Origin: Yoonia sp.
Lineage (GTDB): Bacteria; Pseudomonadota; Alphaproteobacteria; Rhodobacterales; Rhodobacteraceae
Length of the DNA stretch: 64,000 bases
Direction: 5' to 3'
NCBI RefSeq assembly: GCF_017854565.1
Contig: NZ_JAFMHJ010000004.1
Span: 1-64,000, forward strand
The translations under genes were made by a program, and so were the position numbers. Shown in pieces: positions 1-64,000 of the stretch (the stretch's first letter is position 1; the number at the start of each line of letters is the position of its first letter). The notes under the pieces are model-generated. The model ran no database searches, was not told where the DNA came from, and worked only from the letters and a program-made list of their open reading frames with translations.

Positions 1-1
1 C

Positions 2-1630
2 ACACTGGATTCACTAGATGAATCCCTCACAGAATTTGTGCAACAGAGCCCTTCATCGCCTTACCCTGTGACCGAGGGCGAAATCGACATGGACCTGATT
101 GCAGACTGGCATGACTGGTGCCTGACCAAGGGCCTGAAATACGACCGGGTGCATGATCAGTCCGAAAGTCTGGGTGATATGTTGACGGTGATCTGTGCCG
201 CCGGTCGCGCAACACCACGGCACGACGGGTTGCGTTGGGGCGTTGTTATTGATCGTCCGCAGGATTTGGTGATTGATCACGCGAACCCGCGTAACAGCGC
301 TGAATTTGGTTGGACACGATCATATTTTACGCCGCCCGACGCAATGCGCGTGCGGTTTCTGGATGCGACCAACGACTATCAAGAGGCCGAGCGGGTGATC
401 CCCTGGCCGGGTCACACCGGTGACATCACTTTGACCGAGGCGTTGGAGATGCCCGGCAAGACCGACCCCGATGAAATCTGGCGCGAGACACGCCGCCGCA
501 TGTACGAGCTGATCCATCGGCCCGACGCCTTTAGTGTTATTCAGGGCGGGGTTTCGCGGGTGGCGACACGCGGTGATCTGGTGATGGGCAGCTTTGATGT
601 TCTTGAGAATACACAATCGGCAGCACGGGTGCAGGCGGTCACGGGTGATCTGGTCACACTGGACGAAGATATGGTGATCCCGGAAGGCTATGGCATGCGG
701 TTTCGGATATATGCCGACGCCGATGATTTGATTGGAACCTCGCTGGTGCGTGCAATCATGGCCACGACGGAGCCGACACGCAGCCTGCGCTTTGTCATTT
801 CGGGGCCGGTGCCGGACGTTGGTGAAGTGGTTCATATCGGCCCAATTGCAACCGAAAGTCTGGCATTGCGGGTGCGTGGTGTGGAGCCTGCACAGGACTT
901 TGCAGCGCGGCTTCTACTGGTGGCTGCCGCACCACAGATCGACACGCTGACCGACGCCGATCTGCCCCCCGTCTGGGATGGCCGTGTGGGGGCAGAGGTG
1001 ACGGACATTGCCGGCCCCCCGGCAACGCCACAGGTGCTGGCTGTATCGGCAGGGACGGTTCAGGGCGGCGGGTCAGACACCGTTGAGGTGCTGCTTGCCG
1101 GGGGTCTTGGATCAGCCGTATTGGCAACCACGTTTGAGGTTGATCATCGACCGGTTGGTGGCAGTGTCTGGACGACGATTATGGTGCCTGTTGCCGATGG
1201 TGGCACAGCAATCACGGGCTATCATCTGAGCGATGATATCGAAATCCGGGGCCGCGCCATGACGGGGATCGTGGCCAGTGCCTATACCGCCGTGATCACC
1301 TTTGATATTGCGACCGGCACCAGCACCACGCCGCCAACGGTACCTGACGGCGCCGTGGTTGTGACCGGCTTCGTGGGGAGTGCAGAGGTGGCTATTACTG
1401 CGGGGCCGGACACTGCAACTGCGTCGTTCCAAATCTACCGCGTGCCAACGGGGGGCGCCGTTGACCGGGCCGTACATGCGATTGGCAGCCCGGTGGCATC
1501 GACGCCATCGATGACGGTCAGCGTGATCAATACGGCCGCTGCCGGTGTCTATGACTACCACGTCGAAGCCCGGACAGTTGCAGGCGAAGCGGGGCCATTG
1601 GCGGGGCCGTTTACCGTCACCATTACCTGA
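2..1630 (+). CDS. Phage tail tip / host-specificity protein (TipJ-like), 5' partial
   Basis: The frame is open to the left edge, so this is the C-terminal 542 residues of a longer protein. It resembles the C-terminal part of TipJ/gpJ-type proteins, which sit at the tail tip and contact the host. The first ~200 residues contain the Trp-rich stretch DLIADWHDWC and a segment with RRRMYELIHRPD, as in such proteins from prophages of this order. The rest is beta-rich with repeated fibronectin-like segments (about residues 330-540, rich in Val, Thr and Gly). A GTG at 38 is a possible start but the frame continues through it without a break. It is followed by a hairpin and then two fibre genes, which fits the end of a tail module. 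The family call is from general resemblance, not from a conserved active site. Confidence 0.72.
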   Translation, partial: TLDSLDESLTEFVQQSPSSPYPVTEGEIDMDLIADWHDWCLTKGLKYDRVHDQSESLGDMLTVICAAGRATPRHDGLRWGVVIDRPQDLVIDHANPRNSAEFGWTRSYFTPPDAMRVRFLDATNDYQEAERVIPWPGHTGDITLTEALEMPGKTDPDEIWRETRRRMYELIHRPDAFSVIQGGVSRVATRGDLVMGSFDVLENTQSAARVQAVTGDLVTLDEDMVIPEGYGMRFRIYADADDLIGTSLVRAIMATTEPTRSLRFVISGPVPDVGEVVHIGPIATESLALRVRGVEPAQDFAARLLLVAAAPQIDTLTDADLPPVWDGRVGAEVTDIAGPPATPQVLAVSAGTVQGGGSDTVEVLLAGGLGSAVLATTFEVDHRPVGGSVWTTIMVPVADGGTAITGYHLSDDIEIRGRAMTGIVASAYTAVITFDIATGTSTTPPTVPDGAVVVTGFVGSAEVAITAGPDTATASFQIYRVPTGGAVDRAVHAIGSPVASTPSMTVSVINTAAAGVYDYHVEARTVAGEAGPLAGPFTVTIT

Positions 1631-1644
1631 TCATCCGTCACGCC

Positions 1645-1669
1645 CCCGCAAGCGCTTGTGGGTTTCTTT
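1645..1669 (+). terminator. Candidate rho-independent terminator after tail-tip gene
   Basis: A 7-bp stem (CCCGCAA / TTGTGGG, one G-T pair) encloses the loop GCGC and is followed by TTTCTTT. It lies 15 bases after the tail-tip stop codon and before the fibre gene. Confidence 0.5.
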
Positions 1670-1718
1670 GGGGTCACGCGCGCGCGAGAGTGCGGGCAGA
1701 CCTTTCAGAGGATGTGAC

Positions 1719-4523
1719 ATGGCACAAAATGGACAACGCACGACTGACTTTCCCGGCTTTTCGGATCTTGATGCCGTTCTGGGCAACAAGGACGGCACGA
1801 CGGGGTCGCTGTCGATGGCGGGTCTTGTCGCCGCCGTCAGCGGGCGGCTTGGGCCGGCCTATGCCACGCAGGCGAGCTTGACCGCTGACCTTGGGTGGGC
1901 TGCCGGGACGTTGGCCAGCGTGTGGGGCGAGGCGGCGTCGGGTGCCAATGGGGTCTATCAAAAAACGGGTATCAGCGGCGCCGGGGCATGGGTGCGGATC
2001 GGTGATTTGCCACTGGCCGCTCTGAGTGCGGCCCTGTTGGCCGAAAAGGCAAGTGCCACCGCCGTGGGCACGCTGGCTGCACAAGTTGCGGCGCTGGCGG
2101 CGGGTTTGGCCCCGGCCGGGGCATGGGACGCAACGGCGGGCGCATTTCCAAGTGCGGCCGTGCTGGGCACCTTCTATATCACGCAGGTCGCAGGATCTGT
2201 TGACGGCCAAGTTTTTGCCGTCGGTGACTGGCTGATCCCGCTGGCCGATGCTGCATCCACTACGAACTTTGCACCAGGCTGGAGCCGCGCAGATTATTCC
2301 AAGGTCGTGGCCGGCGTCTATGCCGATGTTGTGGCGTTTGTAACAACGACCAAACGGTCGGTGCTGGACCTGCTGCAGGATACGGTCCTGACCTATGTTG
2401 GCGGTCAGGTCGGGACGGTCGCGGACGGCGATGTGGTGCGGATTGCGGATGGCAGTGCACCCTACGAAGTGGTGCCATCAGACGCGACGCTGTTTGACGC
2501 GCAAACCGGTGGCGGCGTGCGCCTGCGCGTGTTGCAGCCGACCGACCCGGTCCCGGCGCGTGGCCTGCGCGCCGCGCTGGACGCATTGGAGCCGCTGAAC
2601 GCGATCCGCCAAGAGGTCGTGATCGAAAAGCGCCGGACTGATTATGTTGAATTTGCTGTTCTGTCATGTCTGGGCAAAGCTGGCACTGACTGGATCCGGC
2701 ACTTTTCCAGCACGCGGTTGTTGCCCGGTGCCGCTGGTGCGCCGGATTACACGATTGGGACACTGGCCTTGCTTTACAGTGGTGCGACACGCCCGCTGCT
2801 GGGTGCCACGGGCACATCGGGGATCACCGCCGCGACGCCGACGGCAACCGTGCTGGCCGCCGCGGCCACACGTACTGGTACATGGACCGGGCCGGTGACG
2901 CAGAATGGGATCGCAGATTGTTACTATACCGACGATGCCGCCAGCTTCACGTCGACCGTGTCCTATACCATCAGCGTGCCCGCTGGCGGGAGAATCACGG
3001 TCGAAGCGCCCGCTGTCTATGCGGATGGTGCAACTGCCCGTGTCACGGTGAGAGAGAGTGGCGGTCCTGAGATATACGTGGCTACCGGAGAATACCTCGC
3101 GCCCCGCAGGCCTGGTACGGGGGTGGGGTTGCCGACCCCCGCGCAATATATGATCGACTACCGCGACCCTAACGGGGCATTGGGCGTATATCCGGTGGCA
3201 ACGGTCATCAGCGCCGGGTCCTATAATGTCAAAATCGAGTATTTCACGCCATACGATACAGGGCGCATTTATGACCTGCGCGTGCAGGCGTGGGATCCGA
3301 TTGCGTTTGATGATGTAGGGGTACACGGCTGGACCGTCACCAATTCCGACCCCGGCCAGACGTCGGACAAAACGCTGACGCCGGGCACGGTGCTGGTTTA
3401 CGCCGTACCCAATGCTACGGGCATGGAATTCAGTTATTGGCGCGGCACCGGGCGCGGCACAGTCGAATTCTTTGTCTATGATGCGACGGGGGCCGAGATT
3501 GCCACATATACCACCAAAACGCTGGATATGAACGGCACCAGTGGTGTGGAGAGCGTGCAGGTGGCGATTGGGTTGCCGCTGGGCGATTATTTTATCCATG
3601 TCGCGGTGGTGCCCGGCACCTCGACAACGGCGGGGGTTTATTCCACGGGCATCATCGCGATTGATGAAACCGTCGAGGCGAACCCCGCAGAGGATAATTT
3701 CGACATACGTGACATGCCCACGTCGCCGGGCACTGACTTTGGCACACATGTCCTGAGCGGGCCGGGCAATCACTGGTACGCCTCGCGGTGGCGTCCGGCA
3801 GACAGTGTGGCATGGCCCGCCGGTGATAACTTTGTCTCCGGCGTGCATGGCGCAGAAACGGCGCTGAGCAATGCCGATCTGATGGTCACGGTCGATGGTG
3901 TCGTGGTCGATTGGGACGGTGCGGCACAATACACGCGCTTTACCGGGACGGAAATTGTGCTGGCATACCAAACGACACTGAGCTTTCCGGGGACGGCGAC
4001 GCCCTTTGCCACGTTGGCGCGCAAGGTGACCTACATTCGCGGTGGCGTGGTGCTGGTCGAGACAACGCGCACGCTGAGCGCTGATGCGATCCTGAGCGAT
4101 GATTACATCATGATGCTGCAAGCCCCCAATGGCGGCGATACGCGGTCGGCCGGTGTGGGTGGCGGTTTTGCGGATTGGGCGGCAGAGCGCAGCGGCAATT
4201 TTGATCTGGGCAATTCTGATGGGCTTGGCACGCCTGACGATCCATGGTCGACCTGCGTTGCCGGCTGGAATGGCAGTTATTGCAACTATGTGGCCCTGCT
4301 GAACCCGGCAGAGGTTTTGCGCCAATACCGACCATATCTGACAGGCCGCAACAATGTGCTGTTGCAGGATAATGCGGCACATCTGGCCAAGGCGTACCTG
4401 CGTAGCTTTGGCGGGGATCTGGTCACGGATGGGATTGCGCTGCCTGCCGGGCACGTGTCGCGTGTGGTCAAATTGTACCGGACACTGCCCGCACCAGATG
4501 CCGGTCTGATCTGTGCCGGATAA
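1719..4523 (+). CDS. Large phage tail fibre / tail spike-like protein
   Basis: A 934-residue protein. The ATG at 1719 is chosen over the upstream in-frame start because AGAGGA lies 7-8 bases before it and the earlier start would overlap the tail-tip gene. The N-terminus (MAQNGQRTTDFPGFSDLDAV) and the Ala/Gly-rich stretch to about residue 150 look like a tail-attachment region. The rest is long, Thr/Gly/Val-rich and beta-strand-like, without Cys-rich or enzyme motifs that I can recognise. It ends 36 bases before the next tail gene. By position and composition it is a receptor-binding fibre or spike; the binding target cannot be told. Confidence 0.65.
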   Translation: MAQNGQRTTDFPGFSDLDAVLGNKDGTTGSLSMAGLVAAVSGRLGPAYATQASLTADLGWAAGTLASVWGEAASGANGVYQKTGISGAGAWVRIGDLPLAALSAALLAEKASATAVGTLAAQVAALAAGLAPAGAWDATAGAFPSAAVLGTFYITQVAGSVDGQVFAVGDWLIPLADAASTTNFAPGWSRADYSKVVAGVYADVVAFVTTTKRSVLDLLQDTVLTYVGGQVGTVADGDVVRIADGSAPYEVVPSDATLFDAQTGGGVRLRVLQPTDPVPARGLRAALDALEPLNAIRQEVVIEKRRTDYVEFAVLSCLGKAGTDWIRHFSSTRLLPGAAGAPDYTIGTLALLYSGATRPLLGATGTSGITAATPTATVLAAAATRTGTWTGPVTQNGIADCYYTDDAASFTSTVSYTISVPAGGRITVEAPAVYADGATARVTVRESGGPEIYVATGEYLAPRRPGTGVGLPTPAQYMIDYRDPNGALGVYPVATVISAGSYNVKIEYFTPYDTGRIYDLRVQAWDPIAFDDVGVHGWTVTNSDPGQTSDKTLTPGTVLVYAVPNATGMEFSYWRGTGRGTVEFFVYDATGAEIATYTTKTLDMNGTSGVESVQVAIGLPLGDYFIHVAVVPGTSTTAGVYSTGIIAIDETVEANPAEDNFDIRDMPTSPGTDFGTHVLSGPGNHWYASRWRPADSVAWPAGDNFVSGVHGAETALSNADLMVTVDGVVVDWDGAAQYTRFTGTEIVLAYQTTLSFPGTATPFATLARKVTYIRGGVVLVETTRTLSADAILSDDYIMMLQAPNGGDTRSAGVGGGFADWAAERSGNFDLGNSDGLGTPDDPWSTCVAGWNGSYCNYVALLNPAEVLRQYRPYLTGRNNVLLQDNAAHLAKAYLRSFGGDLVTDGIALPAGHVSRVVKLYRTLPAPDAGLICAG

Positions 4524-4559
4524 ACAGAGTGTTTAAGACCCCATTAAACGAGGATTGAA

Positions 4560-4877
4560 ATGACCCCAGCTACCTATGATTTGCCTCGGCAGTATGGCGG
4601 CGACACGACGCATCCGGTTCCGTTTGCGTTCAGCATTGATCTGACCGGCATCACTGCAGAATTCGCCCTTTCTCTGAACAAAGAAATGATCATCACCGCC
4701 ACGATTGGCAATGGTCTGAGCCTGAGTGGAAACACGATTACGCTCGAACCGTTCGTGGCGCCAAACCCGCAACTGAGTTCGGATATCTACCTTTACGACC
4801 TGCGCCTGACATTCCCCGACGGGGCGGTGCGCACGTATCTGACCGGGCAGATGCCAGTCCAGAGAAACCGCGCATGA
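4560..4877 (+). CDS. Small phage tail-associated protein of unknown function
   Basis: A 105-residue protein started by ATG with GAGGA 7-8 bases upstream. It has alternating hydrophobic/polar strands (for example [17 protein letters not shown]) and no signal peptide or membrane segment, so it is probably a small beta-sandwich. It overlaps the following collagen-like fibre gene by 4 bases (ATGA), which suggests coupled translation. Small proteins with this pattern often form the baseplate-attachment domain of fibres; that role is inferred from position only. Confidence 0.6.
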
Positions 4878-5689
4878 CTGACACCACAGCGATCACCGTG
4901 ACCCAAATCACCGAGACGGTCGCCGTCACCGTCGCACCGGAAACTGACACCGTGACGGTCACGGTCGCAGGTGGCGCGCCGGAGACCGTGGTTGTGACAG
5001 TATACGAGGGGGCTGCAGGCGCGGCAGGTCCACAGGGCGATCCCGGCCCATCTGGCCCGATAGGACCAGCCGGACCCACCGGCCCACAGGGGTTGCAAGG
5101 CCTGCAAGGCGATGCAGGAGTGATCGGAGAGGCGGGCCCGGCTGGTCCAGCAGGTCAGCAGGGAATCAAGGGCGATCAGGGTGATGTCGGCCCAGCAGCC
5201 GACAGCGATGGCGTTTTGGTCGAGGTCAGCGGGCGGTTTTATATGGAGACAAACAACCGCTGGGTGACATTCAACAAGGATTTAGGCATTTCGACGACGA
5301 ACCAGTTGGACGATGCCGGGACGGGCGTCGACCCAACCTATGACTGGGCGCAGAGCGGGCCATATGTGCGGGCCGGGTCGCAGATAAAATCCTTTTTTGG
5401 TCGGATCACCCCGTCGGACAATGAGTTGACGGCTGTCAATCTGCGGCTCTATTTACTGCGCGCCGAACCCGGCGGTGATTGGGGTAGTGGCACGGGTGTC
5501 GAAAACCGCGTGCTACTGGCGCAGTTGACCAATTTTCCAATCTCTAAATTCGCATGGCAAACGTTTGATGAGACCATCAATTACACCACGGATCGCCCCG
5601 GCGCACTGGTCGTCTATGTCCAGCCGGTAGGCCCGCTCGCGCAGCGCCGGTTCCTCGTTTTCAATTTTGGTGTGATCTTGCAGCCATAA
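4874..5689 (+). CDS. Collagen-like phage tail fibre protein
   Basis: A 271-residue protein in three parts. Residues 1-45 are almost pure Thr/Val repeats (TVTVTV), predicted beta strands. Residues 46-108 are Gly-X-Y triplets ([16 protein letters not shown] and similar), a collagen-like trimer rod. Residues 111-271 form a globular tip with many Trp, Tyr and Phe. Its start overlaps the previous stop (ATGA). Collagen-like rods are common in phage fibres, so the structural role is well supported. The Thr/Val section and the triplets are repetitive and could vary in length between strains. Confidence 0.75.
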
Positions 5690-5944
5690 TGGCGGCGAAA
5701 GAAAAAGCGCTCCGCTGCAACTTTAACTGTTTCGCACTGCAAATTTCACTGTCGCGCTACAGACATATCCCCATGATTTTCCCCTGACGCACGACTTATC
5801 CCCAAAAAACTGCTTTACAGATGACCCTGACATCCCGCACCATATGTCGTAGGGGCGGATCGTGAACCATACCGCACCTAGAGCAGGCACCTAGCGCTTG
5901 GGCACTGCCATGTCCCCATGCGCCAACGCAGTGAGGCCGAGCAT

Positions 5945-6448
5945 ATGGCATTGTCCGAGCAGTACCTTGAGGCTGACGATCTTCATCCCATCGACCTTGT
6001 CGAACACATCGCGGAACACCATGCGTGGGAATTTGACCGGATCCACGACGATCAAATCGCAATGGTCGTCGCGGGCCAGTGGCGCAGCTATTCCATCACG
6101 CTGGCATGGTCGGCTTTTGATGAAACCCTGCGCCTGATCTGCACCTACGAGATGGAGCCGCCGCCGCACCGTATTCCCGCCCTTTACGAGGCGCTGAACA
6201 CGATCAATGATCGCTGCTGGGCGGGTTCGTTCACTTGGTGGGAAGAGCAAAAGCTGATGGTCTATCGCTATGGGTTGGTATTGGCAGGCGATCAGGTGGC
6301 CGGCCCGGAGCAGGTCGATACGATGATCAGTGCGGCCGTGAACGCGTGCGAACAGTATTATCCGGCGATACAGCTTGTGACATGGGCCGAGCGGACGCCG
6401 GCGGATGCCGTGCAGGTGGCAATCGGCGGGGCATACGGGCGCGCGTGA
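5945..6448 (+). CDS. YbjN domain-containing protein
   Basis: A 167-residue cytoplasmic protein resembling the YbjN family, whose members have a type III secretion chaperone-like fold and an undefined role. The ATG at 5945 is preferred to the in-frame ATG at 5918 because GAGG lies about 8 bases before it. Typical features are HAWEFDR near the N-terminus, the segment ALYEALNTIND and the end of the fold with a Trp-rich WWEEQKLMVYR stretch. It is followed by a hairpin and then proC, a neighbour often seen with it in this order. No membrane segment is present. Confidence 0.8.
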   Translation: MALSEQYLEADDLHPIDLVEHIAEHHAWEFDRIHDDQIAMVVAGQWRSYSITLAWSAFDETLRLICTYEMEPPPHRIPALYEALNTINDRCWAGSFTWWEEQKLMVYRYGLVLAGDQVAGPEQVDTMISAAVNACEQYYPAIQLVTWAERTPADAVQVAIGGAYGRA

Positions 6449-6461
6449 AAATATACCGTAA

Positions 6462-6487
6462 GGTGGGTTTCAACCCACCCTTCGTTT
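6462..6487 (+). terminator. Hairpin between ybjN-like gene and proC
   Basis: GGTGGG TTTCAA CCCACC forms a 6-bp G+C stem, or an 8-bp stem with a tight loop, followed by CTTCGTTT. It sits 13 bases after the stop. A very similar stem occurs at 48904, so it may be a member of a dispersed hairpin family as well as a terminator. Confidence 0.55.
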
Positions 6488-6524
6488 GCCTAACCTTCTG
6501 CGCATAAAACAGGAGGGACACCTT

Positions 6525-7340
6525 ATGGATATGAATGATGTTGCCGCACGGGGCCTTGTCCTTTTGGGCTGTGGCAAAATGGGTTCGGCGATGCTGGCCG
6601 GATGGTTGCGCAACGGCTTGCCGCAGCAATCGGTTTGGGTGATTGAACCTTATCCATCGGACTGGCTCAAGGCGCAGGGCGTGCATATCGGCGAAGCTTT
6701 GCCCGATGATCCGGCGATTGCACTGATCGCAGTGAAGCCGCAGATGATGGCCGCGGCCCTGCCGGACATGAAGGTTTTGGGGAATGGCCGCACCTTGGTG
6801 ATTTCCGTCGCGGCGGGCACGCCGATACGGATGTTCGCGCAGATGTTGGGCGATCAAACCCCCATTATCCGCGCCATGCCCAATACGCCCGCAGCGATTG
6901 GGCGGGGCATTACCGCATTGATTGGTAATGAAAACACCGACGAAGCCGATTTGGCCTTGGCCGAGGCATTGATGCGCGCGATTGGGCAGACGGTCCGTCT
7001 GGACCATGAAGACCAAATGGATGCTGTCACCGCCGTGTCCGGGTCGGGGCCTGCCTATGTGTTTCATCTGATCGAGACCTTGGCCGCGGCGGGCGTCGCA
7101 GAGGGTCTGTCCGATGATCTGGCGATGGCGCTGGCCAAGGCCACGGTGGGCGGCGCGGGTGATCTGGCCGAGAACGCAGACGACGATCCGACGCAGCTGC
7201 GCAAGAATGTCACATCACCCAATGGCACGACGCAGGCCGCACTTGCGGTGTTGATGGACCCGGAAAACGGGTTTCCGGCCTTGCTGCGACGCGCGGTCGC
7301 GGCGGCGGCTGCCCGGTCGCGGGAACTGGCCAATGAGTGA
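6525..7340 (+). CDS. proC: Pyrroline-5-carboxylate reductase
   Basis: This 271-residue enzyme reduces 1-pyrroline-5-carboxylate to L-proline with NAD(P)H, the last step of proline synthesis. The ATG at 6525 follows AGGAGGG, which decides against the upstream ATG at 6486. The N-terminal Rossmann motif is LLGCGKMGSAM, the middle has MPNTPAAIGRGITAL, and the C-terminal dimer domain has the family signature SGSGPAYVFHLIE. The length is normal for the family. It overlaps the next gene by 8 bases, so proC, the tRNA-binding protein and the dehydrogenase are probably one transcript. Confidence 0.95.
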   Translation: MDMNDVAARGLVLLGCGKMGSAMLAGWLRNGLPQQSVWVIEPYPSDWLKAQGVHIGEALPDDPAIALIAVKPQMMAAALPDMKVLGNGRTLVISVAAGTPIRMFAQMLGDQTPIIRAMPNTPAAIGRGITALIGNENTDEADLALAEALMRAIGQTVRLDHEDQMDAVTAVSGSGPAYVFHLIETLAAAGVAEGLSDDLAMALAKATVGGAGDLAENADDDPTQLRKNVTSPNGTTQAALAVLMDPENGFPALLRRAVAAAAARSRELANE

Positions 7341-7671
7341 GATTTCATTTGATGATTTTCTGAAGGTCGATGTGCGGGTCGGGGTCGTCTTGCGCGCCGA
7401 ACCGTTTCCACAGGCGCGCAAGGCTGCGATCAAGCTGTGGATTGATTTCGGTGATGAGATTGGCGAGAAAAAGACATCGGCCCAGATCACCGCGCATTAC
7501 AGGCCCGAGACGTTGGTGGGCAAGCAGGTGATGGCGGTCGTCAACTTTCCGCCGCGACAGATCGGTAAGTTCATGTCGGAGGTTCTGGTGCTGGGATTGC
7601 CGGATGAAAACGGCGAGATTGTGCTGGTCGGGCCGGATCAGACGGTGCCCGTAGGAGGACGTTTGCATTGA
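7333..7671 (+). CDS. csaA: CsaA-like tRNA-binding domain protein
   Basis: A 112-residue stand-alone tRNA-binding (EMAP/ARC1-like OB fold) protein. The start DFLKVDVRVG, the central AQITAHY and the region VNFPPRQIGKFMSEVLVLG match the CsaA family, whose members bind tRNA and have been described as export-related chaperones in Bacillus. The start lies inside the end of proC (8-base overlap). The stop overlaps the TTG start of the next gene. The family is clear, but its cellular job in this group is not established. Confidence 0.88.
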   Translation: MSEISFDDFLKVDVRVGVVLRAEPFPQARKAAIKLWIDFGDEIGEKKTSAQITAHYRPETLVGKQVMAVVNFPPRQIGKFMSEVLVLGLPDENGEIVLVGPDQTVPVGGRLH

Positions 7672-8615
7672 AAAAGCTGTTGATTACCAGATTGTTGCCC
7701 GATGCGACGCTGGCGGCGGCGCGTGCGCGCTATGACGTGACGTTGCGCGATGCGGCGCAGGGGTTGACCCCAGACGAGGCGGCGGCGGCCTTGCGCGCCT
7801 ATGATGCGATTCTGCCGACCTTGGGTGACCAATTCGTGAAGGGCGCGTTCGCGGGCGATATCCGCTGTGGCGTGCTGGCCAATTTCGGTGTGGGCTACAA
7901 CCATATTGACGTGGACGCGGCCAAGATGGCGGGGGTCGTGGTGTCGAACACACCTGATGTTGTGACCGATGCGACCGCTGACATTGGGATGACCCTGATC
8001 CTGTCCACCTGTCGCCGCGCAGGCGAGGGCGAGCGGCTGGTGCGTGCAGGCCACTGGACCGGCTGGGCACCGACGCAGATGCTCGGCACCCATGTGACGG
8101 GCAAGCGTGTGGGTATTATCGGCATGGGTCGGATCGGGCAGGCGGTCGCGCGGCGGTGCCACTATGGCTTTGATATGCCTGTGATTTATTACAACAGGTC
8201 GCCCAAGGATGTGGACGTTCCGGCGCGTCAGGTGGACACGCTCGAGGCGCTGATGGCGCAGTCGGATATTGTGGTGGTGACGGTGCCGGGGGGTGGGAGG
8301 AACGCGCATTTGATTGATGCTGGCGCCTTGGCCGCGATGAAGCCTACGGGGATTTTCATCAATATCGCGCGCGGCGATGTGGTGGATGAGGATGCGCTGA
8401 TCGCGGCCTTGCAGACGGGGCAAATCGCGGGTGCGGGGCTGGATGTATTCGCCAAGGAACCCTTTGTTCCCAAAGCATTGCGCGCGCTGGAAAACGTCGT
8501 GCTTTTGCCGCATCTGGGGACGGCGGCGTTGGAAGTGCGCGAAGCGATGGGGCAGATGGCGCTGGATAATATCATCGCATGGGATGAAGGGCGGCCCCCG
8601 CCGCAGGCGGTTTAG
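7668..8615 (+). CDS. D-2-hydroxyacid dehydrogenase (glycerate/glyoxylate reductase type)
   Basis: A 315-residue NAD(P)-dependent enzyme of the D-isomer 2-hydroxyacid dehydrogenase family, probably acting on hydroxypyruvate or glyoxylate. The Rossmann motif GMGRIG is at 152-157. The catalytic triad is visible as Arg235 (NIARG), Glu264 (FAKEP) and His282 (LLPHLG). The start is TTG at 7668, overlapping the csaA-like stop as TTGA, with GGAGGA 8 bases upstream. The N-terminal KLLITRLLPDATL fits the GyaR-like subgroup. Exact substrate preference is not visible, so no symbol is given. Confidence 0.88.
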   Translation: MKKLLITRLLPDATLAAARARYDVTLRDAAQGLTPDEAAAALRAYDAILPTLGDQFVKGAFAGDIRCGVLANFGVGYNHIDVDAAKMAGVVVSNTPDVVTDATADIGMTLILSTCRRAGEGERLVRAGHWTGWAPTQMLGTHVTGKRVGIIGMGRIGQAVARRCHYGFDMPVIYYNRSPKDVDVPARQVDTLEALMAQSDIVVVTVPGGGRNAHLIDAGALAAMKPTGIFINIARGDVVDEDALIAALQTGQIAGAGLDVFAKEPFVPKALRALENVVLLPHLGTAALEVREAMGQMALDNIIAWDEGRPPPQAV

Positions 8616-8649
8616 GGGCCTGTAAGCCCTGCCGGATCGCGTACCGATC

Positions 8650-8680
8650 CCGTACAGACAGCGTACGTACGGTTGTCTGT
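8650..8680. repeat. GTAC-rich dyad, copy 1
   Basis: The core CCGTACAGAC-A-GCGTACGTACGG recurs in nearly the same form at 61874-61895. Here it is framed by ACAGACA and TGTCTGT, giving a 7-bp outer stem around the palindrome CGTACGTACG. It lies between two genes that end towards each other, so it could act as a two-way terminator or as a protein-binding dyad. Confidence 0.45.
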
Positions 8681-8691
8681 CTTTGACGTGT

Positions 8692-8709
8692 GGCGGGGAA
8701 ATCCCCGCC
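8692..8709. repeat. GGCGGGG hairpin, convergent intergenic region
   Basis: GGCGGGG AAAT CCCCGCC is a perfect 7-bp stem in the space between two convergent genes. Similar G+C-rich stems, often followed by CTACGG as here, are common between genes in Rhodobacterales. A terminator or REP-like role is likely. Confidence 0.45.
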
Positions 8710-8778
8710 CTACGGGTTCTGCCGATTTAGACGACGACGTGTCGGTCCGGGCGATGGGTTTTTTTGCCGCGAATGGCT

Positions 8779-9186
8779 TTAGGTATCCTGACCGGTCACA
8801 AGACGGTCCGCTTTTTTGCGCACCAGCACGGTCCGCAGGTCGTGCATGGCCAGCAAAAGCGGGTCGGTCAGTGCGGCCAGTTGTTCATCCGTGGCCTTGG
8901 ATTGTGCCCATTGGGTCGTGAGGTTCAGGTGGTCGATGGTGCGGTGAATGTCGTCGATGCTGCGCTGGGCCAGCGTCGCCATGCGGCTGGTAAGCCATGT
9001 TTGGATGGCATCGGTGTCGGCGTCGGTCAGGACCTGATCACCGTGGGGTTTGAAATCCCCACGGTTGGTATTGATCAGGGCGATCTGTTCCATCTCGATC
9101 CGGCGATGCGGGTTTTGGGTGTCCAGCCGGAACACGATCGCGCCGTTGTCGCGGATACGGAAGTAATATTGCGGCAGGTCGGTCAT
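8779..9186 (-). CDS. Conserved hypothetical protein downstream of aspartate aminotransferase
   Basis: A 135-residue protein of no function known to me. It is polar, has no signal peptide or membrane segment, and carries an N-terminal strand region (YYFRIRDNGAIVFRLD) followed by helices (MEQIALINTNRGD, then a Gln/Ala-rich helical tail). Its ATG lies 3 bases after the TAG stop of the aminotransferase, so the two are almost certainly cotranscribed. I recognise no catalytic motif. Confidence 0.7.
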   Translation of the reverse strand: MTDLPQYYFRIRDNGAIVFRLDTQNPHRRIEMEQIALINTNRGDFKPHGDQVLTDADTDAIQTWLTSRMATLAQRSIDDIHRTIDHLNLTTQWAQSKATDEQLAALTDPLLLAMHDLRTVLVRKKADRLVTGQDT

Positions 9187-9189
9187 CGG

Positions 9190-11135
<1,946 letters not shown>

Positions 11136-11150
11136 TTTGCGGCCAAATAC

Positions 11151-11170
11151 GTTAAATTTTATCGTTTAAC
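11151..11170. promoter_or_regulatory. Inverted repeat upstream of MarR gene, candidate operator
   Basis: GTTAAA (11151-11156) and TTTAAC (11165-11170) form a dyad separated by 8 bases, 55 bases before the MarR gene start in an A+T-rich stretch. MarR dimers usually bind such dyads and repress their own gene. The binding is inferred. Confidence 0.45.
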
Positions 11171-11225
11171 TGATTTTTCTTTGTTTCGTCTTATGCCGAT
11201 TGTGGGCAGAAGACGGAGTAAGAAA

Positions 11226-11747
11226 ATGAGTATTCACACTGATCTGGACGTCACCAGAAAAGATGGCATGTCAGCGGCGCGCAGTGCGGCGTTCATGGCA
11301 TCGTATTTGGATGCGCTGACCTTGGTAGAGCGGCTGCACCGGCTGTTGCTGGATGTGATCAAAGACGAATTCGAGCGGGTCGGCGTGTTGGAGATCAACG
11401 CGGTTCAGGCGCTGTTGCTGTTCAATGTCGGTGACAATGAGGTGACGGCCGGTGAGCTGAAAACGCGCGGCTATTATCAGGGATCGAACGTGTCCTATAA
11501 TCTGAAGAAGCTGGTCGACATGGGCTATATGCATCACGAACGCAGCGAGATTGATCGCCGGTCCGTGCGGGTGCGCCTGACCGAAAAAGGCCGTGGGGTG
11601 CGCGTGGTCGTGTCCAAGCTGTTCGCCGCCCATTCCGAGGGGCTGGTGGATCGCGGGGTGCTGGATCAGACCGGGATCGAGGATATCGCCACGGCATTGC
11701 GCCGGGTGGAAAGATATTGGACGGAGCAGATCCGCTATATCTATTGA
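11226..11747 (+). CDS. MarR-family winged-helix regulator (LdtR-like)
   Basis: A 173-residue regulator. ATG 11226 is chosen because GGAG lies 9 bases upstream and the earlier in-frame ATGs have no ribosome site. Residues ~70-130 hold the winged helix: AGELKTRGYYQGSNVSYNLK as recognition region and the wing HHERSEIDRRSVRVRLTEKG. The motif GYYQGSNVSYNLKKL and overall length match the alphaproteobacterial LdtR group, described as envelope-related regulators. The upstream dyad at 11151 suggests autoregulation. No target gene is adjacent in the same direction, so a distant regulon is likely. Confidence 0.85.
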   Translation: MSIHTDLDVTRKDGMSAARSAAFMASYLDALTLVERLHRLLLDVIKDEFERVGVLEINAVQALLLFNVGDNEVTAGELKTRGYYQGSNVSYNLKKLVDMGYMHHERSEIDRRSVRVRLTEKGRGVRVVVSKLFAAHSEGLVDRGVLDQTGIEDIATALRRVERYWTEQIRYIY

Positions 11748-11925
11748 CGCATTTCGGTGCGGCAACTTGTGTGTAACGAGGGATTTGTTCGGCGATCTGG
11801 TGCCGCGGGGTGCCAGCCCGGGTTCAAGTATTTTGAACGGGGTTTCCGGCATCGGACTGCTGCGGGGCATGGCGGCGCGGACTGGCTGTACGCATCGGGG
11901 CGGTCTGGGCGGATGCGTGGTGCCA

Positions 11926-12639
11926 TTACTGCGGGGGTGCTGCGTGGCCGATGGCGATGCTTTGCAGTTCGCGCAGCAGTTTGCGTTCCATGGCCGCCGC
12001 GTAGTCATCAAACCCAAGCGCCGATTCGACAAAGGCACCGGGCCCGCGCAGCACGTAATTGCGGTAGTAGGACGACAGCGCCTTGATGTCGGCCACGCGT
12101 TCATCGTCGCCGCGCTGGTCCCCGGATCCGATGACCAACCCGTTGACGATCACGCCGCCGGGCAGCAGATCGTGACCGATGTCCTGCGGGCGCGGGCCGG
12201 TGTTGGCGGGGCCGTCGCCGGCCAGATCAAGGGTGCGTTTCCAACAGTCGGTTTGATCCGCCAGAAGCGCAAAACCAGCCAGCATCGCGGACCCGATGGC
12301 GGTGGTCGGCGCGGCGCGACCCCTTTGGTGCGCGCGCAGGGTGGTGGTGGCGCGGGCCAGATCATCAGGGGCGGTCAGGGGGGTCCATGGCAGGATAATG
12401 GACTGGTCCTCGGGGCCGCTCCATTCATAGACGGTGATGCGGATGGGGGCGTCGGGCTGGGCGAAAAGCACCTGTTGCACCGCGTCGCTGGTCAGGGCCG
12501 CCGCCAGCCCATCAAGCTGGAGGCGGTATTCGGCGGCATCGACCGACCCAGATACATCAAGCCCAAGGGCAAGGGCCTGCCGACACCCCGCTGCGGCGCC
12601 CTGTGGAAGCAGGGCGCATAGGATCAGGGCGCGGATCAT
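11926..12639 (-). CDS. DUF1194 (von Willebrand A-like) secreted protein, copy 2
   Basis: A 237-residue protein of the DUF1194 family, which has a von Willebrand A fold. The N-terminus is a likely signal peptide ending near AAAGC. The metal-site motif DVSGSVD (28-34) and the block YEWSG near residue 72 are present, as well as LAGDGPANTG. It starts inside the stop of the upstream paralogue (ATGA, 12636-12639). The two share the same domain order and many short motifs, so they arose by duplication. Function is unknown; adhesion or metal-dependent binding at the cell surface is possible. Confidence 0.85.
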   Translation of the reverse strand: MIRALILCALLPQGAAAGCRQALALGLDVSGSVDAAEYRLQLDGLAAALTSDAVQQVLFAQPDAPIRITVYEWSGPEDQSIILPWTPLTAPDDLARATTTLRAHQRGRAAPTTAIGSAMLAGFALLADQTDCWKRTLDLAGDGPANTGPRPQDIGHDLLPGGVIVNGLVIGSGDQRGDDERVADIKALSSYYRNYVLRGPGAFVESALGFDDYAAAMERKLLRELQSIAIGHAAPPQ

Positions 12640-13367
12640 CCGTTGGGGTCCGGTGGCATATGGGTTTGGCCGATGATCTGCGCCGACAGTTCGCGGATCA
12701 GTTTGCGCCGCATCGCGGCTTCGTAATCGGTGAAACCATTGGTGATTTCGATGAACGCACCGGGCCCTTTGATCACCTGATCGCGGTAAAAGGGGATCAG
12801 TTCGGTCTCGGCTTCGAATTCGGCGGCGTTGATGACCAGACCGTTGACGGTCACGTGGTCCAGCGGGAAGGCGGCGTAAGCGTCGGCGGGGCCGAAGCCA
12901 TCGTTGTTTTCGCCATCGCCTGCCATGTCGATCGTGTGGAACAGGCAGGCGGGCGCGTCGCGCAGGCGTGTCGCGGCGTGCCCCAATGCGTGCCCCATGG
13001 CGGTAGGAAAGTCGTTGTGGCTGCGTTTGCTGGTCGCGATGGTTTCGGCGACCCCCAGCAGATCGGCAGGGCCGCTGATCAGGGTCCAGTCAATCAGGTC
13101 CTGCTGGTTGTAGCGCCCGCTCCATTCAAAGACGAACAGCGCAACGGGATCGGGGCTGGCGAAAAATGCGGCCTGCACATCGGGGGCGATCAGCGCCGCC
13201 GCAAGGCCGCCGCGCTGCAGCATGTCTTCGTCGGCATCAACCGACGATGACACATCCATTGCCAAGACAAGCGCCAGGCGGCAGGCGTGGCCCGGACCCG
13301 CCGCAAGGCAAAGCCCGGTGATGAGGGCGCCCCTTACCAATGGCCGGTGTTTTGCATGCTGGCCCAA
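12636..13367 (-). CDS. DUF1194 (von Willebrand A-like) secreted protein, copy 1
   Basis: A 243-residue paralogue of the next gene. It has a hydrophobic N-terminus ending near GHACRL, the metal-site motif DVSSSVD (38-44), the block FEWSGRYNQ and the motif MAGDGENND. The start codon lies 34 bases inside the end of the VOC gene, so the three form one operon in the order VOC, DUF1194, DUF1194. The exact start is not certain because of this overlap. Function is unknown. Confidence 0.83.
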   Translation of the reverse strand: MGQHAKHRPLVRGALITGLCLAAGPGHACRLALVLAMDVSSSVDADEDMLQRGGLAAALIAPDVQAAFFASPDPVALFVFEWSGRYNQQDLIDWTLISGPADLLGVAETIATSKRSHNDFPTAMGHALGHAATRLRDAPACLFHTIDMAGDGENNDGFGPADAYAAFPLDHVTVNGLVINAAEFEAETELIPFYRDQVIKGPGAFIEITNGFTDYEAAMRRKLIRELSAQIIGQTHMPPDPNG

Positions 13368-13762
13368 GGTTCGGCAGGGGGCAGGTTGTCACCTTCCTGC
13401 AAAAGCTCGATCGAGATGTTGTCGGGTGAGCGCACGAAAGCCATATGACCGTCGCGCGGGGGCCGGTTGATGGTCACGCCGTTATCCATAAGGTGCTGGC
13501 ATAGTTCATAAATATTCGACGTGCGGTAGGCGAGGTGGCCAAAGTGCCGCCCATCGGACGGCAGCCCGTCGTCGCCGTCCCAGTTGTAGGTCAGTTCAAC
13601 GGGGCATTCCTCTTGTCCGGGAGGGGCCATGAAAACCAGCGTGAACCGCCCGCCGTCGTTGTCGTAGCGGCGGGTTTCCCTGAGGCCGAGCAGTTCGTAA
13701 AAGGCCATGGATTTTTCGAGATCTTTGACGCGCACCATAGTGTGCAGATATTTGAGCGACAT
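13334..13762 (-). CDS. gloA: VOC-family protein, lactoylglutathione lyase-like
   Basis: A 142-residue glyoxalase I-like protein that would convert the methylglyoxal-glutathione adduct to S-lactoylglutathione. ATG 13762 is used because AGGAACC precedes it; the upstream ATG at 13780 has none. Family elements are the start LKYLHTMVRVKDLEKSM with His7 as a metal ligand, PVELTYNWD with a second ligand Glu, HFGHLAYR with the third ligand His, and SIELLQEG with the last Glu. All four metal ligands of GloA are in place, supporting the symbol. It heads an operon with two DUF1194 genes. Confidence 0.86.
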   Translation of the reverse strand: MSLKYLHTMVRVKDLEKSMAFYELLGLRETRRYDNDGGRFTLVFMAPPGQEECPVELTYNWDGDDGLPSDGRHFGHLAYRTSNIYELCQHLMDNGVTINRPPRDGHMAFVRSPDNISIELLQEGDNLPPAEPWASMQNTGHW

Positions 13763-14169
13763 ATCACGGTTCCTTTGCAAGTTGCATTGGTCCCGAGCTT
13801 AACGGGTGTCCTGCGGCTATGAAATGCGAAACTGCCCTGCGGTGCGCCCGATCCGTCAGCCGGCCCACAGGCGATGACGTCCGAGACCGGTAGCCGGACG
13901 GGCATTTTGTGGCCGCCGCGCGCTGTCGGGAATTGGCCGCAACATATGCGTTGCCGGGGGGCCGATCACCGGCACACATCTGGGGGGCAGCAATTGTACC
14001 GGTATCACGGTCAAGGCGACCAATCCCGATGTGAGCGCGGTGACGGCTACGGCAACGTCCGCCGATGGTTGACCGCTGAGGGGCTATACCTTCTTTACGT
14101 GGATACAACGACGTAAGGCATTTTGCGCGGCCCCGGCCCTGGGGGGGGCATTTTTGCAGCTGCGCGATG
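13763..14169. other. Intergenic region with no clear gene
   Basis: About 400 bases between the VOC gene and the glycosyltransferase gene. The forward frame ending at the TGA at 14069 reads a protein-like stretch (TGITVKATNPDVSAVTATA) without a plausible start, which may be the tail of a decayed gene. I see no RNA gene, repeat array or strong terminator. Confidence 0.4.
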
Positions 14170-17085
14170 TCAGGGTGTGCGGCTGTGAAGCTCCATCGTG
14201 ACGGTTCCGGTCCGGTTGAGTTTGTTCCATTGGCTTGTGCCACCCACAAGGGCGCGGAAGATGGCGCGCATGGAGGAGATATAAAGCAACTGGCGAAAGC
14301 CAAAGCGCAACAGCGGGATATAGAGCAGCAAGCGCCACTCCCATTTCTTTTCGAAATAGAAGACCGACAGCAGGTTGAACACGTCGACAAGTGTCAGCGC
14401 CAGATATGTGGCAATTGCGATGGTTGAAAGATTGCCAATCACCGCCGTGCCGTTCATCAGCAAGTCCGATCCAAACTGGAACAGCGTGATCACCAGAATG
14501 ATGTCGATCACGGGATAAAGCAGACTGCCGATCAGTTGCAGCAACAGCGCATCGGTGATCGACACAAGCCCCACCACCTTGCCCTCGAGTACGGAGCGCC
14601 GATGCTTCCAGGCGACCTGCAACATGCCATATGACCACCTGAACCGTTGTTTCATCAGATCTTTGAGCGTTTCCGGGGCTTCGGTATAGGACCGCGCATC
14701 TTCTTGATACATGACCTTGTAACCGGCGCGGTGGATCGCGACGGTCAAATCGGCATCTTCGGTAATCGTCTCGCCTGAAACGTAGTTCGCTTTTTCGACA
14801 GCCGCTCTGCGCCATGCGCCGATGGCACCGGGCACCACCAGAATGCCGCCGAACGTCTCGTAGGCGCGGCGCACGAGAATCTGACTGATCTTGTATTCAA
14901 TGGCCTGAAGAACGGTCAGTACATTGCCCGCATTGCCCACTTCGACCGTGCCCGCAACCGCGCCGACGCGTGGGTCCTGAAACGGTTGCACAATCATGCT
15001 GATGGCATCGGGATGCAAAAGCGTGTCAGCATCGACAATGATAAAGATCGGCGCTGACGACCGGGAAATCGCGAGGTCTTCGGCGTGCCATTTCCCGTGG
15101 TTTTCCTCGCGCAGGAGATTTACCTTTTCGTGGTGTTTCTGGAGGGTCTCTATGATCGCGACCGTATTGTCGGTCGATCCATCATCGACGACGGTGATTT
15201 CGAAGTTATCATAGTGTGACGCAAGGATGGATGTGATCGTCCGCGCGATCACCTTTTCTTCGTTATAGGCAGGCACGATGATGTTCACCGCTGGCCGGAA
15301 GGCGGGGTCAATCCCGGTCCGTGGCCGACGCAAGAGCGCCAGCACGAGGTAAATCGGCGCGCGGATCGTCACGATCAATGCCAGCAGCAGGATGTAGCCC
15401 TGCACGCCGATCCATGACAGCCCCAGAAACCCATAGGTAAAACGGTCGCGGGCGGGCGGCAGCGTGTTGGCGGGGGGCATGATCGTGACTGTGTCAAGAC
15501 CGCCGATTTCGCGCACCGAACGAAAGGCAAATCCATCCCTGTCCAACGCCGCAAGAATGGTGGGGAGTGCCGCGACGACATCGGCGGCATTCTGGGGCGA
15601 GAAATCAAAGCTGAGAATATTGATATCGCGCGCAAGTGCCGCAGCCCTGACGTCCGACACCAGCCGCGTCGTGTCGATTTTGCCGAACGCCGCGGGAAGG
15701 CTGGCAAAGACCGGAATATATCCGCGCGCCAGAAGCGATTTCAACTGGTTCAATTCTGTCTCGCGCACGGGCAGCGGCCCGTTCAACGCAGGCGTACGGA
15801 CGAGAATTGCCCCTATCCCCAGTTCTCCGGCCAGAATGCTTTGGGCCATGTTGTCGGTAATGCGCGACCAGATTTGCGTCGGCCACGATCTGCTTGTCTG
15901 CTGGGGTGAGGTTGTCCCGATCTGGTGGCCATGCGCCAGCACCTGTGCAAGCTGATCACGCGACAAAAGCAAATCAGACGCGCTGGCAAAGAAGGTCGTT
16001 TCGATGCCGTAGTCCGCGAGCAAGGTGAAAAGCTTTTGGGTGCTGGTCCTGTCGCCCAGACCGTTAAAGCTGAGAGCCAATGTTCCCGGACCGCCTGCGC
16101 CGAAGAAGGAAAAGGTCACCGGCTGCGGGATGCTTTGATACGTCTGGCCAACGATCCGGCCATCGCGCGCGTCGCGGTCTGTCTGTCTTAGCCCATCGGT
16201 CTGCGGGGCGGTCAGACGCGCAAAAGGGCCGTTGCCCGAGACGATCAGTTGATTGTCAAAGCGCAGCGGCCCGTCGATACCTGAATTGCCAGCGCGTGAC
16301 TGATCCGCCGCGGTCAACTGGGTCCAGATTGACGGGTCTTCGTAACCCAGCGGCCAGACCGCCACCTGCTGTCCCGCGACCGCCAATGCGCGCTGACTGG
16401 CAAAGGAGATACCATCGAGCAACCAGATCTGGTTGATCCGCCTGCTTGCATCCAGATAGCGGATGTTGGTGTTTCCGGCGTCTGGCTGAAAGGTTATCGC
16501 ACCCTGATGGATTGCGGCACGCTGCATCGCCATCGCGAAGGGGATACGCTCTGACTGGCGCTGGCCGCTGCGCCATGCCGTGCCAAACCCCCCGATTGCG
16601 AGGATGCTTTTTTCGGCGGGGACGAGGGCATTGAACCGTGGGATGTCATTTTCGGATCGGGTTTGCGAGGCTGTTGGCGAGGTTGGCCCGGGTTGCGGGT
16701 CGAACGTTATGGCGACGGCCCGATCGACGTCTTGCACCAAGGCCGCGTCCGTCCAAAATGCCGCGCCCGCTGTGCCGATAAGGCAGGTTTCCAGCCCCGA
16801 CCCGGTCAATCCGGCCCGAAGGGCGTTCAGCACGCGGCGCAGGACAACATGTGGCGTATTGGGATAGTCCGTGAGGTCCAGACAGACCCCGCCATCGCGG
16901 ACCGGTGGCGCAAGGGTTTGCAGGCTTTGCAGAAAAGGCTGGCTGGCCAGTATCGTTTCAACCGTATCGCGGCCCAATCCTGCCGAGGGGCGAATGATCG
17001 GATAGCCTGCGGGGACTCTTTGCCACAAGAACGGGTCGCGGAGGTCATCCAGCGGAAAGGCCCCGGCATCGCTGCCGCGCAGCAT
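14170..17085 (-). CDS. Exopolysaccharide synthase: NodB-like plus GT2 glycosyltransferase (downstream part of a stop-interrupted gene)
   Basis: A 971-residue frame. Residues 1-150 are the second part of a GH18-like domain whose catalytic acid motif is lost (CLDLTDYP). Residues ~320-550 are a NodB-like deacetylase domain that starts TLALSFNGLGD, where the usual metal-binding Asp pair is missing, so it is probably not a working deacetylase. A membrane helix follows (~570-600), then a family 2 glycosyltransferase with VPAYNEE, VDDGSTDNT, the DAD motif, EDADLT and the QRFRW motif near 800, then several C-terminal membrane segments. This order is that of synthases for beta-linked polymers such as poly-N-acetylglucosamine. 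The frame continues upstream without a shift, with a TAA at 17089-17091 two codons before this ATG. Confidence 0.8.
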   Translation of the reverse strand: MLRGSDAGAFPLDDLRDPFLWQRVPAGYPIIRPSAGLGRDTVETILASQPFLQSLQTLAPPVRDGGVCLDLTDYPNTPHVVLRRVLNALRAGLTGSGLETCLIGTAGAAFWTDAALVQDVDRAVAITFDPQPGPTSPTASQTRSENDIPRFNALVPAEKSILAIGGFGTAWRSGQRQSERIPFAMAMQRAAIHQGAITFQPDAGNTNIRYLDASRRINQIWLLDGISFASQRALAVAGQQVAVWPLGYEDPSIWTQLTAADQSRAGNSGIDGPLRFDNQLIVSGNGPFARLTAPQTDGLRQTDRDARDGRIVGQTYQSIPQPVTFSFFGAGGPGTLALSFNGLGDRTSTQKLFTLLADYGIETTFFASASDLLLSRDQLAQVLAHGHQIGTTSPQQTSRSWPTQIWSRITDNMAQSILAGELGIGAILVRTPALNGPLPVRETELNQLKSLLARGYIPVFASLPAAFGKIDTTRLVSDVRAAALARDINILSFDFSPQNAADVVAALPTILAALDRDGFAFRSVREIGGLDTVTIMPPANTLPPARDRFTYGFLGLSWIGVQGYILLLALIVTIRAPIYLVLALLRRPRTGIDPAFRPAVNIIVPAYNEEKVIARTITSILASHYDNFEITVVDDGSTDNTVAIIETLQKHHEKVNLLREENHGKWHAEDLAISRSSAPIFIIVDADTLLHPDAISMIVQPFQDPRVGAVAGTVEVGNAGNVLTVLQAIEYKISQILVRRAYETFGGILVVPGAIGAWRRAAVEKANYVSGETITEDADLTVAIHRAGYKVMYQEDARSYTEAPETLKDLMKQRFRWSYGMLQVAWKHRRSVLEGKVVGLVSITDALLLQLIGSLLYPVIDIILVITLFQFGSDLLMNGTAVIGNLSTIAIATYLALTLVDVFNLLSVFYFEKKWEWRLLLYIPLLRFGFRQLLYISSMRAIFRALVGGTSQWNKLNRTGTVTMELHSRTP

Positions 17086-17088
17086 GAT

Positions 17089-17583
17089 TTACGGACCGAC
17101 GGCACCAAATGTGTAGGCGTCGTAAAGGACGCTATCCAAATTTCGGCAGTTGGCCCGAAGACCTGACAATGCGGTTGGATCATTGAAGGGAAGATACCCC
17201 GCCACGCCGACAGACCGGAAGGAACGCGGCAACAAGCGCAGGCCGCAATCTGACCCGGTTGCCGATGCCATCACCAGCAGGCGGGCGGTGCCGATTGCGT
17301 TCAAATCATCCCGTGCGACGGCCAGCGGCAGGATTTCAGCAGCTTGTGCTGACGGCGCGGGCAGGGTGTAGGTGCGGTAGAGAAAATCGGTGGTCCAGAC
17401 GGTGATCACGGAAAATATCAGCAAAACCGCAAGGCCCAGACGCCGCGCACGTTGGCCGGACAAGTCCTCAAAAACTCTTTGAGGATCGGGCAATCGGAAA
17501 ACTTCTGTTTTCTCCAGCTTGTTCAACTTTCGCCCCGCGCACTCATCACATACCTGCCAAGACAGGACCACTACAAATCCCAT
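17089..17583 (-). pseudogene. N-terminal fragment of the GH18-like/NodB/GT2 protein, cut by an in-frame TAA
   Basis: A 164-residue frame in the same phase as the large glycosyltransferase frame, separated only by TAA and one ATC codon. It has a cytoplasmic start containing QRVFEDLSGQRARR, a single membrane segment (GLAVLLIFSVITVW), and the first part of a GH18-like domain (RSVGVAGYLPFNDP, LDSVLYDAYTFG). The domain is completed by the downstream frame, so the two are one ancestral gene of about 1,137 codons. The stop may be a true nonsense mutation, a sequencing error, or be read through. The start at 17583 is uncertain; a TTG near 17525 is also possible. Confidence 0.72.
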
Positions 17584-17676
17584 GTTACCATAAGATGCGG
17601 GTTTGCAGCTAGCGAAAGCTGGATTTTAGGCAATGTATCGGGTAGCATAGCTGGATAATCGAGAAATTATTCAAGA

Positions 17677-20181
17677 TTGAAAATGATCAGTCGCCGCACC
17701 GTGATCATGGCAACGACCGCACTACCGTTCGTGCATTTGCCTGTGCGCGCATGGGCTGATGACGCGTCGCAAAAATCACTGTTCCTGCTCTTGGATGCAA
17801 CGGCGCAAGACCTGCGGATCAATGATATTCGGCCTGTTGTCAGCGCCTTTGTCGCTGCCGGGATATCGGTTTCCGTCGTGTTGCCTGCCCTGTCAGACGC
17901 GGGGCCATCGGCGGCGCGGTCTGACGCAATTTACAGGTTTGCCGCCGAACGCGCGCTGGCAGAGCCGGGGCTTGTGGACATTGTCGTGGGCCTGCCGGAA
18001 ATAACGGCCACGCGACGCTATGAGGTTTTGCGTGCCCTGACCGAGGCGCGGCGCGGAATGGTGGGCATCTGGGGTATGCCCGCGCCGCCGGTCATTGCCA
18101 CATGGCAGCCCGCGACATATCCCAAGGTCGATCCCTATGCGATGCGATCAGCGGGCTTTCGGGTGCGATTTACCTTGCCCGAAACAGGCGGCGCGTCAGG
18201 TCTTGTGCCGCAAAGTTCCATCGCAGCACCGGATTGGGGGCAACTTGAACTTGCAGGTGGTGCGGCGGTGACGCTGGGTGCCGATGCCGGTAAGATACTG
18301 GGCGACATGGATGCCGCCGTCGGTGATCAGGTTCTTATGATTTCGCTGCGCCCCGGCGATACGGTTCCACAGGCCGCGCGTTGGATTGACCATCTGCAAC
18401 AGGCTGTTTGGGACGGGCGGATTTTCACGACGAGATCATCGGATTACATCCTTCAGGTCAGGCCGGGCGCGTCAAAGCTGATCGGACTGCTGATGGACGC
18501 GCGTGGCCATGCGGCGCAGACCGCGTCAATGGCCGCCTTCATGCAGGACCTTGACCGAAGCAATTTTGCCTTTGGGCGGCTGGCGGATGGGTCAGCCGCG
18601 ATCAAGGGCGATTGTATCCCCATTGCAGACGACGGGCCGGATGCGCCAAGCGATTGCGTGCTGTTGTCGGACGACACGGCGCTTGCGGGCGACAGTCTTG
18701 GGCGGATCGTTTTGCAGCCTTCGCATTTGGCAACCGGCTGGAGCGGCCCGGATGAGAACGGCAGGTTCGTCGTGCCGCTGGCCCGGTTCCATCCGGCGCA
18801 GTTTCTGCGGTCTCTGGACGCCGATCCAATGACGGACGCGGTTGTGCTGGTTTCCGCAGACGATGTTGCCACACCGCTGCAGCGGCAATCGCTGCTGGCG
18901 CAGTTTCAATTGGCGCGGCAGGACGGTTTGGCGCAATTCCATGGCGTGACGGATTATGTGGATGCACATTTGGCACCTGACGAGATCCTTGCGCGATATT
19001 GGTCAGACCGGCGTCGCAAGACCCAAGGCATGTCCGCGCCGACGGTCATGGGCACGGGCGACCGCGCGGCGTATCTGGATGATGCGGCATGGGCGTGGCG
19101 CTATCTTGATGAAACCGCGCATCGTGCAACGGGAGTTTGCGCGGGCACACGGCAGGGCGGGGCCAGTGTCACGCTGAACCGAGACGTGACGTTTTGGGAT
19201 GTGGCAAGCCAGATTCAGGGGACTATTGCCGCCCAAGAACTGGGGCTTGTGGCAAGAGAAGACGCGCAGGGGCGCATCGGTCTGGTCCTTGGGAATTTGC
19301 CGACCACCGCGATCGAAGGGCTGTCCTTGCCCACGGCCCTGTTCGATTCCGGGACGCTTGCGATCGTGAATGCGGGGTTTGATTCCTGCGACGTGGGGCG
19401 GTTTCTTTTGTCGTTGAAATGTGCGGTTGATGCGGGGTTGCTGACACCTGATCAGGCGAAAACGGTCGTGGGCCGATGGGATTTGCCGGCAACGATCAAG
19501 GATGGGCGGGCCTTTGGGTATGCCAGCGGCCAATGGCGGGATGTGACCCTGTCGCATTGCACGGCCTACGCACGACAGGGCTATGCCGCGTGGGGAATGC
19601 CGATGACGGACCCGATGCCCGCCGTCGATGAAAAAAGCACCGCAGATCATTATCTGCGCTTGCTATATATGGCCGACGATGTGGGCCATTATGGCACGGA
19701 ACCGTACCTGTTGGAGGCGATAGAGGGGCGTCTGAGCGCGCAATCGCGTTATCTGGCCGATATCTTGTTCGATGCGCAGCTGAGCTGGTTTGAGGACACC
19801 GGGCGTTTCAAATGCATTTCCGAGGCCCCGCTCAACTTTGCGCCATGGTTCAGTTTTCAGGGGCTTCGGCTTGGCCGGGAAGGGGAGAGTGCCTGGGTCG
19901 TTTCAAGCCGGAGCCGCGATCCACGGCATTCCAGCCCGGCGTTCCTGAGACGCGCCGCCGTGATCAGCGCCAAATCGGCCTATTTATGGTCGGCGGTCTA
20001 TCCGCATGCCTATTCTGACACACTTGTCGGCGTGATCCGTGAAAACGGACGGTCGGACGGTGGTGGCTTCTGCGTCGGGCTGTTCGAAAGCGACTTGTCT
20101 GCGATGCGTGACTACAGTGACTTGAATACCAACGGCATTATTTTGCAGGCCATCGCCCATAAATTCCGCGACCGATCCTGA
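17677..20181 (+). CDS. DUF3131 domain protein with Tat signal, exopolysaccharide locus
   Basis: An 834-residue exported protein. The N-terminus has SRRTVIMATTALPF followed by an Ala-rich cleavage region (RAWADDA), a Tat-type signal. Residues ~30-450 look like repeated alpha/beta barrel segments related to polysaccharide deacetylases but with no metal motif that I can find. Residues ~490-830 match DUF3131 (start DVTFWDVASQIQGTIAAQ, later FAPWFSFQGLRLG). DUF3131 proteins occur with GT2 synthases of extracellular glucans. It is divergent from the synthase with about 90 bases between the starts, so both may share a control region. No clear ribosome site precedes the ATG; the next ATG is 6 bases on. 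Confidence 0.75.
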   Translation: MKMISRRTVIMATTALPFVHLPVRAWADDASQKSLFLLLDATAQDLRINDIRPVVSAFVAAGISVSVVLPALSDAGPSAARSDAIYRFAAERALAEPGLVDIVVGLPEITATRRYEVLRALTEARRGMVGIWGMPAPPVIATWQPATYPKVDPYAMRSAGFRVRFTLPETGGASGLVPQSSIAAPDWGQLELAGGAAVTLGADAGKILGDMDAAVGDQVLMISLRPGDTVPQAARWIDHLQQAVWDGRIFTTRSSDYILQVRPGASKLIGLLMDARGHAAQTASMAAFMQDLDRSNFAFGRLADGSAAIKGDCIPIADDGPDAPSDCVLLSDDTALAGDSLGRIVLQPSHLATGWSGPDENGRFVVPLARFHPAQFLRSLDADPMTDAVVLVSADDVATPLQRQSLLAQFQLARQDGLAQFHGVTDYVDAHLAPDEILARYWSDRRRKTQGMSAPTVMGTGDRAAYLDDAAWAWRYLDETAHRATGVCAGTRQGGASVTLNRDVTFWDVASQIQGTIAAQELGLVAREDAQGRIGLVLGNLPTTAIEGLSLPTALFDSGTLAIVNAGFDSCDVGRFLLSLKCAVDAGLLTPDQAKTVVGRWDLPATIKDGRAFGYASGQWRDVTLSHCTAYARQGYAAWGMPMTDPMPAVDEKSTADHYLRLLYMADDVGHYGTEPYLLEAIEGRLSAQSRYLADILFDAQLSWFEDTGRFKCISEAPLNFAPWFSFQGLRLGREGESAWVVSSRSRDPRHSSPAFLRRAAVISAKSAYLWSAVYPHAYSDTLVGVIRENGRSDGGGFCVGLFESDLSAMRDYSDLNTNGIILQAIAHKFRDRS

Positions 20182-20189
20182 ATGCGCGG

Positions 20190-20723
20190 TCAGTTGTTGA
20201 GCGCAACCACCTGCGGATCGCCGGGGCCGAAAGGGATATCATAGCCGTTCAGTTTTTCGATATAATTGGACAGGGGCATGCCATAAGGATCGCGCAGATC
20301 TGCCCGCCCATCCGATTTGATGTATTGCGCCAGCGATCCCGCACCCAGCAGATGCGCCGCGGCGAGCATGCCGCTTGGCGTCAGTTCCATCGCGCCGACT
20401 TCGGTCCAGGCATAGCTGTCGATCTGCTGATCCTCGATGTAGCCCCACATGACATGCATCCATTCCACGGCCGCATCATCCTGGACCGCCGGGGCGTTGA
20501 GAAACTGGTTGGTCGAGTTGATCCCGTTTTTGCCGGTCCAGCCACCACTGAAGTTGTTGTCATATGGGTCGCGGTCGCGGCTGACGTAGCCGAGGTCAAT
20601 CAGTGCCGCCTCGCCAAATTGATAGGCGCCGATGAAATTGAGTGAATTGACGATTTGATAGTCCCCGCCGGATTCCATCATTTTCAAGGCGATAAGAAAT
20701 GCGCCAAAATTTGACATAGACAT
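20190..20723 (-). CDS. Lysozyme-fold protein, exopolysaccharide locus
   Basis: A 177-residue protein. AGAGGA lies 3-8 bases before the ATG at 20723, which is preferred over the ATG at 20774. The N-terminus, ALKMMESGGDYQIVN, followed by FIGAYQFGEAALIDLGY, resembles the lysozyme-like domain seen at the start of some secreted calcium-binding proteins of Alphaproteobacteria; Glu16 in MESGG would be the catalytic acid. There is no signal peptide, and no RTX repeats. It is convergent with the DUF3131 gene (8 bases between stops). It may cleave peptidoglycan or the polymer made by this locus; neither is shown. Confidence 0.65.
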   Translation of the reverse strand: MSMSNFGAFLIALKMMESGGDYQIVNSLNFIGAYQFGEAALIDLGYVSRDRDPYDNNFSGGWTGKNGINSTNQFLNAPAVQDDAAVEWMHVMWGYIEDQQIDSYAWTEVGAMELTPSGMLAAAHLLGAGSLAQYIKSDGRADLRDPYGMPLSNYIEKLNGYDIPFGPGDPQVVALNN

Positions 20724-21443
20724 AGTCCTCTCGGGCCCGCGACAAGCGGACGAGCAAAGGTAGTGCGACGCCAAGACGGAAAATCCAGATCGGATTCCCG
20801 TGCGGACGCCAATGAAGTTGCCGGAGCCTGCTCGGTTTGTTTGTCTTTGTTGTGATCGATTTTAGGACCGTATTGGCCAATTGCGGCCACATTAAGAACG
20901 CATGACCGATCTTGGGTCAACAAGGCAGCGCATCACCACACATGGGGTCATTTGCGCGAAACCCCGCCTATGCGGGCAATTCTTTGCCAATGTTCTTCTG
21001 AAATTGACGCAAATCATGGCAACAGACGGTGCCTGACTTGCAAGGCGACTTGCCGACGCAGACGCTTGCCCTGAATAACTGTGCTTTTTCTTGAAAATGG
21101 AGGCCGTCGCTCATAGCGTAAGGCATATTCGTTTCATGGGTCGATGGGCGGGGCCAGTGAAGCCCGCCGCGACCGGATTTGAGAAGTAGCCGCTTATGTT
21201 GTTTGTTATGCGCCAGTTACCTGCCCAGCGAACCGGCTTGTCGGTAAAGGATGGCGCATTCGGGGCCTGCAACGCGGGCGCATGCGCCGAACCACACAGC
21301 GGCGCAGCGAACAGATGCCGTGTCTTGCGTGGCCGCGCGGTGCGATTCGGGCAAGGGCACAGGTTTTTGGGTAACATCGCAAGACTGCGGGCTGCGGTGC
21401 CGCCGCGCATACCCGCAAAACGGCCAAACGCAGGCGCCCGAGG
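20724..21443. other. 720-base region with no convincing gene
   Basis: Between the lysozyme-fold gene and the deacetylase. Short frames exist on both strands but none has a ribosome site, family resemblance or sensible codon use. Weak dyads are CCCGC/GCGGG at 20963-20976 and TGACC/GGTCA at 20903-20919. The section near 20830-20880 is A+T-richer and may hold a promoter. Space for a small RNA exists, but I see no clear signature. Confidence 0.4.
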
Positions 21444-22268
21444 ATGAACAATCACGCCGCAAGAAGATACCTGCTTGCAGTTGCGGCCATTGCAGCGATT
21501 GGATTGGGTCTTGTGGTTCTGGGACCGCACTTGCGTATCGGCACGGAAGGTTCACCGGCGCCGAAACGCGGTATCGTCACCATCACCTTTGACGACGCGG
21601 GCCTGTCGCAATACGACGTCGGTTTGCGGGTGGCGCGGGCCGAGGGCGTTGTCGGGACATTGTTTGTGCCAACCGGGCTGGTCACGGACGCGAATGAACC
21701 GTCCTGGGTGATGAGCTGGGATCAAATACGTGATTTCCGCGATGCCGGCTGGGAGATCGGTGCCCATGGTGCCCACCATCTGCCCATGACCCAACTTGGC
21801 CCCACGACGATGGAAAGCGAGCTGACCGATCCAATCGACGATATCGGTGCGCAAATCGGCGTGCCCCCTGTGTCGTTTTCGTCACCGTTCGGAGACTTCA
21901 ACGATACGACGATCACAAGGATCATGGCATACTACGATTATCAACTTTCCTGGAAAGGCCACGGTGGCCGCAATCCCATCCCTGACATCGACCCGCGCTA
22001 TATAGGGCGATTGGAAGTGATCCCGGCGATGAGTTCTGCCGAAGTCTGCGGCGAAATGGTGCGCGCCGCCGAGACGGGGACATGGCTGGTCTTGCTGTTT
22101 CACACCATCGTCGCAGGCGAGCCCGTCGCCTATGAGGTGTCCGAGGCGGTCTATACCGAAGTTGTCACCTGTCTGGGGCTGCTCACGCGCAGGGGCGTGG
22201 TCGAAAACATGACAGTCCGCGATGCGATGGCCCTGATCACCGCGCAAGAAAGGATGCCCACGCAATAG
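21444..22268 (+). CDS. Polysaccharide deacetylase (NodB homology domain), membrane-anchored
   Basis: A 274-residue protein. Residues 6-27 form a signal anchor (YLLAVAAIAAIGLGLVVLG). The NodB domain begins at about 43. The metal and catalytic motifs are intact: TFDDAG (47-52) and the HGAHH motif near 110, plus the substrate-loop motif SSPFGDFND and a C-terminal LFHTIV with the His. It would remove acetyl groups from an N-acetylated polysaccharide in the periplasm. In contrast to the degenerate NodB part of the synthase, this is the likely active deacetylase of the locus. It starts at ATG with GAGG 2-5 bases upstream, a close spacing. Confidence 0.86.
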   Translation: MNNHAARRYLLAVAAIAAIGLGLVVLGPHLRIGTEGSPAPKRGIVTITFDDAGLSQYDVGLRVARAEGVVGTLFVPTGLVTDANEPSWVMSWDQIRDFRDAGWEIGAHGAHHLPMTQLGPTTMESELTDPIDDIGAQIGVPPVSFSSPFGDFNDTTITRIMAYYDYQLSWKGHGGRNPIPDIDPRYIGRLEVIPAMSSAEVCGEMVRAAETGTWLVLLFHTIVAGEPVAYEVSEAVYTEVVTCLGLLTRRGVVENMTVRDAMALITAQERMPTQ

Positions 22269-22496
22269 TGGCCATCCTGGGCATGCTTTTGTATGGCTGT
22301 CCGGGCCGCAGCGTGCGCAAGTTCCGGCCTGCCGCCGATGTCGGCATTGCCAAATAGGAACGTATCCAGACCATTCACGAAAGCGCGGTTGATTTTTATC
22401 CGCCGCAGCGCAGGTCAACCAAGTTTCAGGGAGAATTCCGTCGTGCATGAAGATTTTCAGATTGTTGGACAAAGTGACTATCATGCAATTCACCAA

Positions 22497-22571
22497 TGGC
22501 AGTCCCTAGGGGAATTGAACCCCTCTTTTCAGGTTGAAAACCTGACGTCCTAACCGATAGACGAAGGGACC
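22497..22571 (-). tRNA. tRNA-Glu (TTC)
   Basis: A 75-base tRNA with encoded CCA. The acceptor stem GGTCCCT/AGGGACT has a G1-T72 wobble. The anticodon stem TCAGG/CCTGA encloses the loop TTTTCAA with anticodon TTC. The T arm has GGTTCAATTCC. Its 3' end faces the exopolysaccharide locus. Confidence 0.95.
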
Positions 22572-22645
22572 GCACTTGGTGTGGAGGTTTTAGGGAAAGC
22601 GCGGGCGGCGCGCAAGAGGGTATTTGTCGTTTTTTTGGCTTTTGT

Positions 22646-24412
22646 TCAGTGCGCGGGTGCGGCGTCTTCCAGGCGCAGTTGTACGGACTGCCGCCCTTGC
22701 CAGATATTGATTTCCAACCGCCCGGCAAGGTGGAACCGCGCGCCGTTGTGGCCCATCAGCATGGGCCCCAACGGGCCGTCCATTGCCCCAAAGCTGATGG
22801 CGTCGATCCGGGCACCCAAGCCGTCGCCAAAGCTTATTTTCAGGTGATTTGCGCCAACTTGCTTGGCAAACAGGATCTGGCAATCGGGAAAGGCAAAGCG
22901 CGGGGCAGGGGCACCGGCACCGAAGGGACCCGCATTTTCGATCTGATCAATCAGTTCAACGGTGGCGGCGCCGGGCATCAGGATGCCGTCAAGCCGCAGG
23001 TCCGCAGGGCCGATGTCACCCGCGCCTTGTTTGGCGAGTAAATCACCAAGGCGTTGCATCGCGGCATCAAGCTGGTCGCGTGCAACGGTCAGGCCTGCGG
23101 CCATCTTGTGCCCGCCGCCTTTGATCAGGAGCCCTTCGGCGGCGGTACGCTGAATTGCGGCACCCAGATCGATTCCCGAAACGGAGCGACCAGAGCCTTT
23201 GCCCTCGGGGCCGTCCAGACCGATCACAACGGCGGGGCGGTTGGTGGCTTCTTTCAGACGGGCCGCGACGATGCCGACAACGCCGGGGTGCCAGCCTTCG
23301 CCAGCCGCCCAGACCAGTGGGCCATCAAGGCCGCGTTCGGTGGCCTGTTCAAAGGCAAGGTCGCGCACCTGTGCTTCGACCTCGCGGCGTTCGGTGTTGA
23401 GTTGATCGAGGCGCGCGGCAAGCGCTGTGGCCTCGTGGCGGTCGATGGTGGCAAGCAGGCGCGCGCCCAGATCGGCCTTGCCGATGCGCCCGCCTGCGTT
23501 GACGCGCGGACCCAGCAGAAACCCGAGGTGATAGCTGGTGGGCGTCGCATCAAGCCCTGCGACATCGGCCAATGCGGTCAGGCCGATGCGCTGGCGGCGG
23601 GCCATGACGGTCAGGCCTTGCCGGACAAAGGCCCGGTTGACGCCGATCAGCGGCGCGACATCGGCAACGGTGGCCAGCGCGACAAGGTCCAGCATTGCCA
23701 TCATGTCGGGGCCTTTTTCGCCCTTGGCGCGCAGTTGGCGGTTCGATTCGACCAGCATCAAGAACACGACGCCCGCAGCGCACAGGTGGCCCAGATCGCC
23801 GCTTTCGTCCTGCCGGTTGGGGTTCACAACGGCGAGGGCACCGGGCAGGGTTTCGCCGCCGAGGTGGTGATCCAGCACCACGACGTCGGCGCCTTTGGCG
23901 GCTGCAATGGGGCCGTGCGACAAGGTGCCACAGTCGACGCAGATGATCAGGTCGTGATCCCTGGCCAGCATTTCCATGGCTTCGTCATTGGGGCCGTAGC
24001 CTTCGTCGATGCGGTCGGGGATGTAGAGCGTGGACGGCAGGCCCATATCCCGCAGCCACGTGATAATGAGGGCCGCAGAGGTGCCGCCATCGACGTCATA
24101 ATCGGCAAAGATCGCAATCTTTTCGCGGGTCGCGACCGCGTGCAGGAACCGCGCGGCGGCTTTTTCCATGTCGCGCATCGCATGGGGGTCAGGCAGCAGA
24201 TCGCGCAGGGTCGGCGCAAGGAAGGTGGTCGCGTCTTCGGCACCGATGCCGCGCCGCACCAAGGTCCGGCAGAGTGGCGCCGGCAGGCCGGTGGCTTGGG
24301 TCATCGCCTCTGAGAGGCGGTCCTCTTCGACAGACGGACCGATCCAGCGCCGCCCCGTTGCAGAGGCGGCGACATTGAGAAAAGCGGGTTTATCTGGTGT
24401 GTTTATCATCAA
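22646..24412 (-). CDS. recJ: Single-stranded-DNA exonuclease RecJ
   Basis: A 588-residue enzyme that degrades single-stranded DNA 5' to 3' in recombination and mismatch repair. The DHH phosphoesterase motifs are visible: DYDVDG at 104-109, CVDCGT near 158, and VLDHH at 179-183. The DHHA1 part has GEGWHPGVVGIVAARL and the motif GSGRSV and GGGHKMAAG. The OB-fold C-terminus ends normally. Length is typical. It lies downstream of glpX and hom in the same direction. ATG 24412 and the next codon ATG 24409 are both possible starts. Confidence 0.95.
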   Translation of the reverse strand: MMINTPDKPAFLNVAASATGRRWIGPSVEEDRLSEAMTQATGLPAPLCRTLVRRGIGAEDATTFLAPTLRDLLPDPHAMRDMEKAAARFLHAVATREKIAIFADYDVDGGTSAALIITWLRDMGLPSTLYIPDRIDEGYGPNDEAMEMLARDHDLIICVDCGTLSHGPIAAAKGADVVVLDHHLGGETLPGALAVVNPNRQDESGDLGHLCAAGVVFLMLVESNRQLRAKGEKGPDMMAMLDLVALATVADVAPLIGVNRAFVRQGLTVMARRQRIGLTALADVAGLDATPTSYHLGFLLGPRVNAGGRIGKADLGARLLATIDRHEATALAARLDQLNTERREVEAQVRDLAFEQATERGLDGPLVWAAGEGWHPGVVGIVAARLKEATNRPAVVIGLDGPEGKGSGRSVSGIDLGAAIQRTAAEGLLIKGGGHKMAAGLTVARDQLDAAMQRLGDLLAKQGAGDIGPADLRLDGILMPGAATVELIDQIENAGPFGAGAPAPRFAFPDCQILFAKQVGANHLKISFGDGLGARIDAISFGAMDGPLGPMLMGHNGARFHLAGRLEINIWQGRQSVQLRLEDAAPAH

Positions 24413-24452
24413 CTGCTACGATATGCGCGATCGGCGCAGTTGACCACGGCCA

Positions 24453-25418
24453 TTAGCCCGTCGGGTTGCGATAACGCATGCGCCGGACGGATCCGGTCTT
24501 GGAGCGCATCAGGATCGTTTCAGCGGTCACGAACCCGACCTCGCGTTTGATCCCCGGCACCAGCGACCCGTCGGTGACGCCTGTCGCGGCGAAAATCACG
24601 TCGCCGGTGACCATATCGTCGCGGGTATAGACCCGGTCGAAATTGGTGATGCCGGCCTTTGTCGCGCGCGCGCGTTCATCATCATTGCGGAACATCAGGC
24701 GGCCGAAAATCTGCCCGCCCATGCATTTCAGCGCGGCGGCCGCGAGAACGCCCTCTGGTGCGCCTCCAGAGCCCATATACATGTCGATGCCCGTCGTGAT
24801 GGGTTCGGCGCAATGCATCACGCCCGCCACATCGCCGTCGGTAATCAGGCGGATGGCAGCGCCAGTGCTGCGGATTTCGGCGATCATGTCTTCGTGCCTT
24901 GGACGTTCAAGGACGCAAACGGTGATGTCGTTGGTTGAACAGCCCTTGGCGGCGGCCAGCACCGAGACCCGTTCGGCCGGCGACATATCAAGGGTGACGA
25001 CGCCGGTACGAAAGCCCGGCCCGACGGCGAGCTTGTCCATATAGACGTCGGGCGCGTGCAGCATGGACCCGCGTGGACCCATGGCAATAACGGCAAGCGC
25101 GTTGGGCATGTCCTTGGCCGTAAGTGTCGTGCCTTCGAGTGGATCAAGGGCGATGTCCACGCCGGGGCCGTTGCCGGTGCCGACTTCTTCGCCGATGAAC
25201 AGCATTGGGGCTTCGTCACGTTCACCTTCGCCGATCACGACGACACCGGCGATGTCGAGCTTGTTCAGCTGGGTCCGCATCGCGTCTACGGCGGCCTGAT
25301 CGGCGGCTTTTTCGTCACCGCGCCCAATGAGGGACGCGCAGGCAATCGCGGCGGCTTCTGACACGCGGGCAAGCCCGAGCGACAGCATACGGTCGTTGAA
25401 ATCGGCAGGATTTAGCAT
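24453..25418 (-). CDS. glpX: Class II fructose-1,6-bisphosphatase
   Basis: A 321-residue metal-dependent phosphatase that hydrolyses fructose-1,6-bisphosphate to fructose-6-phosphate in gluconeogenesis, and the Calvin cycle where present. The active-site motifs are GEGERDEAPM (63-72) and DPLEGTT (92-98), with GSGGAPEGVLAAAALK near 215. The start follows AAAGGA. It lies between hom and recJ, a block conserved in this order. The upstream 136 bases contain alternative stems described separately. Confidence 0.94.
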   Translation of the reverse strand: MLNPADFNDRMLSLGLARVSEAAAIACASLIGRGDEKAADQAAVDAMRTQLNKLDIAGVVVIGEGERDEAPMLFIGEEVGTGNGPGVDIALDPLEGTTLTAKDMPNALAVIAMGPRGSMLHAPDVYMDKLAVGPGFRTGVVTLDMSPAERVSVLAAAKGCSTNDITVCVLERPRHEDMIAEIRSTGAAIRLITDGDVAGVMHCAEPITTGIDMYMGSGGAPEGVLAAAALKCMGGQIFGRLMFRNDDERARATKAGITNFDRVYTRDDMVTGDVIFAATGVTDGSLVPGIKREVGFVTAETILMRSKTGSVRRMRYRNPTG

Positions 25419-25510
25419 CGGGTCGTCCTTTGATGGCGTGGAGCCCGTAAAGCCTGTCTGGGGTGCGTGGACAAGCCTGTTTGCGCTAAACGCCGGTCAG
25501 GCAGAATTTT

Positions 25511-25545
25511 CGGGAACATTCCGGTTCCCGACAGTCTGGAATGTT
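25511..25545 (-). promoter_or_regulatory. Two mutually exclusive stems between hom and glpX
   Basis: On the minus strand, AACATTCC (25545-25538) can pair with GGAATGTT (25522-25515), while CGGGAAC (25530-25524) can pair with GTTCCCG (25517-25511). The two stems share bases and cannot form together. The last is followed by AAAATTCT, not by a U tract, so a simple terminator is unlikely. This may be a processing site or leader control of glpX. Confidence 0.35.
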
Positions 25546-25554
25546 GCGGCGCCG

Positions 25555-26841
25555 TCAGACGGCTTCAATGCGAATCGCGACGGGGGTGCCGGATACGACG
25601 CCAGTGGCTTTGAAATCAGCCAGCGCCGCGTCCAGTGCGGTTCGTGTTGTCTTGTGCGTCACGATCAAGACGGGGGCTGTGATATCATGATGGTCATACT
25701 GGCGCATCCGGTCGATCGAAATCCCCGCCTCGCCCAAAGCATGGGCCACTTTCGCCAAGGCACCGGGTTTATCGAGAAGCAGCATCCGCAGGTAATAGGG
25801 GGCGGCGACGGCGGCGCGCGCCGCGCGTGCTTTTCGCAGTGTCCTGGCGGGCTGGCCAAAGGTTGAAATCCGCGCGCCACGTGCGATATCCATCACGTCG
25901 CCCATCACGGCACTGGCGGTCGGCCCCTCGCCGGCGCCGGGGCCGCGCAGCACGATCTGACCCACAGAATCACCTTCGAGCACAACCATGTTGGTGCCGC
26001 CCTGAAGTTGCCCGAGCGGCGACGTGTCGGGAACCAGACAGGGTGACATGCGTTGTTCCAGCCCCCGCCCGGTCATCTGCGCCACGCCAAGCAGTTTGAT
26101 CTTGTAGCCCATATCGGCGGCCTGATGGATGTCTTCGATGGTGATGGACCCGATGCCCTCCAATTCGACGGCATCGAAATCAACCTGAGTGGCAAAGGCG
26201 ATGGCAGAGAGCAGCGCCAGTTTATGACCGGCGTCAATGCCGCCCACATCCAATTCGGGGTCTGCTTCGAGATAGCCAAGCTGGTTGGCCTCGTCGAATA
26301 CCGCATCATAGCTGAGCCCGGCGTCCTCCATCCGGGTCAGGATGTAGTTGCAACTGCCATTCATCACGCCAATGACACGGGTGATTGCATTTCCGGCAAG
26401 ACCTTCGGTCAGCGCCTTGACCACGGGGATGCCACCGGCGACCGCAGCTTCGAACCGGATCACGAGGCCCGCCTCTTCGGCCATTTCAGCAAGGGCCTGA
26501 CCGTGGATGGCCATCAGGGCCTTGTTCGCTGTCACCACGTCCTTGCCCGCTTTTATGGCGGCCTCGGTCGCGTGTTTGGCGGGGCCGTCGTGGCCACCCA
26601 TGACTTCGATAAAGACATCGACGTCCGGGCGTTGGGCAAGGGTCACGGGATCGTCTTCCCAAGCATAACCGGAAAGATCGACCCCGCGGTTCTTGCTGCG
26701 CGAACGGGCCGACACGGCGCTGATCACGATGGGCCGGCCCGCACGGGTTTCGAGCAATGCACCGTGTTTTTGCACGATCCGTACAATGCCGATTCCGACG
26801 GTGCCAAGACCCGCAATTCCAAGGCGCAGTGGTTCAGTCAT
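25555..26841 (-). CDS. hom: Homoserine dehydrogenase
   Basis: A 428-residue enzyme that reduces aspartate semialdehyde to homoserine, for threonine, methionine and isoleucine synthesis. ATG 26841 (MTEPLRLGIAGLGTVG) is chosen; upstream in-frame codons give a non-homologous extension. The Rossmann motif GLGTVG is at 12-17, the catalytic region contains ELDVGGIDAGHKLALL, and the C-terminal ACT domain (about 350-428) suggests feedback by threonine. Length is normal. It leads the block hom-glpX-recJ. Confidence 0.95.
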   Translation of the reverse strand: MTEPLRLGIAGLGTVGIGIVRIVQKHGALLETRAGRPIVISAVSARSRSKNRGVDLSGYAWEDDPVTLAQRPDVDVFIEVMGGHDGPAKHATEAAIKAGKDVVTANKALMAIHGQALAEMAEEAGLVIRFEAAVAGGIPVVKALTEGLAGNAITRVIGVMNGSCNYILTRMEDAGLSYDAVFDEANQLGYLEADPELDVGGIDAGHKLALLSAIAFATQVDFDAVELEGIGSITIEDIHQAADMGYKIKLLGVAQMTGRGLEQRMSPCLVPDTSPLGQLQGGTNMVVLEGDSVGQIVLRGPGAGEGPTASAVMGDVMDIARGARISTFGQPARTLRKARAARAAVAAPYYLRMLLLDKPGALAKVAHALGEAGISIDRMRQYDHHDITAPVLIVTHKTTRTALDAALADFKATGVVSGTPVAIRIEAV

Positions 26842-26896
26842 CGGCTTATATCCATCGGTTGGGGTATTTGAAAAACGTACTAGCGAATAGAACCAC

Positions 26897-27133
26897 TTAC
26901 TGCAACGCGGCGATGTCAGTCTGGCGCAGGCGGGCGGCGCGTGCCTGTAAGGCGGCGATGCGGCGGGCCAGTACCGTGTCATTTGTGGCCGTGTCGGTGG
27001 TTTGCTGCAAAAGCGGTGAGAGCGCCGTCAATTGCGGGTAGGGCGCATTGCGCGCCGTTGCGCTGACGGACCCTTCCAGGGCGGGAAACGGGGCGCAGGC
27101 GCCACAGCAGATCAGGAAAAGGGCGATGCGCAT
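26897..27133 (-). CDS. Small lipoprotein-like protein
   Basis: A 78-residue protein with a short hydrophobic N-terminus and Cys at 13 (FLICCGAC); the -3 position is Cys, so this is a non-canonical lipobox. The rest is Ala/Arg/Leu-rich and helical (ARRIAALQARAARLRQ), a likely coiled coil. ATG 27133 is preferred over 27214 because the latter would run past the operator and lack a signal. It is divergent from the TetR gene and shares the region with the operator at 27213. Function unknown. Confidence 0.6.
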   Translation of the reverse strand: MRIALFLICCGACAPFPALEGSVSATARNAPYPQLTALSPLLQQTTDTATNDTVLARRIAALQARAARLRQTDIAALQ

Positions 27134-27212
27134 GATAGTCCCGGCGTTCACAGTGTTGCAGCAGGGTATCCGCTGCGCCCCGGTGAGGGCAAGACGTGCA
27201 TCAAGGCTTTTC

Positions 27213-27232
27213 AACTGAACATCTGTTCAGTT
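27213..27232. promoter_or_regulatory. Perfect TetR-type operator
   Basis: AACTGAAC ATCT GTTCAGTT is a perfect 8-bp inverted repeat with a 4-base spacer, directly before the TetR start and in the space to the divergent lipoprotein gene. Its size and position are typical for a self-repressing TetR protein that may also control the divergent gene. Confidence 0.65.
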
Positions 27233-27234
27233 AG

Positions 27235-27831
27235 ATGCAGGGTATGGCGCGCAAGCAAGGTTCACATTCCGATATCACCGGCCCAAGGGTGCTTGAAACG
27301 GCGCTGCGCCTGATTGCGCAGCATGGGTTTGCAGCGGTGTCGATGCGCCAGATTGCGGCGGAGGTCGGTGTGCAGGCGGGCGCGCTGTATAATTACACAC
27401 CTGATAAACAAAGCCTTTTGTTCGATTTGATGCGCAGCCACATGGCCGATTTGCTGAATGCGTTGGCCGCGGCTGACCTGCAGGGTGATGCGCTGGCACG
27501 GCTTGAAGGGTTCACCCGCTTCCATATCCGGTTTCATTTGCCGCGATCAGATCAGGTTTTTGTGTCTTATATGGAGCTGCGCAATCTCGCGCCCGAGAAT
27601 TTCGCCGCGATTGAGGCGATGCGCCGCGATTACGAGGATGTGCTTGAGGATATTTTGCGTGCCGGCGAGGCCGAGGGGATATTTGCGGTCCCGGACACCC
27701 GTGTCGCCACGATGGCCCTGATCGCGATGCTGACGGGACTGAGCCATTGGTACCGCGAGGGCGGGCGGCTGGCGATGAATAAGATTGAGGCGATCTATTG
27801 GGATTTGGTGCGAAAGGCCGTCTCTGTCTAG
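27235..27831 (+). CDS. TetR/AcrR-family regulator
   Basis: A 198-residue regulator. The N-terminal HTH spans ~16-62, with VSMRQIAAEVGVQAGALYNY as the turn and recognition helix. The C-terminal ligand domain (~75-198) is all helical. The start is ATG 27235, 2 bases after the operator, with no ribosome site, so either a leaderless message or the second ATG at 27244 is used. Repression of itself and of the divergent small gene is likely. The ligand is not predictable. Confidence 0.85.
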   Translation: MQGMARKQGSHSDITGPRVLETALRLIAQHGFAAVSMRQIAAEVGVQAGALYNYTPDKQSLLFDLMRSHMADLLNALAAADLQGDALARLEGFTRFHIRFHLPRSDQVFVSYMELRNLAPENFAAIEAMRRDYEDVLEDILRAGEAEGIFAVPDTRVATMALIAMLTGLSHWYREGGRLAMNKIEAIYWDLVRKAVSV

Positions 27832-27884
27832 GCATTCGCGCGTAGCTGGGATAGGCCGGGTTCATCACATGTAAGAGGGCAGGG

Positions 27885-28370
27885 ATGTTTAACGCGGATG
27901 AAAATGGGGTCTATGCCCGGGTGCAAGCGTCGTCGGCGCGCAGGTTTTTTGCCTATGGCGTGCTTTTTTCGCTGGGGGCGCTGCTGATTTATGCGCCATT
28001 GGCAAAGCCACCTGCGTTGCCGTGGCTGGTGTTCATGCTTGGATTCGGTGGGTTGGTGTTGTGGCTGGCCGAGCAATTGCGCCGGGGCACCCGCGTGTCA
28101 ATTGAATTAACCGAGACCGAAGTCCGCGACAGCACTGGCCGGGTTCTGGCACGGCTTGACGATGTGCGCAGTGTAGAGCGCGGCGCGCTTGCCATGAAGC
28201 CATCAAATGGGTTCACACTGGTTTTGAAGAGTAAAAAGCCCCGTGCCTGGGCGCCGGGGCTTTGGTGGCGTCTGGGCAACCGGGTTGGTGTTGGCGGCGT
28301 CACGTCGGCGGGCGAAGCGAAATTCATGGCGGAACAAATCGCCTTTCGTATCGCCACACGCGACGACTAG
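27885..28370 (+). CDS. Small membrane protein of unknown function
   Basis: A 161-residue protein with two membrane segments (about 20-37, AYGVLFSLGALLIYAPL, and 45-62, WLVFMLGFGGLVLWLAE), followed by a soluble C-terminal domain with alternating strands (TRVSIELTETEVRDSTG, NGFTLVLKSKK), which resembles a PH-like fold. The start follows GGGAGG-like bases. It converges on the pilus gene cluster, with a 4-base overlap of the two 3' ends. No family motif is recognised. Confidence 0.7.
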   Translation: MFNADENGVYARVQASSARRFFAYGVLFSLGALLIYAPLAKPPALPWLVFMLGFGGLVLWLAEQLRRGTRVSIELTETEVRDSTGRVLARLDDVRSVERGALAMKPSNGFTLVLKSKKPRAWAPGLWWRLGNRVGVGGVTSAGEAKFMAEQIAFRIATRDD

Positions 28371-28972
28371 CAGATTTCGTCGCCGTTTGATGGGTCTGCC
28401 GGCGATGGATCAAAGCAAATTGTGCTCGTGAAGCGTGGGGTGATGACGGTGAACGACTGGAATTCGAGATCGTCCAGTCTTGTCCCGGTAAAAGGCCCCA
28501 TGCCGATTGAGAAAGGCGCGCTGTATTGGATCCGGGTCTCTACCAGAATCGCCTTGTCGCCGTTTGCCATCAGAGGCAGCCTGTCGCGCAGACCTTCAAG
28601 GTCTGTGTTGGTCAGTTTTGATCCCATGCCACGATGACGTGACCAGACCACCATGTATTTGTCGGTTGATGCACGGTATTCGTAGACGGTTGCGCGGAAA
28701 TCGGGGTCACTGTCCGATGATGTCAGGACGCGCAGCACATTACGTATCCCGACGAGATACTCCCAGCCGATCGGCGTTTGTTCACGGCTGATCATGTCTG
28801 CGATGGTCAAACCGGCGCGCGTGCTGATTGATTCCGCCCGAAACACATCAAAGTACACAAGGGTCGAGAGCAGTGCCCAAACCAGCATCGGCACGACCAG
28901 CAGCAGCTCAACAGACATGTTGCCTGCGTCATCTTCGTGAAAGTCACGCAGTAATTTCGCGATTTTGGTCAT
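28367..28972 (-). CDS. TadE/TadF-like minor pseudopilin
   Basis: A 201-residue protein with a short cytoplasmic head (RDFHEDDAGNMSVE) and a membrane segment (LLLVVPMLVWALLSTLVYF), the layout of TadE/TadF pseudopilins processed by TadV-type peptidase. The Glu after the junction (SVELL) is the usual +5 residue. The rest is an exported domain with a Cys near the end. The gene overlaps the previous TadE-like gene by 4 bases and is the last of three cotranscribed genes. Confidence 0.82.
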   Translation of the reverse strand: MTKIAKLLRDFHEDDAGNMSVELLLVVPMLVWALLSTLVYFDVFRAESISTRAGLTIADMISREQTPIGWEYLVGIRNVLRVLTSSDSDPDFRATVYEYRASTDKYMVVWSRHRGMGSKLTNTDLEGLRDRLPLMANGDKAILVETRIQYSAPFSIGMGPFTGTRLDDLEFQSFTVITPRFTSTICFDPSPADPSNGDEIC

Positions 28973-29535
28973 TGCGCAAATGGCTCCACAACAAATGCCG
29001 AGGTTGCGACCAGCGCATAGGACCCCTGTGCGGCGCTGCTTGTATTGCTATCGGCAATGGCCTTGCCAATACCAGAGGTTGGCAGCATCGGATCGAACCG
29101 GGCGCAGACGCGCAGGATCAAGAGTTCATTATTGGATCCGTTCGTAAATTCGATCACAGGCTGCACGGCGGCACCCCGATCGATGCATTTCACGACAGGA
29201 TCGACCGCAGCCCAGTTGCGTGGGTTGCGCCGCACCATTTCGAGTTCAAGCTGACTGGTGCAATTGGGGATAATGCCGGCCACATCGCAAATCCGCTCGC
29301 GGAGCGTTTCGCGGGTGGGGTTCGGCATCCGTCCGATCCGCACATCCCGTACGGCAATATCGACTCCGCGCTCTAACATGACATGGCGCGCAGAGATCAT
29401 GCCGTTTTCGTAGGTCATCAGGAAGAACATGAAAAAAACCGGAAACACGATCACGAATTCAAGCGTGGCCGTGCCGTCCTCGGACGCCCGAAACCGTCGG
29501 AGCAAGGTTTTGAGTGTTGCGAATGCGCGTGTCAA
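28969..29535 (-). CDS. TadE-like minor pseudopilin
   Basis: A 188-residue protein. The motif DGTATLEFVIVFPVFFMFF gives the processing site and hydrophobic stalk of TadE-family proteins. The exported part has conserved Cys (CDVAGIIPNC, VKCIDRG) that may form disulphides. It starts in the stop of the tadG-like gene (ATGA) and ends in the next start. Tad pseudopilins help assemble tight-adherence pili. No Tad ATPase or secretin is in the window, so this is a detached part of such a system. Confidence 0.85.
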   Translation of the reverse strand: MTRAFATLKTLLRRFRASEDGTATLEFVIVFPVFFMFFLMTYENGMISARHVMLERGVDIAVRDVRIGRMPNPTRETLRERICDVAGIIPNCTSQLELEMVRRNPRNWAAVDPVVKCIDRGAAVQPVIEFTNGSNNELLILRVCARFDPMLPTSGIGKAIADSNTSSAAQGSYALVATSAFVVEPFAQ

Positions 29536-31052
29536 AGGCTCAACCTCAGGTCCGTAATCTGTTCGGCGATATTGGCGAAAATATCGTTGAGCGCGGCACC
29601 TTCGGTTTCAAAGTAATGCGCGGATGATGAGGCACAGTCGCGCATTTCATCTTCACCATGGGATGTGGCACCCATCGCAATCGCAAAAATTGTGATATTC
29701 TGGGCTTTGGCGGCGTCACACAAGCTTTGCATCATGGTGTCTGCCTGCCACGCAGTATAGCCATTGTAGGTCAATGAATTGAGCGAAATCCGCCGCGATC
29801 GAGGGGACAGGTGATAATACCAGTATCTTTGGTTATAGGTTCTCCAGCGCAGCTGTTCTTCTGCTGTGTCGTAGTATTTCGTTTTGAGCCGCCGCCCTGC
29901 GACGTTTTCACCATCGGTCATCAGGACCATGTATTTCACGGTATCCAATGCCGAGCTGGCTGTCGGGTAATCCGACGGGCGCAGACCCGCAAACGCGGGG
30001 TCGATGCTTGGCATTCCAGCGATCAAAGGGCGCATTGATGGGTCAAGCAGCGACAGGCCCCATTTCAGGCCAAGATGGATCGCGGTGTAGGTCCGGGGGC
30101 TGTATTGGTTGATGGCTGCCTTCAGAACATCCGCATCCTGGCTTAACGGAATGATGCCTTCGAAGCTTTCTTTTGGACAGCTTGGTTCACGCACCGTGCC
30201 GTCGCCGGAGCTTGAATAATAGTCAAATGTTTCAACTTGCCGATAGGTCCGGGAAATGTCGAATTCGGTGGTGTTGAATTCGGACGGCAGGAAGTCGACG
30301 CAACGGGACGGATTTAATCCGGCGGTCACTGCGGGGTCCACAGGATCACTGCCCGACACGGTCATCGGAATAGGTTCGGTGGTCAACGCAGCAAACAGTT
30401 CATCACCAATGCTGACGTTTGCCGAATAGGCCACCAATGATATGGAAATCTGATCTTCGTATTCCGGCTTGAGCAGCTCATCGATAAAATTGGTCGCAGC
30501 GGTGCGCAGCAGTCGATACCTGTAATTTCTGGCGCTGCTGACCCAGCTGCCCATCGAACCGGAGATATCCAGGACCAGGGATATTTCGATATTACCTGTC
30601 CCCTCGATCGCGGCGGATTTCGCGGGGGCTTCCAAAGTGTCGATACCGACGAGTTTGAGGTAGAAAGTGTTCAAAGCCAACTCTGACCGCACCTCTACAG
30701 AGCGCGAGCCGACCTGCGTGCCGATGATCGGTTCGCCGATGATGGCACCGTCAAATCCGGCCTTGTCGAAATAGTCGATCACGACGGCTTTGGCATCTAG
30801 GCTTTGGTCAAGTTCGGCGGCGGCCAGCACGGCCCGGTCCGACACGCTTTGCAACAAAGCGCGCCGCGATTCGAAGCGCATGAAATCAACGGCCATACCG
30901 CCGAGCACCAGCATGAGGACCAATAGCAACAAGGCCATGATCAAGATACTGCCTTCCTCATTGCGCGCAAACTTGCCCAGAAACGTCGTCGGGGCCGGTT
31001 TCACATCGGAAGCGATTGCAGTTCTAACAATCTTGCGTGGTCTGAACATCAT
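29532..31052 (-). CDS. tadG: TadG-like protein with von Willebrand A domain
   Basis: A 506-residue protein. Residues ~20-45 hold the Tad-type head and membrane segment (NEEGSILIMALLLLVLML). The von Willebrand A domain begins near 155 with LVLDISGSMGSW, a complete DxSxS metal-site motif, and continues to MVLMTDGENV and IFAIAMGAT. ATG 31052 is chosen because GAGGG lies 6 bases upstream. TadG anchors or tethers pili at the surface in characterised Tad systems. The gene leads an operon with two TadE-like genes. Confidence 0.86.
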   Translation of the reverse strand: MMFRPRKIVRTAIASDVKPAPTTFLGKFARNEEGSILIMALLLLVLMLVLGGMAVDFMRFESRRALLQSVSDRAVLAAAELDQSLDAKAVVIDYFDKAGFDGAIIGEPIIGTQVGSRSVEVRSELALNTFYLKLVGIDTLEAPAKSAAIEGTGNIEISLVLDISGSMGSWVSSARNYRYRLLRTAATNFIDELLKPEYEDQISISLVAYSANVSIGDELFAALTTEPIPMTVSGSDPVDPAVTAGLNPSRCVDFLPSEFNTTEFDISRTYRQVETFDYYSSSGDGTVREPSCPKESFEGIIPLSQDADVLKAAINQYSPRTYTAIHLGLKWGLSLLDPSMRPLIAGMPSIDPAFAGLRPSDYPTASSALDTVKYMVLMTDGENVAGRRLKTKYYDTAEEQLRWRTYNQRYWYYHLSPRSRRISLNSLTYNGYTAWQADTMMQSLCDAAKAQNITIFAIAMGATSHGEDEMRDCASSSAHYFETEGAALNDIFANIAEQITDLRLSL

Positions 31053-31403
31053 GTTATCCCTCGTGGCAGCGCAGCGCGTAATCATACCGCCAAAGCGGTA
31101 CTCACACATCCCCAAACCACATCAAAGCACACCACTGTGGCAAAATTGGGGCGAAATCATCGCCGTAAGGCTGATTCAATCGCGCAAAATGTGACATTCC
31201 GAATGAAATTACAAAATTGCCCAACCGTTGGAAACAATGCGGCGGGGTGCGATTGTGCTGCGAAAAGTCAGGGGCGCGGGAAATCTTCCTTTTTTCTAAA
31301 CTGCCCATTTTTTAGACGCCTTTAAGAGAATCATCGCTATGTTGCGCGAAGGGCCATTTGAGACCCGTCACTACCGGCAAAGCCGGAGCAGGAAGGAAGA
31401 ATT
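31053..31403. other. Divergent control region between tadG-like gene and glutamate dehydrogenase
   Basis: About 350 bases between two outward-facing starts. It is A+T-rich at 31170-31340 (CTTCCTTTTTTCTAAA, CCATTTTTTAGACG), where promoters for both sides probably lie. CCGGC AAA GCCGG at 31374-31386 is a small stem just before the gdh ribosome site GGAAGGA. No gene is seen. Confidence 0.4.
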
Positions 31404-32843
31404 ATGACTGCGCACCAGTCCCCCATTGAACCTAGTTTCCGCCAATCCGTTGATATGATGTTCAACAGGGCCGTGGCCCTGATGGACCTTAGTCCGGGTC
31501 TTGAGGAAAAAATCAGGGTTTGCAATGCCACGTATACCGTCCGTTTCGGTGTCCGCCTGCGCGGCGCGCTGCATACGTTTACCGGGTATCGGTCTGTGCA
31601 TTCCGAGCATATGGAACCTGTCAAAGGCGGTATCCGCTTTGCGCTGAGCGTCAATCAGGACGAGGTCGAGGCGCTGGCGGCGTTGATGACGTATAAATGC
31701 GCCTTGGTCGAAGCCCCGTTTGGCGGCTCCAAGGGTGGTCTTTGCATCGACCCGCGCGCATGGAACGAACACGAGCTTGAGTTGATCACGCGCCGCTTTG
31801 CCTATGAGCTGATCAAACGTGACCTGATCAACCCTGCGCAAAACGTCCCCGCACCCGACATGGGCACCGGCGAGCGCGAGATGGCCTGGATCGCCGACCA
31901 GTACAAGCGCATGAACACGACAGATATCAACGGCGCTGCCTGCGTCACGGGCAAGCCGTTGAATGCGGGCGGTATCGCGGGCCGGATCGAGGCGACAGGC
32001 CGTGGCGTGCAATATGCGCTGCAAGAGTTTTTCCGCTATCCCGAAGACGTGGCGATTGCCAATCTGTCGGGCACGCTCAAGGGAAAGCGCGTCATTGTGC
32101 AAGGTCTGGGCAACGTGGGGTATCACGCCGCCAAGTTCCTGTCAGAGGAAGACGGCGCGATCGTCACGGGGATCATCGAACGCGACGGTGCATTGCACGA
32201 CGAGGCCGGTCTGGATGTCGAAGCCGTGCATGCCTGGATCGCGAAACACGGCGGCGTGACGGGTTACCCCGCTGCCAATCACCACACCGATGGTGCGGCG
32301 TTGCTGGAAGCTGAATGCGATATCCTGATCCCGGCGGCGCTTGAGGGGGTGATCAACCTGTCGAATGCGGACCGGATCAAAGCCCCCCTGATCGTCGAGG
32401 CCGCCAACGGTCCGATTACAGCCGGTGCCGATGATATTCTGCGCGAAAAGGGCTGTGTGATCATCCCTGATATGTATGCCAACGCCGGCGGTGTGACCGT
32501 GTCCTACTTTGAGTGGGTCAAGAACCTGTCGCATATCCGCTTTGGCCGGATGCAGCGGCGGGCCGAAGAAAGCCGTCACCAGCTTGTCGTGGACGAGTTG
32601 GAGCGGCTGTCGGCGGATAAGGGACTTGGGTGGGAGCTGAGCCCCAACTTCAAGGAACGCTATCTGCGTGGCGCGGGCGAGCTGGAGCTGGTCCGGTCCG
32701 GTCTGGATGACACGATGCGCGCGGCCTATCAGGCGATGCGTGCGGTGTGGCATGGCCGTGACGATGTGAAGGACCTGCGCACGGCGGCCTATTTGGTGTC
32801 GATCCGCAAAGTGGCTGACAGCTATCGGGCCAAAGGGCTTTAG
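31404..32843 (+). CDS. Glu/Leu/Phe/Val dehydrogenase family protein (glutamate dehydrogenase)
   Basis: A 479-residue NAD(P)-dependent enzyme that interconverts glutamate and 2-oxoglutarate plus ammonia. Family motifs are VKGGIRFALSVNQDEVEALA with the catalytic Lys region MTYKCALVEAPFGGSKGG, the proton-transfer PAPDMGTG, the dinucleotide motif VQGLGNVG, and the closing NAGGVTVSYFEWVKN. The length is that of the 450-480 residue subfamily. AAGGAAG precedes the ATG. It stands alone with its own promoter. The coenzyme is not certain from the sequence, so the symbol is left out. Confidence 0.9.
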   Translation: MTAHQSPIEPSFRQSVDMMFNRAVALMDLSPGLEEKIRVCNATYTVRFGVRLRGALHTFTGYRSVHSEHMEPVKGGIRFALSVNQDEVEALAALMTYKCALVEAPFGGSKGGLCIDPRAWNEHELELITRRFAYELIKRDLINPAQNVPAPDMGTGEREMAWIADQYKRMNTTDINGAACVTGKPLNAGGIAGRIEATGRGVQYALQEFFRYPEDVAIANLSGTLKGKRVIVQGLGNVGYHAAKFLSEEDGAIVTGIIERDGALHDEAGLDVEAVHAWIAKHGGVTGYPAANHHTDGAALLEAECDILIPAALEGVINLSNADRIKAPLIVEAANGPITAGADDILREKGCVIIPDMYANAGGVTVSYFEWVKNLSHIRFGRMQRRAEESRHQLVVDELERLSADKGLGWELSPNFKERYLRGAGELELVRSGLDDTMRAAYQAMRAVWHGRDDVKDLRTAAYLVSIRKVADSYRAKGL

Positions 32844-33143
32844 GCCCTCAAGCGCAAGGCGTATGCCTTGCACATCTGCGTACGCGCGATCAGGGGGAAC
32901 TTTGGTCGGGCGTATGTTGGGTTGTCTTGGCAGCCCGATGCAGCAGGTGAACACGATTGGCACAGCTTGCCCCGCCGTGCGCGGTGCCAAGAGCGGATAC
33001 GCCCCATGTCCCGGCGCGCGTTTCATATAACAGAGATCGGAATTGATACGACCTGTCGCCCATCGCCTCTGCTGCGTCGAAAAGAGGACATGCAGTGAAA
33101 GCCAACCCTTGCTAGTCTTGTCCTGCAGGCAAGGGGACGTTGC
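32844..33143. other. Intergenic region before soxBDAG
   Basis: A 7-bp perfect dyad GCAAGGC GTAT GCCTTGC at 32857-32874 lies 14 bases after the gdh stop; there is no U tract, so termination is uncertain. The rest probably holds the soxB promoter (A+T-richer at 33030-33050). No gene is recognised. Confidence 0.4.
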
Positions 33144-34397
33144 ATGGGATATTCCGGTTTCCGGGTCATCAAAGAGGGGCTTTTCGGCCAACGGGGTTGG
33201 AAACCTGTCTGGCGTGATCCCGAACCCAAAGCTGCATATGATGCTGTGATCATCGGCGGCGGGGGGCACGGTCTTTCTACCGCTTACTATTTGGCCAAGG
33301 AGCATGGGCTGACCAATATCGCGGTGCTGGAAAAAGGGTATATCGGCGGCGGCAATGTGGGCCGGAATACCACCATTGTGCGCGCCAATTATTTCCTGCC
33401 CGGCAATGCCGAGTTTTATTCCCATTCCCTGAAGTTATGGGAGGGGATGGCGCAGGACCTGAACTATAACGTCATGCATTCGCAGCGCGGGCTGATCAAT
33501 CTGTTTCATTCCGATGGCCAGCGTGATGCCTTCGTGCGGCGCGGCAACGCGATGATCAATCAAGGCGATGATGCCGTTTTGCTGGACCGCGAAGGCGTGC
33601 GCCGCCATTTGCCCTATCTTGATTTCGACAACGTCCGTTTTCCGATTTATGGCGGGTTGCTGCATCCGCGGGGCGGCACCGCCCGGCACGATGCGGTGGC
33701 ATGGGGCTATGCGCGTGGCGCGGATCAGCGCGGCGTTGATATCATCCAGAATTGCGAAGTCACCGGCATTGATATCGAGGGCGGCGTCGTCAAGGGCGTG
33801 CAGACGACGCGCGGGGTAATCCGGGCCAAGAAGGTTGGGATTGTCGTGGCCGGTCGGTCCGGGCAGGTCGCCGCGATGGCGGGAATGCGCCTGCCGATCG
33901 AAAGCCATGTGTTGCAGGCCTTTGTCACCGAAGGGCTGAAGCCGATCATTGATCATGTCGTCAGTTTTGGCATGGGCCATTTTTACATCAGCCAGTCCGA
34001 CAAGGGCGGGCTGGTTTTTGGTGGCGATCTGGATTTTTACAGCTCTTACGCCGCGCGGGGGAACCTGCCGATGAAGGAGCATGTGATGGATGCGGCGATG
34101 ACGCTGATGCCGGTGATCGGCAAGGCGCGCGTCTTGCGGTCATGGGGCGGGATCATGGATATGACGCCTGATGGGTCGCCGATTATTGACAAGACCCCGA
34201 CCGAGGGGCTTTTTGTGGATTGCGGCTGGTGTTACGGCGGGTTCAAGGCGGTGCCGGGGTCCGGTTTCAGCTTTGCGCATCTGATGGCGACGGGGCAGCA
34301 CCATGAACCCGCAGCCAAGTTCCGGCTGGACAGGTTCCGCACCGGCGTGGGCCTGATGGACGAAGAGGGCACCGGCTCTCAGCATAATTTGCATTAG
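33144..34397 (+). CDS. soxB: Sarcosine oxidase beta subunit
   Basis: A 417-residue subunit of heterotetrameric sarcosine oxidase, which demethylates N-methylglycine to glycine with tetrahydrofolate and makes hydrogen peroxide. The FAD-binding motif VIIGGGGHGLSTAYYL is near the N-terminus, followed by LEKGYIGGGNVGRNTT, where the covalent flavin region is expected. The last third has FVDCGWCYGGFKAVPG typical for SoxB. AGGGGA precedes the ATG. It heads the operon soxB-D-A-G, likely for use of glycine betaine breakdown products, common in marine bacteria. Confidence 0.95.
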   Translation: MGYSGFRVIKEGLFGQRGWKPVWRDPEPKAAYDAVIIGGGGHGLSTAYYLAKEHGLTNIAVLEKGYIGGGNVGRNTTIVRANYFLPGNAEFYSHSLKLWEGMAQDLNYNVMHSQRGLINLFHSDGQRDAFVRRGNAMINQGDDAVLLDREGVRRHLPYLDFDNVRFPIYGGLLHPRGGTARHDAVAWGYARGADQRGVDIIQNCEVTGIDIEGGVVKGVQTTRGVIRAKKVGIVVAGRSGQVAAMAGMRLPIESHVLQAFVTEGLKPIIDHVVSFGMGHFYISQSDKGGLVFGGDLDFYSSYAARGNLPMKEHVMDAAMTLMPVIGKARVLRSWGGIMDMTPDGSPIIDKTPTEGLFVDCGWCYGGFKAVPGSGFSFAHLMATGQHHEPAAKFRLDRFRTGVGLMDEEGTGSQHNLH

Positions 34398-34406
34398 GGG
34401 ATAGGG

Positions 34407-34670
34407 ATGCGGATCAATTGCCCCAACTGCGGGACGCGCGACCGGCGCGAGTTTTATTATCAGGGTGATGCACTGGCGCTGGATCGTCCCGCACCTGATG
34501 CGGGACCTCTTGTGTGGGATGATTATTTGCACAATCGGAAAAATCCGGCGGGCGAAACCCGCGATCTTTGGTTCCACGAGGCGGGCTGCGGCGCATGGCT
34601 GGTGGTGGAACGCAACACGCTGACCCATGCCATCCACAGCGCGACCCTTGCTGAAACGGCCATCCGATGA
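34407..34670 (+). CDS. soxD: Sarcosine oxidase delta subunit
   Basis: An 87-residue small subunit. The N-terminal INCPNCGTRD gives two Cys ligands (Cys5, Cys8), and the later HEAGCGAW supplies His and Cys, forming the zinc site of the family. The gene starts 9 bases after soxB and overlaps soxA by 4 bases (ATGA). The length is typical. Confidence 0.94.
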   Translation: MRINCPNCGTRDRREFYYQGDALALDRPAPDAGPLVWDDYLHNRKNPAGETRDLWFHEAGCGAWLVVERNTLTHAIHSATLAETAIR

Positions 34671-37573
34671 GGCTGCGTGACCCCGCAAACACCGTCAGTT
34701 TCACCTTTGACGGGCAGCGTCTTGGGGGGGTTGCCGGAGAGCCTGTGGCGGCGGCGCTGCTGGCCAATGGTATAAAGCTGGTCGCGCGGTCGTTCAAATA
34801 CCACCGCCCACGCGGCATCATGTCTGCGGGATCCGAAGAGCAGAACGCACTGGTCACCATCGGGCGCGGGGCGCAAACCGAACCCAATGTGCGGGCCACG
34901 ACACTGGAGGTATCCGACGGGTTGGAGGTGTTCAGTCAAAACGCCTGGCCAAGCCTGAAGCATGATCTGATGGCTGTGAACGATCTGATTTCGCCGTTTC
35001 TGGGGGCGGGGTTTTATTACAAGACGTTCATGTGGCCCCGCGCGTTCTGGGAAAAGGTCTATGAACCGATCATTCGCCGTGCCGCTGGCCTTGGCGGCCT
35101 GAGCGGTCTGCGCAATGAGGACCGCTATGAAAAGGCGTTCGCATTTTGTGATGTGCTCGTGATTGGTGCGGGGCCTGCGGGGGTGATGGCGGCCTTGACC
35201 GCGGGCCGGGCGGGGGCGGATGTGATCCTTGCCGATGAAGATACCGCGATGGGCGGGCGTCTGCTGCGCGAGGTGGAACAGATTGACGGCAGGCCTGCGG
35301 TGGATTGGGTTGCCGATGCTCTTGGTGAGCTTCAGGCGATGGAAAACGTCCGTCTTATGACCCGGACGACGGTGACGGGTGCGTATGATCAGGGCACTTT
35401 TGGCGCATTGGAACGCGTGGCCGGGCCGCGCGCGCCGGACAAGCCGCTGGAGTGTTTCTGGCGCATTGTCGCGCAGCGGTCGATTTTATGTGCCGGTGCG
35501 TTGGAACGCCCGATTGCGTTCCCCAACAATGACCGGCCCGGGATCATGATGGCCAGCGCGGTACGCGCCTATGTCAACCGCTGGGGCGTGGCGCCCGGCA
35601 AGTCGGTTACCGTTTTCGCTAACAATGATGACGCCCACCGCACCGCACGCGATCTGGTCGCGGCGGGGGTCAAGGTTGCGGCAGTGATCGACAGCCGCGA
35701 AGAGGTGGCCATTGCCGGCGATTACCCGATCTTTGTGGGCGGTCAGGTGACCGCAACAAAGGGCCGTTACGCGCTTGAAACGATTACGGTTTCGCATGCC
35801 GGCGGTGTTCGCGAGATACGCACTGATTGCCTTGCGATGTCGGGTGGCTGGAATCCGACCGTGCATCTGACCTGCCACATGAACGGGCGGCCCGCATGGC
35901 GCGAGGATATCGCGTCATTCGTGCCGACGCCGGATAGTATTCCGGGGATGGTGACGGCAGGGGCCTGCAATGGCAGTTTCAGCACGGCCGCCTGTCTGGC
36001 CGAAGGGGCCGCGGTTGCCGTGCAGGTCGCGCGCGGTCTGGGGCGCCAGGCAGAGGCGGCGGTTCCGGTCGCTGACGACAGTGCCTATGTGATCACGCCC
36101 CTGTGGGCCGTTCCGGGCAAGGGCCGCAAGTGGATTGATTTCCAGAACGATGTGCATGTGAAAGATATCAAGTTGGCCGCCCAGGAGAATTTCCGGTCGG
36201 TCGAGCATATGAAGCGCTATACCACCCAGGGGATGGCACCGGATCAGGGAAAGTCATCCAATGTTGTGGCGCTTGCCGTGTTGGCAGATGCGACCGGGCG
36301 CGGGATACCACAGACCGGGACCACGACGTTCCGCCCGCCCTATGTGCCCGTGTCGATTGCCGCGATGGGGGCCGGATCGCAGGGCAAAGGCTTTGCGCCC
36401 GAACGGCTGACCACATCGCATCAGGTCAGTGTCGCGCGCGGTGCCCCCATGATTGAGGCGGGGCTGTGGTATCGGCCCAGCTATTTCCCGCTGCCCGGCG
36501 AGACGACATGGCGGCAATCATGTGACCGCGAGGTGGGTTTCGTGCGCAATGCCGTGGGGGTCTGCGATGTCTCCACGCTGGGCAAGATTGACATTCAGGG
36601 GCCGGATGCGGCGGCGCTCCTGGATTTTGTTTACGCCAACATGTTTTCGACGCTGAGGGTCGGCCGTGTCCGCTATGGGCTGATGCTGCGCGAGGATGGT
36701 CATGTGCTGGATGATGGCACGACCGCGCGCTTGGCAGAGGGCCATTTCGTGATGACGACCACGACTGCGGCGGCGGGCCTTGTGATGCGGCATCTGGCAT
36801 TCGTCCTGCAGGCTTTGCGGCCTGATCTGGATGCGCGGGTGATGTCCGTCACGGAACAATGGGCGCAGTTTGCGGTGGCGGGCCCAAGGGCGCGTGAATT
36901 GTTGAATTCCATTCTGGATCAAGAGATCGGCAATGATACGTGGCCGTTCATGGCCTGCGGTGCGGTGTCGGTTGCCGGGGTGCAGGGGCGGCTTTTCCGC
37001 GTCTCATTCTCGGGCGAGCATGCGTATGAGATCGCCGTGCCGGCCCGGCGTGGCGAGAGCCTGTTTCGGATGCTGGTCACGCAGGCCGAGATGTTGGGTG
37101 GCGGTCCTTATGGGATGGAGGCGCTGAATGTGCTGCGGATCGAAAAGGGCTTTATCACCCATGCGGAAATCCACGGACGCACGACGGCCTTTGATATCGG
37201 CATGGACCGCATGGTGAGCCTGAAGAAAGATTGCATCGGTCAGGCGGCATCGCGCAGGCCGGGGTTGCGGGACGATAGCCGCGCGCAGTTGGTGGGGCTG
37301 CGGCCGCTGGATGCGGCAGAGGCGCTGACGGCGGGTGCGCATCTGTTTGCCAAAGACGCGAAAGCGGTCCGCGTGAATGATCTCGGATATGTGACATCGG
37401 TGTGCTATTCGCCGACGTTGCAGACGTATTTGGGCATGGCGTTTCTGCGCGGCGGGCCAGCGCGGCTTGGCGAGGTGATCCGCGTCGTCGATCATCTGCG
37501 CGGGATTGATGCGGTGGCCGAGGTGTGTGATCCGGTTTTCCTTGACCCAGAGGGAGGGCGTGCACGTGGTTAA
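34667..37573 (+). CDS. soxA: Sarcosine oxidase alpha subunit
   Basis: A 968-residue subunit with the usual order: an N-terminal ferredoxin-like fold (FTFDGQRLGGVAGEPVAAAL), a pyridine-nucleotide binding region with VIGAGPAGVMAALTAGRAG near 165, and from ~580 an aminomethyltransferase-like (GcvT) folate domain with DVSTLGKIDIQGPDA and MEALNVLRIEKG. The length and all parts fit the family. The stop is just after the soxG start region, so translation is coupled. No break or missing part is seen. Confidence 0.95.
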   Translation: MRLRDPANTVSFTFDGQRLGGVAGEPVAAALLANGIKLVARSFKYHRPRGIMSAGSEEQNALVTIGRGAQTEPNVRATTLEVSDGLEVFSQNAWPSLKHDLMAVNDLISPFLGAGFYYKTFMWPRAFWEKVYEPIIRRAAGLGGLSGLRNEDRYEKAFAFCDVLVIGAGPAGVMAALTAGRAGADVILADEDTAMGGRLLREVEQIDGRPAVDWVADALGELQAMENVRLMTRTTVTGAYDQGTFGALERVAGPRAPDKPLECFWRIVAQRSILCAGALERPIAFPNNDRPGIMMASAVRAYVNRWGVAPGKSVTVFANNDDAHRTARDLVAAGVKVAAVIDSREEVAIAGDYPIFVGGQVTATKGRYALETITVSHAGGVREIRTDCLAMSGGWNPTVHLTCHMNGRPAWREDIASFVPTPDSIPGMVTAGACNGSFSTAACLAEGAAVAVQVARGLGRQAEAAVPVADDSAYVITPLWAVPGKGRKWIDFQNDVHVKDIKLAAQENFRSVEHMKRYTTQGMAPDQGKSSNVVALAVLADATGRGIPQTGTTTFRPPYVPVSIAAMGAGSQGKGFAPERLTTSHQVSVARGAPMIEAGLWYRPSYFPLPGETTWRQSCDREVGFVRNAVGVCDVSTLGKIDIQGPDAAALLDFVYANMFSTLRVGRVRYGLMLREDGHVLDDGTTARLAEGHFVMTTTTAAAGLVMRHLAFVLQALRPDLDARVMSVTEQWAQFAVAGPRARELLNSILDQEIGNDTWPFMACGAVSVAGVQGRLFRVSFSGEHAYEIAVPARRGESLFRMLVTQAEMLGGGPYGMEALNVLRIEKGFITHAEIHGRTTAFDIGMDRMVSLKKDCIGQAASRRPGLRDDSRAQLVGLRPLDAAEALTAGAHLFAKDAKAVRVNDLGYVTSVCYSPTLQTYLGMAFLRGGPARLGEVIRVVDHLRGIDAVAEVCDPVFLDPEGGRARG

Positions 37574-38111
37574 TTTGCTTGCGGTGCCGCCCGGTGCCGG
37601 GATTTTGCCACGATCTGCGGGTGGGGTCGCCTTGACGGAGGTGGTCGTGGACATTGCGCTGTCGGTGATGCCTTTCGCCGGACAACATGATGCTGTCGCA
37701 GCAGCCTTGCGCGATCAAATCGGGGTTGGTCTGCCGCTGGCCAATCGGTGGGTTGGCCGTGGTGAGGCAAGGGTCCAGTGGTTTGGGCATGGAACATGGT
37801 TGGTAACAGGTGCGGTCGCGCTTGAGGGTTTGGCGGCGGTCACGGATCAAAGTGATGCCTGGGGGGTCGTCCGGGTCGCGGGGGCGGGCGTGGAAGACGT
37901 GCTGGCGCGGCTGGTGCCGATGGATCTGCGGTTGGCGCGCTTTGATGTGGGGGCTGCGGCGCGCACGATGCTGGGGCATATGTCGGTGGCCGTGGCGCGG
38001 GTGGATACCCAGGCGTTTGACGTGATGGTGATGCGGTCGATGGCGGCCACGCTGGTGCATGATCTTGATGGTGCGATGCGGGGTGTCGCGGCGCGCGGAT
38101 CAAATTTCTAG
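37566..38111 (+). CDS. soxG: Sarcosine oxidase gamma subunit
   Basis: A 181-residue subunit. The start is GTG, and 37566 is preferred over GTG 37560 because GGAGGG (37553-37558) is then about 7 bases away instead of 1. The protein has the typical gamma fold with LADAM-like repeats (VTDQSDAWGVVRVAG, LARLVPMDLRL) and the end VHDLDGAM. It overlaps the end of soxA. Its stop codon sits inside a perfect 22-base palindrome. Confidence 0.9.
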   Translation: MVNLLAVPPGAGILPRSAGGVALTEVVVDIALSVMPFAGQHDAVAAALRDQIGVGLPLANRWVGRGEARVQWFGHGTWLVTGAVALEGLAAVTDQSDAWGVVRVAGAGVEDVLARLVPMDLRLARFDVGAAARTMLGHMSVAVARVDTQAFDVMVMRSMAATLVHDLDGAMRGVAARGSNF

Positions 38112-38152
38112 AAATTTGATGCCTCCGGCGGGGATATTTTCGCTTGGAAGAA
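38099..38152. repeat. Palindrome plus CCTCCGGCGGGG intergenic element, copy 1
   Basis: ATCAAATTTC TA GAAATTTGAT (38099-38120) is a perfect 10-bp inverted repeat that overlaps the soxG stop. Directly after it, the element GCCTCCGGCGGGG-ATATTTT-CGCTTGGAAGAAG (38121-38152) closely matches 55394-55427. Such elements recur between genes in Rhodobacterales and may act as terminators or REP-like sites. Confidence 0.55.
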
Positions 38153-38191
38153 GCGATTGGCCTTTGCGTCACAATAGCCGATAATGGAGGT

Positions 38192-40156
38192 ATGAGTCTG
38201 CCTCCCGGTTTCCTTGATGAGTTGCGCACCCGGCTGTCCCTTGGGCAGGTTGTTGGGCGCAAAGTCATGTGGGACACACGCAAGTCCAATCAGGGCAAGG
38301 GCGACCTATGGGCGCCGTGCCCCTTTCATCAGGAAAAATCCGCCAGCTTTCATGTGGATGATCGTAAAGGTTTTTATTATTGCTTTGGCTGTCACGCGAA
38401 GGGCGATGCGATTTCATTTGTCCGCGAGACCGAGAATGTCAGCTTCATGGAAGCAGTGCAAATTCTGGCCGCCGAGGCCGGGATGCCCGTGCCGGAAAAC
38501 GACCCTCAGGCCCAGCAGAAAGCTGATCAGCGGACCGGCCTGACGGAGGTGATGGAGCAGGCCGTGCAATGGCATCGGCTTCAGTTGCAGACTGCGGCGG
38601 CGGCGGAGGCGCGCGATTATCTGGTGCGTCGTGGCTTGAGCCCGGAGGCGCAGGCGCGTTGGGACATCGGTTTTGCGCCCGACAATGGCGGCATTTTGGC
38701 CTATTTGACGGGTAAGGGGATTGATCCCAAGTTGGTCATCGAGGCGGGGCTTGCTGCGCCAAGTGAACGGGGTGGCGCGCCATATGACCGGTTTCGTGGC
38801 CGCATTATTTTCCCGATTCGCGATGGACGGGACCGACCCATTGGGTTGGGCGGGCGCGCAATGGACCCCAATGCGCGTGCGAAATACCTGAATTCGCCCG
38901 AGACGCCGCTGTTTGACAAGGGGCGCAGCCTGTATAATCAGGGGCCTGCGCGTGGCGCTGCGGGCAAGGGTCTGCCGCTGATCGTGGCCGAAGGTTACAT
39001 GGATGTGATTGCCCTGTCAGAGGCGGGGTTCGGGGCGGTCGTGGCGCCGCTTGGCACGGCGATTACCGAACATCAGCTACGCCTGTTATGGCGTATCGCG
39101 CCCGAGCCGATCATCGCGCTGGATGGCGATACGGCAGGTTTGCGGGCCGCCATGCGTGTGATTGATGTGGCGCTGCCGCTGTTGGAGGCGGGGCAATCGC
39201 TGCGATTTGCGTTGATGCCAGAGGGGCTTGACCCCGATGATCTGATCAAGACGCAGGGGGCTGGGGCCATGCAGAAGCTGCTTGATGGTGCCATTCCCAT
39301 GGTGCAACTGTTGTGGCAGCGCGAAACCGAGGGCAAGAGTATCGACAGCCCCGAGCGCAAGGCTGCTTTGGACAAGGTGTTGCGCGAAAAGATCAAGTTG
39401 ATTGCCGATCCGTCGATCCGAAATCACTATGGCGATGCGATCAAACAGATGCGCTGGGAGTTGTTCAGCAACCGCAGGCCTGCGGCGCGCAGGAATTTGC
39501 AAAAAGCCTGGTCGCGCAATCAAGACCCCTGGCAGCGCGATATCAGCCCGGTTGCGACCAGCAAGATGTCATTTCTGGGTGCGGGAGCGGCGGATGAAGA
39601 TCATCTGCGCGAGGCGGTCATTCTGGCGACCCTGATCGCCACCCCGGCTGTTGCCCCGGAATTCGAGATGATCCTTGAACGGATGGACAGTCGTGACGCC
39701 GGACATCGCGATATTTTGGCCAGCATCTTGCGGCATCTGGGCAACCATGATTTGGGAGCCGCAGTGCGTGCCGATCTTGGTGGTGCGCCCCTTGAAAAGC
39801 TGATGGCGCAGAACCATGTCGCTATCAGCCCTGCAATTCGCCGCGGCGGTGATGTGACCGTCGCACGTTTGTGTCTGGCCGAAGAATTCGCCAAGCTGGC
39901 CGCGCGCCGGGGACATGCACGCGAAATCGAGGATGCCGTCCAGGACCTGAGTGGTGTGGCCGATGAAGGTTTGACGTGGCGTTTGGCGCAGGCTTCGGCT
40001 GCGATGGACCGGGCAGAGCGCGGCGATACCGAGGATCGGGCAGAGTATGATTTTGGCGCCAATGGGGCGCGCATGAAGAAAGACGAACGCAATGCGCTGG
40101 ATGATCTGGTCGATGGAATCAACTTTGCCAAGGGGCATGAACGACCTAAGTCATGA
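38192..40156 (+). CDS. dnaG: DNA primase
   Basis: A 654-residue primase that makes RNA primers at the replication fork. ATG 38192 follows GGAGG by 5 bases, so the upstream in-frame ATG at 38144 is rejected. The CHC2 zinc site is Cys43, His46, Cys64 and Cys67 (CPFHQEKS, CFGCHAKGD). The TOPRIM core shows VAEGYMDVIAL and ALDGDTAGLRA, and the DnaB-binding C-terminal helical part ends normally. It lies directly upstream of rpoD, the classic macromolecular synthesis order. Confidence 0.96.
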   Translation: MSLPPGFLDELRTRLSLGQVVGRKVMWDTRKSNQGKGDLWAPCPFHQEKSASFHVDDRKGFYYCFGCHAKGDAISFVRETENVSFMEAVQILAAEAGMPVPENDPQAQQKADQRTGLTEVMEQAVQWHRLQLQTAAAAEARDYLVRRGLSPEAQARWDIGFAPDNGGILAYLTGKGIDPKLVIEAGLAAPSERGGAPYDRFRGRIIFPIRDGRDRPIGLGGRAMDPNARAKYLNSPETPLFDKGRSLYNQGPARGAAGKGLPLIVAEGYMDVIALSEAGFGAVVAPLGTAITEHQLRLLWRIAPEPIIALDGDTAGLRAAMRVIDVALPLLEAGQSLRFALMPEGLDPDDLIKTQGAGAMQKLLDGAIPMVQLLWQRETEGKSIDSPERKAALDKVLREKIKLIADPSIRNHYGDAIKQMRWELFSNRRPAARRNLQKAWSRNQDPWQRDISPVATSKMSFLGAGAADEDHLREAVILATLIATPAVAPEFEMILERMDSRDAGHRDILASILRHLGNHDLGAAVRADLGGAPLEKLMAQNHVAISPAIRRGGDVTVARLCLAEEFAKLAARRGHAREIEDAVQDLSGVADEGLTWRLAQASAAMDRAERGDTEDRAEYDFGANGARMKKDERNALDDLVDGINFAKGHERPKS

Positions 40157-40285
40157 CTGGCGCAACATACTTTGAAAATAAGGCGTGATCTGCTTGCGAA
40201 TCGTTCCGATGCGGGATTGATTCGACCTTAACCGAATCAGCCGAATCATATCGGCGGACAATTGACGACTTTGAAAGGGCCCCGA

Positions 40286-42265
40286 ATGGCTGCGAAAGAT
40301 ACAGACGATCATAAGGATGCAGACCAGGACGGAGATATCAGCCTTGATATGAGCCAAGCCGCGGTCAAAAAGATGATCGCTGATGCACGCGAACGGGGCT
40401 ACATCACCTACGATCAGTTGAACGCGGTTCTGCCGCCTGAGCAGGTATCGTCGGATCAGATCGAAGATGTGATGTCGATGTTGTCCGAAATGGGCATTCA
40501 GGTCACCGAGGACGAAGAATCCGAAGAGAGCGAAGAGCCGCAGGGTGGCACCGATGTTGCGACCATTGCGGGATCGCGCGATGTGACAATCGGCGGCGCC
40601 GAGGCTGAGAAGCTGGACCGTACCGATGACCCCGTGCGGATGTATCTGCGCGAAATGGGCTCGGTCGAGTTGCTTTCGCGCGAGGGCGAGATCGCGATTG
40701 CCAAGCGGATCGAGGCGGGCCGGAATACGATGATTCTCGGGCTGTGTGAAAGCCCGCTGACGTTTCAGGCGATCACGATCTGGCGCGACGAATTGTTGTC
40801 CGAAGACATTTTGTTGCGCGATGTGATCGACCTTGAAACCACCTTTGGCAATCAGCTGGAGGAAGACGGCGACGAACCCGTTGTTGCCCCCATTGCCGGA
40901 GTCGCGACGGCCGAAAAAACGGCGTCCGAGGAATTGGACGCAGACGGCAATCCGATCGCGAAGGACGATGAAGAAGACGATGATGAACAGGCCAATATGT
41001 CACTGGCCGCGATGGAGGCCGCACTGAAGCCGCGCGTGCTGGAAACATTGGAAATCATCGCCCGCGACTTTGGCAAGCTGTCCGACATGCAGGACGCCCG
41101 GATGTCGGCGACCCTGAATGAGGATTCGTCGTTTTCGGTCAAGGATGAAAAGAAGTACCAGAAACTGCGCTCCGAGATTGTGGAACGGGTGAATTCGATG
41201 CACCTGCACAACAACCGGATCGAGGCGCTGATTGATCAGATGTACGGGATTAACCGCCGGATCATGTCAATCGACAGCTCGATGGTAAAGCTGGCCGATC
41301 AGGCCCGGATCAACCGCCGTGAGTTTATTGACGCGTACCGGGGACGCGAATTGGACCCCAACTGGCTGGACGATATGGCCGAAAAGGCCGGGCGCGGCTG
41401 GCAGGGTCTGGTCGAAAAATCGACCGCCAAGATCGAAGAACTGCGCGGCGAGATGGCGCAGGTCGGGCAATATGTCGGTGTGGATATCACGGAATTCCGC
41501 CGGATCGTGCAGCAGGTCCAGAAGGGCGAAAAAGAAGCGCGGCAGGCCAAGAAAGAAATGGTCGAGGCGAACCTGCGGCTCGTTATTTCGATCGCGAAGA
41601 AATACACCAACCGCGGCCTGCAGTTTCTGGATTTGATTCAGGAAGGCAACATCGGCCTGATGAAGGCGGTCGATAAGTTCGAATATCGTCGCGGGTATAA
41701 GTTTAGCACCTATGCAACATGGTGGATTCGTCAGGCGATCACCCGGTCCATCGCGGATCAGGCGCGCACGATCCGGATTCCCGTCCACATGATCGAGACG
41801 ATCAACAAACTGGTCCGGACGGGCCGCCAGATGCTGCACGAAATTGGCCGCGAACCGACACCCGAGGAATTGGCGGAAAAGCTGCAGATGCCATTGGAAA
41901 AGGTCCGCAAGGTGATGAAAATCGCCAAGGAGCCGATTTCGCTGGAAACGCCGATCGGCGACGAGGAAGACAGCCAGCTTGGCGATTTCATCGAAGACAA
42001 GAACGCGATCCTGCCGTTGGATTCCGCCATTCAGGAGAACCTGAAGGAAACCACGACGCGTGTGTTGGCATCGCTAACCCCGCGCGAAGAACGCGTGCTG
42101 CGGATGCGGTTCGGCATCGGCATGAACACCGACCACACGCTGGAAGAGGTCGGCCAGCAGTTTAGTGTGACCCGCGAGCGGATCCGCCAGATTGAGGCGA
42201 AAGCGCTGCGCAAGCTGAAACATCCGAGTCGGAGCAGGAAGCTGCGAAGTTTTCTCGATCAGTAA
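40286..42265 (+). CDS. rpoD: Primary sigma factor RpoD (sigma-70)
   Basis: A 659-residue housekeeping sigma factor. ATG 40286 has AAGGG 8 bases upstream and is preferred over TTG 40262. Region 1.1 is at the start ([24 protein letters not shown]), then a long acidic spacer (EDDDEQANM), region 2 with [20 protein letters not shown] and the -10 recognition helix [13 protein letters not shown], region 3, and region 4 with the -35 HTH ([18 protein letters not shown]). Its length is standard for alphaproteobacteria. It is followed by a strong terminator. Confidence 0.97.
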
Positions 42266-42276
42266 CCCCGAGAAGG

Positions 42277-42304
42277 AAAGGCGCCCCGCAGGGCGCCTTT
42301 TTTA
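42277..42304 (+). terminator. Strong rho-independent terminator after rpoD
   Basis: A perfect 10-bp stem AAAGGCGCCC / GGGCGCCTTT with the loop CGCA and the tail TTTT begins 11 bases after the rpoD stop. Confidence 0.92.
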
Positions 42305-42533
42305 GTTTATACCGACCCAGATGCAGATGCGTGGGTGCCAGCCGGAGCCTAATGGATATGCGATTTCCTTGGCCGCGCGGGGCAGGTCGCCGGTTGATCT
42401 AAATGCACGGCCGCGCGCCCGGTCTTGCAACCGCGACGATTGAGAAAGATCAAATCGTGGTCATCCTGCGATCTTTAGGTTGTTCAACATGGGTCGGCGT
42501 GTCTGACCAGAGCGCAACCAAAGCGAGGACGCC

Positions 42534-42695
42534 ATGAAATTTATGATCTGGACTGCGGGCATTGTTGCGGCCTTTGCCCTGACCGCCTGCGCGCAAGACG
42601 GGCGGTATCCGCTGTCGGGCGAGGCGTGCGCGCCCACGGACCCGGTGCTGTCGCTTGACGCCAGCAATTATATGGTGGTGCCGATGATCCGCTAA
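42534..42695 (+). CDS. Small lipoprotein (53 residues)
   Basis: A short reading frame with GAGGA 5-9 bases before the ATG. The N-terminus MKFMIWTAGIVAAFALTAC is a clear lipoprotein signal with the lipobox LTAC and Cys at residue 19. The mature part is about 35 residues with one further Cys (GEACAPTDP) and no known motif. It is too short for most gene finders. Its role is unknown; it is alone, between the rpoD terminator and another small exported gene. Confidence 0.65.
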   Translation: MKFMIWTAGIVAAFALTACAQDGRYPLSGEACAPTDPVLSLDASNYMVVPMIR

Positions 42696-42853
42696 ATTGC
42701 GCCATTTGCCCGGCGGGACGTGACCCCGGCGCGGTCTTTCTGGGATAACATCTGTGCCAGCTTTGATCAATTCTGGCATATTTTTGCCTGATTTTAGTAG
42801 CAATATAACTCGTGTTTGATGAGTCGGTTCTGGTGCTACGGTCAGGTGTCTTC

Positions 42854-43063
42854 ATGTTCAGAGTATCGCGTTTGTGCGCCATAATTATTGTGGCCTTATT
42901 GGTCGCCACGGCGGCACATGCCTATGGGGCAAAACCTTTGATTGTTGTAAGACCGGGGCAGGACGTGCGGGTGGCACAGATGTGTCCGCCGCGGATCAGC
43001 CCGCAAATGGCCGCCGCTTTTGGTCTGCCAGTGCTGACGGTGCGGCCCTGTGCTGCGCGCTAA
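42854..43063 (+). CDS. Small secreted protein (69 residues)
   Basis: A 69-residue frame with a signal peptide (RLCAIIIVALLVATAAHA) and a probable cleavage after AHA. The mature part has two Cys (MCPPRISPQM, VRPCAAR) that could form a disulphide. The in-frame ATG at 42812 is an alternative start but would put the hydrophobic segment further inside. No ribosome site is strong. Function unknown; presence is supported mainly by the signal peptide and spacing. Confidence 0.5.
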   Translation: MFRVSRLCAIIIVALLVATAAHAYGAKPLIVVRPGQDVRVAQMCPPRISPQMAAAFGLPVLTVRPCAAR

Positions 43064-43260
43064 AGCGGCGCTTGACGTGCAGTTGACGCCCCGTTTCATG
43101 ATCCTGACCCCGGGCCCAAACCAAAGCCGACCCTGCGCGCTGCGGTTTTTGTCCTGCATGTAGCGGTGCAATTTGCCCACTACCCAAAACCTGTACACGT
43201 TCCTATAGTGGCTGTGGATAAATGGGGCTCAGGCCCCAGCACTGGACATAAGGACCCGAT

Positions 43261-43731
43261 ATGCGTTGCCCCTTTTGCGGAAATGTTGACACGCAGGTAA
43301 AAGATTCTCGCCCGGCTGAAGACCACGTTGCAATTCGCCGGCGTCGCCTTTGCCCGGCATGTGGTGGCCGGTTTACGACATACGAGCGCGTGCAGCTGCG
43401 CGATCTGGTGGTGATCAAATCGAACGGTCGGCGCGAGGATTTTGACCGGCCCAAGTTGGAACGCTCAATCAGGATTGCGTTGCAGAAACGCCCGGTGGAG
43501 CCGGAACGGATGGACCAGATGATCAGTGGCATCGTGCGCCGGTTGGAAAGTCTGGGCGAAACCGACATCCCGTCGGGCACCATTGGTGAGATCGTCATGG
43601 AAAGCCTGGCACGGATTGATACGGTCGCCTACGTGCGGTTTGCGAGCGTCTACAAGAATTTCCAGGCTGCGGATGATTTCGATAAATTTGTCAGTGAATT
43701 ACGCCCCGGCGCCGCCGCAGAAGACGAGTGA
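43261..43731 (+). CDS. nrdR: Transcriptional repressor NrdR
   Basis: A 156-residue repressor of ribonucleotide reductase genes. The zinc ribbon is formed by Cys3, Cys6, Cys31 and Cys34 ([15 protein letters not shown]). The ATP-cone domain follows ([21 protein letters not shown]). The C-terminal part includes [17 protein letters not shown]. Its stop overlaps the GTG start of ribD (GTGA). This link with ribD is widely conserved. Confidence 0.96.
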
Positions 43732-44816
43732 GCGCAGCAGCTGACGCCCGTTTCATGGCGCTGGCCCTGACCTTGGGGCGGCGCGGCATGGGGCGCGTGT
43801 GGCCCAATCCGGCGGTTGGCTGCGTGATCGTCAAGGATGGCGTGATTGTCGGGCGCGGGCAGACCGCTGACGGCGGGCGCCCCCATGCCGAGACTTTGGC
43901 GCTGGCGCAGGCCGGACCTGCCGCGCGCGGTGCCACCGCCTATGTCACGCTGGAGCCTTGCGCCCATCACGGCAGGACGCCGCCCTGTGCCACGGCGCTG
44001 ATCGCGGCCAAGGTAGCGCGCGTCGTGATTGCGGCGGGCGACCCTGACCCGCGGGTGGCCGGGCGTGGTATCACGATGTTGCGCGACGCCGGGATTGATG
44101 TGGATACCAATGTGCTGGGCGATGCGGCGGCGCGGGACCATGCCGGATTTCTGCTGCGGGTCACGCAGAACCGCCCGTTTGTCACGCTCAAGCTGGCCGG
44201 AACGCTGGATGGGCGTATCGCCACGGCGGCGGGTGAAAGCCAATGGATTACCGGGCCTGATGCGCGCCGCGCGGTCCATATGATGCGTGCGCGCCACGAT
44301 GCGGTGCTGGTTGGGGCCGGGACCGTGCGGGCCGATGATCCGGCGCTGACGGTGCGCGGCATGGGGCTGACCCGGCAGCCCGTGCGCGTGGTGATGTCGC
44401 GCGCGATGAAAATTCCTGCGACGGGGCAGTTGGCCAATAGCGCCCGCGAAACGCCTGTATGGCTTTGCCATGGGCAGGGTGCGAACGTCACGGCGTGGAC
44501 GCTGAAGGGGGCTGTCAGCCTGCCCTGTACGGTCACTGCCGGGCAGGTCGATCCGGTTGCGGCCATGCAGGTGCTGGCCGCGCAAGGCATCACGCGGGTA
44601 TTTTGCGAGGGTGGTGGCATGGTTGCCGCGTCGTTGCTTTCAGCGGGGCTGGTTGATGCGCTGGTCGTGTTTACGGCGGGCATTGTCATCGGTGCAGAGG
44701 GCACACCGGCCCTGTCGGCGATGGGGATCGACAGGCTGGCCGCTGCGCCGCGATTTGAATTGGATCAGGTGCGCGCGGTCGGCGGCGACATCATGCACCG
44801 TTGGGTCCGCGTCTAG
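43728..44816 (+). CDS. ribD: Riboflavin biosynthesis deaminase/reductase RibD
   Basis: A 362-residue two-domain enzyme that deaminates and then reduces the pyrimidine intermediate of flavin synthesis. The deaminase zinc site is HAE (53-55) with Cys78 and Cys87 ([12 protein letters not shown]). The reductase domain from ~150 has [14 protein letters not shown] and the Gly-rich [14 protein letters not shown]. The start is GTG overlapping the nrdR stop. The rest of the pathway, ribE-ribBA-ribH, resumes 3.5 kb downstream, after two capsule genes on the other strand. Confidence 0.95.
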
Positions 44817-46810
44817 CGCCACAGTGACGCATAGCTGGCCAAGAGACCCTGCAGCTTGGCAAGGCTGCGGTTCATCGGTCCGGGGCTGGGGATGTCATTG
44901 TTTTCGAGCCGGTCAACGATGACTTCGACCGGGCAAGCCAGCCCGGTTACCGGATCGAAATAGCGCGGATAAGCGATGAGCGTGGCATGGACCAATGCGA
45001 CCAGATCAACCTGCGCCGTGCGGCGTGTGATCGGCATGGCCCGGTCATCGGTCAAGCCCCATCCGGCATAGAACGGCATCCCCAGACAGGTCACTTGCTT
45101 GCCGCGCAGCAAGGCTTCGAACCCCAGCAGCGACGTCATTGTCCACACCTCATCGACGGCAGTCAGCGCGGCAATCGGATCTGATCGGGTCAGGACCACG
45201 TCTGCGACCTGATCTGCGTCGGGCACCGCACCGGGGCGCAACCCGGCCTCGATGTCGGGATGGGGTTTGTAAATGATCACAGCCGCGGGGTTGGCCGCAC
45301 GGACCATGCCAAGCAAGGCGCGGTTGGTCGTGATATCTGCGGTTCCCAACCGGATTGACGCATCATCTTCGACTTGGCCGGGCACCAGAATACGGCGGCC
45401 TTTGGGCAGGTCAGGCAGGGGGTGGGCGTGCCGCAGATTGTACTTGGACAGCCCTGCATCGGTGATCCGGTCGATCAAGGCGGCTGCGCGCGTGCGTTGC
45501 GTATCGTCAAGGTCGGGGGCTGCATTGATCAGGTTTTCCAGCCGACTGGGCCGCGTCGCGTCATAGTAGATGCCAATGTCATCCAGCACCAAGCTGAGCG
45601 GCGCAACCAGATCGGCCCCCAACCCGCGCGAGCGCACAAAGCCATCTTCGACCAGCACCGCATCGGCGTGGCCTGTGTTTGCCCAGCACATCAGACGCCG
45701 TTGCGTGGCCTTTGCCTTGGCGAAGGCGGGTGGACCATCTGCAAACTGGACGCGTTTGGTTCCGCCGAAGATCTTTTGCAGCGGCCCGCGTTTCCAAAGC
45801 CGCATATCTGCCGCGACCCAGCCGCGATGATCGTCGCGCCATGCGCCGCTGAGTGCGGTCAGGGTCGCGGCCGCCTCCTCGAAGGTGCAGAGGCGATCGT
45901 GATAGGGGTCGTACCAGGTTGGATAAAGCAACATCGCGCCCGCAAATAACTGCGCGCGCGTCAGATTGCGCTGGCGGCGCTGCAACGGCGTGCGATCATC
46001 CGTCAGCCCCCATCCCATATAAAAGGGCTGGCCAAAGACGACCGGTTTGTGCCCGGCCAGAATTGCTTCGAACCCCAGTTGTGAACTGACGGTGTAGACT
46101 GCAATCGCCCCCTCCAGCAACGCCCAGGGTGACAGCGGCGCATCGCAAATGCTGATCCGGTCGGTTGCATCCTGGGGTTTGAAATACCCCGCACGGTGGC
46201 CTGCTGTGGTTTCGGGATGCGTCTTGATCACGATGGGCGCACCGGGGTGTTCGGTCTGGGCGTAGAACAGCATTTCGAGGAAGGTATTGCTGTCGGCCCC
46301 GCTGGCCTTGATGGATGCGTCTTTGCGGGTCTGATCAATCACCAGAACATAGCCCGGCGCGGGCGCGGGCAGTGCGGGGTCAAAGGCATTGTATTTTGAC
46401 AAATGCGCGGTCTTCAGCGCGGCAATGCCCGCACGCGCACGGTTCAGCAGCGCCGTATCATCAAGCAGGTTTTCAGCCAGCAGTACTTCCAGGTCAGAGG
46501 GCGTGCGCGGGTCGAAATGCACGCCGCGCCGGTCGATGTTCAGCCCGATTGGCACATCGCCGGCGCGCCCCAGATTGACCGATCGCAAAAATGCGTCCTC
46601 TATTCGCACCACAGGGGCCGCGCGCCGTTCGGCAACGGTTTCACCGCGCGGCGCGGTCGGGCTGTGCCCCCAGACGCCGACCAGATCACCGGCGCCGGGC
46701 GCACCAAGCCGGATGTCATACCCCGCCAGATCAAGGATGCGCCTGACCCGGCCTTGGGTCAGAAAGCCGCCATTGTAGACATAAAGGTTTTGTCGCGCCT
46801 GATCCGCCAC
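44813..46810 (-). CDS. kpsC: Capsular polysaccharide beta-Kdo transferase KpsC-like
   Basis: A 665-residue protein with two related halves, each a Kdo-transferase-type domain. The duplication is visible: HLSKYNAFDP near 138 and GLSKYNLRHA near 470, and FYMGWGLTDDR near 270 and FYAGWGLTDDR near 600. KpsC and KpsS build the short Kdo linker joining capsule polymers to lipid. The gene follows kpsS in the same direction. Other capsule genes (kpsMT, kpsDE) are not in the window. Its 3' end overlaps the end of ribD by 4 bases. Confidence 0.85.
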   Translation of the reverse strand: MADQARQNLYVYNGGFLTQGRVRRILDLAGYDIRLGAPGAGDLVGVWGHSPTAPRGETVAERRAAPVVRIEDAFLRSVNLGRAGDVPIGLNIDRRGVHFDPRTPSDLEVLLAENLLDDTALLNRARAGIAALKTAHLSKYNAFDPALPAPAPGYVLVIDQTRKDASIKASGADSNTFLEMLFYAQTEHPGAPIVIKTHPETTAGHRAGYFKPQDATDRISICDAPLSPWALLEGAIAVYTVSSQLGFEAILAGHKPVVFGQPFYMGWGLTDDRTPLQRRQRNLTRAQLFAGAMLLYPTWYDPYHDRLCTFEEAAATLTALSGAWRDDHRGWVAADMRLWKRGPLQKIFGGTKRVQFADGPPAFAKAKATQRRLMCWANTGHADAVLVEDGFVRSRGLGADLVAPLSLVLDDIGIYYDATRPSRLENLINAAPDLDDTQRTRAAALIDRITDAGLSKYNLRHAHPLPDLPKGRRILVPGQVEDDASIRLGTADITTNRALLGMVRAANPAAVIIYKPHPDIEAGLRPGAVPDADQVADVVLTRSDPIAALTAVDEVWTMTSLLGFEALLRGKQVTCLGMPFYAGWGLTDDRAMPITRRTAQVDLVALVHATLIAYPRYFDPVTGLACPVEVIVDRLENNDIPSPGPMNRSLAKLQGLLASYASLWR

Positions 46811-46878
46811 GCGGTGTCCTTTTCAGTGGTTGCGCGAAACGCTAGGGCAAGGGTGCGGGGTTGGCCAGACCTGCCGTC

Positions 46879-48165
46879 TCAGTTCACCGCTTTCAAGCGA
46901 GGATGCGGCTGCGGTTCCGTCCGCTGCAACGCATCATATGGGTCTGCGCCGGACAGTAATTTGTCCACCAGATGGCGCAGCAATTGCTGGCGCCCTTTGG
47001 ATGCGTAAAAACTGCCGGGCACTTGGCTGGTCTCCAGCAAGAACCGACGATAGTCACGATAGGCGCGCCGGTTGGGGTAGCTTGGATTGGCAAAGAACTC
47101 TGGCAGTGGCTGATCGGATACGAACTCTGGCTGGTCATAGACGGCGGTGCCAAACACTTTGAGCGGGATGCCGCGCCAAAGCACCTGTTGGGCCGCCGTT
47201 GAATTGACCGTCACGGCGGTGCGGGCATCGTCGAGCAACTGTGCCAGTTTGCCGCCACGCACATAATGGACCCGCGCGGCGATGCCGTGCCGCGCGGCGA
47301 TTTCCCTGATCATGCAACGCAGTGGCGACTGCCCGTTTTCCAGCGGATGCGCCTTGAAAATCAAGTGGTGATGACGCGGCGCGCCTTTGGCAAAACCGAC
47401 GATGACAAGGTCCAGAAACTGGCCGATATCGTCAAATGGCGAATGGACCTGAAAGCTGGCGTCATGCTCTAGCTGCAGCAGTGCCAGATGGTAGGGGTGT
47501 CCGCTGGCCCTGATGCGCCGTGTCGCCCAACGGCGCTGCAGCGCGAACATCGGCATCAGAAGCAACCGTTTGGTGTAAAGCGCCGCCTCGCGGCCTATGG
47601 GCAGCGCGCGGTGGGTGCGAAACGCCGGGTATCGCCGGTTCAGGAACATGACGTACCAATGATACAGGGCACCGTAAAAGATATGCTGGCGCATGTCGCC
47701 CCAATGGGCGGATGGGGTCGGCATCTCGGTCTCGGACCGTGCGAGGCGGTTTTGCATGTCGGTCACCGACAGCCCCATCAGGCGCGAATTGCCATTGCTG
47801 CCGCCGCGTTCGTAGGTCACCCAATAGGGGCGCATGTAGCCTTCTTCGAACACATGGACCCGCAGACCGGCGGCCTGTGCCTGCCGCGCGGCCTGTGCAT
47901 GAATTGGGCGCGTATCCCCATAAAGAACGATGTCGGTGATGTGGCGGTCGCGCAGCAGGGTGGCGAGGGTGGCCGGCCAGTCCGCCAGCGCCGCGCGAAA
48001 CGGAATATAACCCGGTTCGCGCCACCAAAAGGCGGCGTCACCGGCGTTGAACCCGACCCGCCAGACGGTCGCCCCGGTGGCCCGCAGCATGCTGCCAAGC
48101 TGGCGGAAAAACGGCCCATGCGGTCCTTGCAGGAACAGAAAGTTGCGGTCGGGTGTTGGCGTCAT
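46879..48165 (-). CDS. kpsS: Capsular polysaccharide beta-Kdo transferase KpsS-like
   Basis: A 428-residue cytoplasmic protein. The start FLFLQGPHGPFFRQL, the motif FEEGYMRPYWVTYERGG and the C-terminal HPLENGQSPL and VNSTAAQQVLWRG match KpsS/Kdo transferase sequences. KpsS adds the first Kdo to lysophosphatidylglycerol in known systems. It heads a two-gene unit with kpsC. It is divergent from ribE, with about 135 bases between the starts. Confidence 0.85.
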   Translation of the reverse strand: MTPTPDRNFLFLQGPHGPFFRQLGSMLRATGATVWRVGFNAGDAAFWWREPGYIPFRAALADWPATLATLLRDRHITDIVLYGDTRPIHAQAARQAQAAGLRVHVFEEGYMRPYWVTYERGGSNGNSRLMGLSVTDMQNRLARSETEMPTPSAHWGDMRQHIFYGALYHWYVMFLNRRYPAFRTHRALPIGREAALYTKRLLLMPMFALQRRWATRRIRASGHPYHLALLQLEHDASFQVHSPFDDIGQFLDLVIVGFAKGAPRHHHLIFKAHPLENGQSPLRCMIREIAARHGIAARVHYVRGGKLAQLLDDARTAVTVNSTAAQQVLWRGIPLKVFGTAVYDQPEFVSDQPLPEFFANPSYPNRRAYRDYRRFLLETSQVPGSFYASKGRQQLLRHLVDKLLSGADPYDALQRTEPQPHPRLKAVN

Positions 48166-48301
48166 GATCCGGTTCTAGGTAACAAGTGTGCAGGTTTGGT
48201 TAGCAATGTTCTGTGACCGGATTGCGGCGCGCTGACAAGGATGTTGTCTTGCCCGTTGCGGGCCAAGCCGCTAGGTCATGGGAAAGCGAAAGGGTTGCGA
48301 C

Positions 48302-48898
48302 ATGTTTACAGGGATTGTCACGGATATCGGCCACGTGCTGGCGCTTGAGCAGCGCGGCGATCTGCGGGCGCGGATCGGCACGGGCTATGATGTGGGTGGC
48401 ATTGATATCGGTGCATCCATCGCTTGTGAGGGTGTGTGTTTGACCGTAATCGCGCTGGGGCGTGAGCCGCAGAACTGGTTCGATGTCGAAATTTCAGCCG
48501 AGACGGTAGCGGCCAGCAATGTGAGCGGCTGGCGCGTCGGCACACCGCTGAACCTTGAGCGGGCGCTGAAGGTCGGTGATGAGCTGGGCGGTCATATCGT
48601 TTCGGGCCATGTGGATGGCGTTGCCGAGGTCGTGGCGGTGCATGATGAGGGCGACAGCACGCGCGTGACGTTTCGCGCGCCTGACGATCTTGCCCGTTTT
48701 ATTGCGCCAAAAGGATCTGTTGCGCTGAACGGGACGTCGCTGACTGTGAATGCGGTCGATGGGCGCGAATTTGGCGTCAATTTCATCCCCCATACGAAGG
48801 CCGCGACGACCTGGGGCGCGGTGGCCGTGAGCGACCGTGTCAATCTTGAGATCGACACGATGGCGCGGTACGTGGCACGCCTGCGTGATTATGGATGA
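48302..48898 (+). CDS. ribE: Riboflavin synthase alpha subunit
   Basis: A 198-residue enzyme that forms riboflavin from two 6,7-dimethyl-8-ribityllumazine. ATG 48302 (MFTGIVTDIGHVL) is preferred as it matches the family start, with AAAGGG upstream. The two lumazine-binding repeats are at 1-95 (with VCLTVI) and 96-190 (GGHIVSGHVDGVAEV, then SLTVN), each with the expected Ser/Thr/Val pattern. It is the first gene of ribE-ribBA-ribH-nusB. I see no FMN riboswitch before it. Confidence 0.94.
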   Translation: MFTGIVTDIGHVLALEQRGDLRARIGTGYDVGGIDIGASIACEGVCLTVIALGREPQNWFDVEISAETVAASNVSGWRVGTPLNLERALKVGDELGGHIVSGHVDGVAEVVAVHDEGDSTRVTFRAPDDLARFIAPKGSVALNGTSLTVNAVDGREFGVNFIPHTKAATTWGAVAVSDRVNLEIDTMARYVARLRDYG

Positions 48899-48903
48899 CG
48901 CAG

Positions 48904-48930
48904 GGTGGGTCAAGACCCACCGCCCTTTTC
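48904..48930 (+). terminator. GGTGGGT hairpin between ribE and ribBA
   Basis: GGTGGGT CAAG ACCCACC is a 7-bp stem followed by GCCCTTTTC. It resembles the hairpin at 6462. It may partly terminate or process the rib message, since ribBA continues in the same direction. Confidence 0.5.
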
Positions 48931-48981
48931 AAATCCAGGGCGCTGGGCTATCTGCCTTGCAACAAGCTATCGGGGACGTTC

Positions 48982-50112
48982 ATGACGCAGAATTTCGAAA
49001 CGCCCGGTCCGGTCGAACGCGACTGGTCCGACGCCATCAGCAAGATCGAAGATATCATCGAAGATGCGCGCAATGGCCGGATGTTCATCCTCGTCGATCA
49101 TGAGGATCGCGAGAACGAAGGTGATCTTGTCATTCCTGCACAAATGGCGACGCCCGATGCGATCAATTTCATGGCCAAGCACGGGCGTGGCCTGATTTGC
49201 CTGACGCTGCCCAGCGAACGGATTGACGCGCTGGGTCTGCCGTTGATGGCTTCGCACAACTCATCGCGGCACGAAACGGCCTTTACCGTTAGCATCGAGG
49301 CCCGCGAAGGGGTCAGTACCGGCATCTCTGCGCATGACCGCGCCCGCACCGTGGCCGTCGCGATTGATGCCAGCAAAGGGGCCAGCGATATCGCCACCCC
49401 CGGCCACGTCTTTCCGCTGCGCGCGCGCGATGGCGGCGTGTTGGTGCGGGCAGGCCACACCGAGGCCGCCGTCGATATCAGCCGGCTTGCGGGGCTTAAC
49501 CCGTCCGGTGTGATCTGCGAAATCATGAAGGAAGACGGCGAAATGGCGCGTCTGCCTGATTTAATCGCCTTTGCCCAGATGCATGGCCTGAAGATCGGCA
49601 CGATCAGTGACCTGATTGCGTATCGTCGCCGCCACGACAACCTGGTGCGGGTGCGTGACACCCGCATGATCGTTTCGGAATTCGGCGGCACCTGGGAGCT
49701 GCGTATCTATACCGACGAAACCCAGGGTGCGGAACACATCGCGCTGATCAAAGGCGACATTACAACGCCGGAACCCGTACTGGTCCGCATGCATGCGATG
49801 GATCCGCTGCTTGATGTGGTGGGCGCTGGTGCGGCCGGACGGCGTAATGAATTTGGCGATGCGATGGCGATGATCGCTGCCGAGGGGCGCGGCGCGCTTG
49901 TGCTGTTGCGTGATGTGCATATGAAGCTGGATACAACCGAAGACGTATCGCCGCAGACCCTGCGCCAATACGGTCTTGGCGCGCAAATTCTGAGCTCTTT
50001 GGGCCTGCATGCCATCGTGCTCTTGACCAATTCGCCCAAACCCAAGGTCGTGGGTCTTGATGCATATGGTCTTGAGATTGTCGGGACGCGCAAAATTTCG
50101 GAGATTGGATAA
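48982..50112 (+). CDS. ribB: 3,4-dihydroxy-2-butanone-4-phosphate synthase with degenerate GTP cyclohydrolase II domain
   Basis: A 376-residue protein. The N-terminal ~210 residues are a complete DHBP synthase, with ILVDHEDRENEGDL (acidic metal site), HETAFTVSIEAREGVSTGISAHDRA and GHTEAAVDISRLAG. The C-terminal part (~215-376) has the RibA fold but lacks the zinc cysteines: VRMHAMDPLLDVV and RRNEFG replace the usual Cys positions. GTP cyclohydrolase II activity is therefore not expected. ATG 48982 has GGGGA upstream, and an earlier in-frame ATG (48895) is rejected. The stop overlaps the ribH start. Confidence 0.9.
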   Translation: MTQNFETPGPVERDWSDAISKIEDIIEDARNGRMFILVDHEDRENEGDLVIPAQMATPDAINFMAKHGRGLICLTLPSERIDALGLPLMASHNSSRHETAFTVSIEAREGVSTGISAHDRARTVAVAIDASKGASDIATPGHVFPLRARDGGVLVRAGHTEAAVDISRLAGLNPSGVICEIMKEDGEMARLPDLIAFAQMHGLKIGTISDLIAYRRRHDNLVRVRDTRMIVSEFGGTWELRIYTDETQGAEHIALIKGDITTPEPVLVRMHAMDPLLDVVGAGAAGRRNEFGDAMAMIAAEGRGALVLLRDVHMKLDTTEDVSPQTLRQYGLGAQILSSLGLHAIVLLTNSPKPKVVGLDAYGLEIVGTRKISEIG

Positions 50113-50651
50113 TGGCCGGACCGTCGCATCACATCATGGCGCTGCCAACATTCGACAAGCCGGTGAAAATTCTGATCGTCGCCTCGCCGTATTACAAGGA
50201 TGTGTCGGACGATCAGATTGCGGGTGCCAAAGCCGAGATCGAAAAGGTCGGTGCCACGTGGGATTTGGTCGCAGTTCCCGGCGCGCTGGAAATCCCGACT
50301 GCGATTGGCATCGCGGAACGGATGAGTGATTTTGACGGCTATGTCGCCCTTGGCTGTGTTATTCGTGGTGAGACGACACATTATGACACGGTGTGCAATG
50401 ACAGCTCGCGGGCGCTGCAACTTTTGGGATTGCAGGGGCTTTGTATCGGGAATGGCATCTTGACGGTCGAGAATTACGATCAGGCCGTCGTCCGTGCCGA
50501 TCCGGCAAAAATGAACAAAGGTGGCGGTGCGGCTGCTGCGGCCTTGCACCTGATTGCGCTGGCCCGTAAGTGGGGCAACGCCGACAAGGGTGTCGGCTTC
50601 ACACGGGAAATAAGGCTGGCTGGTGACACGGACAGCAAGACAAAAGCATGA
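50112..50651 (+). CDS. ribH: 6,7-dimethyl-8-ribityllumazine synthase
   Basis: A 179-residue enzyme of riboflavin synthesis. The motifs are VPGALEIPTAIGIAE and the substrate region GCVIRGETTHYDTV, with His of TTHYD as the proton donor. GNGILTVENYDQA is also family-typical. The start ATG at 50112 overlaps the ribB stop by one base, and the 3' end overlaps nusB by 4 bases. The N-terminus is longer than E. coli's by about 15 residues. Confidence 0.95.
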   Translation: MAGPSHHIMALPTFDKPVKILIVASPYYKDVSDDQIAGAKAEIEKVGATWDLVAVPGALEIPTAIGIAERMSDFDGYVALGCVIRGETTHYDTVCNDSSRALQLLGLQGLCIGNGILTVENYDQAVVRADPAKMNKGGGAAAAALHLIALARKWGNADKGVGFTREIRLAGDTDSKTKA

Positions 50652-51115
50652 CAATTTCAAACAACCAACGCCGTAAAATGAAATCCGCAGCCCGGCTCTA
50701 TGCCGTGCAGGCGCTGTTCCAGATGGAAGCCACCGGGCAGACCGTTGATGCCGTCATAGGCGAGTTTGAAGATCATCGCTTTGGCGCGACCTACGATGAT
50801 ATGGAAATGGCCGAAGGCGACAGCGAGACGTTTCGTCTGTTGATGGAAAAAGCCGTGGATAATCAGGCCAGTATTGACCAGATGACCGACCGCGCGCTGG
50901 TTGCCAAATGGCCAATCGCACGGATCGACCCGACATGGCGCGCCTTGTTTCGGGCGGCCGGGGCCGAATTGGTCGAAAAGCAGACCCCACCGAAAGTGGT
51001 GATAAGCGAATTCGTCAGTGTCGCCGAAGCGTTTTCGAGCGATGGTAAAGAGCCCAAGTTCGTGAATGCCGTGTTGGATCACATGGCGCGTGAAGCCCAG
51101 CCAGAGAAATTCTGA
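50648..51115 (+). CDS. nusB: Transcription antitermination factor NusB
   Basis: A 155-residue helical RNA-binding factor for ribosomal RNA antitermination. The N-terminal arginine-rich patch RRKMKSAARLYAVQALFQME is typical, and the C-terminal part has RAAGAELVEKQTPPKVVISEFVSVAEAF (shown in parts: PPKVVISEFV, AEAFSSDGKEPKFVNAVLD). It overlaps ribH by 4 bases. The ribH-nusB link is nearly universal. Confidence 0.95.
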   Translation: MTISNNQRRKMKSAARLYAVQALFQMEATGQTVDAVIGEFEDHRFGATYDDMEMAEGDSETFRLLMEKAVDNQASIDQMTDRALVAKWPIARIDPTWRALFRAAGAELVEKQTPPKVVISEFVSVAEAFSSDGKEPKFVNAVLDHMAREAQPEKF

Positions 51116-51184
51116 CCGCCCATTGGACACCGCCCATTGAACTCGGCCATCCGACGACACACGTCAGATGAAAGGAGTTTTGCA

Positions 51185-51739
51185 ATGACGGACAAACGAA
51201 TGCGCCCCGATGTGATGGACGCTGTGCGGCAGTTTCATGAATATTTCCGCAATGTCGGCATCGTCTTGATCGTCCTTGGCGTGCTGGCCATCGTGTTCCC
51301 GCTGTTCTTCAGCATCGCGGCCAAGACGTTGCTGGGCTGGGTCTTCCTGCTGACCGGTGCGGCGCTTTTGTATCATGCCTTTCAGGCAAGGGGCTGGCGC
51401 TCTGCGATGTTGAGCGGTGTGATTGCCGTTCTACATCTTGCGCTGGGGGTCTATCTGGCGTTTTTCGCGCTGACTGGCCTGGTCGGCCTGACATTTTTGG
51501 TCGGCGTTGTGTTCTTGCTACAGGGCGGATTGGAAAGTGTCATTGCGCTGCAACATCGCCCCGGTCGGGGGTGGGGTTGGCTGGCGCTGAACGGGGCCGT
51601 GACGCTTTTGTTGGGTATCTTGCTGATTGCCGGGCTGCCGGGCACGGCGCTTTGGGCGATTGGGGTGATTTTAGGGATCAATTTCCTGATGTCGGGTATT
51701 GGATTTGTCGCACTTGCAAGCGCGGCATCCGGCCAATAG
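51185..51739 (+). CDS. HdeD-like membrane protein (DUF308)
   Basis: A 184-residue integral membrane protein with about six helices (for example VGIVLIVLGVLAIVFPLF, LLGWVFLLTGAALLYHAF, GLTFLVGVVFLLQGG, VTLLLGILLIAGLPG). This six-helix, Gly-rich pattern is that of DUF308/HdeD proteins, linked to acid resistance in enteric bacteria. ATG 51185 follows AAAGGAG. It stands about 70 bases after nusB. Its role here is unknown. Confidence 0.85.
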   Translation: MTDKRMRPDVMDAVRQFHEYFRNVGIVLIVLGVLAIVFPLFFSIAAKTLLGWVFLLTGAALLYHAFQARGWRSAMLSGVIAVLHLALGVYLAFFALTGLVGLTFLVGVVFLLQGGLESVIALQHRPGRGWGWLALNGAVTLLLGILLIAGLPGTALWAIGVILGINFLMSGIGFVALASAASGQ

Positions 51740-51969
51740 CGCGGCGTCTGGGGGGAGTGGCGGGAACCGCGGCAGCCGTAAAGGCAACTAATCCCGAGGA
51801 CCTGTATGTACAGGTGGGCGCCAGGTAATCAGACCAAGATCTGAACAGAGCCAGCCCCCTCGGATTTGCTTAAGGCCACTGGATTTGTACCCATACTTAC
51901 GAGGAGCGCAGAAACCCGCCACAACAATAGGTAGGTAGCAATGGCGCAGAGAGCAAGTGGTGCTGTAGC
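51740..51969. other. Intergenic region with a possible decayed gene end
   Basis: The forward frame ending in TAA at 51826-51828 reads GTAAAVKATNPEDLYVQVGAR, which has a protein-like composition but no intact start, as it would overlap the HdeD gene in another frame. It may be the tail of a lost gene. Otherwise nothing is recognised. Confidence 0.3.
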
Positions 51970-52116
51970 TTATTCTTCGATATCGGCTCGGATCAGCCAG
52001 CCATTGGGACCGACCATCTTGATCGGTGCATATGCCAAGAGCGCGCGTTCTGCCATGCCAACCGTGACAAGCGCCATGCAGACCTCGAAAAAAGTGATAT
52101 CAGTGAAAATCGACAT
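51970..52116 (-). CDS. Small hydrophobic protein (48 residues)
   Basis: A short frame with AAGGAG 9 bases before the ATG at 52116, the main support. The sequence starts MSIFTDITFFEVCMALVTVG and is mildly hydrophobic, then turns polar (WLIRADIEE). It is not part of a longer real gene: the upstream extension to 52356 lacks a ribosome site. It may be a small membrane-associated peptide. Function unknown. Confidence 0.45.
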   Translation of the reverse strand: MSIFTDITFFEVCMALVTVGMAERALLAYAPIKMVGPNGWLIRADIEE

Positions 52117-52372
52117 TGGGTGGCTCCTTGCGTTCTTCTCACCTTTGCTTCTGTCAGCTAATCCCGACCAAATCGTGACCGTCAGATGAATTTTCCCCAG
52201 CCTCTGCACGTAAGGCGCCCCAATCGCGTCACATTCCTGATCCATTTCGATGAACGGGATTTCGGCGGATTTCCGCTTGGGCGCTGATAGGAAACGGAAA
52301 TTCATGCTTTGATAAGATGAACGACCGGATATTTGCGGCGCGCAACACGGCACCAAGCTGCGCTTGACCGAT

Positions 52373-52387
52373 GTTTACGGTTTGTTC
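52373..52387 (+). promoter_or_regulatory. LexA-box-like site before mmcB
   Basis: GTTT ACGGTTT GTTC, 12 bases before the mmcB start, differs by one base from the alphaproteobacterial LexA consensus GTTC-N7-GTTC. Caulobacter mmcB belongs to the SOS regulon, which makes the site meaningful. Binding is not shown. Confidence 0.5.
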
Positions 52388-52398
52388 ATATTCACGGC

Positions 52399-52857
52399 AT
52401 GTCTGATGATGATTTTCCGTTTGCCATGCTGCCCGGCCAATTGCTTGCCCGTGGGGTCAGCCGACATCTGCGCGGCCATGATTTTGTGAGCGTCGAAGAG
52501 CTGGTGCCGGCATCGGGGTTACGGGTTGATGTTATGGCGCTGGGCCCCAAGGGCGAGGTGTGGATCGTCGAATGCAAATCAAGCCGGGCTGATTTTCAAT
52601 CGGACCATAAATGGCAGGGCTATCTGGCGTGGTGTGACCGGTTTTTCTGGGCCGTGGACACCAATTTCCCGACCGAACTGCTGCCCGACGACACCGGGCT
52701 GATCATCGCCGATGAGTATGACGCAGAGATTGTGCGCTTTGGGCCGCTGACCAAACTGGCACCGGCCCGCCGTAAGGTCATGGTGCAAAAATTCGCGCGC
52801 CATGCCGCCGTGCGGGCACAGGCGGCGCGCGACCCCGGGTTTACCGGCGTTTTTTGA
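52399..52857 (+). CDS. mmcB: MmcB-family DNA repair protein
   Basis: A 152-residue protein of the MmcB family, named for mitomycin C sensitivity in Caulobacter. The nuclease-like PD-(D/E)xK pattern is visible as Asp44 (RVDVMAL) and Glu58-Cys-Lys60 (VECKSS), followed by RADFQSDHKWQGYL. ATG 52399 gives the family start; the earlier in-frame ATG at 52333 would include the LexA-like site. It overlaps the 3' end of the opposite-strand gene by 17 bases. Confidence 0.88.
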   Translation: MSDDDFPFAMLPGQLLARGVSRHLRGHDFVSVEELVPASGLRVDVMALGPKGEVWIVECKSSRADFQSDHKWQGYLAWCDRFFWAVDTNFPTELLPDDTGLIIADEYDAEIVRFGPLTKLAPARRKVMVQKFARHAAVRAQAARDPGFTGVF

Positions 52858-53035
52858 CCGAGCGGGCGGCAATTATGGCGGCCCGGATTTCTTCGGCGAT
52901 CTCTTCCGCTTCTTCGGGCTCAAAATCCATCGGGATCTCAACGCCGTTGGCTTCGATGAAAATCCGCACCATGCCAAGGTCGGTCGGACCGATCTGCATG
53001 TTGGCTTCGATGTCGCGTTCGTTGTTGATACCCAT
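52841..53035 (-). CDS. Small acidic protein (DUF6324-like)
   Basis: A 64-residue protein. ATG 53035 follows AAGGGGAT. The sequence is strand-forming at first (GMVRIFIEANGVEIPMDF), then strongly acidic and helical (EPEEAEEIAEEIRAAIIAA), then ends in a basic tail (RSVKKRR). This fits a small family conserved in Rhodobacterales. No function is known. It converges on mmcB with overlapping 3' ends. Confidence 0.7.
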   Translation of the reverse strand: MGINNERDIEANMQIGPTDLGMVRIFIEANGVEIPMDFEPEEAEEIAEEIRAAIIAARSVKKRR

Positions 53036-53162
53036 GGTGATCCCCTTGATCTGTTCTGGTTTTCCTAGCCCGATCGCCCAAGGCTTGGCAATAGTTTCAC
53101 CGCAATCAAACCGCTGAACAGGTCTTGCAATCATAAGCGCAGGGCGCTAAATCACCCTCGAT

Positions 53163-53239
53163 GCCGCCTTAGCTCAGTTGGTTAGAGCACTGGTTTGTGG
53201 AACCAGGGGTCCCCCGTTCAAGCCGGGGAGGCGGTACCA
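53163..53239 (+). tRNA. tRNA-His (GTG)
   Basis: A 77-base tRNA with encoded CCA. The acceptor stem is GCCGCCT/AGGCGGT with a G1-T72 pair, A73, and the base before G1 is T, so there is no encoded G at -1. The anticodon loop is TTGTGGA between CTGGT and ACCAG, with anticodon GTG. The T arm has CGTTCAAGCCG. Confidence 0.95.
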
Positions 53240-53266
53240 TCCCTCCCATGCCGCACGGAGACGAAC

Positions 53267-54298
53267 ATGGGTGAAGCCCTTATAGAATTTGACATCGGAC
53301 CAAACCCGCCGCCCCGTCTGGACAAGGCGCTGGGGCGTGATGTGCCTGATGATGCCGCACTTAGCCGGTCGCGGTTGGCCAGATTGATCACGCAGGGCGC
53401 TGTCGCTGTGGACGGTATCGTGATCACCGACCCGCGTTTCCGGGTTGTCGAAGGTGCGGCGGTGGCCGTGACTGTCGCTGTGGCCGAGGAAAGCCATATT
53501 GGCGCAGAAGACATTCCGCTTGATGTTGTGTTTGAAGATGATGATCTGATTGTTATCAACAAACCTGCGGGCATGGTTGTGCATCCCGCACCCGGTACGC
53601 CCGGCGGCACGCTGGTGAATGCGTTGATCCACCACTGCGGCGAAACGCTGTCCGGTGTCGGCGGGATGAAGCGGCCCGGCATTGTGCACCGGATCGACAA
53701 GGAAACCACCGGCCTGCTGGTTGCGGCGAAAACGGACCGCGCGCATCATCACCTTGCCGATCAATTCGCCGCCCACACGGTCGAGCGACGCTATCTTGCG
53801 ATATGCTATGGCGTGCCTGACGCCAACGACCCGCGTCTGCGCGGCATCAAAGGGACGTCGTTCGAGCCGGGCAATATCTTGAAGGTGCAGACCATGTTGG
53901 GGCGCCACAAGACCGACCGGCAACGGCAGGCGGTGTCGTTTAATGCCGGGCGCCATGCGATCACGCGGTCCCGGATTGTCGAACCTTTGGGCAATCCGTC
54001 CTGTGCTGCGTTGATTGAATGTTGGCTTGAAACGGGCCGCACCCATCAGATCAGGGTGCATATGGCCCATTGCGGACATTCGCTTGTTGGTGATCCTGTT
54101 TATGGCGGGCGGCGTAAATTGTCGCCCAAAGCTGTGACCGAGGCGGGCGCCGCAGCGGTTGCCGTATTCCCACGACAGGCGTTGCACGCGGCAACACTTG
54201 GTTTTGAGCATCCGGTCTCGGGCGAGTTTCTTGAGTTTGAGGCGGAATTGCCCGCTGATATGCGCGCATTACTGCGCGTTCTTGGCTGGCAGGGCTGA
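53267..54298 (+). CDS. rluD: Pseudouridine synthase, RluD family
   Basis: A 343-residue RNA-modifying enzyme. An S4 RNA-binding part (~18-75, PPPRLDKALGRDV, RSRLARLITQGAV) precedes the catalytic domain. The catalytic Asp144 lies in HRIDKETTGLL, and the conserved GRTHQIRVHMAHCGH is near 265. ATG 53267 is chosen because GGAG lies 6 bases upstream and earlier starts would run into tRNA-His. By homology it modifies 23S rRNA. The next gene is rpoH. Confidence 0.93.
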   Translation: MGEALIEFDIGPNPPPRLDKALGRDVPDDAALSRSRLARLITQGAVAVDGIVITDPRFRVVEGAAVAVTVAVAEESHIGAEDIPLDVVFEDDDLIVINKPAGMVVHPAPGTPGGTLVNALIHHCGETLSGVGGMKRPGIVHRIDKETTGLLVAAKTDRAHHHLADQFAAHTVERRYLAICYGVPDANDPRLRGIKGTSFEPGNILKVQTMLGRHKTDRQRQAVSFNAGRHAITRSRIVEPLGNPSCAALIECWLETGRTHQIRVHMAHCGHSLVGDPVYGGRRKLSPKAVTEAGAAAVAVFPRQALHAATLGFEHPVSGEFLEFEAELPADMRALLRVLGWQG

Positions 54299-54394
54299 AA
54301 TATTTGATCCCATGTGCGTGAATGCACGCAGATGGGCCTCGCCAAGCTGAACTGATCGGTTCATAAATCAGGAACGAAATGCGCTTGGCCGTTC

Positions 54395-54423
54395 TTGAAA
54401 CGCGGTGGGTGTGTTACTATCTT
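54395..54423 (+). promoter_or_regulatory. Candidate heat-shock-type promoter of rpoH
   Basis: CTTGAAA at 54395 and CTATCT at 54418-54423 resemble alphaproteobacterial RpoH promoters (CTTG-N17/18-CYTATNT). An 18-base spacer follows CTTG. It lies about 40 bases before the GTG start. Self-control of rpoH is plausible. Confidence 0.35.
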
Positions 54424-54459
54424 CATGTTAAGCCTTTAAACATTAGGAGGGCAACGACA

Positions 54460-55356
54460 GTGAGTAACTTTAAGAATCTCCCGGCGCCATCGCCGGAACA
54501 AGGTCTGAACCGCTACATGCAGGAAATTCGCAAATTTCCGATGCTGGAGCCGGAAGAGGAATATATGCTGGCCAAACGCTGGGTGGACCATGAGGACACC
54601 GAAGCGGCGCATAAAATGGTCACGTCGCATCTGCGGCTGGCCGCAAAAATCGCCATGGGCTATCGCGGCTATGGTTTGCCACAGGCCGAGGTGATCTCGG
54701 AGGCGAATGTTGGCCTGATGCAGGCGGTGAAGCGGTTTGACCCTGAAAAGGGCTTTCGTCTGGCGACCTATGCCATGTGGTGGATTCGTGCGTCGATTCA
54801 GGAATACATCCTGCGGTCGTGGTCGCTGGTGAAATTGGGCACGACGTCTGCGCAAAAGAAGCTGTTTTTCAATCTGCGCAAGGCGAAATCCCGTATCGGT
54901 GCGTTGGAAGACGGTGATCTGCGGCCTGAAAACGTCGCACGGATCGCAACCGATCTGGGCGTGACCGAGGCGGAAGTCGTTTCCATGAACCGGCGGTTGT
55001 CGGGTGGCGATGCATCGTTGAACGCGACCGTAGGATCGGACGGCGAAGGGACGACGCAGTGGCAGGATTGGCTTGAGGATGACAGCGCCAACACCGCGGC
55101 CGATTATGAAGCACATGACGAGCTGGATGCGCGGCGGGCGCTGCTGGCCGAGGCGATGCAAGTCCTTAATGATCGCGAAAAGGATATTCTGGTCCAGCGC
55201 CGTCTGGCTGATGAAACCATTACGCTGGAAGACCTGAGCGGCCAATATGATGTGAGCCGCGAACGTATCCGCCAGATCGAGGTGCGCGCCTTTGAAAAAC
55301 TGCAAGCGAGGATGCAGGAGCTGGCGCGCAAAAAAGGGATGCTTGCGGACGCGTAA
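54460..55356 (+). CDS. rpoH: RNA polymerase sigma-32 factor RpoH
   Basis: A 298-residue heat-shock sigma factor. GTG 54460 is chosen because AGGAGGG lies 9 bases upstream and the next residues (SNFKNLPAPSPEQGLNRYM) match the family start. Region 2 has YGLPQAEVISEANVGLMQAVKRFDP and FRLATYAMWWIRASIQEYILR; the RpoH box is near QKKLFFNLRKAKSR. Region 4 ends with [20 protein letters not shown]. This looks like the RpoHI type. It is followed by a strong terminator. Confidence 0.94.
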   Translation: MSNFKNLPAPSPEQGLNRYMQEIRKFPMLEPEEEYMLAKRWVDHEDTEAAHKMVTSHLRLAAKIAMGYRGYGLPQAEVISEANVGLMQAVKRFDPEKGFRLATYAMWWIRASIQEYILRSWSLVKLGTTSAQKKLFFNLRKAKSRIGALEDGDLRPENVARIATDLGVTEAEVVSMNRRLSGGDASLNATVGSDGEGTTQWQDWLEDDSANTAADYEAHDELDARRALLAEAMQVLNDREKDILVQRRLADETITLEDLSGQYDVSRERIRQIEVRAFEKLQARMQELARKKGMLADA

Positions 55357-55378
55357 TGCGTCCCGCGTGATTGTACTG

Positions 55379-55416
55379 AATATCCCCGTCGGAGCCTCCG
55401 GCGGGGATATTTTTTG
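55379..55416 (+). terminator. Strong terminator after rpoH
   Basis: A 10-bp stem (AATATCCCCG / CGGGGATATT) continues through a T-G pair to CGGA/TCCG, with the loop GCC and a T5 tail. Its right half coincides with the dispersed CCTCCGGCGGGG element. Confidence 0.9.
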
Positions 55417-55427
55417 CTCGGAAGAAG
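55394..55427. repeat. CCTCCGGCGGGG intergenic element, copy 2
   Basis: GCCTCCGGCGGGG-ATATTTTTT-GCTCGGAAGAAG matches 38121-38152 with few differences. Here it supplies the right arm of the rpoH terminator. Confidence 0.6.
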
Positions 55428-55490
55428 GGCAGAGTGGTTTCCCTTGGCCCGGCGTTTGCGCTAACATGCCGGTGTTTGAAGGAGCATCAC

Positions 55491-56468
55491 ATGACACCGA
55501 TCCGATGGGGCATCCTGGGGGCCGCGCAGTTTGCACGCGACCATATGGCCCCGGCCATTCACGCGGCGCATGGCGCGGAGTTGACGGCGCTTGCGACATC
55601 TGACCCGGCAAAGGCTGCAGGGTTTCAGGCCTTTGCACCGGAGATGCGGGTGCATGATAGTTATGACGCATTGCTGGCCGACCCGGAAATTGATGCGGTT
55701 TATGTTCCGCTGCCGAATCATTTGCATGTGGCGTGGACGATCAAGGCGTTGGAGGCGGGAAAGCATGTTTTGTGCGAAAAGCCGATTGCGCTGCGGGCGG
55801 ATGCGTTTGATGCGTTGATTGCGGCCCGCGACAAGGCGGGCAGGCTGGCAGCCGAGGCGTTCATGATCGTGCATCATCCGCAATTCATCCGCGCGAAAGA
55901 GCTGGTGCAGGGCGGTGCGATTGGCACAGTGGCGCATGTGGATGCGACATTCACCTATGATAACGCGGGTGCCGTTGGGAATATTCGCAACCGGCCCGAA
56001 ACCGGCGGCGGCGGATTGCGCGATATCGGCGTCTATACGTTTGGGTCAGCCCGCTATGTGACGGGTCAGGATGCGGTGGCTGTGCCATATGCCAAGCTGC
56101 GCTATGAAAATGGGGTCGATGTTTTTGCGCAAGTCGGGGCGCAGTTTCCGGGGTTCAGCTATTCGGCGATTGTTTCAATGCGGATGTTCCCGCGCCAGCA
56201 GATTACGTTCCATGGTGACAAGGGCGTCCTGCGTCTGACCTGCCCCTATAACGCCAATCTGTTCGATGTGGCCCAGCTCACCTTGGAAACGGACGAGCGC
56301 ACGGTGGTGACAGAGCGGTGGCCGGCTGCCAATCATTATGTGCTGCAGGTCGAAAACTTTGGCAATGCGGTGCGCAATGGGACACCCTACGCGTGTCCGT
56401 TGGAGTTTTCGCGTGGTACGCAAGAGATGATGGATATGGTATTTGCCGCCGGTGGCCCGGCGGATTAG
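55491..56468 (+). CDS. Gfo/Idh/MocA-family oxidoreductase
   Basis: A 325-residue NAD(P)-dependent sugar oxidoreductase. ATG 55491 follows GAAGGAG. The Rossmann start is RWGILGAAQFARDHMAPAI, the family signature EKPIALRADAF with the catalytic Lys follows at ~93, and the C-terminal alpha/beta domain contains the GGGGLRDIGVYTF segment with the conserved Asp and a Tyr at the His position. Substrates differ widely across this family, so none is named. It is followed by the DUF4389 gene 9 bases on. Confidence 0.85.
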   Translation: MTPIRWGILGAAQFARDHMAPAIHAAHGAELTALATSDPAKAAGFQAFAPEMRVHDSYDALLADPEIDAVYVPLPNHLHVAWTIKALEAGKHVLCEKPIALRADAFDALIAARDKAGRLAAEAFMIVHHPQFIRAKELVQGGAIGTVAHVDATFTYDNAGAVGNIRNRPETGGGGLRDIGVYTFGSARYVTGQDAVAVPYAKLRYENGVDVFAQVGAQFPGFSYSAIVSMRMFPRQQITFHGDKGVLRLTCPYNANLFDVAQLTLETDERTVVTERWPAANHYVLQVENFGNAVRNGTPYACPLEFSRGTQEMMDMVFAAGGPAD

Positions 56469-56477
56469 GAGACGACG

Positions 56478-56768
56478 ATGGCACAAGATAACGAAACAAC
56501 GCCCAACGCGGATGCGCCGCCCGATTTCGAAAGCATGTGGCTGCGGCTGATCCATATGCTGATCATCGGGGTGTTGTTGAGCATGGCAAGCACGCTGCTG
56601 GGGATCATGACCGTTGCCCAGTTCCTGATTATGTTGCTGAACAAGCGCGAACCCAATGAAAGTCTGGCCGAGTTTGGCACGACCATGGGGGTCTGGATGG
56701 CCAAGGCAGCCCGCTATCAGACGGGTGCCAGCGAGGTGAAGCCGTGGCCGTGGACCGAGCTGGATTAG
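56478..56768 (+). CDS. DUF4389 membrane protein
   Basis: A 96-residue protein with a polar head and one to two membrane segments (LIHMLIIGVLLSMASTLLGIM, then AQFLIMLLN) ahead of a short soluble tail ending in WPWTELD. This is the layout of DUF4389 proteins. GGAG precedes the ATG. It overlaps the 3' end of the GNAT gene on the other strand by 4 bases. Function unknown. Confidence 0.8.
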   Translation: MAQDNETTPNADAPPDFESMWLRLIHMLIIGVLLSMASTLLGIMTVAQFLIMLLNKREPNESLAEFGTTMGVWMAKAARYQTGASEVKPWPWTELD

Positions 56769-57247
56769 ACGCCAAGATCTAGTTTCAGGATATGTTGCGG
56801 GCCTGCGGGGCCGTGCTGCCATTGCTGAGCGGTGTCATGAAACCCGCCATCAAGGTAGACCTTGCGCGCGACCGGGTTGCGCAGGTTGACGGTCAGGTAG
56901 ATCGCATTGGCGTCGCGGTAGTGATCGCGCAGATAGGCCTGCAGCAAACGCAGCGTTGCCGTGGCAATCCCGCGCCCCTGTAGCGTTTGATCGACCAGAA
57001 ATGTCCGCAGGCCAAAGGTGGCCGGATCTGCAAACGGGTAGTGGGTATGATAAGCGCGATCAATCCGGAACATGCCAGCGACCTGATCGCCATAGCGCAT
57101 CACATGTATGTCTATCGCGGGATCATTCAGATATATGAATGCTGCGGGCTGGCCCGAGAAAACCACCTGATCGGGGGCCACCGTCACCTGCCGCAGCGAA
57201 TGGGCCAAGGCAGGTGACAGGGGTGTCAGGCTGACCGGTATGGTCAA
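56765..57247 (-). CDS. GNAT-family acetyltransferase
   Basis: A 160-residue acyl-CoA N-acyltransferase. The acetyl-CoA pocket is LVDQTLQGRGIATATLRLL, containing the Q/R-x-x-G-x-G/A motif. YLTVNLRNPVARKVYLDGGF is the typical closing part. The start is TTG at 57247, overlapping the pepF stop as TTGA, so its synthesis depends on pepF translation. The substrate is not predictable. Confidence 0.85.
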   Translation of the reverse strand: MTIPVSLTPLSPALAHSLRQVTVAPDQVVFSGQPAAFIYLNDPAIDIHVMRYGDQVAGMFRIDRAYHTHYPFADPATFGLRTFLVDQTLQGRGIATATLRLLQAYLRDHYRDANAIYLTVNLRNPVARKVYLDGGFHDTAQQWQHGPAGPQHILKLDLGV

Positions 57248-59061
57248 TCCTCCATCGCTTCCAGTTCATCAATGAAGCCTTCGATCATCGACAGACCCTT
57301 GTCCCAGAATTTGGGGTCTGACGCGTCCAGACCAAAGGGGGCAAGAAGTTCTTTGTGGTGTTTGGACCCACCCGCGCGCAACATGTCAAAGTACTTTGCG
57401 CGGAAATCCGGATCGCCTTCTTCGTAGACGGCATAAAGCGCGTTCACCAGACCGTCGCCAAATGCATAGGCATAGACGTAGAACGGCGAGTGGACAAAGT
57501 GTGGAATATAGGCCCAGAAGGTTTCATATCCGTCTGCAAAATCAAACACATCGCCCAGCGATTCCGCCTGCACCGACATCCATAGTGCGTTGATGTCATC
57601 GGGCGTCAGCTCACCTTCGCCACGGGCGGCGTGGAGTTTACATTCAAAGTCGTAAAACGCGATTTGGCGCACGACCGTGTTGATCATGTCTTCGACTTTG
57701 CCGGCCAGCAGGACCTTGCGTTCTTGTTTGGTTTTGGCCCCTCCAAGCAGTTTGCGGAAGGTCAGCATTTCCCCAAAGACCGACGCCGTTTCGGCCAGTG
57801 TCAGCGGGGTCGAGCTGAGCAGTTCGCCCTGTTCAGCGGCAAGAACCTGATGCACGCCGTGGCCCAATTCATGCGCCAGCGTCATGACGTCACGCGGTTT
57901 GCCAAGGTAGTTCAGCATCACGTAGGGGTGCACGGGCGTGACGGTCGGGTGGGCAAAGGCACCGGGAGCCTTGCCGGGTTTCACGGCGGCGTCAATCCAG
58001 CCCTTGGTAAAGAACGGCTTGGCAATCGCGGCCATCTCGGGGTCGAAATCGGCATAGGCAGACAGGACGGTATCTGTCGCCTCTTCCCAACCGACGGTGC
58101 GGGTGATTTCCATTGGCAGTGGCGCGTTGCGGTCCCAGACCTGCATCCGGTCAAGGCCTAACCATTTGGCTTTCAGGGCATAATAACGGTGCGACAGGCG
58201 GGGGTAGGCGGCAACGACGGCGTTGCGCAATGCCTCGACCACCTCTGGCTCGACATGGTTTGCCAGATGTCGGCCGGTTTGCGGGGTCGGCATTTTGCGC
58301 CAGCGATCTTCGATCTCCTTTTCTTTGGCCAGCGTGTTATGGACGCGGGCAAAGAGCTTGATTTTGTTTTGAAAAACCTCAGCGAGCGCACGGGTCGCGG
58401 ACTCGCGCGTGGATCTGTCCTGTTCGGTCAGCAGGTTCAGCGTTGCTTCAAGGCCAAGTGTGTCGCCATCCACCTCGAATTCCAGACCCGCCATGGTTTC
58501 GTCAAACAGGCGGTTCCACGCGGCGGCACCCACTGTGGATTGGTCGTGTAGGAACTTTTCCAACTCGTCTGATAATTGGTGCGGCTTCATCGCGCGCATC
58601 CGGTCAAAGACCGGTTTATAGCGGGCAAGATCGGCATTGGCGGCCAGCAGACCGGCAAGGTGTGTATCGTCCAACCGGTTGAATTCCAGCCCATAAAACA
58701 CCAGCGGCGTGGTGAAGTCGGTGACTTCATCCTGACAGTCTGCCATGAATTTGGCGCGCTCGCTGTCGGTCGTCATCTGATAGTAGCGCAAGCCGGCATA
58801 GGACATGATGCGCCCGGCGATCACGTCGATTTGTTCATAGCGCAGCACAGCGCCCAAAAGACCTGCGGCATCCAATGTCGCAAGTTTGCCTTCATAGGTT
58901 TTGGCAAAGTCGACACATTCCGTTTCCAGCCACGTCAGATCGCGCGCCAGTTCCGCGCAGTCCGTGCTGGCGTAAAGGTCTGTCAGGTCCCATTCGGGCA
59001 GATTGCCAAGGCTTTTGCCGCCGCTTGTGGTGACGTCGAAAACGGGTTGGGGGAAGTGCAT
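57244..59061 (-). CDS. pepF: Oligoendopeptidase F (M3 family)
   Basis: A 605-residue zinc metallopeptidase that cuts short peptides in the cytoplasm. The zinc motif HELGH is at 397-401, followed by Glu of ETASVFGEML about 25 residues on, the third ligand. The helical N-terminal domain and the C-terminal PFYVYAYAFGDGLVNALY are family-typical. It starts at ATG after a weak ribosome site and is translationally coupled to the GNAT gene. Confidence 0.93.
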   Translation of the reverse strand: MHFPQPVFDVTTSGGKSLGNLPEWDLTDLYASTDCAELARDLTWLETECVDFAKTYEGKLATLDAAGLLGAVLRYEQIDVIAGRIMSYAGLRYYQMTTDSERAKFMADCQDEVTDFTTPLVFYGLEFNRLDDTHLAGLLAANADLARYKPVFDRMRAMKPHQLSDELEKFLHDQSTVGAAAWNRLFDETMAGLEFEVDGDTLGLEATLNLLTEQDRSTRESATRALAEVFQNKIKLFARVHNTLAKEKEIEDRWRKMPTPQTGRHLANHVEPEVVEALRNAVVAAYPRLSHRYYALKAKWLGLDRMQVWDRNAPLPMEITRTVGWEEATDTVLSAYADFDPEMAAIAKPFFTKGWIDAAVKPGKAPGAFAHPTVTPVHPYVMLNYLGKPRDVMTLAHELGHGVHQVLAAEQGELLSSTPLTLAETASVFGEMLTFRKLLGGAKTKQERKVLLAGKVEDMINTVVRQIAFYDFECKLHAARGEGELTPDDINALWMSVQAESLGDVFDFADGYETFWAYIPHFVHSPFYVYAYAFGDGLVNALYAVYEEGDPDFRAKYFDMLRAGGSKHHKELLAPFGLDASDPKFWDKGLSMIEGFIDELEAMED

Positions 59062-59133
59062 TTGTTACCTCTAATCATCTGTTTCACATAGCATAGGTAT
59101 TGGAATGGCAGGTTGAAAGGCTTGACCCGTGCG

Positions 59134-60723
59134 TCAGCCGAATGTGGCCAGCATTTCTTGCAGATCGGCCAAGGTATTCGCTTCGTGCACGGGTTTGTCG
59201 CGGCGCCAGCGCAACATACGCGGGAAACGCAGGGCAACGCCGGATTTATGCCGCGGACTTGGCTGGAGCCCCTCGAACGCGATTTCAAAGACATGCACGG
59301 GCGGGACCTGCCGGACGGGGCCGAATCGCTGCAATGTGTTCTTGCGGACCCAGGCGGTGATTTCGCGAAACTCTGCATCGGTCAGTCCGGAATAAGCCTT
59401 TGTAAATGGGACAAAGTTTTCACCGTCACGCACGGCGAACGTGTAGTCGGTGAACAGATTGGCCCGTCTGCCGTGACCGGCCTGGGCATAGATCAGCACG
59501 GCGTCGATGGTCAGCGGGTCGATCTTCCATTTCCACCAATCGCCCCGTTTGCGGCCCGCAAGATATGGGCTTTTCCGGCGCTTCAACATCAGGCCTTCGG
59601 CGCCGACCGCGCGCGACTGGGCGCGGGCATTGCGCAGGTCGTCCCAATTGGCAAAGGCGAGCGACGCCGACAGGCGAAGGGGCGCACCTTCGGGCGATTG
59701 ATCCGTCAGCGTTTTCAAGAGCTTGCGCCGGTCAGTGAAGGGTAGCGCGCGGATGTCCTGACCATCGTGTTCCAGAATATCATAGGCCATCAGGATTGCG
59801 GGCGCATCGACCAGCAGCTTTCCGGGCACTGTCTTGCGCCCGATCCGTTTTTGCAGGGCATTGAAAGACAGTGGTTTTTCGTCCTTGTAGGCAAGGATTT
59901 CACCGTCGATCACGGTCCCGTCGGGCAGGTCATCCCGGAGCCGCGCGAGTTCGGGAAAACGGTCTGTCATCAGGTCTTCGCCACGGGACCACAGGTGCTG
60001 TTCGCCCCCCCGGATGATCAGCTGGCCCCGGATACCATCCCATTTCCGTTCGGCATTCCAGTCATCCGGCTGGCCCAGGTCATCAAGGCTATCCAGTTGA
60101 TATGCCAAATAAAAAGGGTAGGGGCGCGACAGGTCTGCGGTGGGATCATCGGCCACGATCAGGCTGTCCCAGGTGGCCGTGTCGGGGGTCCAGTTGCCCA
60201 TCAATTTATGGGCCAATCGCGGCTCGGGCTGGCCGGTGGATTGGGCAAGGGCACGGGTGATCAGCTTGGCGCTGACGCCGATGCGGAAACCGCCGGTCAG
60301 CAGCTTGGTGAACAAGAAACGCTGGGTCGTGGGCAGGCTGTCCCATGCTTGCAGAATACCGGTTTTTCGCGCCGCATCGTCCAGTGTTGAAAGATATTTT
60401 ATGTAATTAATCCAATGGGAAAGCGGGATTTCTGTGGTTTGGGTCGGGGGCGGCAGGACCAGCGCGATCGTCTCAGCCAAGTCACCGACGATGCTGTAGC
60501 TTTCCGCGAACAGCCAATCGGGCAGGTTTGCCACCTCGGCGGCCCATTCGCGCAGGCGTGTGGCGGTGATGGTTCGCTTGGGGCGGCGGCCCGTAAAAAG
60601 CGCGATCGTCCAGAGCCGGTCATCAAGCGGCGCAGTGCCGAAATAGTCAGCGAGGGCGGCAATCTTGACGGTCGTTTTCGTGCTTTCGTCGATGTGGGCA
60701 AAGAGGGCGGCGAAGTCTTTCAT
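59134..60723 (-). CDS. ATP-dependent DNA ligase
   Basis: A 529-residue DNA ligase. Residues 1-200 form a helical DNA-binding domain. The nucleotidyl Lys227 lies in ERKWDGIRGQ (motif I), with VIDGEILAY (motif III), EGLMLKRRKSPY (motif IV) and WWKWKID (motif V), followed by an OB-fold to the end. This is the type paired with a metallo-beta-lactamase exonuclease; related ligases are linked to cisplatin damage. The start overlaps the exonuclease stop (ATGA). Confidence 0.92.
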   Translation of the reverse strand: MKDFAALFAHIDESTKTTVKIAALADYFGTAPLDDRLWTIALFTGRRPKRTITATRLREWAAEVANLPDWLFAESYSIVGDLAETIALVLPPPTQTTEIPLSHWINYIKYLSTLDDAARKTGILQAWDSLPTTQRFLFTKLLTGGFRIGVSAKLITRALAQSTGQPEPRLAHKLMGNWTPDTATWDSLIVADDPTADLSRPYPFYLAYQLDSLDDLGQPDDWNAERKWDGIRGQLIIRGGEQHLWSRGEDLMTDRFPELARLRDDLPDGTVIDGEILAYKDEKPLSFNALQKRIGRKTVPGKLLVDAPAILMAYDILEHDGQDIRALPFTDRRKLLKTLTDQSPEGAPLRLSASLAFANWDDLRNARAQSRAVGAEGLMLKRRKSPYLAGRKRGDWWKWKIDPLTIDAVLIYAQAGHGRRANLFTDYTFAVRDGENFVPFTKAYSGLTDAEFREITAWVRKNTLQRFGPVRQVPPVHVFEIAFEGLQPSPRHKSGVALRFPRMLRWRRDKPVHEANTLADLQEMLATFG

Positions 60724-61733
60724 TCTTCGATTTCCTTTGGGTTATCAAAGCCTTCACCCTGATAGTCGGTGCTGCCGACATGGGCGTCATAACCCTGTTC
60801 GCACAGCCAGCGCCGGAAGGTTGCGGTGTAGCCGTGTGTGGCAAATATTTTGGTCGCGCCGGTGGCTTTTATGGCCATGTTCAGGCCGTCCCAGTCGGCG
60901 TGATCCGAGACGATGAAACCCCGGTCGGCAGCACGTCTGCGCCGCACGCCGCGCAGAGCCATCCAGCCGCTGGCGAACGCAGTGGAGGCGGGGCCAAAGC
61001 GGCGCGCCCATGTGCTGTCGACGGCGCTTGGGGTTGCTAAAACCAAGGCGCCGGGGTGATTTTTGGCGTTTGTCTCCGCAGTGACACGAATTGTTTGAGG
61101 CAGAGTAACACCTTGATTTCGAATAACTTCGTTGGTGTTTTCAATGGCGGCGTGGGTCAGGATCGGGCCGATGTCGGGGTTCAGAAGGCGCAGCAGGCGT
61201 TGCGCCTTGCCCAAGGCGTAGGTACCAAGGATCGACGTGCGCCCGGCGGCGGCATTGGCCGCCCACCAATCATTGATCTGACCTGTCAGAATCGCTTGGG
61301 GGGTCCATGAAAAGACCGGCAGGCCAAAGGTGCATTCGGTAATAAAGGCATGACATTTAACGGGTGCGAACGGCGTGGAAAGACCATCGGCGACCGTCTT
61401 GTAATCGCCCGACACGACCCAGACCTGACCTTTGACTTCGACCCGGATCTGCGCCGAACCGGGGACGTGGCCGGCGGGATGGAACGACACACGCGCGTCG
61501 CCAATTTGCGTTTCACTTCCGTATGTTACGGTATCTACGCGGATATTGCCAAGTCGGTGTTTCATCACCGGAGCGGTGCCATCGGTGGCCAAATACGACC
61601 CCATGCCGGGGCGGGCGTGGTCGCTGTGGGCATGGGTGATCAATGCGCGGTCAACCGGGCGCCATGGGTCGATGTAGAAATCGCCTGCGGGGCAGTAGAT
61701 GCCGCGATCTGTGAAGGTCAGAATATCGGTCAT
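60720..61733 (-). CDS. Ligase-associated DNA exonuclease (MBL fold)
   Basis: A 337-residue metallo-beta-lactamase-fold nuclease of the ligase-associated group. The metal motif HAHSDHAR is near 42-49, with a second site GHVPGSAQ and the Asp of SGDYK. The beta-CASP part ends with SDHADWDGL and ATHGYTATF. ATG 61733 (MTDILTFTDRGIY) is chosen over 61820. It precedes the ligase, and the two overlap by 4 bases. The helicase and phosphoesterase often seen with this pair are not in view. Confidence 0.9.
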   Translation of the reverse strand: MTDILTFTDRGIYCPAGDFYIDPWRPVDRALITHAHSDHARPGMGSYLATDGTAPVMKHRLGNIRVDTVTYGSETQIGDARVSFHPAGHVPGSAQIRVEVKGQVWVVSGDYKTVADGLSTPFAPVKCHAFITECTFGLPVFSWTPQAILTGQINDWWAANAAAGRTSILGTYALGKAQRLLRLLNPDIGPILTHAAIENTNEVIRNQGVTLPQTIRVTAETNAKNHPGALVLATPSAVDSTWARRFGPASTAFASGWMALRGVRRRRAADRGFIVSDHADWDGLNMAIKATGATKIFATHGYTATFRRWLCEQGYDAHVGSTDYQGEGFDNPKEIEE

Positions 61734-61873
61734 GGCGGTAATGATAGCGTGGTCTGCGGCGGGGTCACGCAACGCGCGGTGGGTCCGCCCTGGACTGCCG
61801 CGCCGCAGGGCGGAAATCATCTGTTAATGCGGGGGCTTTCGCGGCAAATGGCGATAAGGAACCCGTGTGAAAG

Positions 61874-61895
61874 CCGTACAGACCCTGTACGTACG
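61874..61895. repeat. GTAC-rich dyad, copy 2
   Basis: CCGTACAGACCCTGTACGTACG contains the perfect dyad GTACAG ACC CTGTAC and repeats the core seen at 8650. It lies upstream of the exonuclease-ligase unit and downstream of the hydrolase gene, 140 bases before the exonuclease start. Confidence 0.45.
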
Positions 61896-61964
61896 TTTCG
61901 CCGTCATATGGCCCGTGAACGCGGCGTGCGGTGGATATGTGAACCGGTCGTTAAGGTTTGTGCG

Positions 61965-62900
61965 CTACCGATGGGCGTCAAAATAGGCGACCGTTTCATC
62001 GAGCAGCAAGGTGCGGACGGCAGGCGTATCCATCAGCATCTCGTGCAGGCCGCTGTCGATCACGCGCAGCGTGCCGGCGGGCCAGTTGGCCATGCGGTTG
62101 CGGATGCGCCGGGGATCGACAATCGCCTCTTGGCCACCCAGAAAGGTCAGGCAGGGGACGTGCGGCGTGGGCCGCAGGCTCAGCCGCTGCATTTCACGCA
62201 AGGATGTGTTCAGCCAGCGCAGCGAAGGGCCGCCAAGACCCAAATCAGGATGCGCATTCAATTGGGCGCGCATAACGTCGAACATCGGTTGATCCGTGGT
62301 CAGCATATTGGCGGCAAAATCAGTGCGCAGCACATAGGATTGTTCCGATTGCCCCGGCGCAAGCGCCTGATCAAAGCCCAGGGTTCGGCTGAGCGACGAC
62401 AGGCCCCATGCGAATGGACGCAGGTGGGCGGACATCAAGATACCCCACATCGGCGCCGAAAACATGGCCGCCTGAATGTCGATCCCGTGCATCAGTGATC
62501 GCAGGCCGATGCAGCCGCCCATCGAATGGCCGATCATGAAATACGGTTTGGGCAGACCAAGTGCGGCAAGGTGGGTCATGACGACGGACACGTCATTTTG
62601 ATAATCGGCGAAACGGCTGACATGGCCGATGGCGCGGTTCGGCGTCAAGCGATCCGCGATCCCTTGCCCGCGCCAGTCGATGGCGAGGGTGGCATAGCCG
62701 CGATCATGCAGCCCCTGCGCGGTCGGGCCATATTTTTCGACATATTCGGTGCGACCGGGAAAGATGACCACCGTGCCTTTGGCATCGGCCCGGTTCCAGT
62801 GACCCACGCGGATGCGCACTCCATCGGCGGTTTTCAGCCAATGGGCGGCGCCACCAACCGGCCCCTGCACGATATCGTCAAAAAATGGTGCGGTTTCCAT
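61965..62900 (-). CDS. Alpha/beta hydrolase, lysophospholipase-like
   Basis: A 311-residue serine hydrolase. The nucleophile Ser126 lies in GHSMGG, the oxyanion region is VVIFPGRTEYVEKYG, DWRGQG is the conserved strand turn, and the catalytic Asp and His are probably in QEAIVDPRR and DSGLHEML. This matches the PldB-like/monoglyceride lipase group. No signal peptide is present. The SCP2 gene lies 3 bases upstream in the same direction. Confidence 0.87.
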   Translation of the reverse strand: METAPFFDDIVQGPVGGAAHWLKTADGVRIRVGHWNRADAKGTVVIFPGRTEYVEKYGPTAQGLHDRGYATLAIDWRGQGIADRLTPNRAIGHVSRFADYQNDVSVVMTHLAALGLPKPYFMIGHSMGGCIGLRSLMHGIDIQAAMFSAPMWGILMSAHLRPFAWGLSSLSRTLGFDQALAPGQSEQSYVLRTDFAANMLTTDQPMFDVMRAQLNAHPDLGLGGPSLRWLNTSLREMQRLSLRPTPHVPCLTFLGGQEAIVDPRRIRNRMANWPAGTLRVIDSGLHEMLMDTPAVRTLLLDETVAYFDAHR

Positions 62901-62903
62901 GTC

Positions 62904-63194
62904 TTAGGATAGGACGCCGGCCAGCTTCATGGCTTGGCCCATGTCACCTTCGACGGAAAGCTTGCCAGTCATGAACGCGGTGGTCGGGTTCATCTCTCCG
63001 TCCAGGATCGCCTTGAAGGTTTCGGTGCTGGCGGTCAGGGACACGTCTGCGTCTTCGTCGCCGGCGTGGGCGCCATTTGCATCAATGATGATCGCGCCTT
63101 CGTCTTCGATTATAAACTTTGCGCTTCCGTCAAACCCGACGCCGTTCATTTTGGCATTCAGGGCGGCGACGGCTTCGTTTACGACTTCGCTCAT
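62904..63194 (-). CDS. SCP2 sterol-binding domain protein
   Basis: A 96-residue protein made up of one SCP2 lipid-binding domain. GSAKFIIEDEGAIIIDANG is the strand core and AFMTGKLSVEGDMGQAMKL is the family's closing helix. AAGGAC precedes the ATG. The cotranscribed hydrolase suggests lipid or acyl-chain handling, but the ligand is not known. Confidence 0.9.
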   Translation of the reverse strand: MSEVVNEAVAALNAKMNGVGFDGSAKFIIEDEGAIIIDANGAHAGDEDADVSLTASTETFKAILDGEMNPTTAFMTGKLSVEGDMGQAMKLAGVLS

Positions 63195-63267
63195 GTATTT
63201 TGTCCTTCTTTATTAAAGTGGCGGCAAGGCCACTGGTGCTGGCCGCGCAGTGCGCTACATTAGGGTT

Positions 63268-63828
63268 ATGAGCAAGCAGACACATCGCTTCAAATGTATC
63301 GTTACGGCACTTGTGCTGGTAGTAGGGGTTTCCTTACCTGCTTTTGCGCAACAAGCCACGCTGGACACGCTTTATCAAGAGCTGCTTGAGGCGGATGAGG
63401 CGAGTTATCCGCGCATCGAAAGCCGTATCGTCGCCCAGTGGGAAAAGAGCGGGTCGCCCGCGATGGATTTGTTGTTGCGCCGGGGCCAGGATGCCCTGGA
63501 TGAGGGCGCGGCAGATATCGCGGTTGAACATTTCTCGGCGCTGGTAGATCACGCGCCGGAGTTCACCCAAGCCTATTACGGACGCGCGACGGCCTATTAT
63601 GCGTTGGGGCTTGTTGGCCCCGCTTTGGATGATATCAGCACGGCGTTGCGTCAAAACCCGCGGCATTTCGAGGCGATCCGCGCCTTGGCTTTGCTGATGG
63701 AAGAGTTGCAGCGCCCCGATGATGCGCTGTCGCTTTATCGGATGATCCTCGCGATCAACCCGCAGTCGGCGGAAACGCAAGATGCGGTGAATAATCTGCT
63801 GTCACAGCGCGCGGGTCAGGCGCTTTAG
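63268..63828 (+). CDS. Exported tetratricopeptide repeat protein
   Basis: A 186-residue protein with a signal peptide (TALVLVVGVSLPAFAQQ, cleavage near AFA). TPR-like helices follow (MDLLLRRGQDALDEG, AYYGRATAYYALGLVGPALDD, HFEAIRALALLMEEL, ALSLYRMILAINPQ), three or four repeats. ATG 63268 is preferred to 63250 because the signal fits better. It likely acts as a periplasmic scaffold. No partner is evident. The helicase gene follows 26 bases later. Confidence 0.85.
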   Translation: MSKQTHRFKCIVTALVLVVGVSLPAFAQQATLDTLYQELLEADEASYPRIESRIVAQWEKSGSPAMDLLLRRGQDALDEGAADIAVEHFSALVDHAPEFTQAYYGRATAYYALGLVGPALDDISTALRQNPRHFEAIRALALLMEELQRPDDALSLYRMILAINPQSAETQDAVNNLLSQRAGQAL

Positions 63829-63854
63829 CGTCTTGGCCCCAATCGGGGAATGAT

Positions 63855-64000
63855 ATGAAGCCTTCCCGGATTACGGCCGTTCTTGGCCCGACGAACACCG
63901 GCAAAACGCATTACGCGATCACGCGGATGCTGTCGTACCGCACGGGCGTGATCGGCCTGCCGCTGCGCCTGTTGGCGCGCGAGGTATATGACCGGATTGT
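63855..64000 (+). CDS. SUV3-like ATP-dependent RNA helicase, 3' partial
   Basis: Only the first 48 codons are in the window. The start MKPSRITAVLGPTNTGKTHY contains the Walker A motif GPTNTGKT, and VIGLPLRLLAREVYDRIV follows, a segment typical for SUV3-type helicases common in alphaproteobacteria. GGGGAA lies upstream of the ATG. The rest of the gene is beyond the right edge. Confidence 0.8.
   Translation, partial: MKPSRITAVLGPTNTGKTHYAITRMLSYRTGVIGLPLRLLAREVYDRI

Follow-up and report, generated by a model that had tools for sequence, protein, structure and literature searches.

The window analysed here, a 64,000-nucleotide stretch of DNA from Yoonia sp., holds two open reading frames that share one phase and are parted by a TAA. 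The question raised by this locus is whether they are two genes or a single gene that has been broken and, in the latter case, whether a product can still be made from it. The window lies within contig C78; the draft genome to which it belongs measures 3.5 Mb. Direct reading of the minus strand across the site gave GGT CCG TAA ATC ATG CTG CGC, with ATC at 17086-17088, and the frame of 164 aa upstream (17089-17583) was found to share its phase with that of 971 aa downstream (14170-17085), just as a sequence-only reading of the window had described them, separated by TAA and ATC before an ATG. That reading had also reported no further break, and a scan of both frames agreed, the TAA at 17089-17091 being the only stop. 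The features of the broken gene are as follows.

17092..17583, minus strand: N fragment, 164 aa: a cytoplasmic tail and membrane anchor, then the first part of the GH18-like domain, which carries conserved Cys 113 and 146
17383..17448, minus strand: predicted transmembrane anchor, residues 46-67, by hydropathy
17089..17091, minus strand: in-frame TAA, residue position 165 of the ancestral frame
17083..17085, minus strand: inner ATG, a possible restart with a weak ribosome site, 3 bases past the TAA
14170..17085, minus strand: C fragment, 971 aa, with the remaining GH18-like part, the NodB-like domain, the GT2 synthase and C-terminal membrane segments
15469..16098, minus strand: NodB-like domain spanning roughly residues 496-705, with substitutions at the catalytic and metal positions
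14626..15294, minus strand: GT2 domain, Pfam PF13641, 2e-38; DDGS, DAD, TED and QRFRW kept

The true start of the N fragment may be the ATG at 17583 or the TTG at 17526. A scan of 16900-17750 gave neither promoter-like nor terminator-like sites.

The two frames come from one ancestral gene

Homologues were sought in 56 genomes of the genus, 394 of the family and 390 of the order, and in the genera of five relatives, for two of which the genus set consisted of the relative itself only. Counting the window gene, 54 distinct homologues were aligned. The contig-end fragments L004 and L005 were kept out, as was L074, which is the window's own gene; the G534, G619 and G614 C113 places (open frames of 1180, 1180 and 1201) also stand outside the 54. 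A single open frame of 1078-1323 codons, stop to stop, was present in 50 of the 54 homologues. All 29 homologues inspected at the break (rows above 350 bits, the truncated L052 having been excluded beforehand) were collinear through the site, which in these rows is a loop varying in residues and in length. The nearest homologue, L033 of genome G181, is a single frame of 1131 codons, to which residues 36-163 of the N fragment align at 36-160 and residues 4-964 of the C fragment at 167-1129. A profile built from six relatives matched the window gene once, with one TAA inside the match.

The prevalence of single frames and their collinearity therefore support the view, put forward in the sequence-only reading, that the two window frames are one ancestral gene, and the comparison with intact homologues that it had proposed bears this out. 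Homologues divided at the same point, which it had named as the finding that would speak against one gene, were absent at the exact position; near it there was one, the frameshifted gene of G623, broken about 9 codons further on.

The gene is patchily distributed, being found in 29 of the 394 family genomes (E<=1e-60, own genome included), and 4 of the 56 genus genomes gave matches above the generic GT2 level, again with the own genome included. A wider contig scan returned one match at GT2 level, in a gut MAG, and a plasmid search found no near relative: its 32 records all had less than 60% identity, at least 25 of them at 28-32%.

The break lies near the start of a GH18-like domain

The product is best read as a membrane exopolysaccharide synthase with an N-terminal anchor, a GH18-like domain, a NodB-like domain, a GT2 domain and C-terminal membrane segments. 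GT2 enzymes carry the motifs DDGS, DAD, TED and QxxRW; all four are present here and the Pfam score exceeds the cut-off, which places the domain in GT2. The polysaccharide deacetylase Pfam match of the C fragment was weak. A profile of six intact relatives hit chondroitin, cellulose and hyaluronan synthases and NodB deacetylases, and it also matched the GH18 structure 3cz8 at model positions 178-383, in both cases among the 60 of 87 matches listed. Pfam GH18 was found in homologue L039, starting at profile position 72 of 317, and gave no match in the window fragments or in four other proteins searched alongside L039. The 3cz8 match and the L039 match from position 72 therefore suggest that the start of the GH18-like domain spans the break, lending indirect support to the earlier claim that this domain begins in one frame and ends in the other. 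By the alignment, the TAA is in a variable loop near the predicted start of this domain. The catalytic acid motif of GH18 is located on strand 4; the corresponding region, GxCLD, holds no clear Glu.

Hydropathy placed further membrane segments at 731-749 and as a group from 1003 to 1075. Because of these segments and the anchor at 46-67, the GH18-like and NodB-like domains would lie outside the cytoplasm and the GT2 domain inside. Four cysteines are conserved, at 113 and 146 upstream of the break and at 234 and 267 downstream. Cys 113 and 146 are kept in all 10 rows of the window's own clade (defined below) that hold the N part and, outside the clade, in 22 and 31 of 35 rows, respectively; Cys 234 and 267 occur in 35/35 rows outside the clade and in every clade row that covers them. 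This pattern suggests that the four cysteines, probably joined by disulfides, belong to one folded extracytoplasmic domain that extends across the break.

The stop is probably a recent nonsense mutation

An in-frame stop where relatives hold one continuous frame makes the window gene a candidate pseudogene. The possibility of relaxed constraint after the lesion was assessed on invariant columns, defined as those where at least 75% of the other clade rows are present and all of these agree. The window departs from 2 of the 77 invariant columns in GT2, against 0-5 of 75-80 for the other rows of the clade. For the remainder of the GH18-like domain the count is 0 of 11 (others 0-5 of 11-16) and for NodB 2 of 9 (others 0-3 of 7-10), L052 having been set aside in these two comparisons as it holds few of the columns. 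The window is thus within the range of the other rows, with no clear sign of relaxed constraint, and long decay of the gene was not supported. The lack of clear decay, together with a divergent partner gene that is open over its full length, therefore means either that the lesion is recent or that the product is still in use. The sequence-only reading had likewise suggested recent change, which the columns uphold, the event being undated.

We consider it probable that a recent, ordinary nonsense mutation has struck a patchily held polymer synthase, with a presumed loss of function. The mutation would have placed the TAA in the variable loop by the GH18-like start, and translation would most likely stop there, so that the cell would be left with an anchored stub of 164 residues in place of a working synthase. 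At best, reinitiation at the inner ATG might yield a trace of C part without its anchor. That the stop is real in the cell and abolishes function is our inference, as is the topology. Several observations count against a recent loss: the lack of clear decay and the open partner gene fit a working product as well, the ATG 3 bases past the TAA is at good spacing for reinitiation, and in G623 the homologue has its break only about 9 codons beyond the window stop. By a post hoc estimate, if breaks fell evenly, another one would lie no more than 10 codons to either side with a chance of about 20/1137.

The draft state of the genome (108 contigs, 97.43% complete, 1.7% contamination) and the otherwise clean frame, free of clear decay, would also fit an assembly or base-call error, or mixed strains, the gene being whole in the organism. 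The lesion, however, is an in-frame stop and not an indel, a long homopolymer is absent at the site, and the nearby genes that were compared with their families (RecJ, homoserine dehydrogenase, FBPase and sarcosine oxidase alpha) show their full length; we regard such an error as unlikely.

A clean frame on either side of the TAA is likewise what stop-codon readthrough into a full-length protein would leave. Against this, a stop at this position is absent from all 50 single-frame rows (L052 and L101 lack the aligned N part), TAA terminates the FBPase and sarcosine oxidase alpha genes in the window, and the RNA fold around the stop is ordinary (z 0.47). Among the 31 tRNAs found, an incomplete set in which Phe, Tyr, Cys and Ile are missing, there was no stop anticodon and hence no suppressor. 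With neither a conserved stop, nor a suppressor among the tRNAs found, nor an unusual fold, readthrough was judged very improbable.

The spacing of TAA, ATC and ATG could instead serve a functional split, in which reinitiation at the inner ATG gives a separate working C part, with or without an anchored N part. The conservation of the GT2 part agrees with this, as do two relatives: G623 has two overlapping frames that meet about 9 codons on, and in G068 the GT2 part stays open though the front half is missing. Yet the ribosome site at the inner ATG is weak. The earlier statement that none precedes this codon has to be softened to this extent: anti-Shine-Dalgarno pairing is -2.9 kcal/mol (17 bases scanned, on a scale uncalibrated by curated starts) and reaches -5.1 kcal/mol with two extra upstream bases, which is too distant for a normal site. 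Moreover, the C part would lack the sole membrane segment that precedes the GH18-like and NodB-like domains, two of the four conserved cysteines sit on the N part, and G181 and G446, the other rows of the four-row set that unites the window with G623, are single frames. As for a conserved two-gene arrangement, 1 of the 53 other homologues (L113, of G623) is broken nearby, 50 are single frames, and L052 and L101 are broken otherwise. A working split seems quite unlikely. Among the origins proposed in the sequence-only reading, a nonsense mutation is therefore the one we favour; readthrough fits poorly, and reinitiation might occur with an anchorless product.

Other family members are broken in different ways

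Besides the window gene, three of the aligned homologues are broken. L113 and L078 are one gene, that of genome G623; it carries a frameshift, with the N part in one frame as far as window residue 173 and the C part resuming at 175 in another. The frameshift lies at about 4374-4410 of L078 (about 11267-11310 of L113), with a run of eight G just upstream. In G068, where the gene is represented by L052 and L067 on two contigs, only the last part is left, behind a transposase-type gene pair.

L067, 6579-8827: transposase-type gene pair, in place of the expected front half of the G068 homologue

We take this pair to be IS21-like, and read the lesion as an insertion by which the front half was lost. 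The front half of the synthase was not found in the G068 genome, and the DUF3131 partner was absent from the 19 kb of the locus examined. In L101 (G559), a member of the canonical set, an in-frame TAG stands within GT2 at about 2020 and the aligned N part is absent.

The lesions are unlike in kind and in place, and we therefore take an accessory gene to have been lost independently in each case. The tree groups the window with G623, G181 and G446 as a set of four rows (support 98/87), of which G181 and G446 are intact; G623 joins G181 and G446 with weak support (91/44). We read the G623 frameshift as independent of the window stop, though its nearness leaves a small chance of a tolerated split. 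An excess of breaks in the clade with an inactive NodB domain was also considered and is not claimed, at 3/16 versus 1/38 (one-sided Fisher 0.073); before seven rows were added, the counts were 3/12 versus 1/35 (Fisher 0.046).

The window gene belongs to a clade whose NodB-like domain should be inactive

The NodB-like domain of the window reads SFNGLGD at motif 1 and GHQIGTTSPQQ at motif 2, and does not class as an active CE4/NodB domain. Losses were counted in the 11 clade rows that hold the NodB motifs, L052 being without most of the region. At motif 1 the second Asp is lost in 11/11 rows and the first in 5/11; at motif 2 the first His is lost in 11/11 and the second in 10/11 (kept in L037); and the motif 5 His is lost in all 11. 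TFDD or SFDD, the two His and HD are all retained in 35/35 rows outside the clade. Four of the seven added rows joined the inactive set, with the first Asp kept and the others lost, and three joined the canonical set. A tree of GT2 alone put the 13 clade rows on one side of a branch (100/99), including the fragment L004, which is without the NodB region and had been assigned to the clade beforehand as a near fragment. Loci with the NodB loss are the window (15469-16098), L033-L038, L113-L116 and L162-L165, most of them intact single frames. Judged by the roles that the excerpt of PMC10967932 gives to the two Asp of motif 1 and the two His of motif 2 in CE4/NodB deacetylases, the NodB domains of this clade should be inactive.

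The idea that NodB inactivity came with the decay of the window gene itself was rejected, because the same residues are lost across the clade, intact single frames included. A NodB domain kept in long open frames without its metal-binding residues suggests a binding or structural role, and the polymer of the clade would then either not be deacetylated or be deacetylated by another protein. This clade-wide loss outweighs the broken gene in importance, which is an ordinary case of an accessory polymer synthase lost in one lineage.

A stand-alone deacetylase and other neighbours of the synthase

Three genes of the locus lie beyond the start of the synthase.

17677..20181, plus strand: DUF3131 protein, the divergent partner gene, open over its full length
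20190..20774, minus strand: conserved 194-aa protein, Pfam match absent
21444..22268, plus strand: stand-alone polysaccharide deacetylase (CE4/NodB), motif residues kept

The DUF3131 gene aligns with its relatives over nearly the whole length. The 194-aa protein has 58-68% identity to relatives in nine other loci, and a frame with a collagen-like repeat (PF01391) lies at 4874-5689 of the window. Relatives of the stand-alone CE4 (P0003) stand beside the synthase in G181, G578, G529 and G580. At E<=1e-10, such a relative occurs in 5 of 12 inactive-clade genomes and in 1 of 11 canonical ones (G345); none was found in the other 7 inactive-clade genomes. A clade-wide transfer of deacetylation to a gene in trans fits only part of the clade and was rejected. 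When the canonical internal NodB domains were used as a profile, stand-alone frames were picked up only in L062, L115 and L116; the window CE4 gene and that of L114 escaped it.

A broader scheme would have the clade's deacetylase turned into a pseudoenzyme and its extracytoplasmic front half in the course of being dropped or detached from a GT2 polymerase that is retained, with the CE4 of the same locus providing deacetylation in trans in part of the clade; on this scheme the breaks in the window and in G623 would mark a permissive loop where a split is tolerated, and not dead genes. We hold this scheme to be improbable, and retain a recent nonsense mutation as the account of the window stop.

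Comparison with known systems

The open-licence literature searched yielded no description of a clade of three-domain GH18-NodB-GT2 synthases. The poly-beta-1,6-GlcNAc synthase PgaC/IcaA (TIGR03937) has a related GT2 synthase domain, matched by the window at 190 bits; this is far below the cut-off of 422.3 and leaves the gene outside that family, and in the window gene the same chain also carries, N-terminally, a GH18-like and a NodB-like domain. PgaB combines NodB with a glycoside hydrolase according to the excerpt of PMC5933820. The excerpt of PMC7112194 describes Gram-negatives that have no detectable pgaA or pgaD and in which glycosyltransferases are joined to PgaB-type deacetylases. In both cases, as in the window, deacetylase- or hydrolase-like domains are tied to a GT2 synthase. 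The fusions of PMC7112194, as far as that excerpt covers them, have the glycosyltransferase at the N terminus and no canonical hydrolase domain, whereas in the window clade the order is GH18-like, NodB-like, GT2 and the NodB residues are lost.

For the lesion itself, the bacterial pseudogenes treated in the excerpt of PMC2720952, which arose by independent nonsense or missense lesions, likewise show one gene inactivated repeatedly, in another organism and another pathway. For the NodB-like domain, the nearest parallel is with the pseudoenzymes EcCDA-2VYO and 4M1B, which in the excerpt of PMC10967932 keep the NodB fold without the metal-binding His and the active-site Asp; here, the loss is common to a whole clade of synthase fusions.
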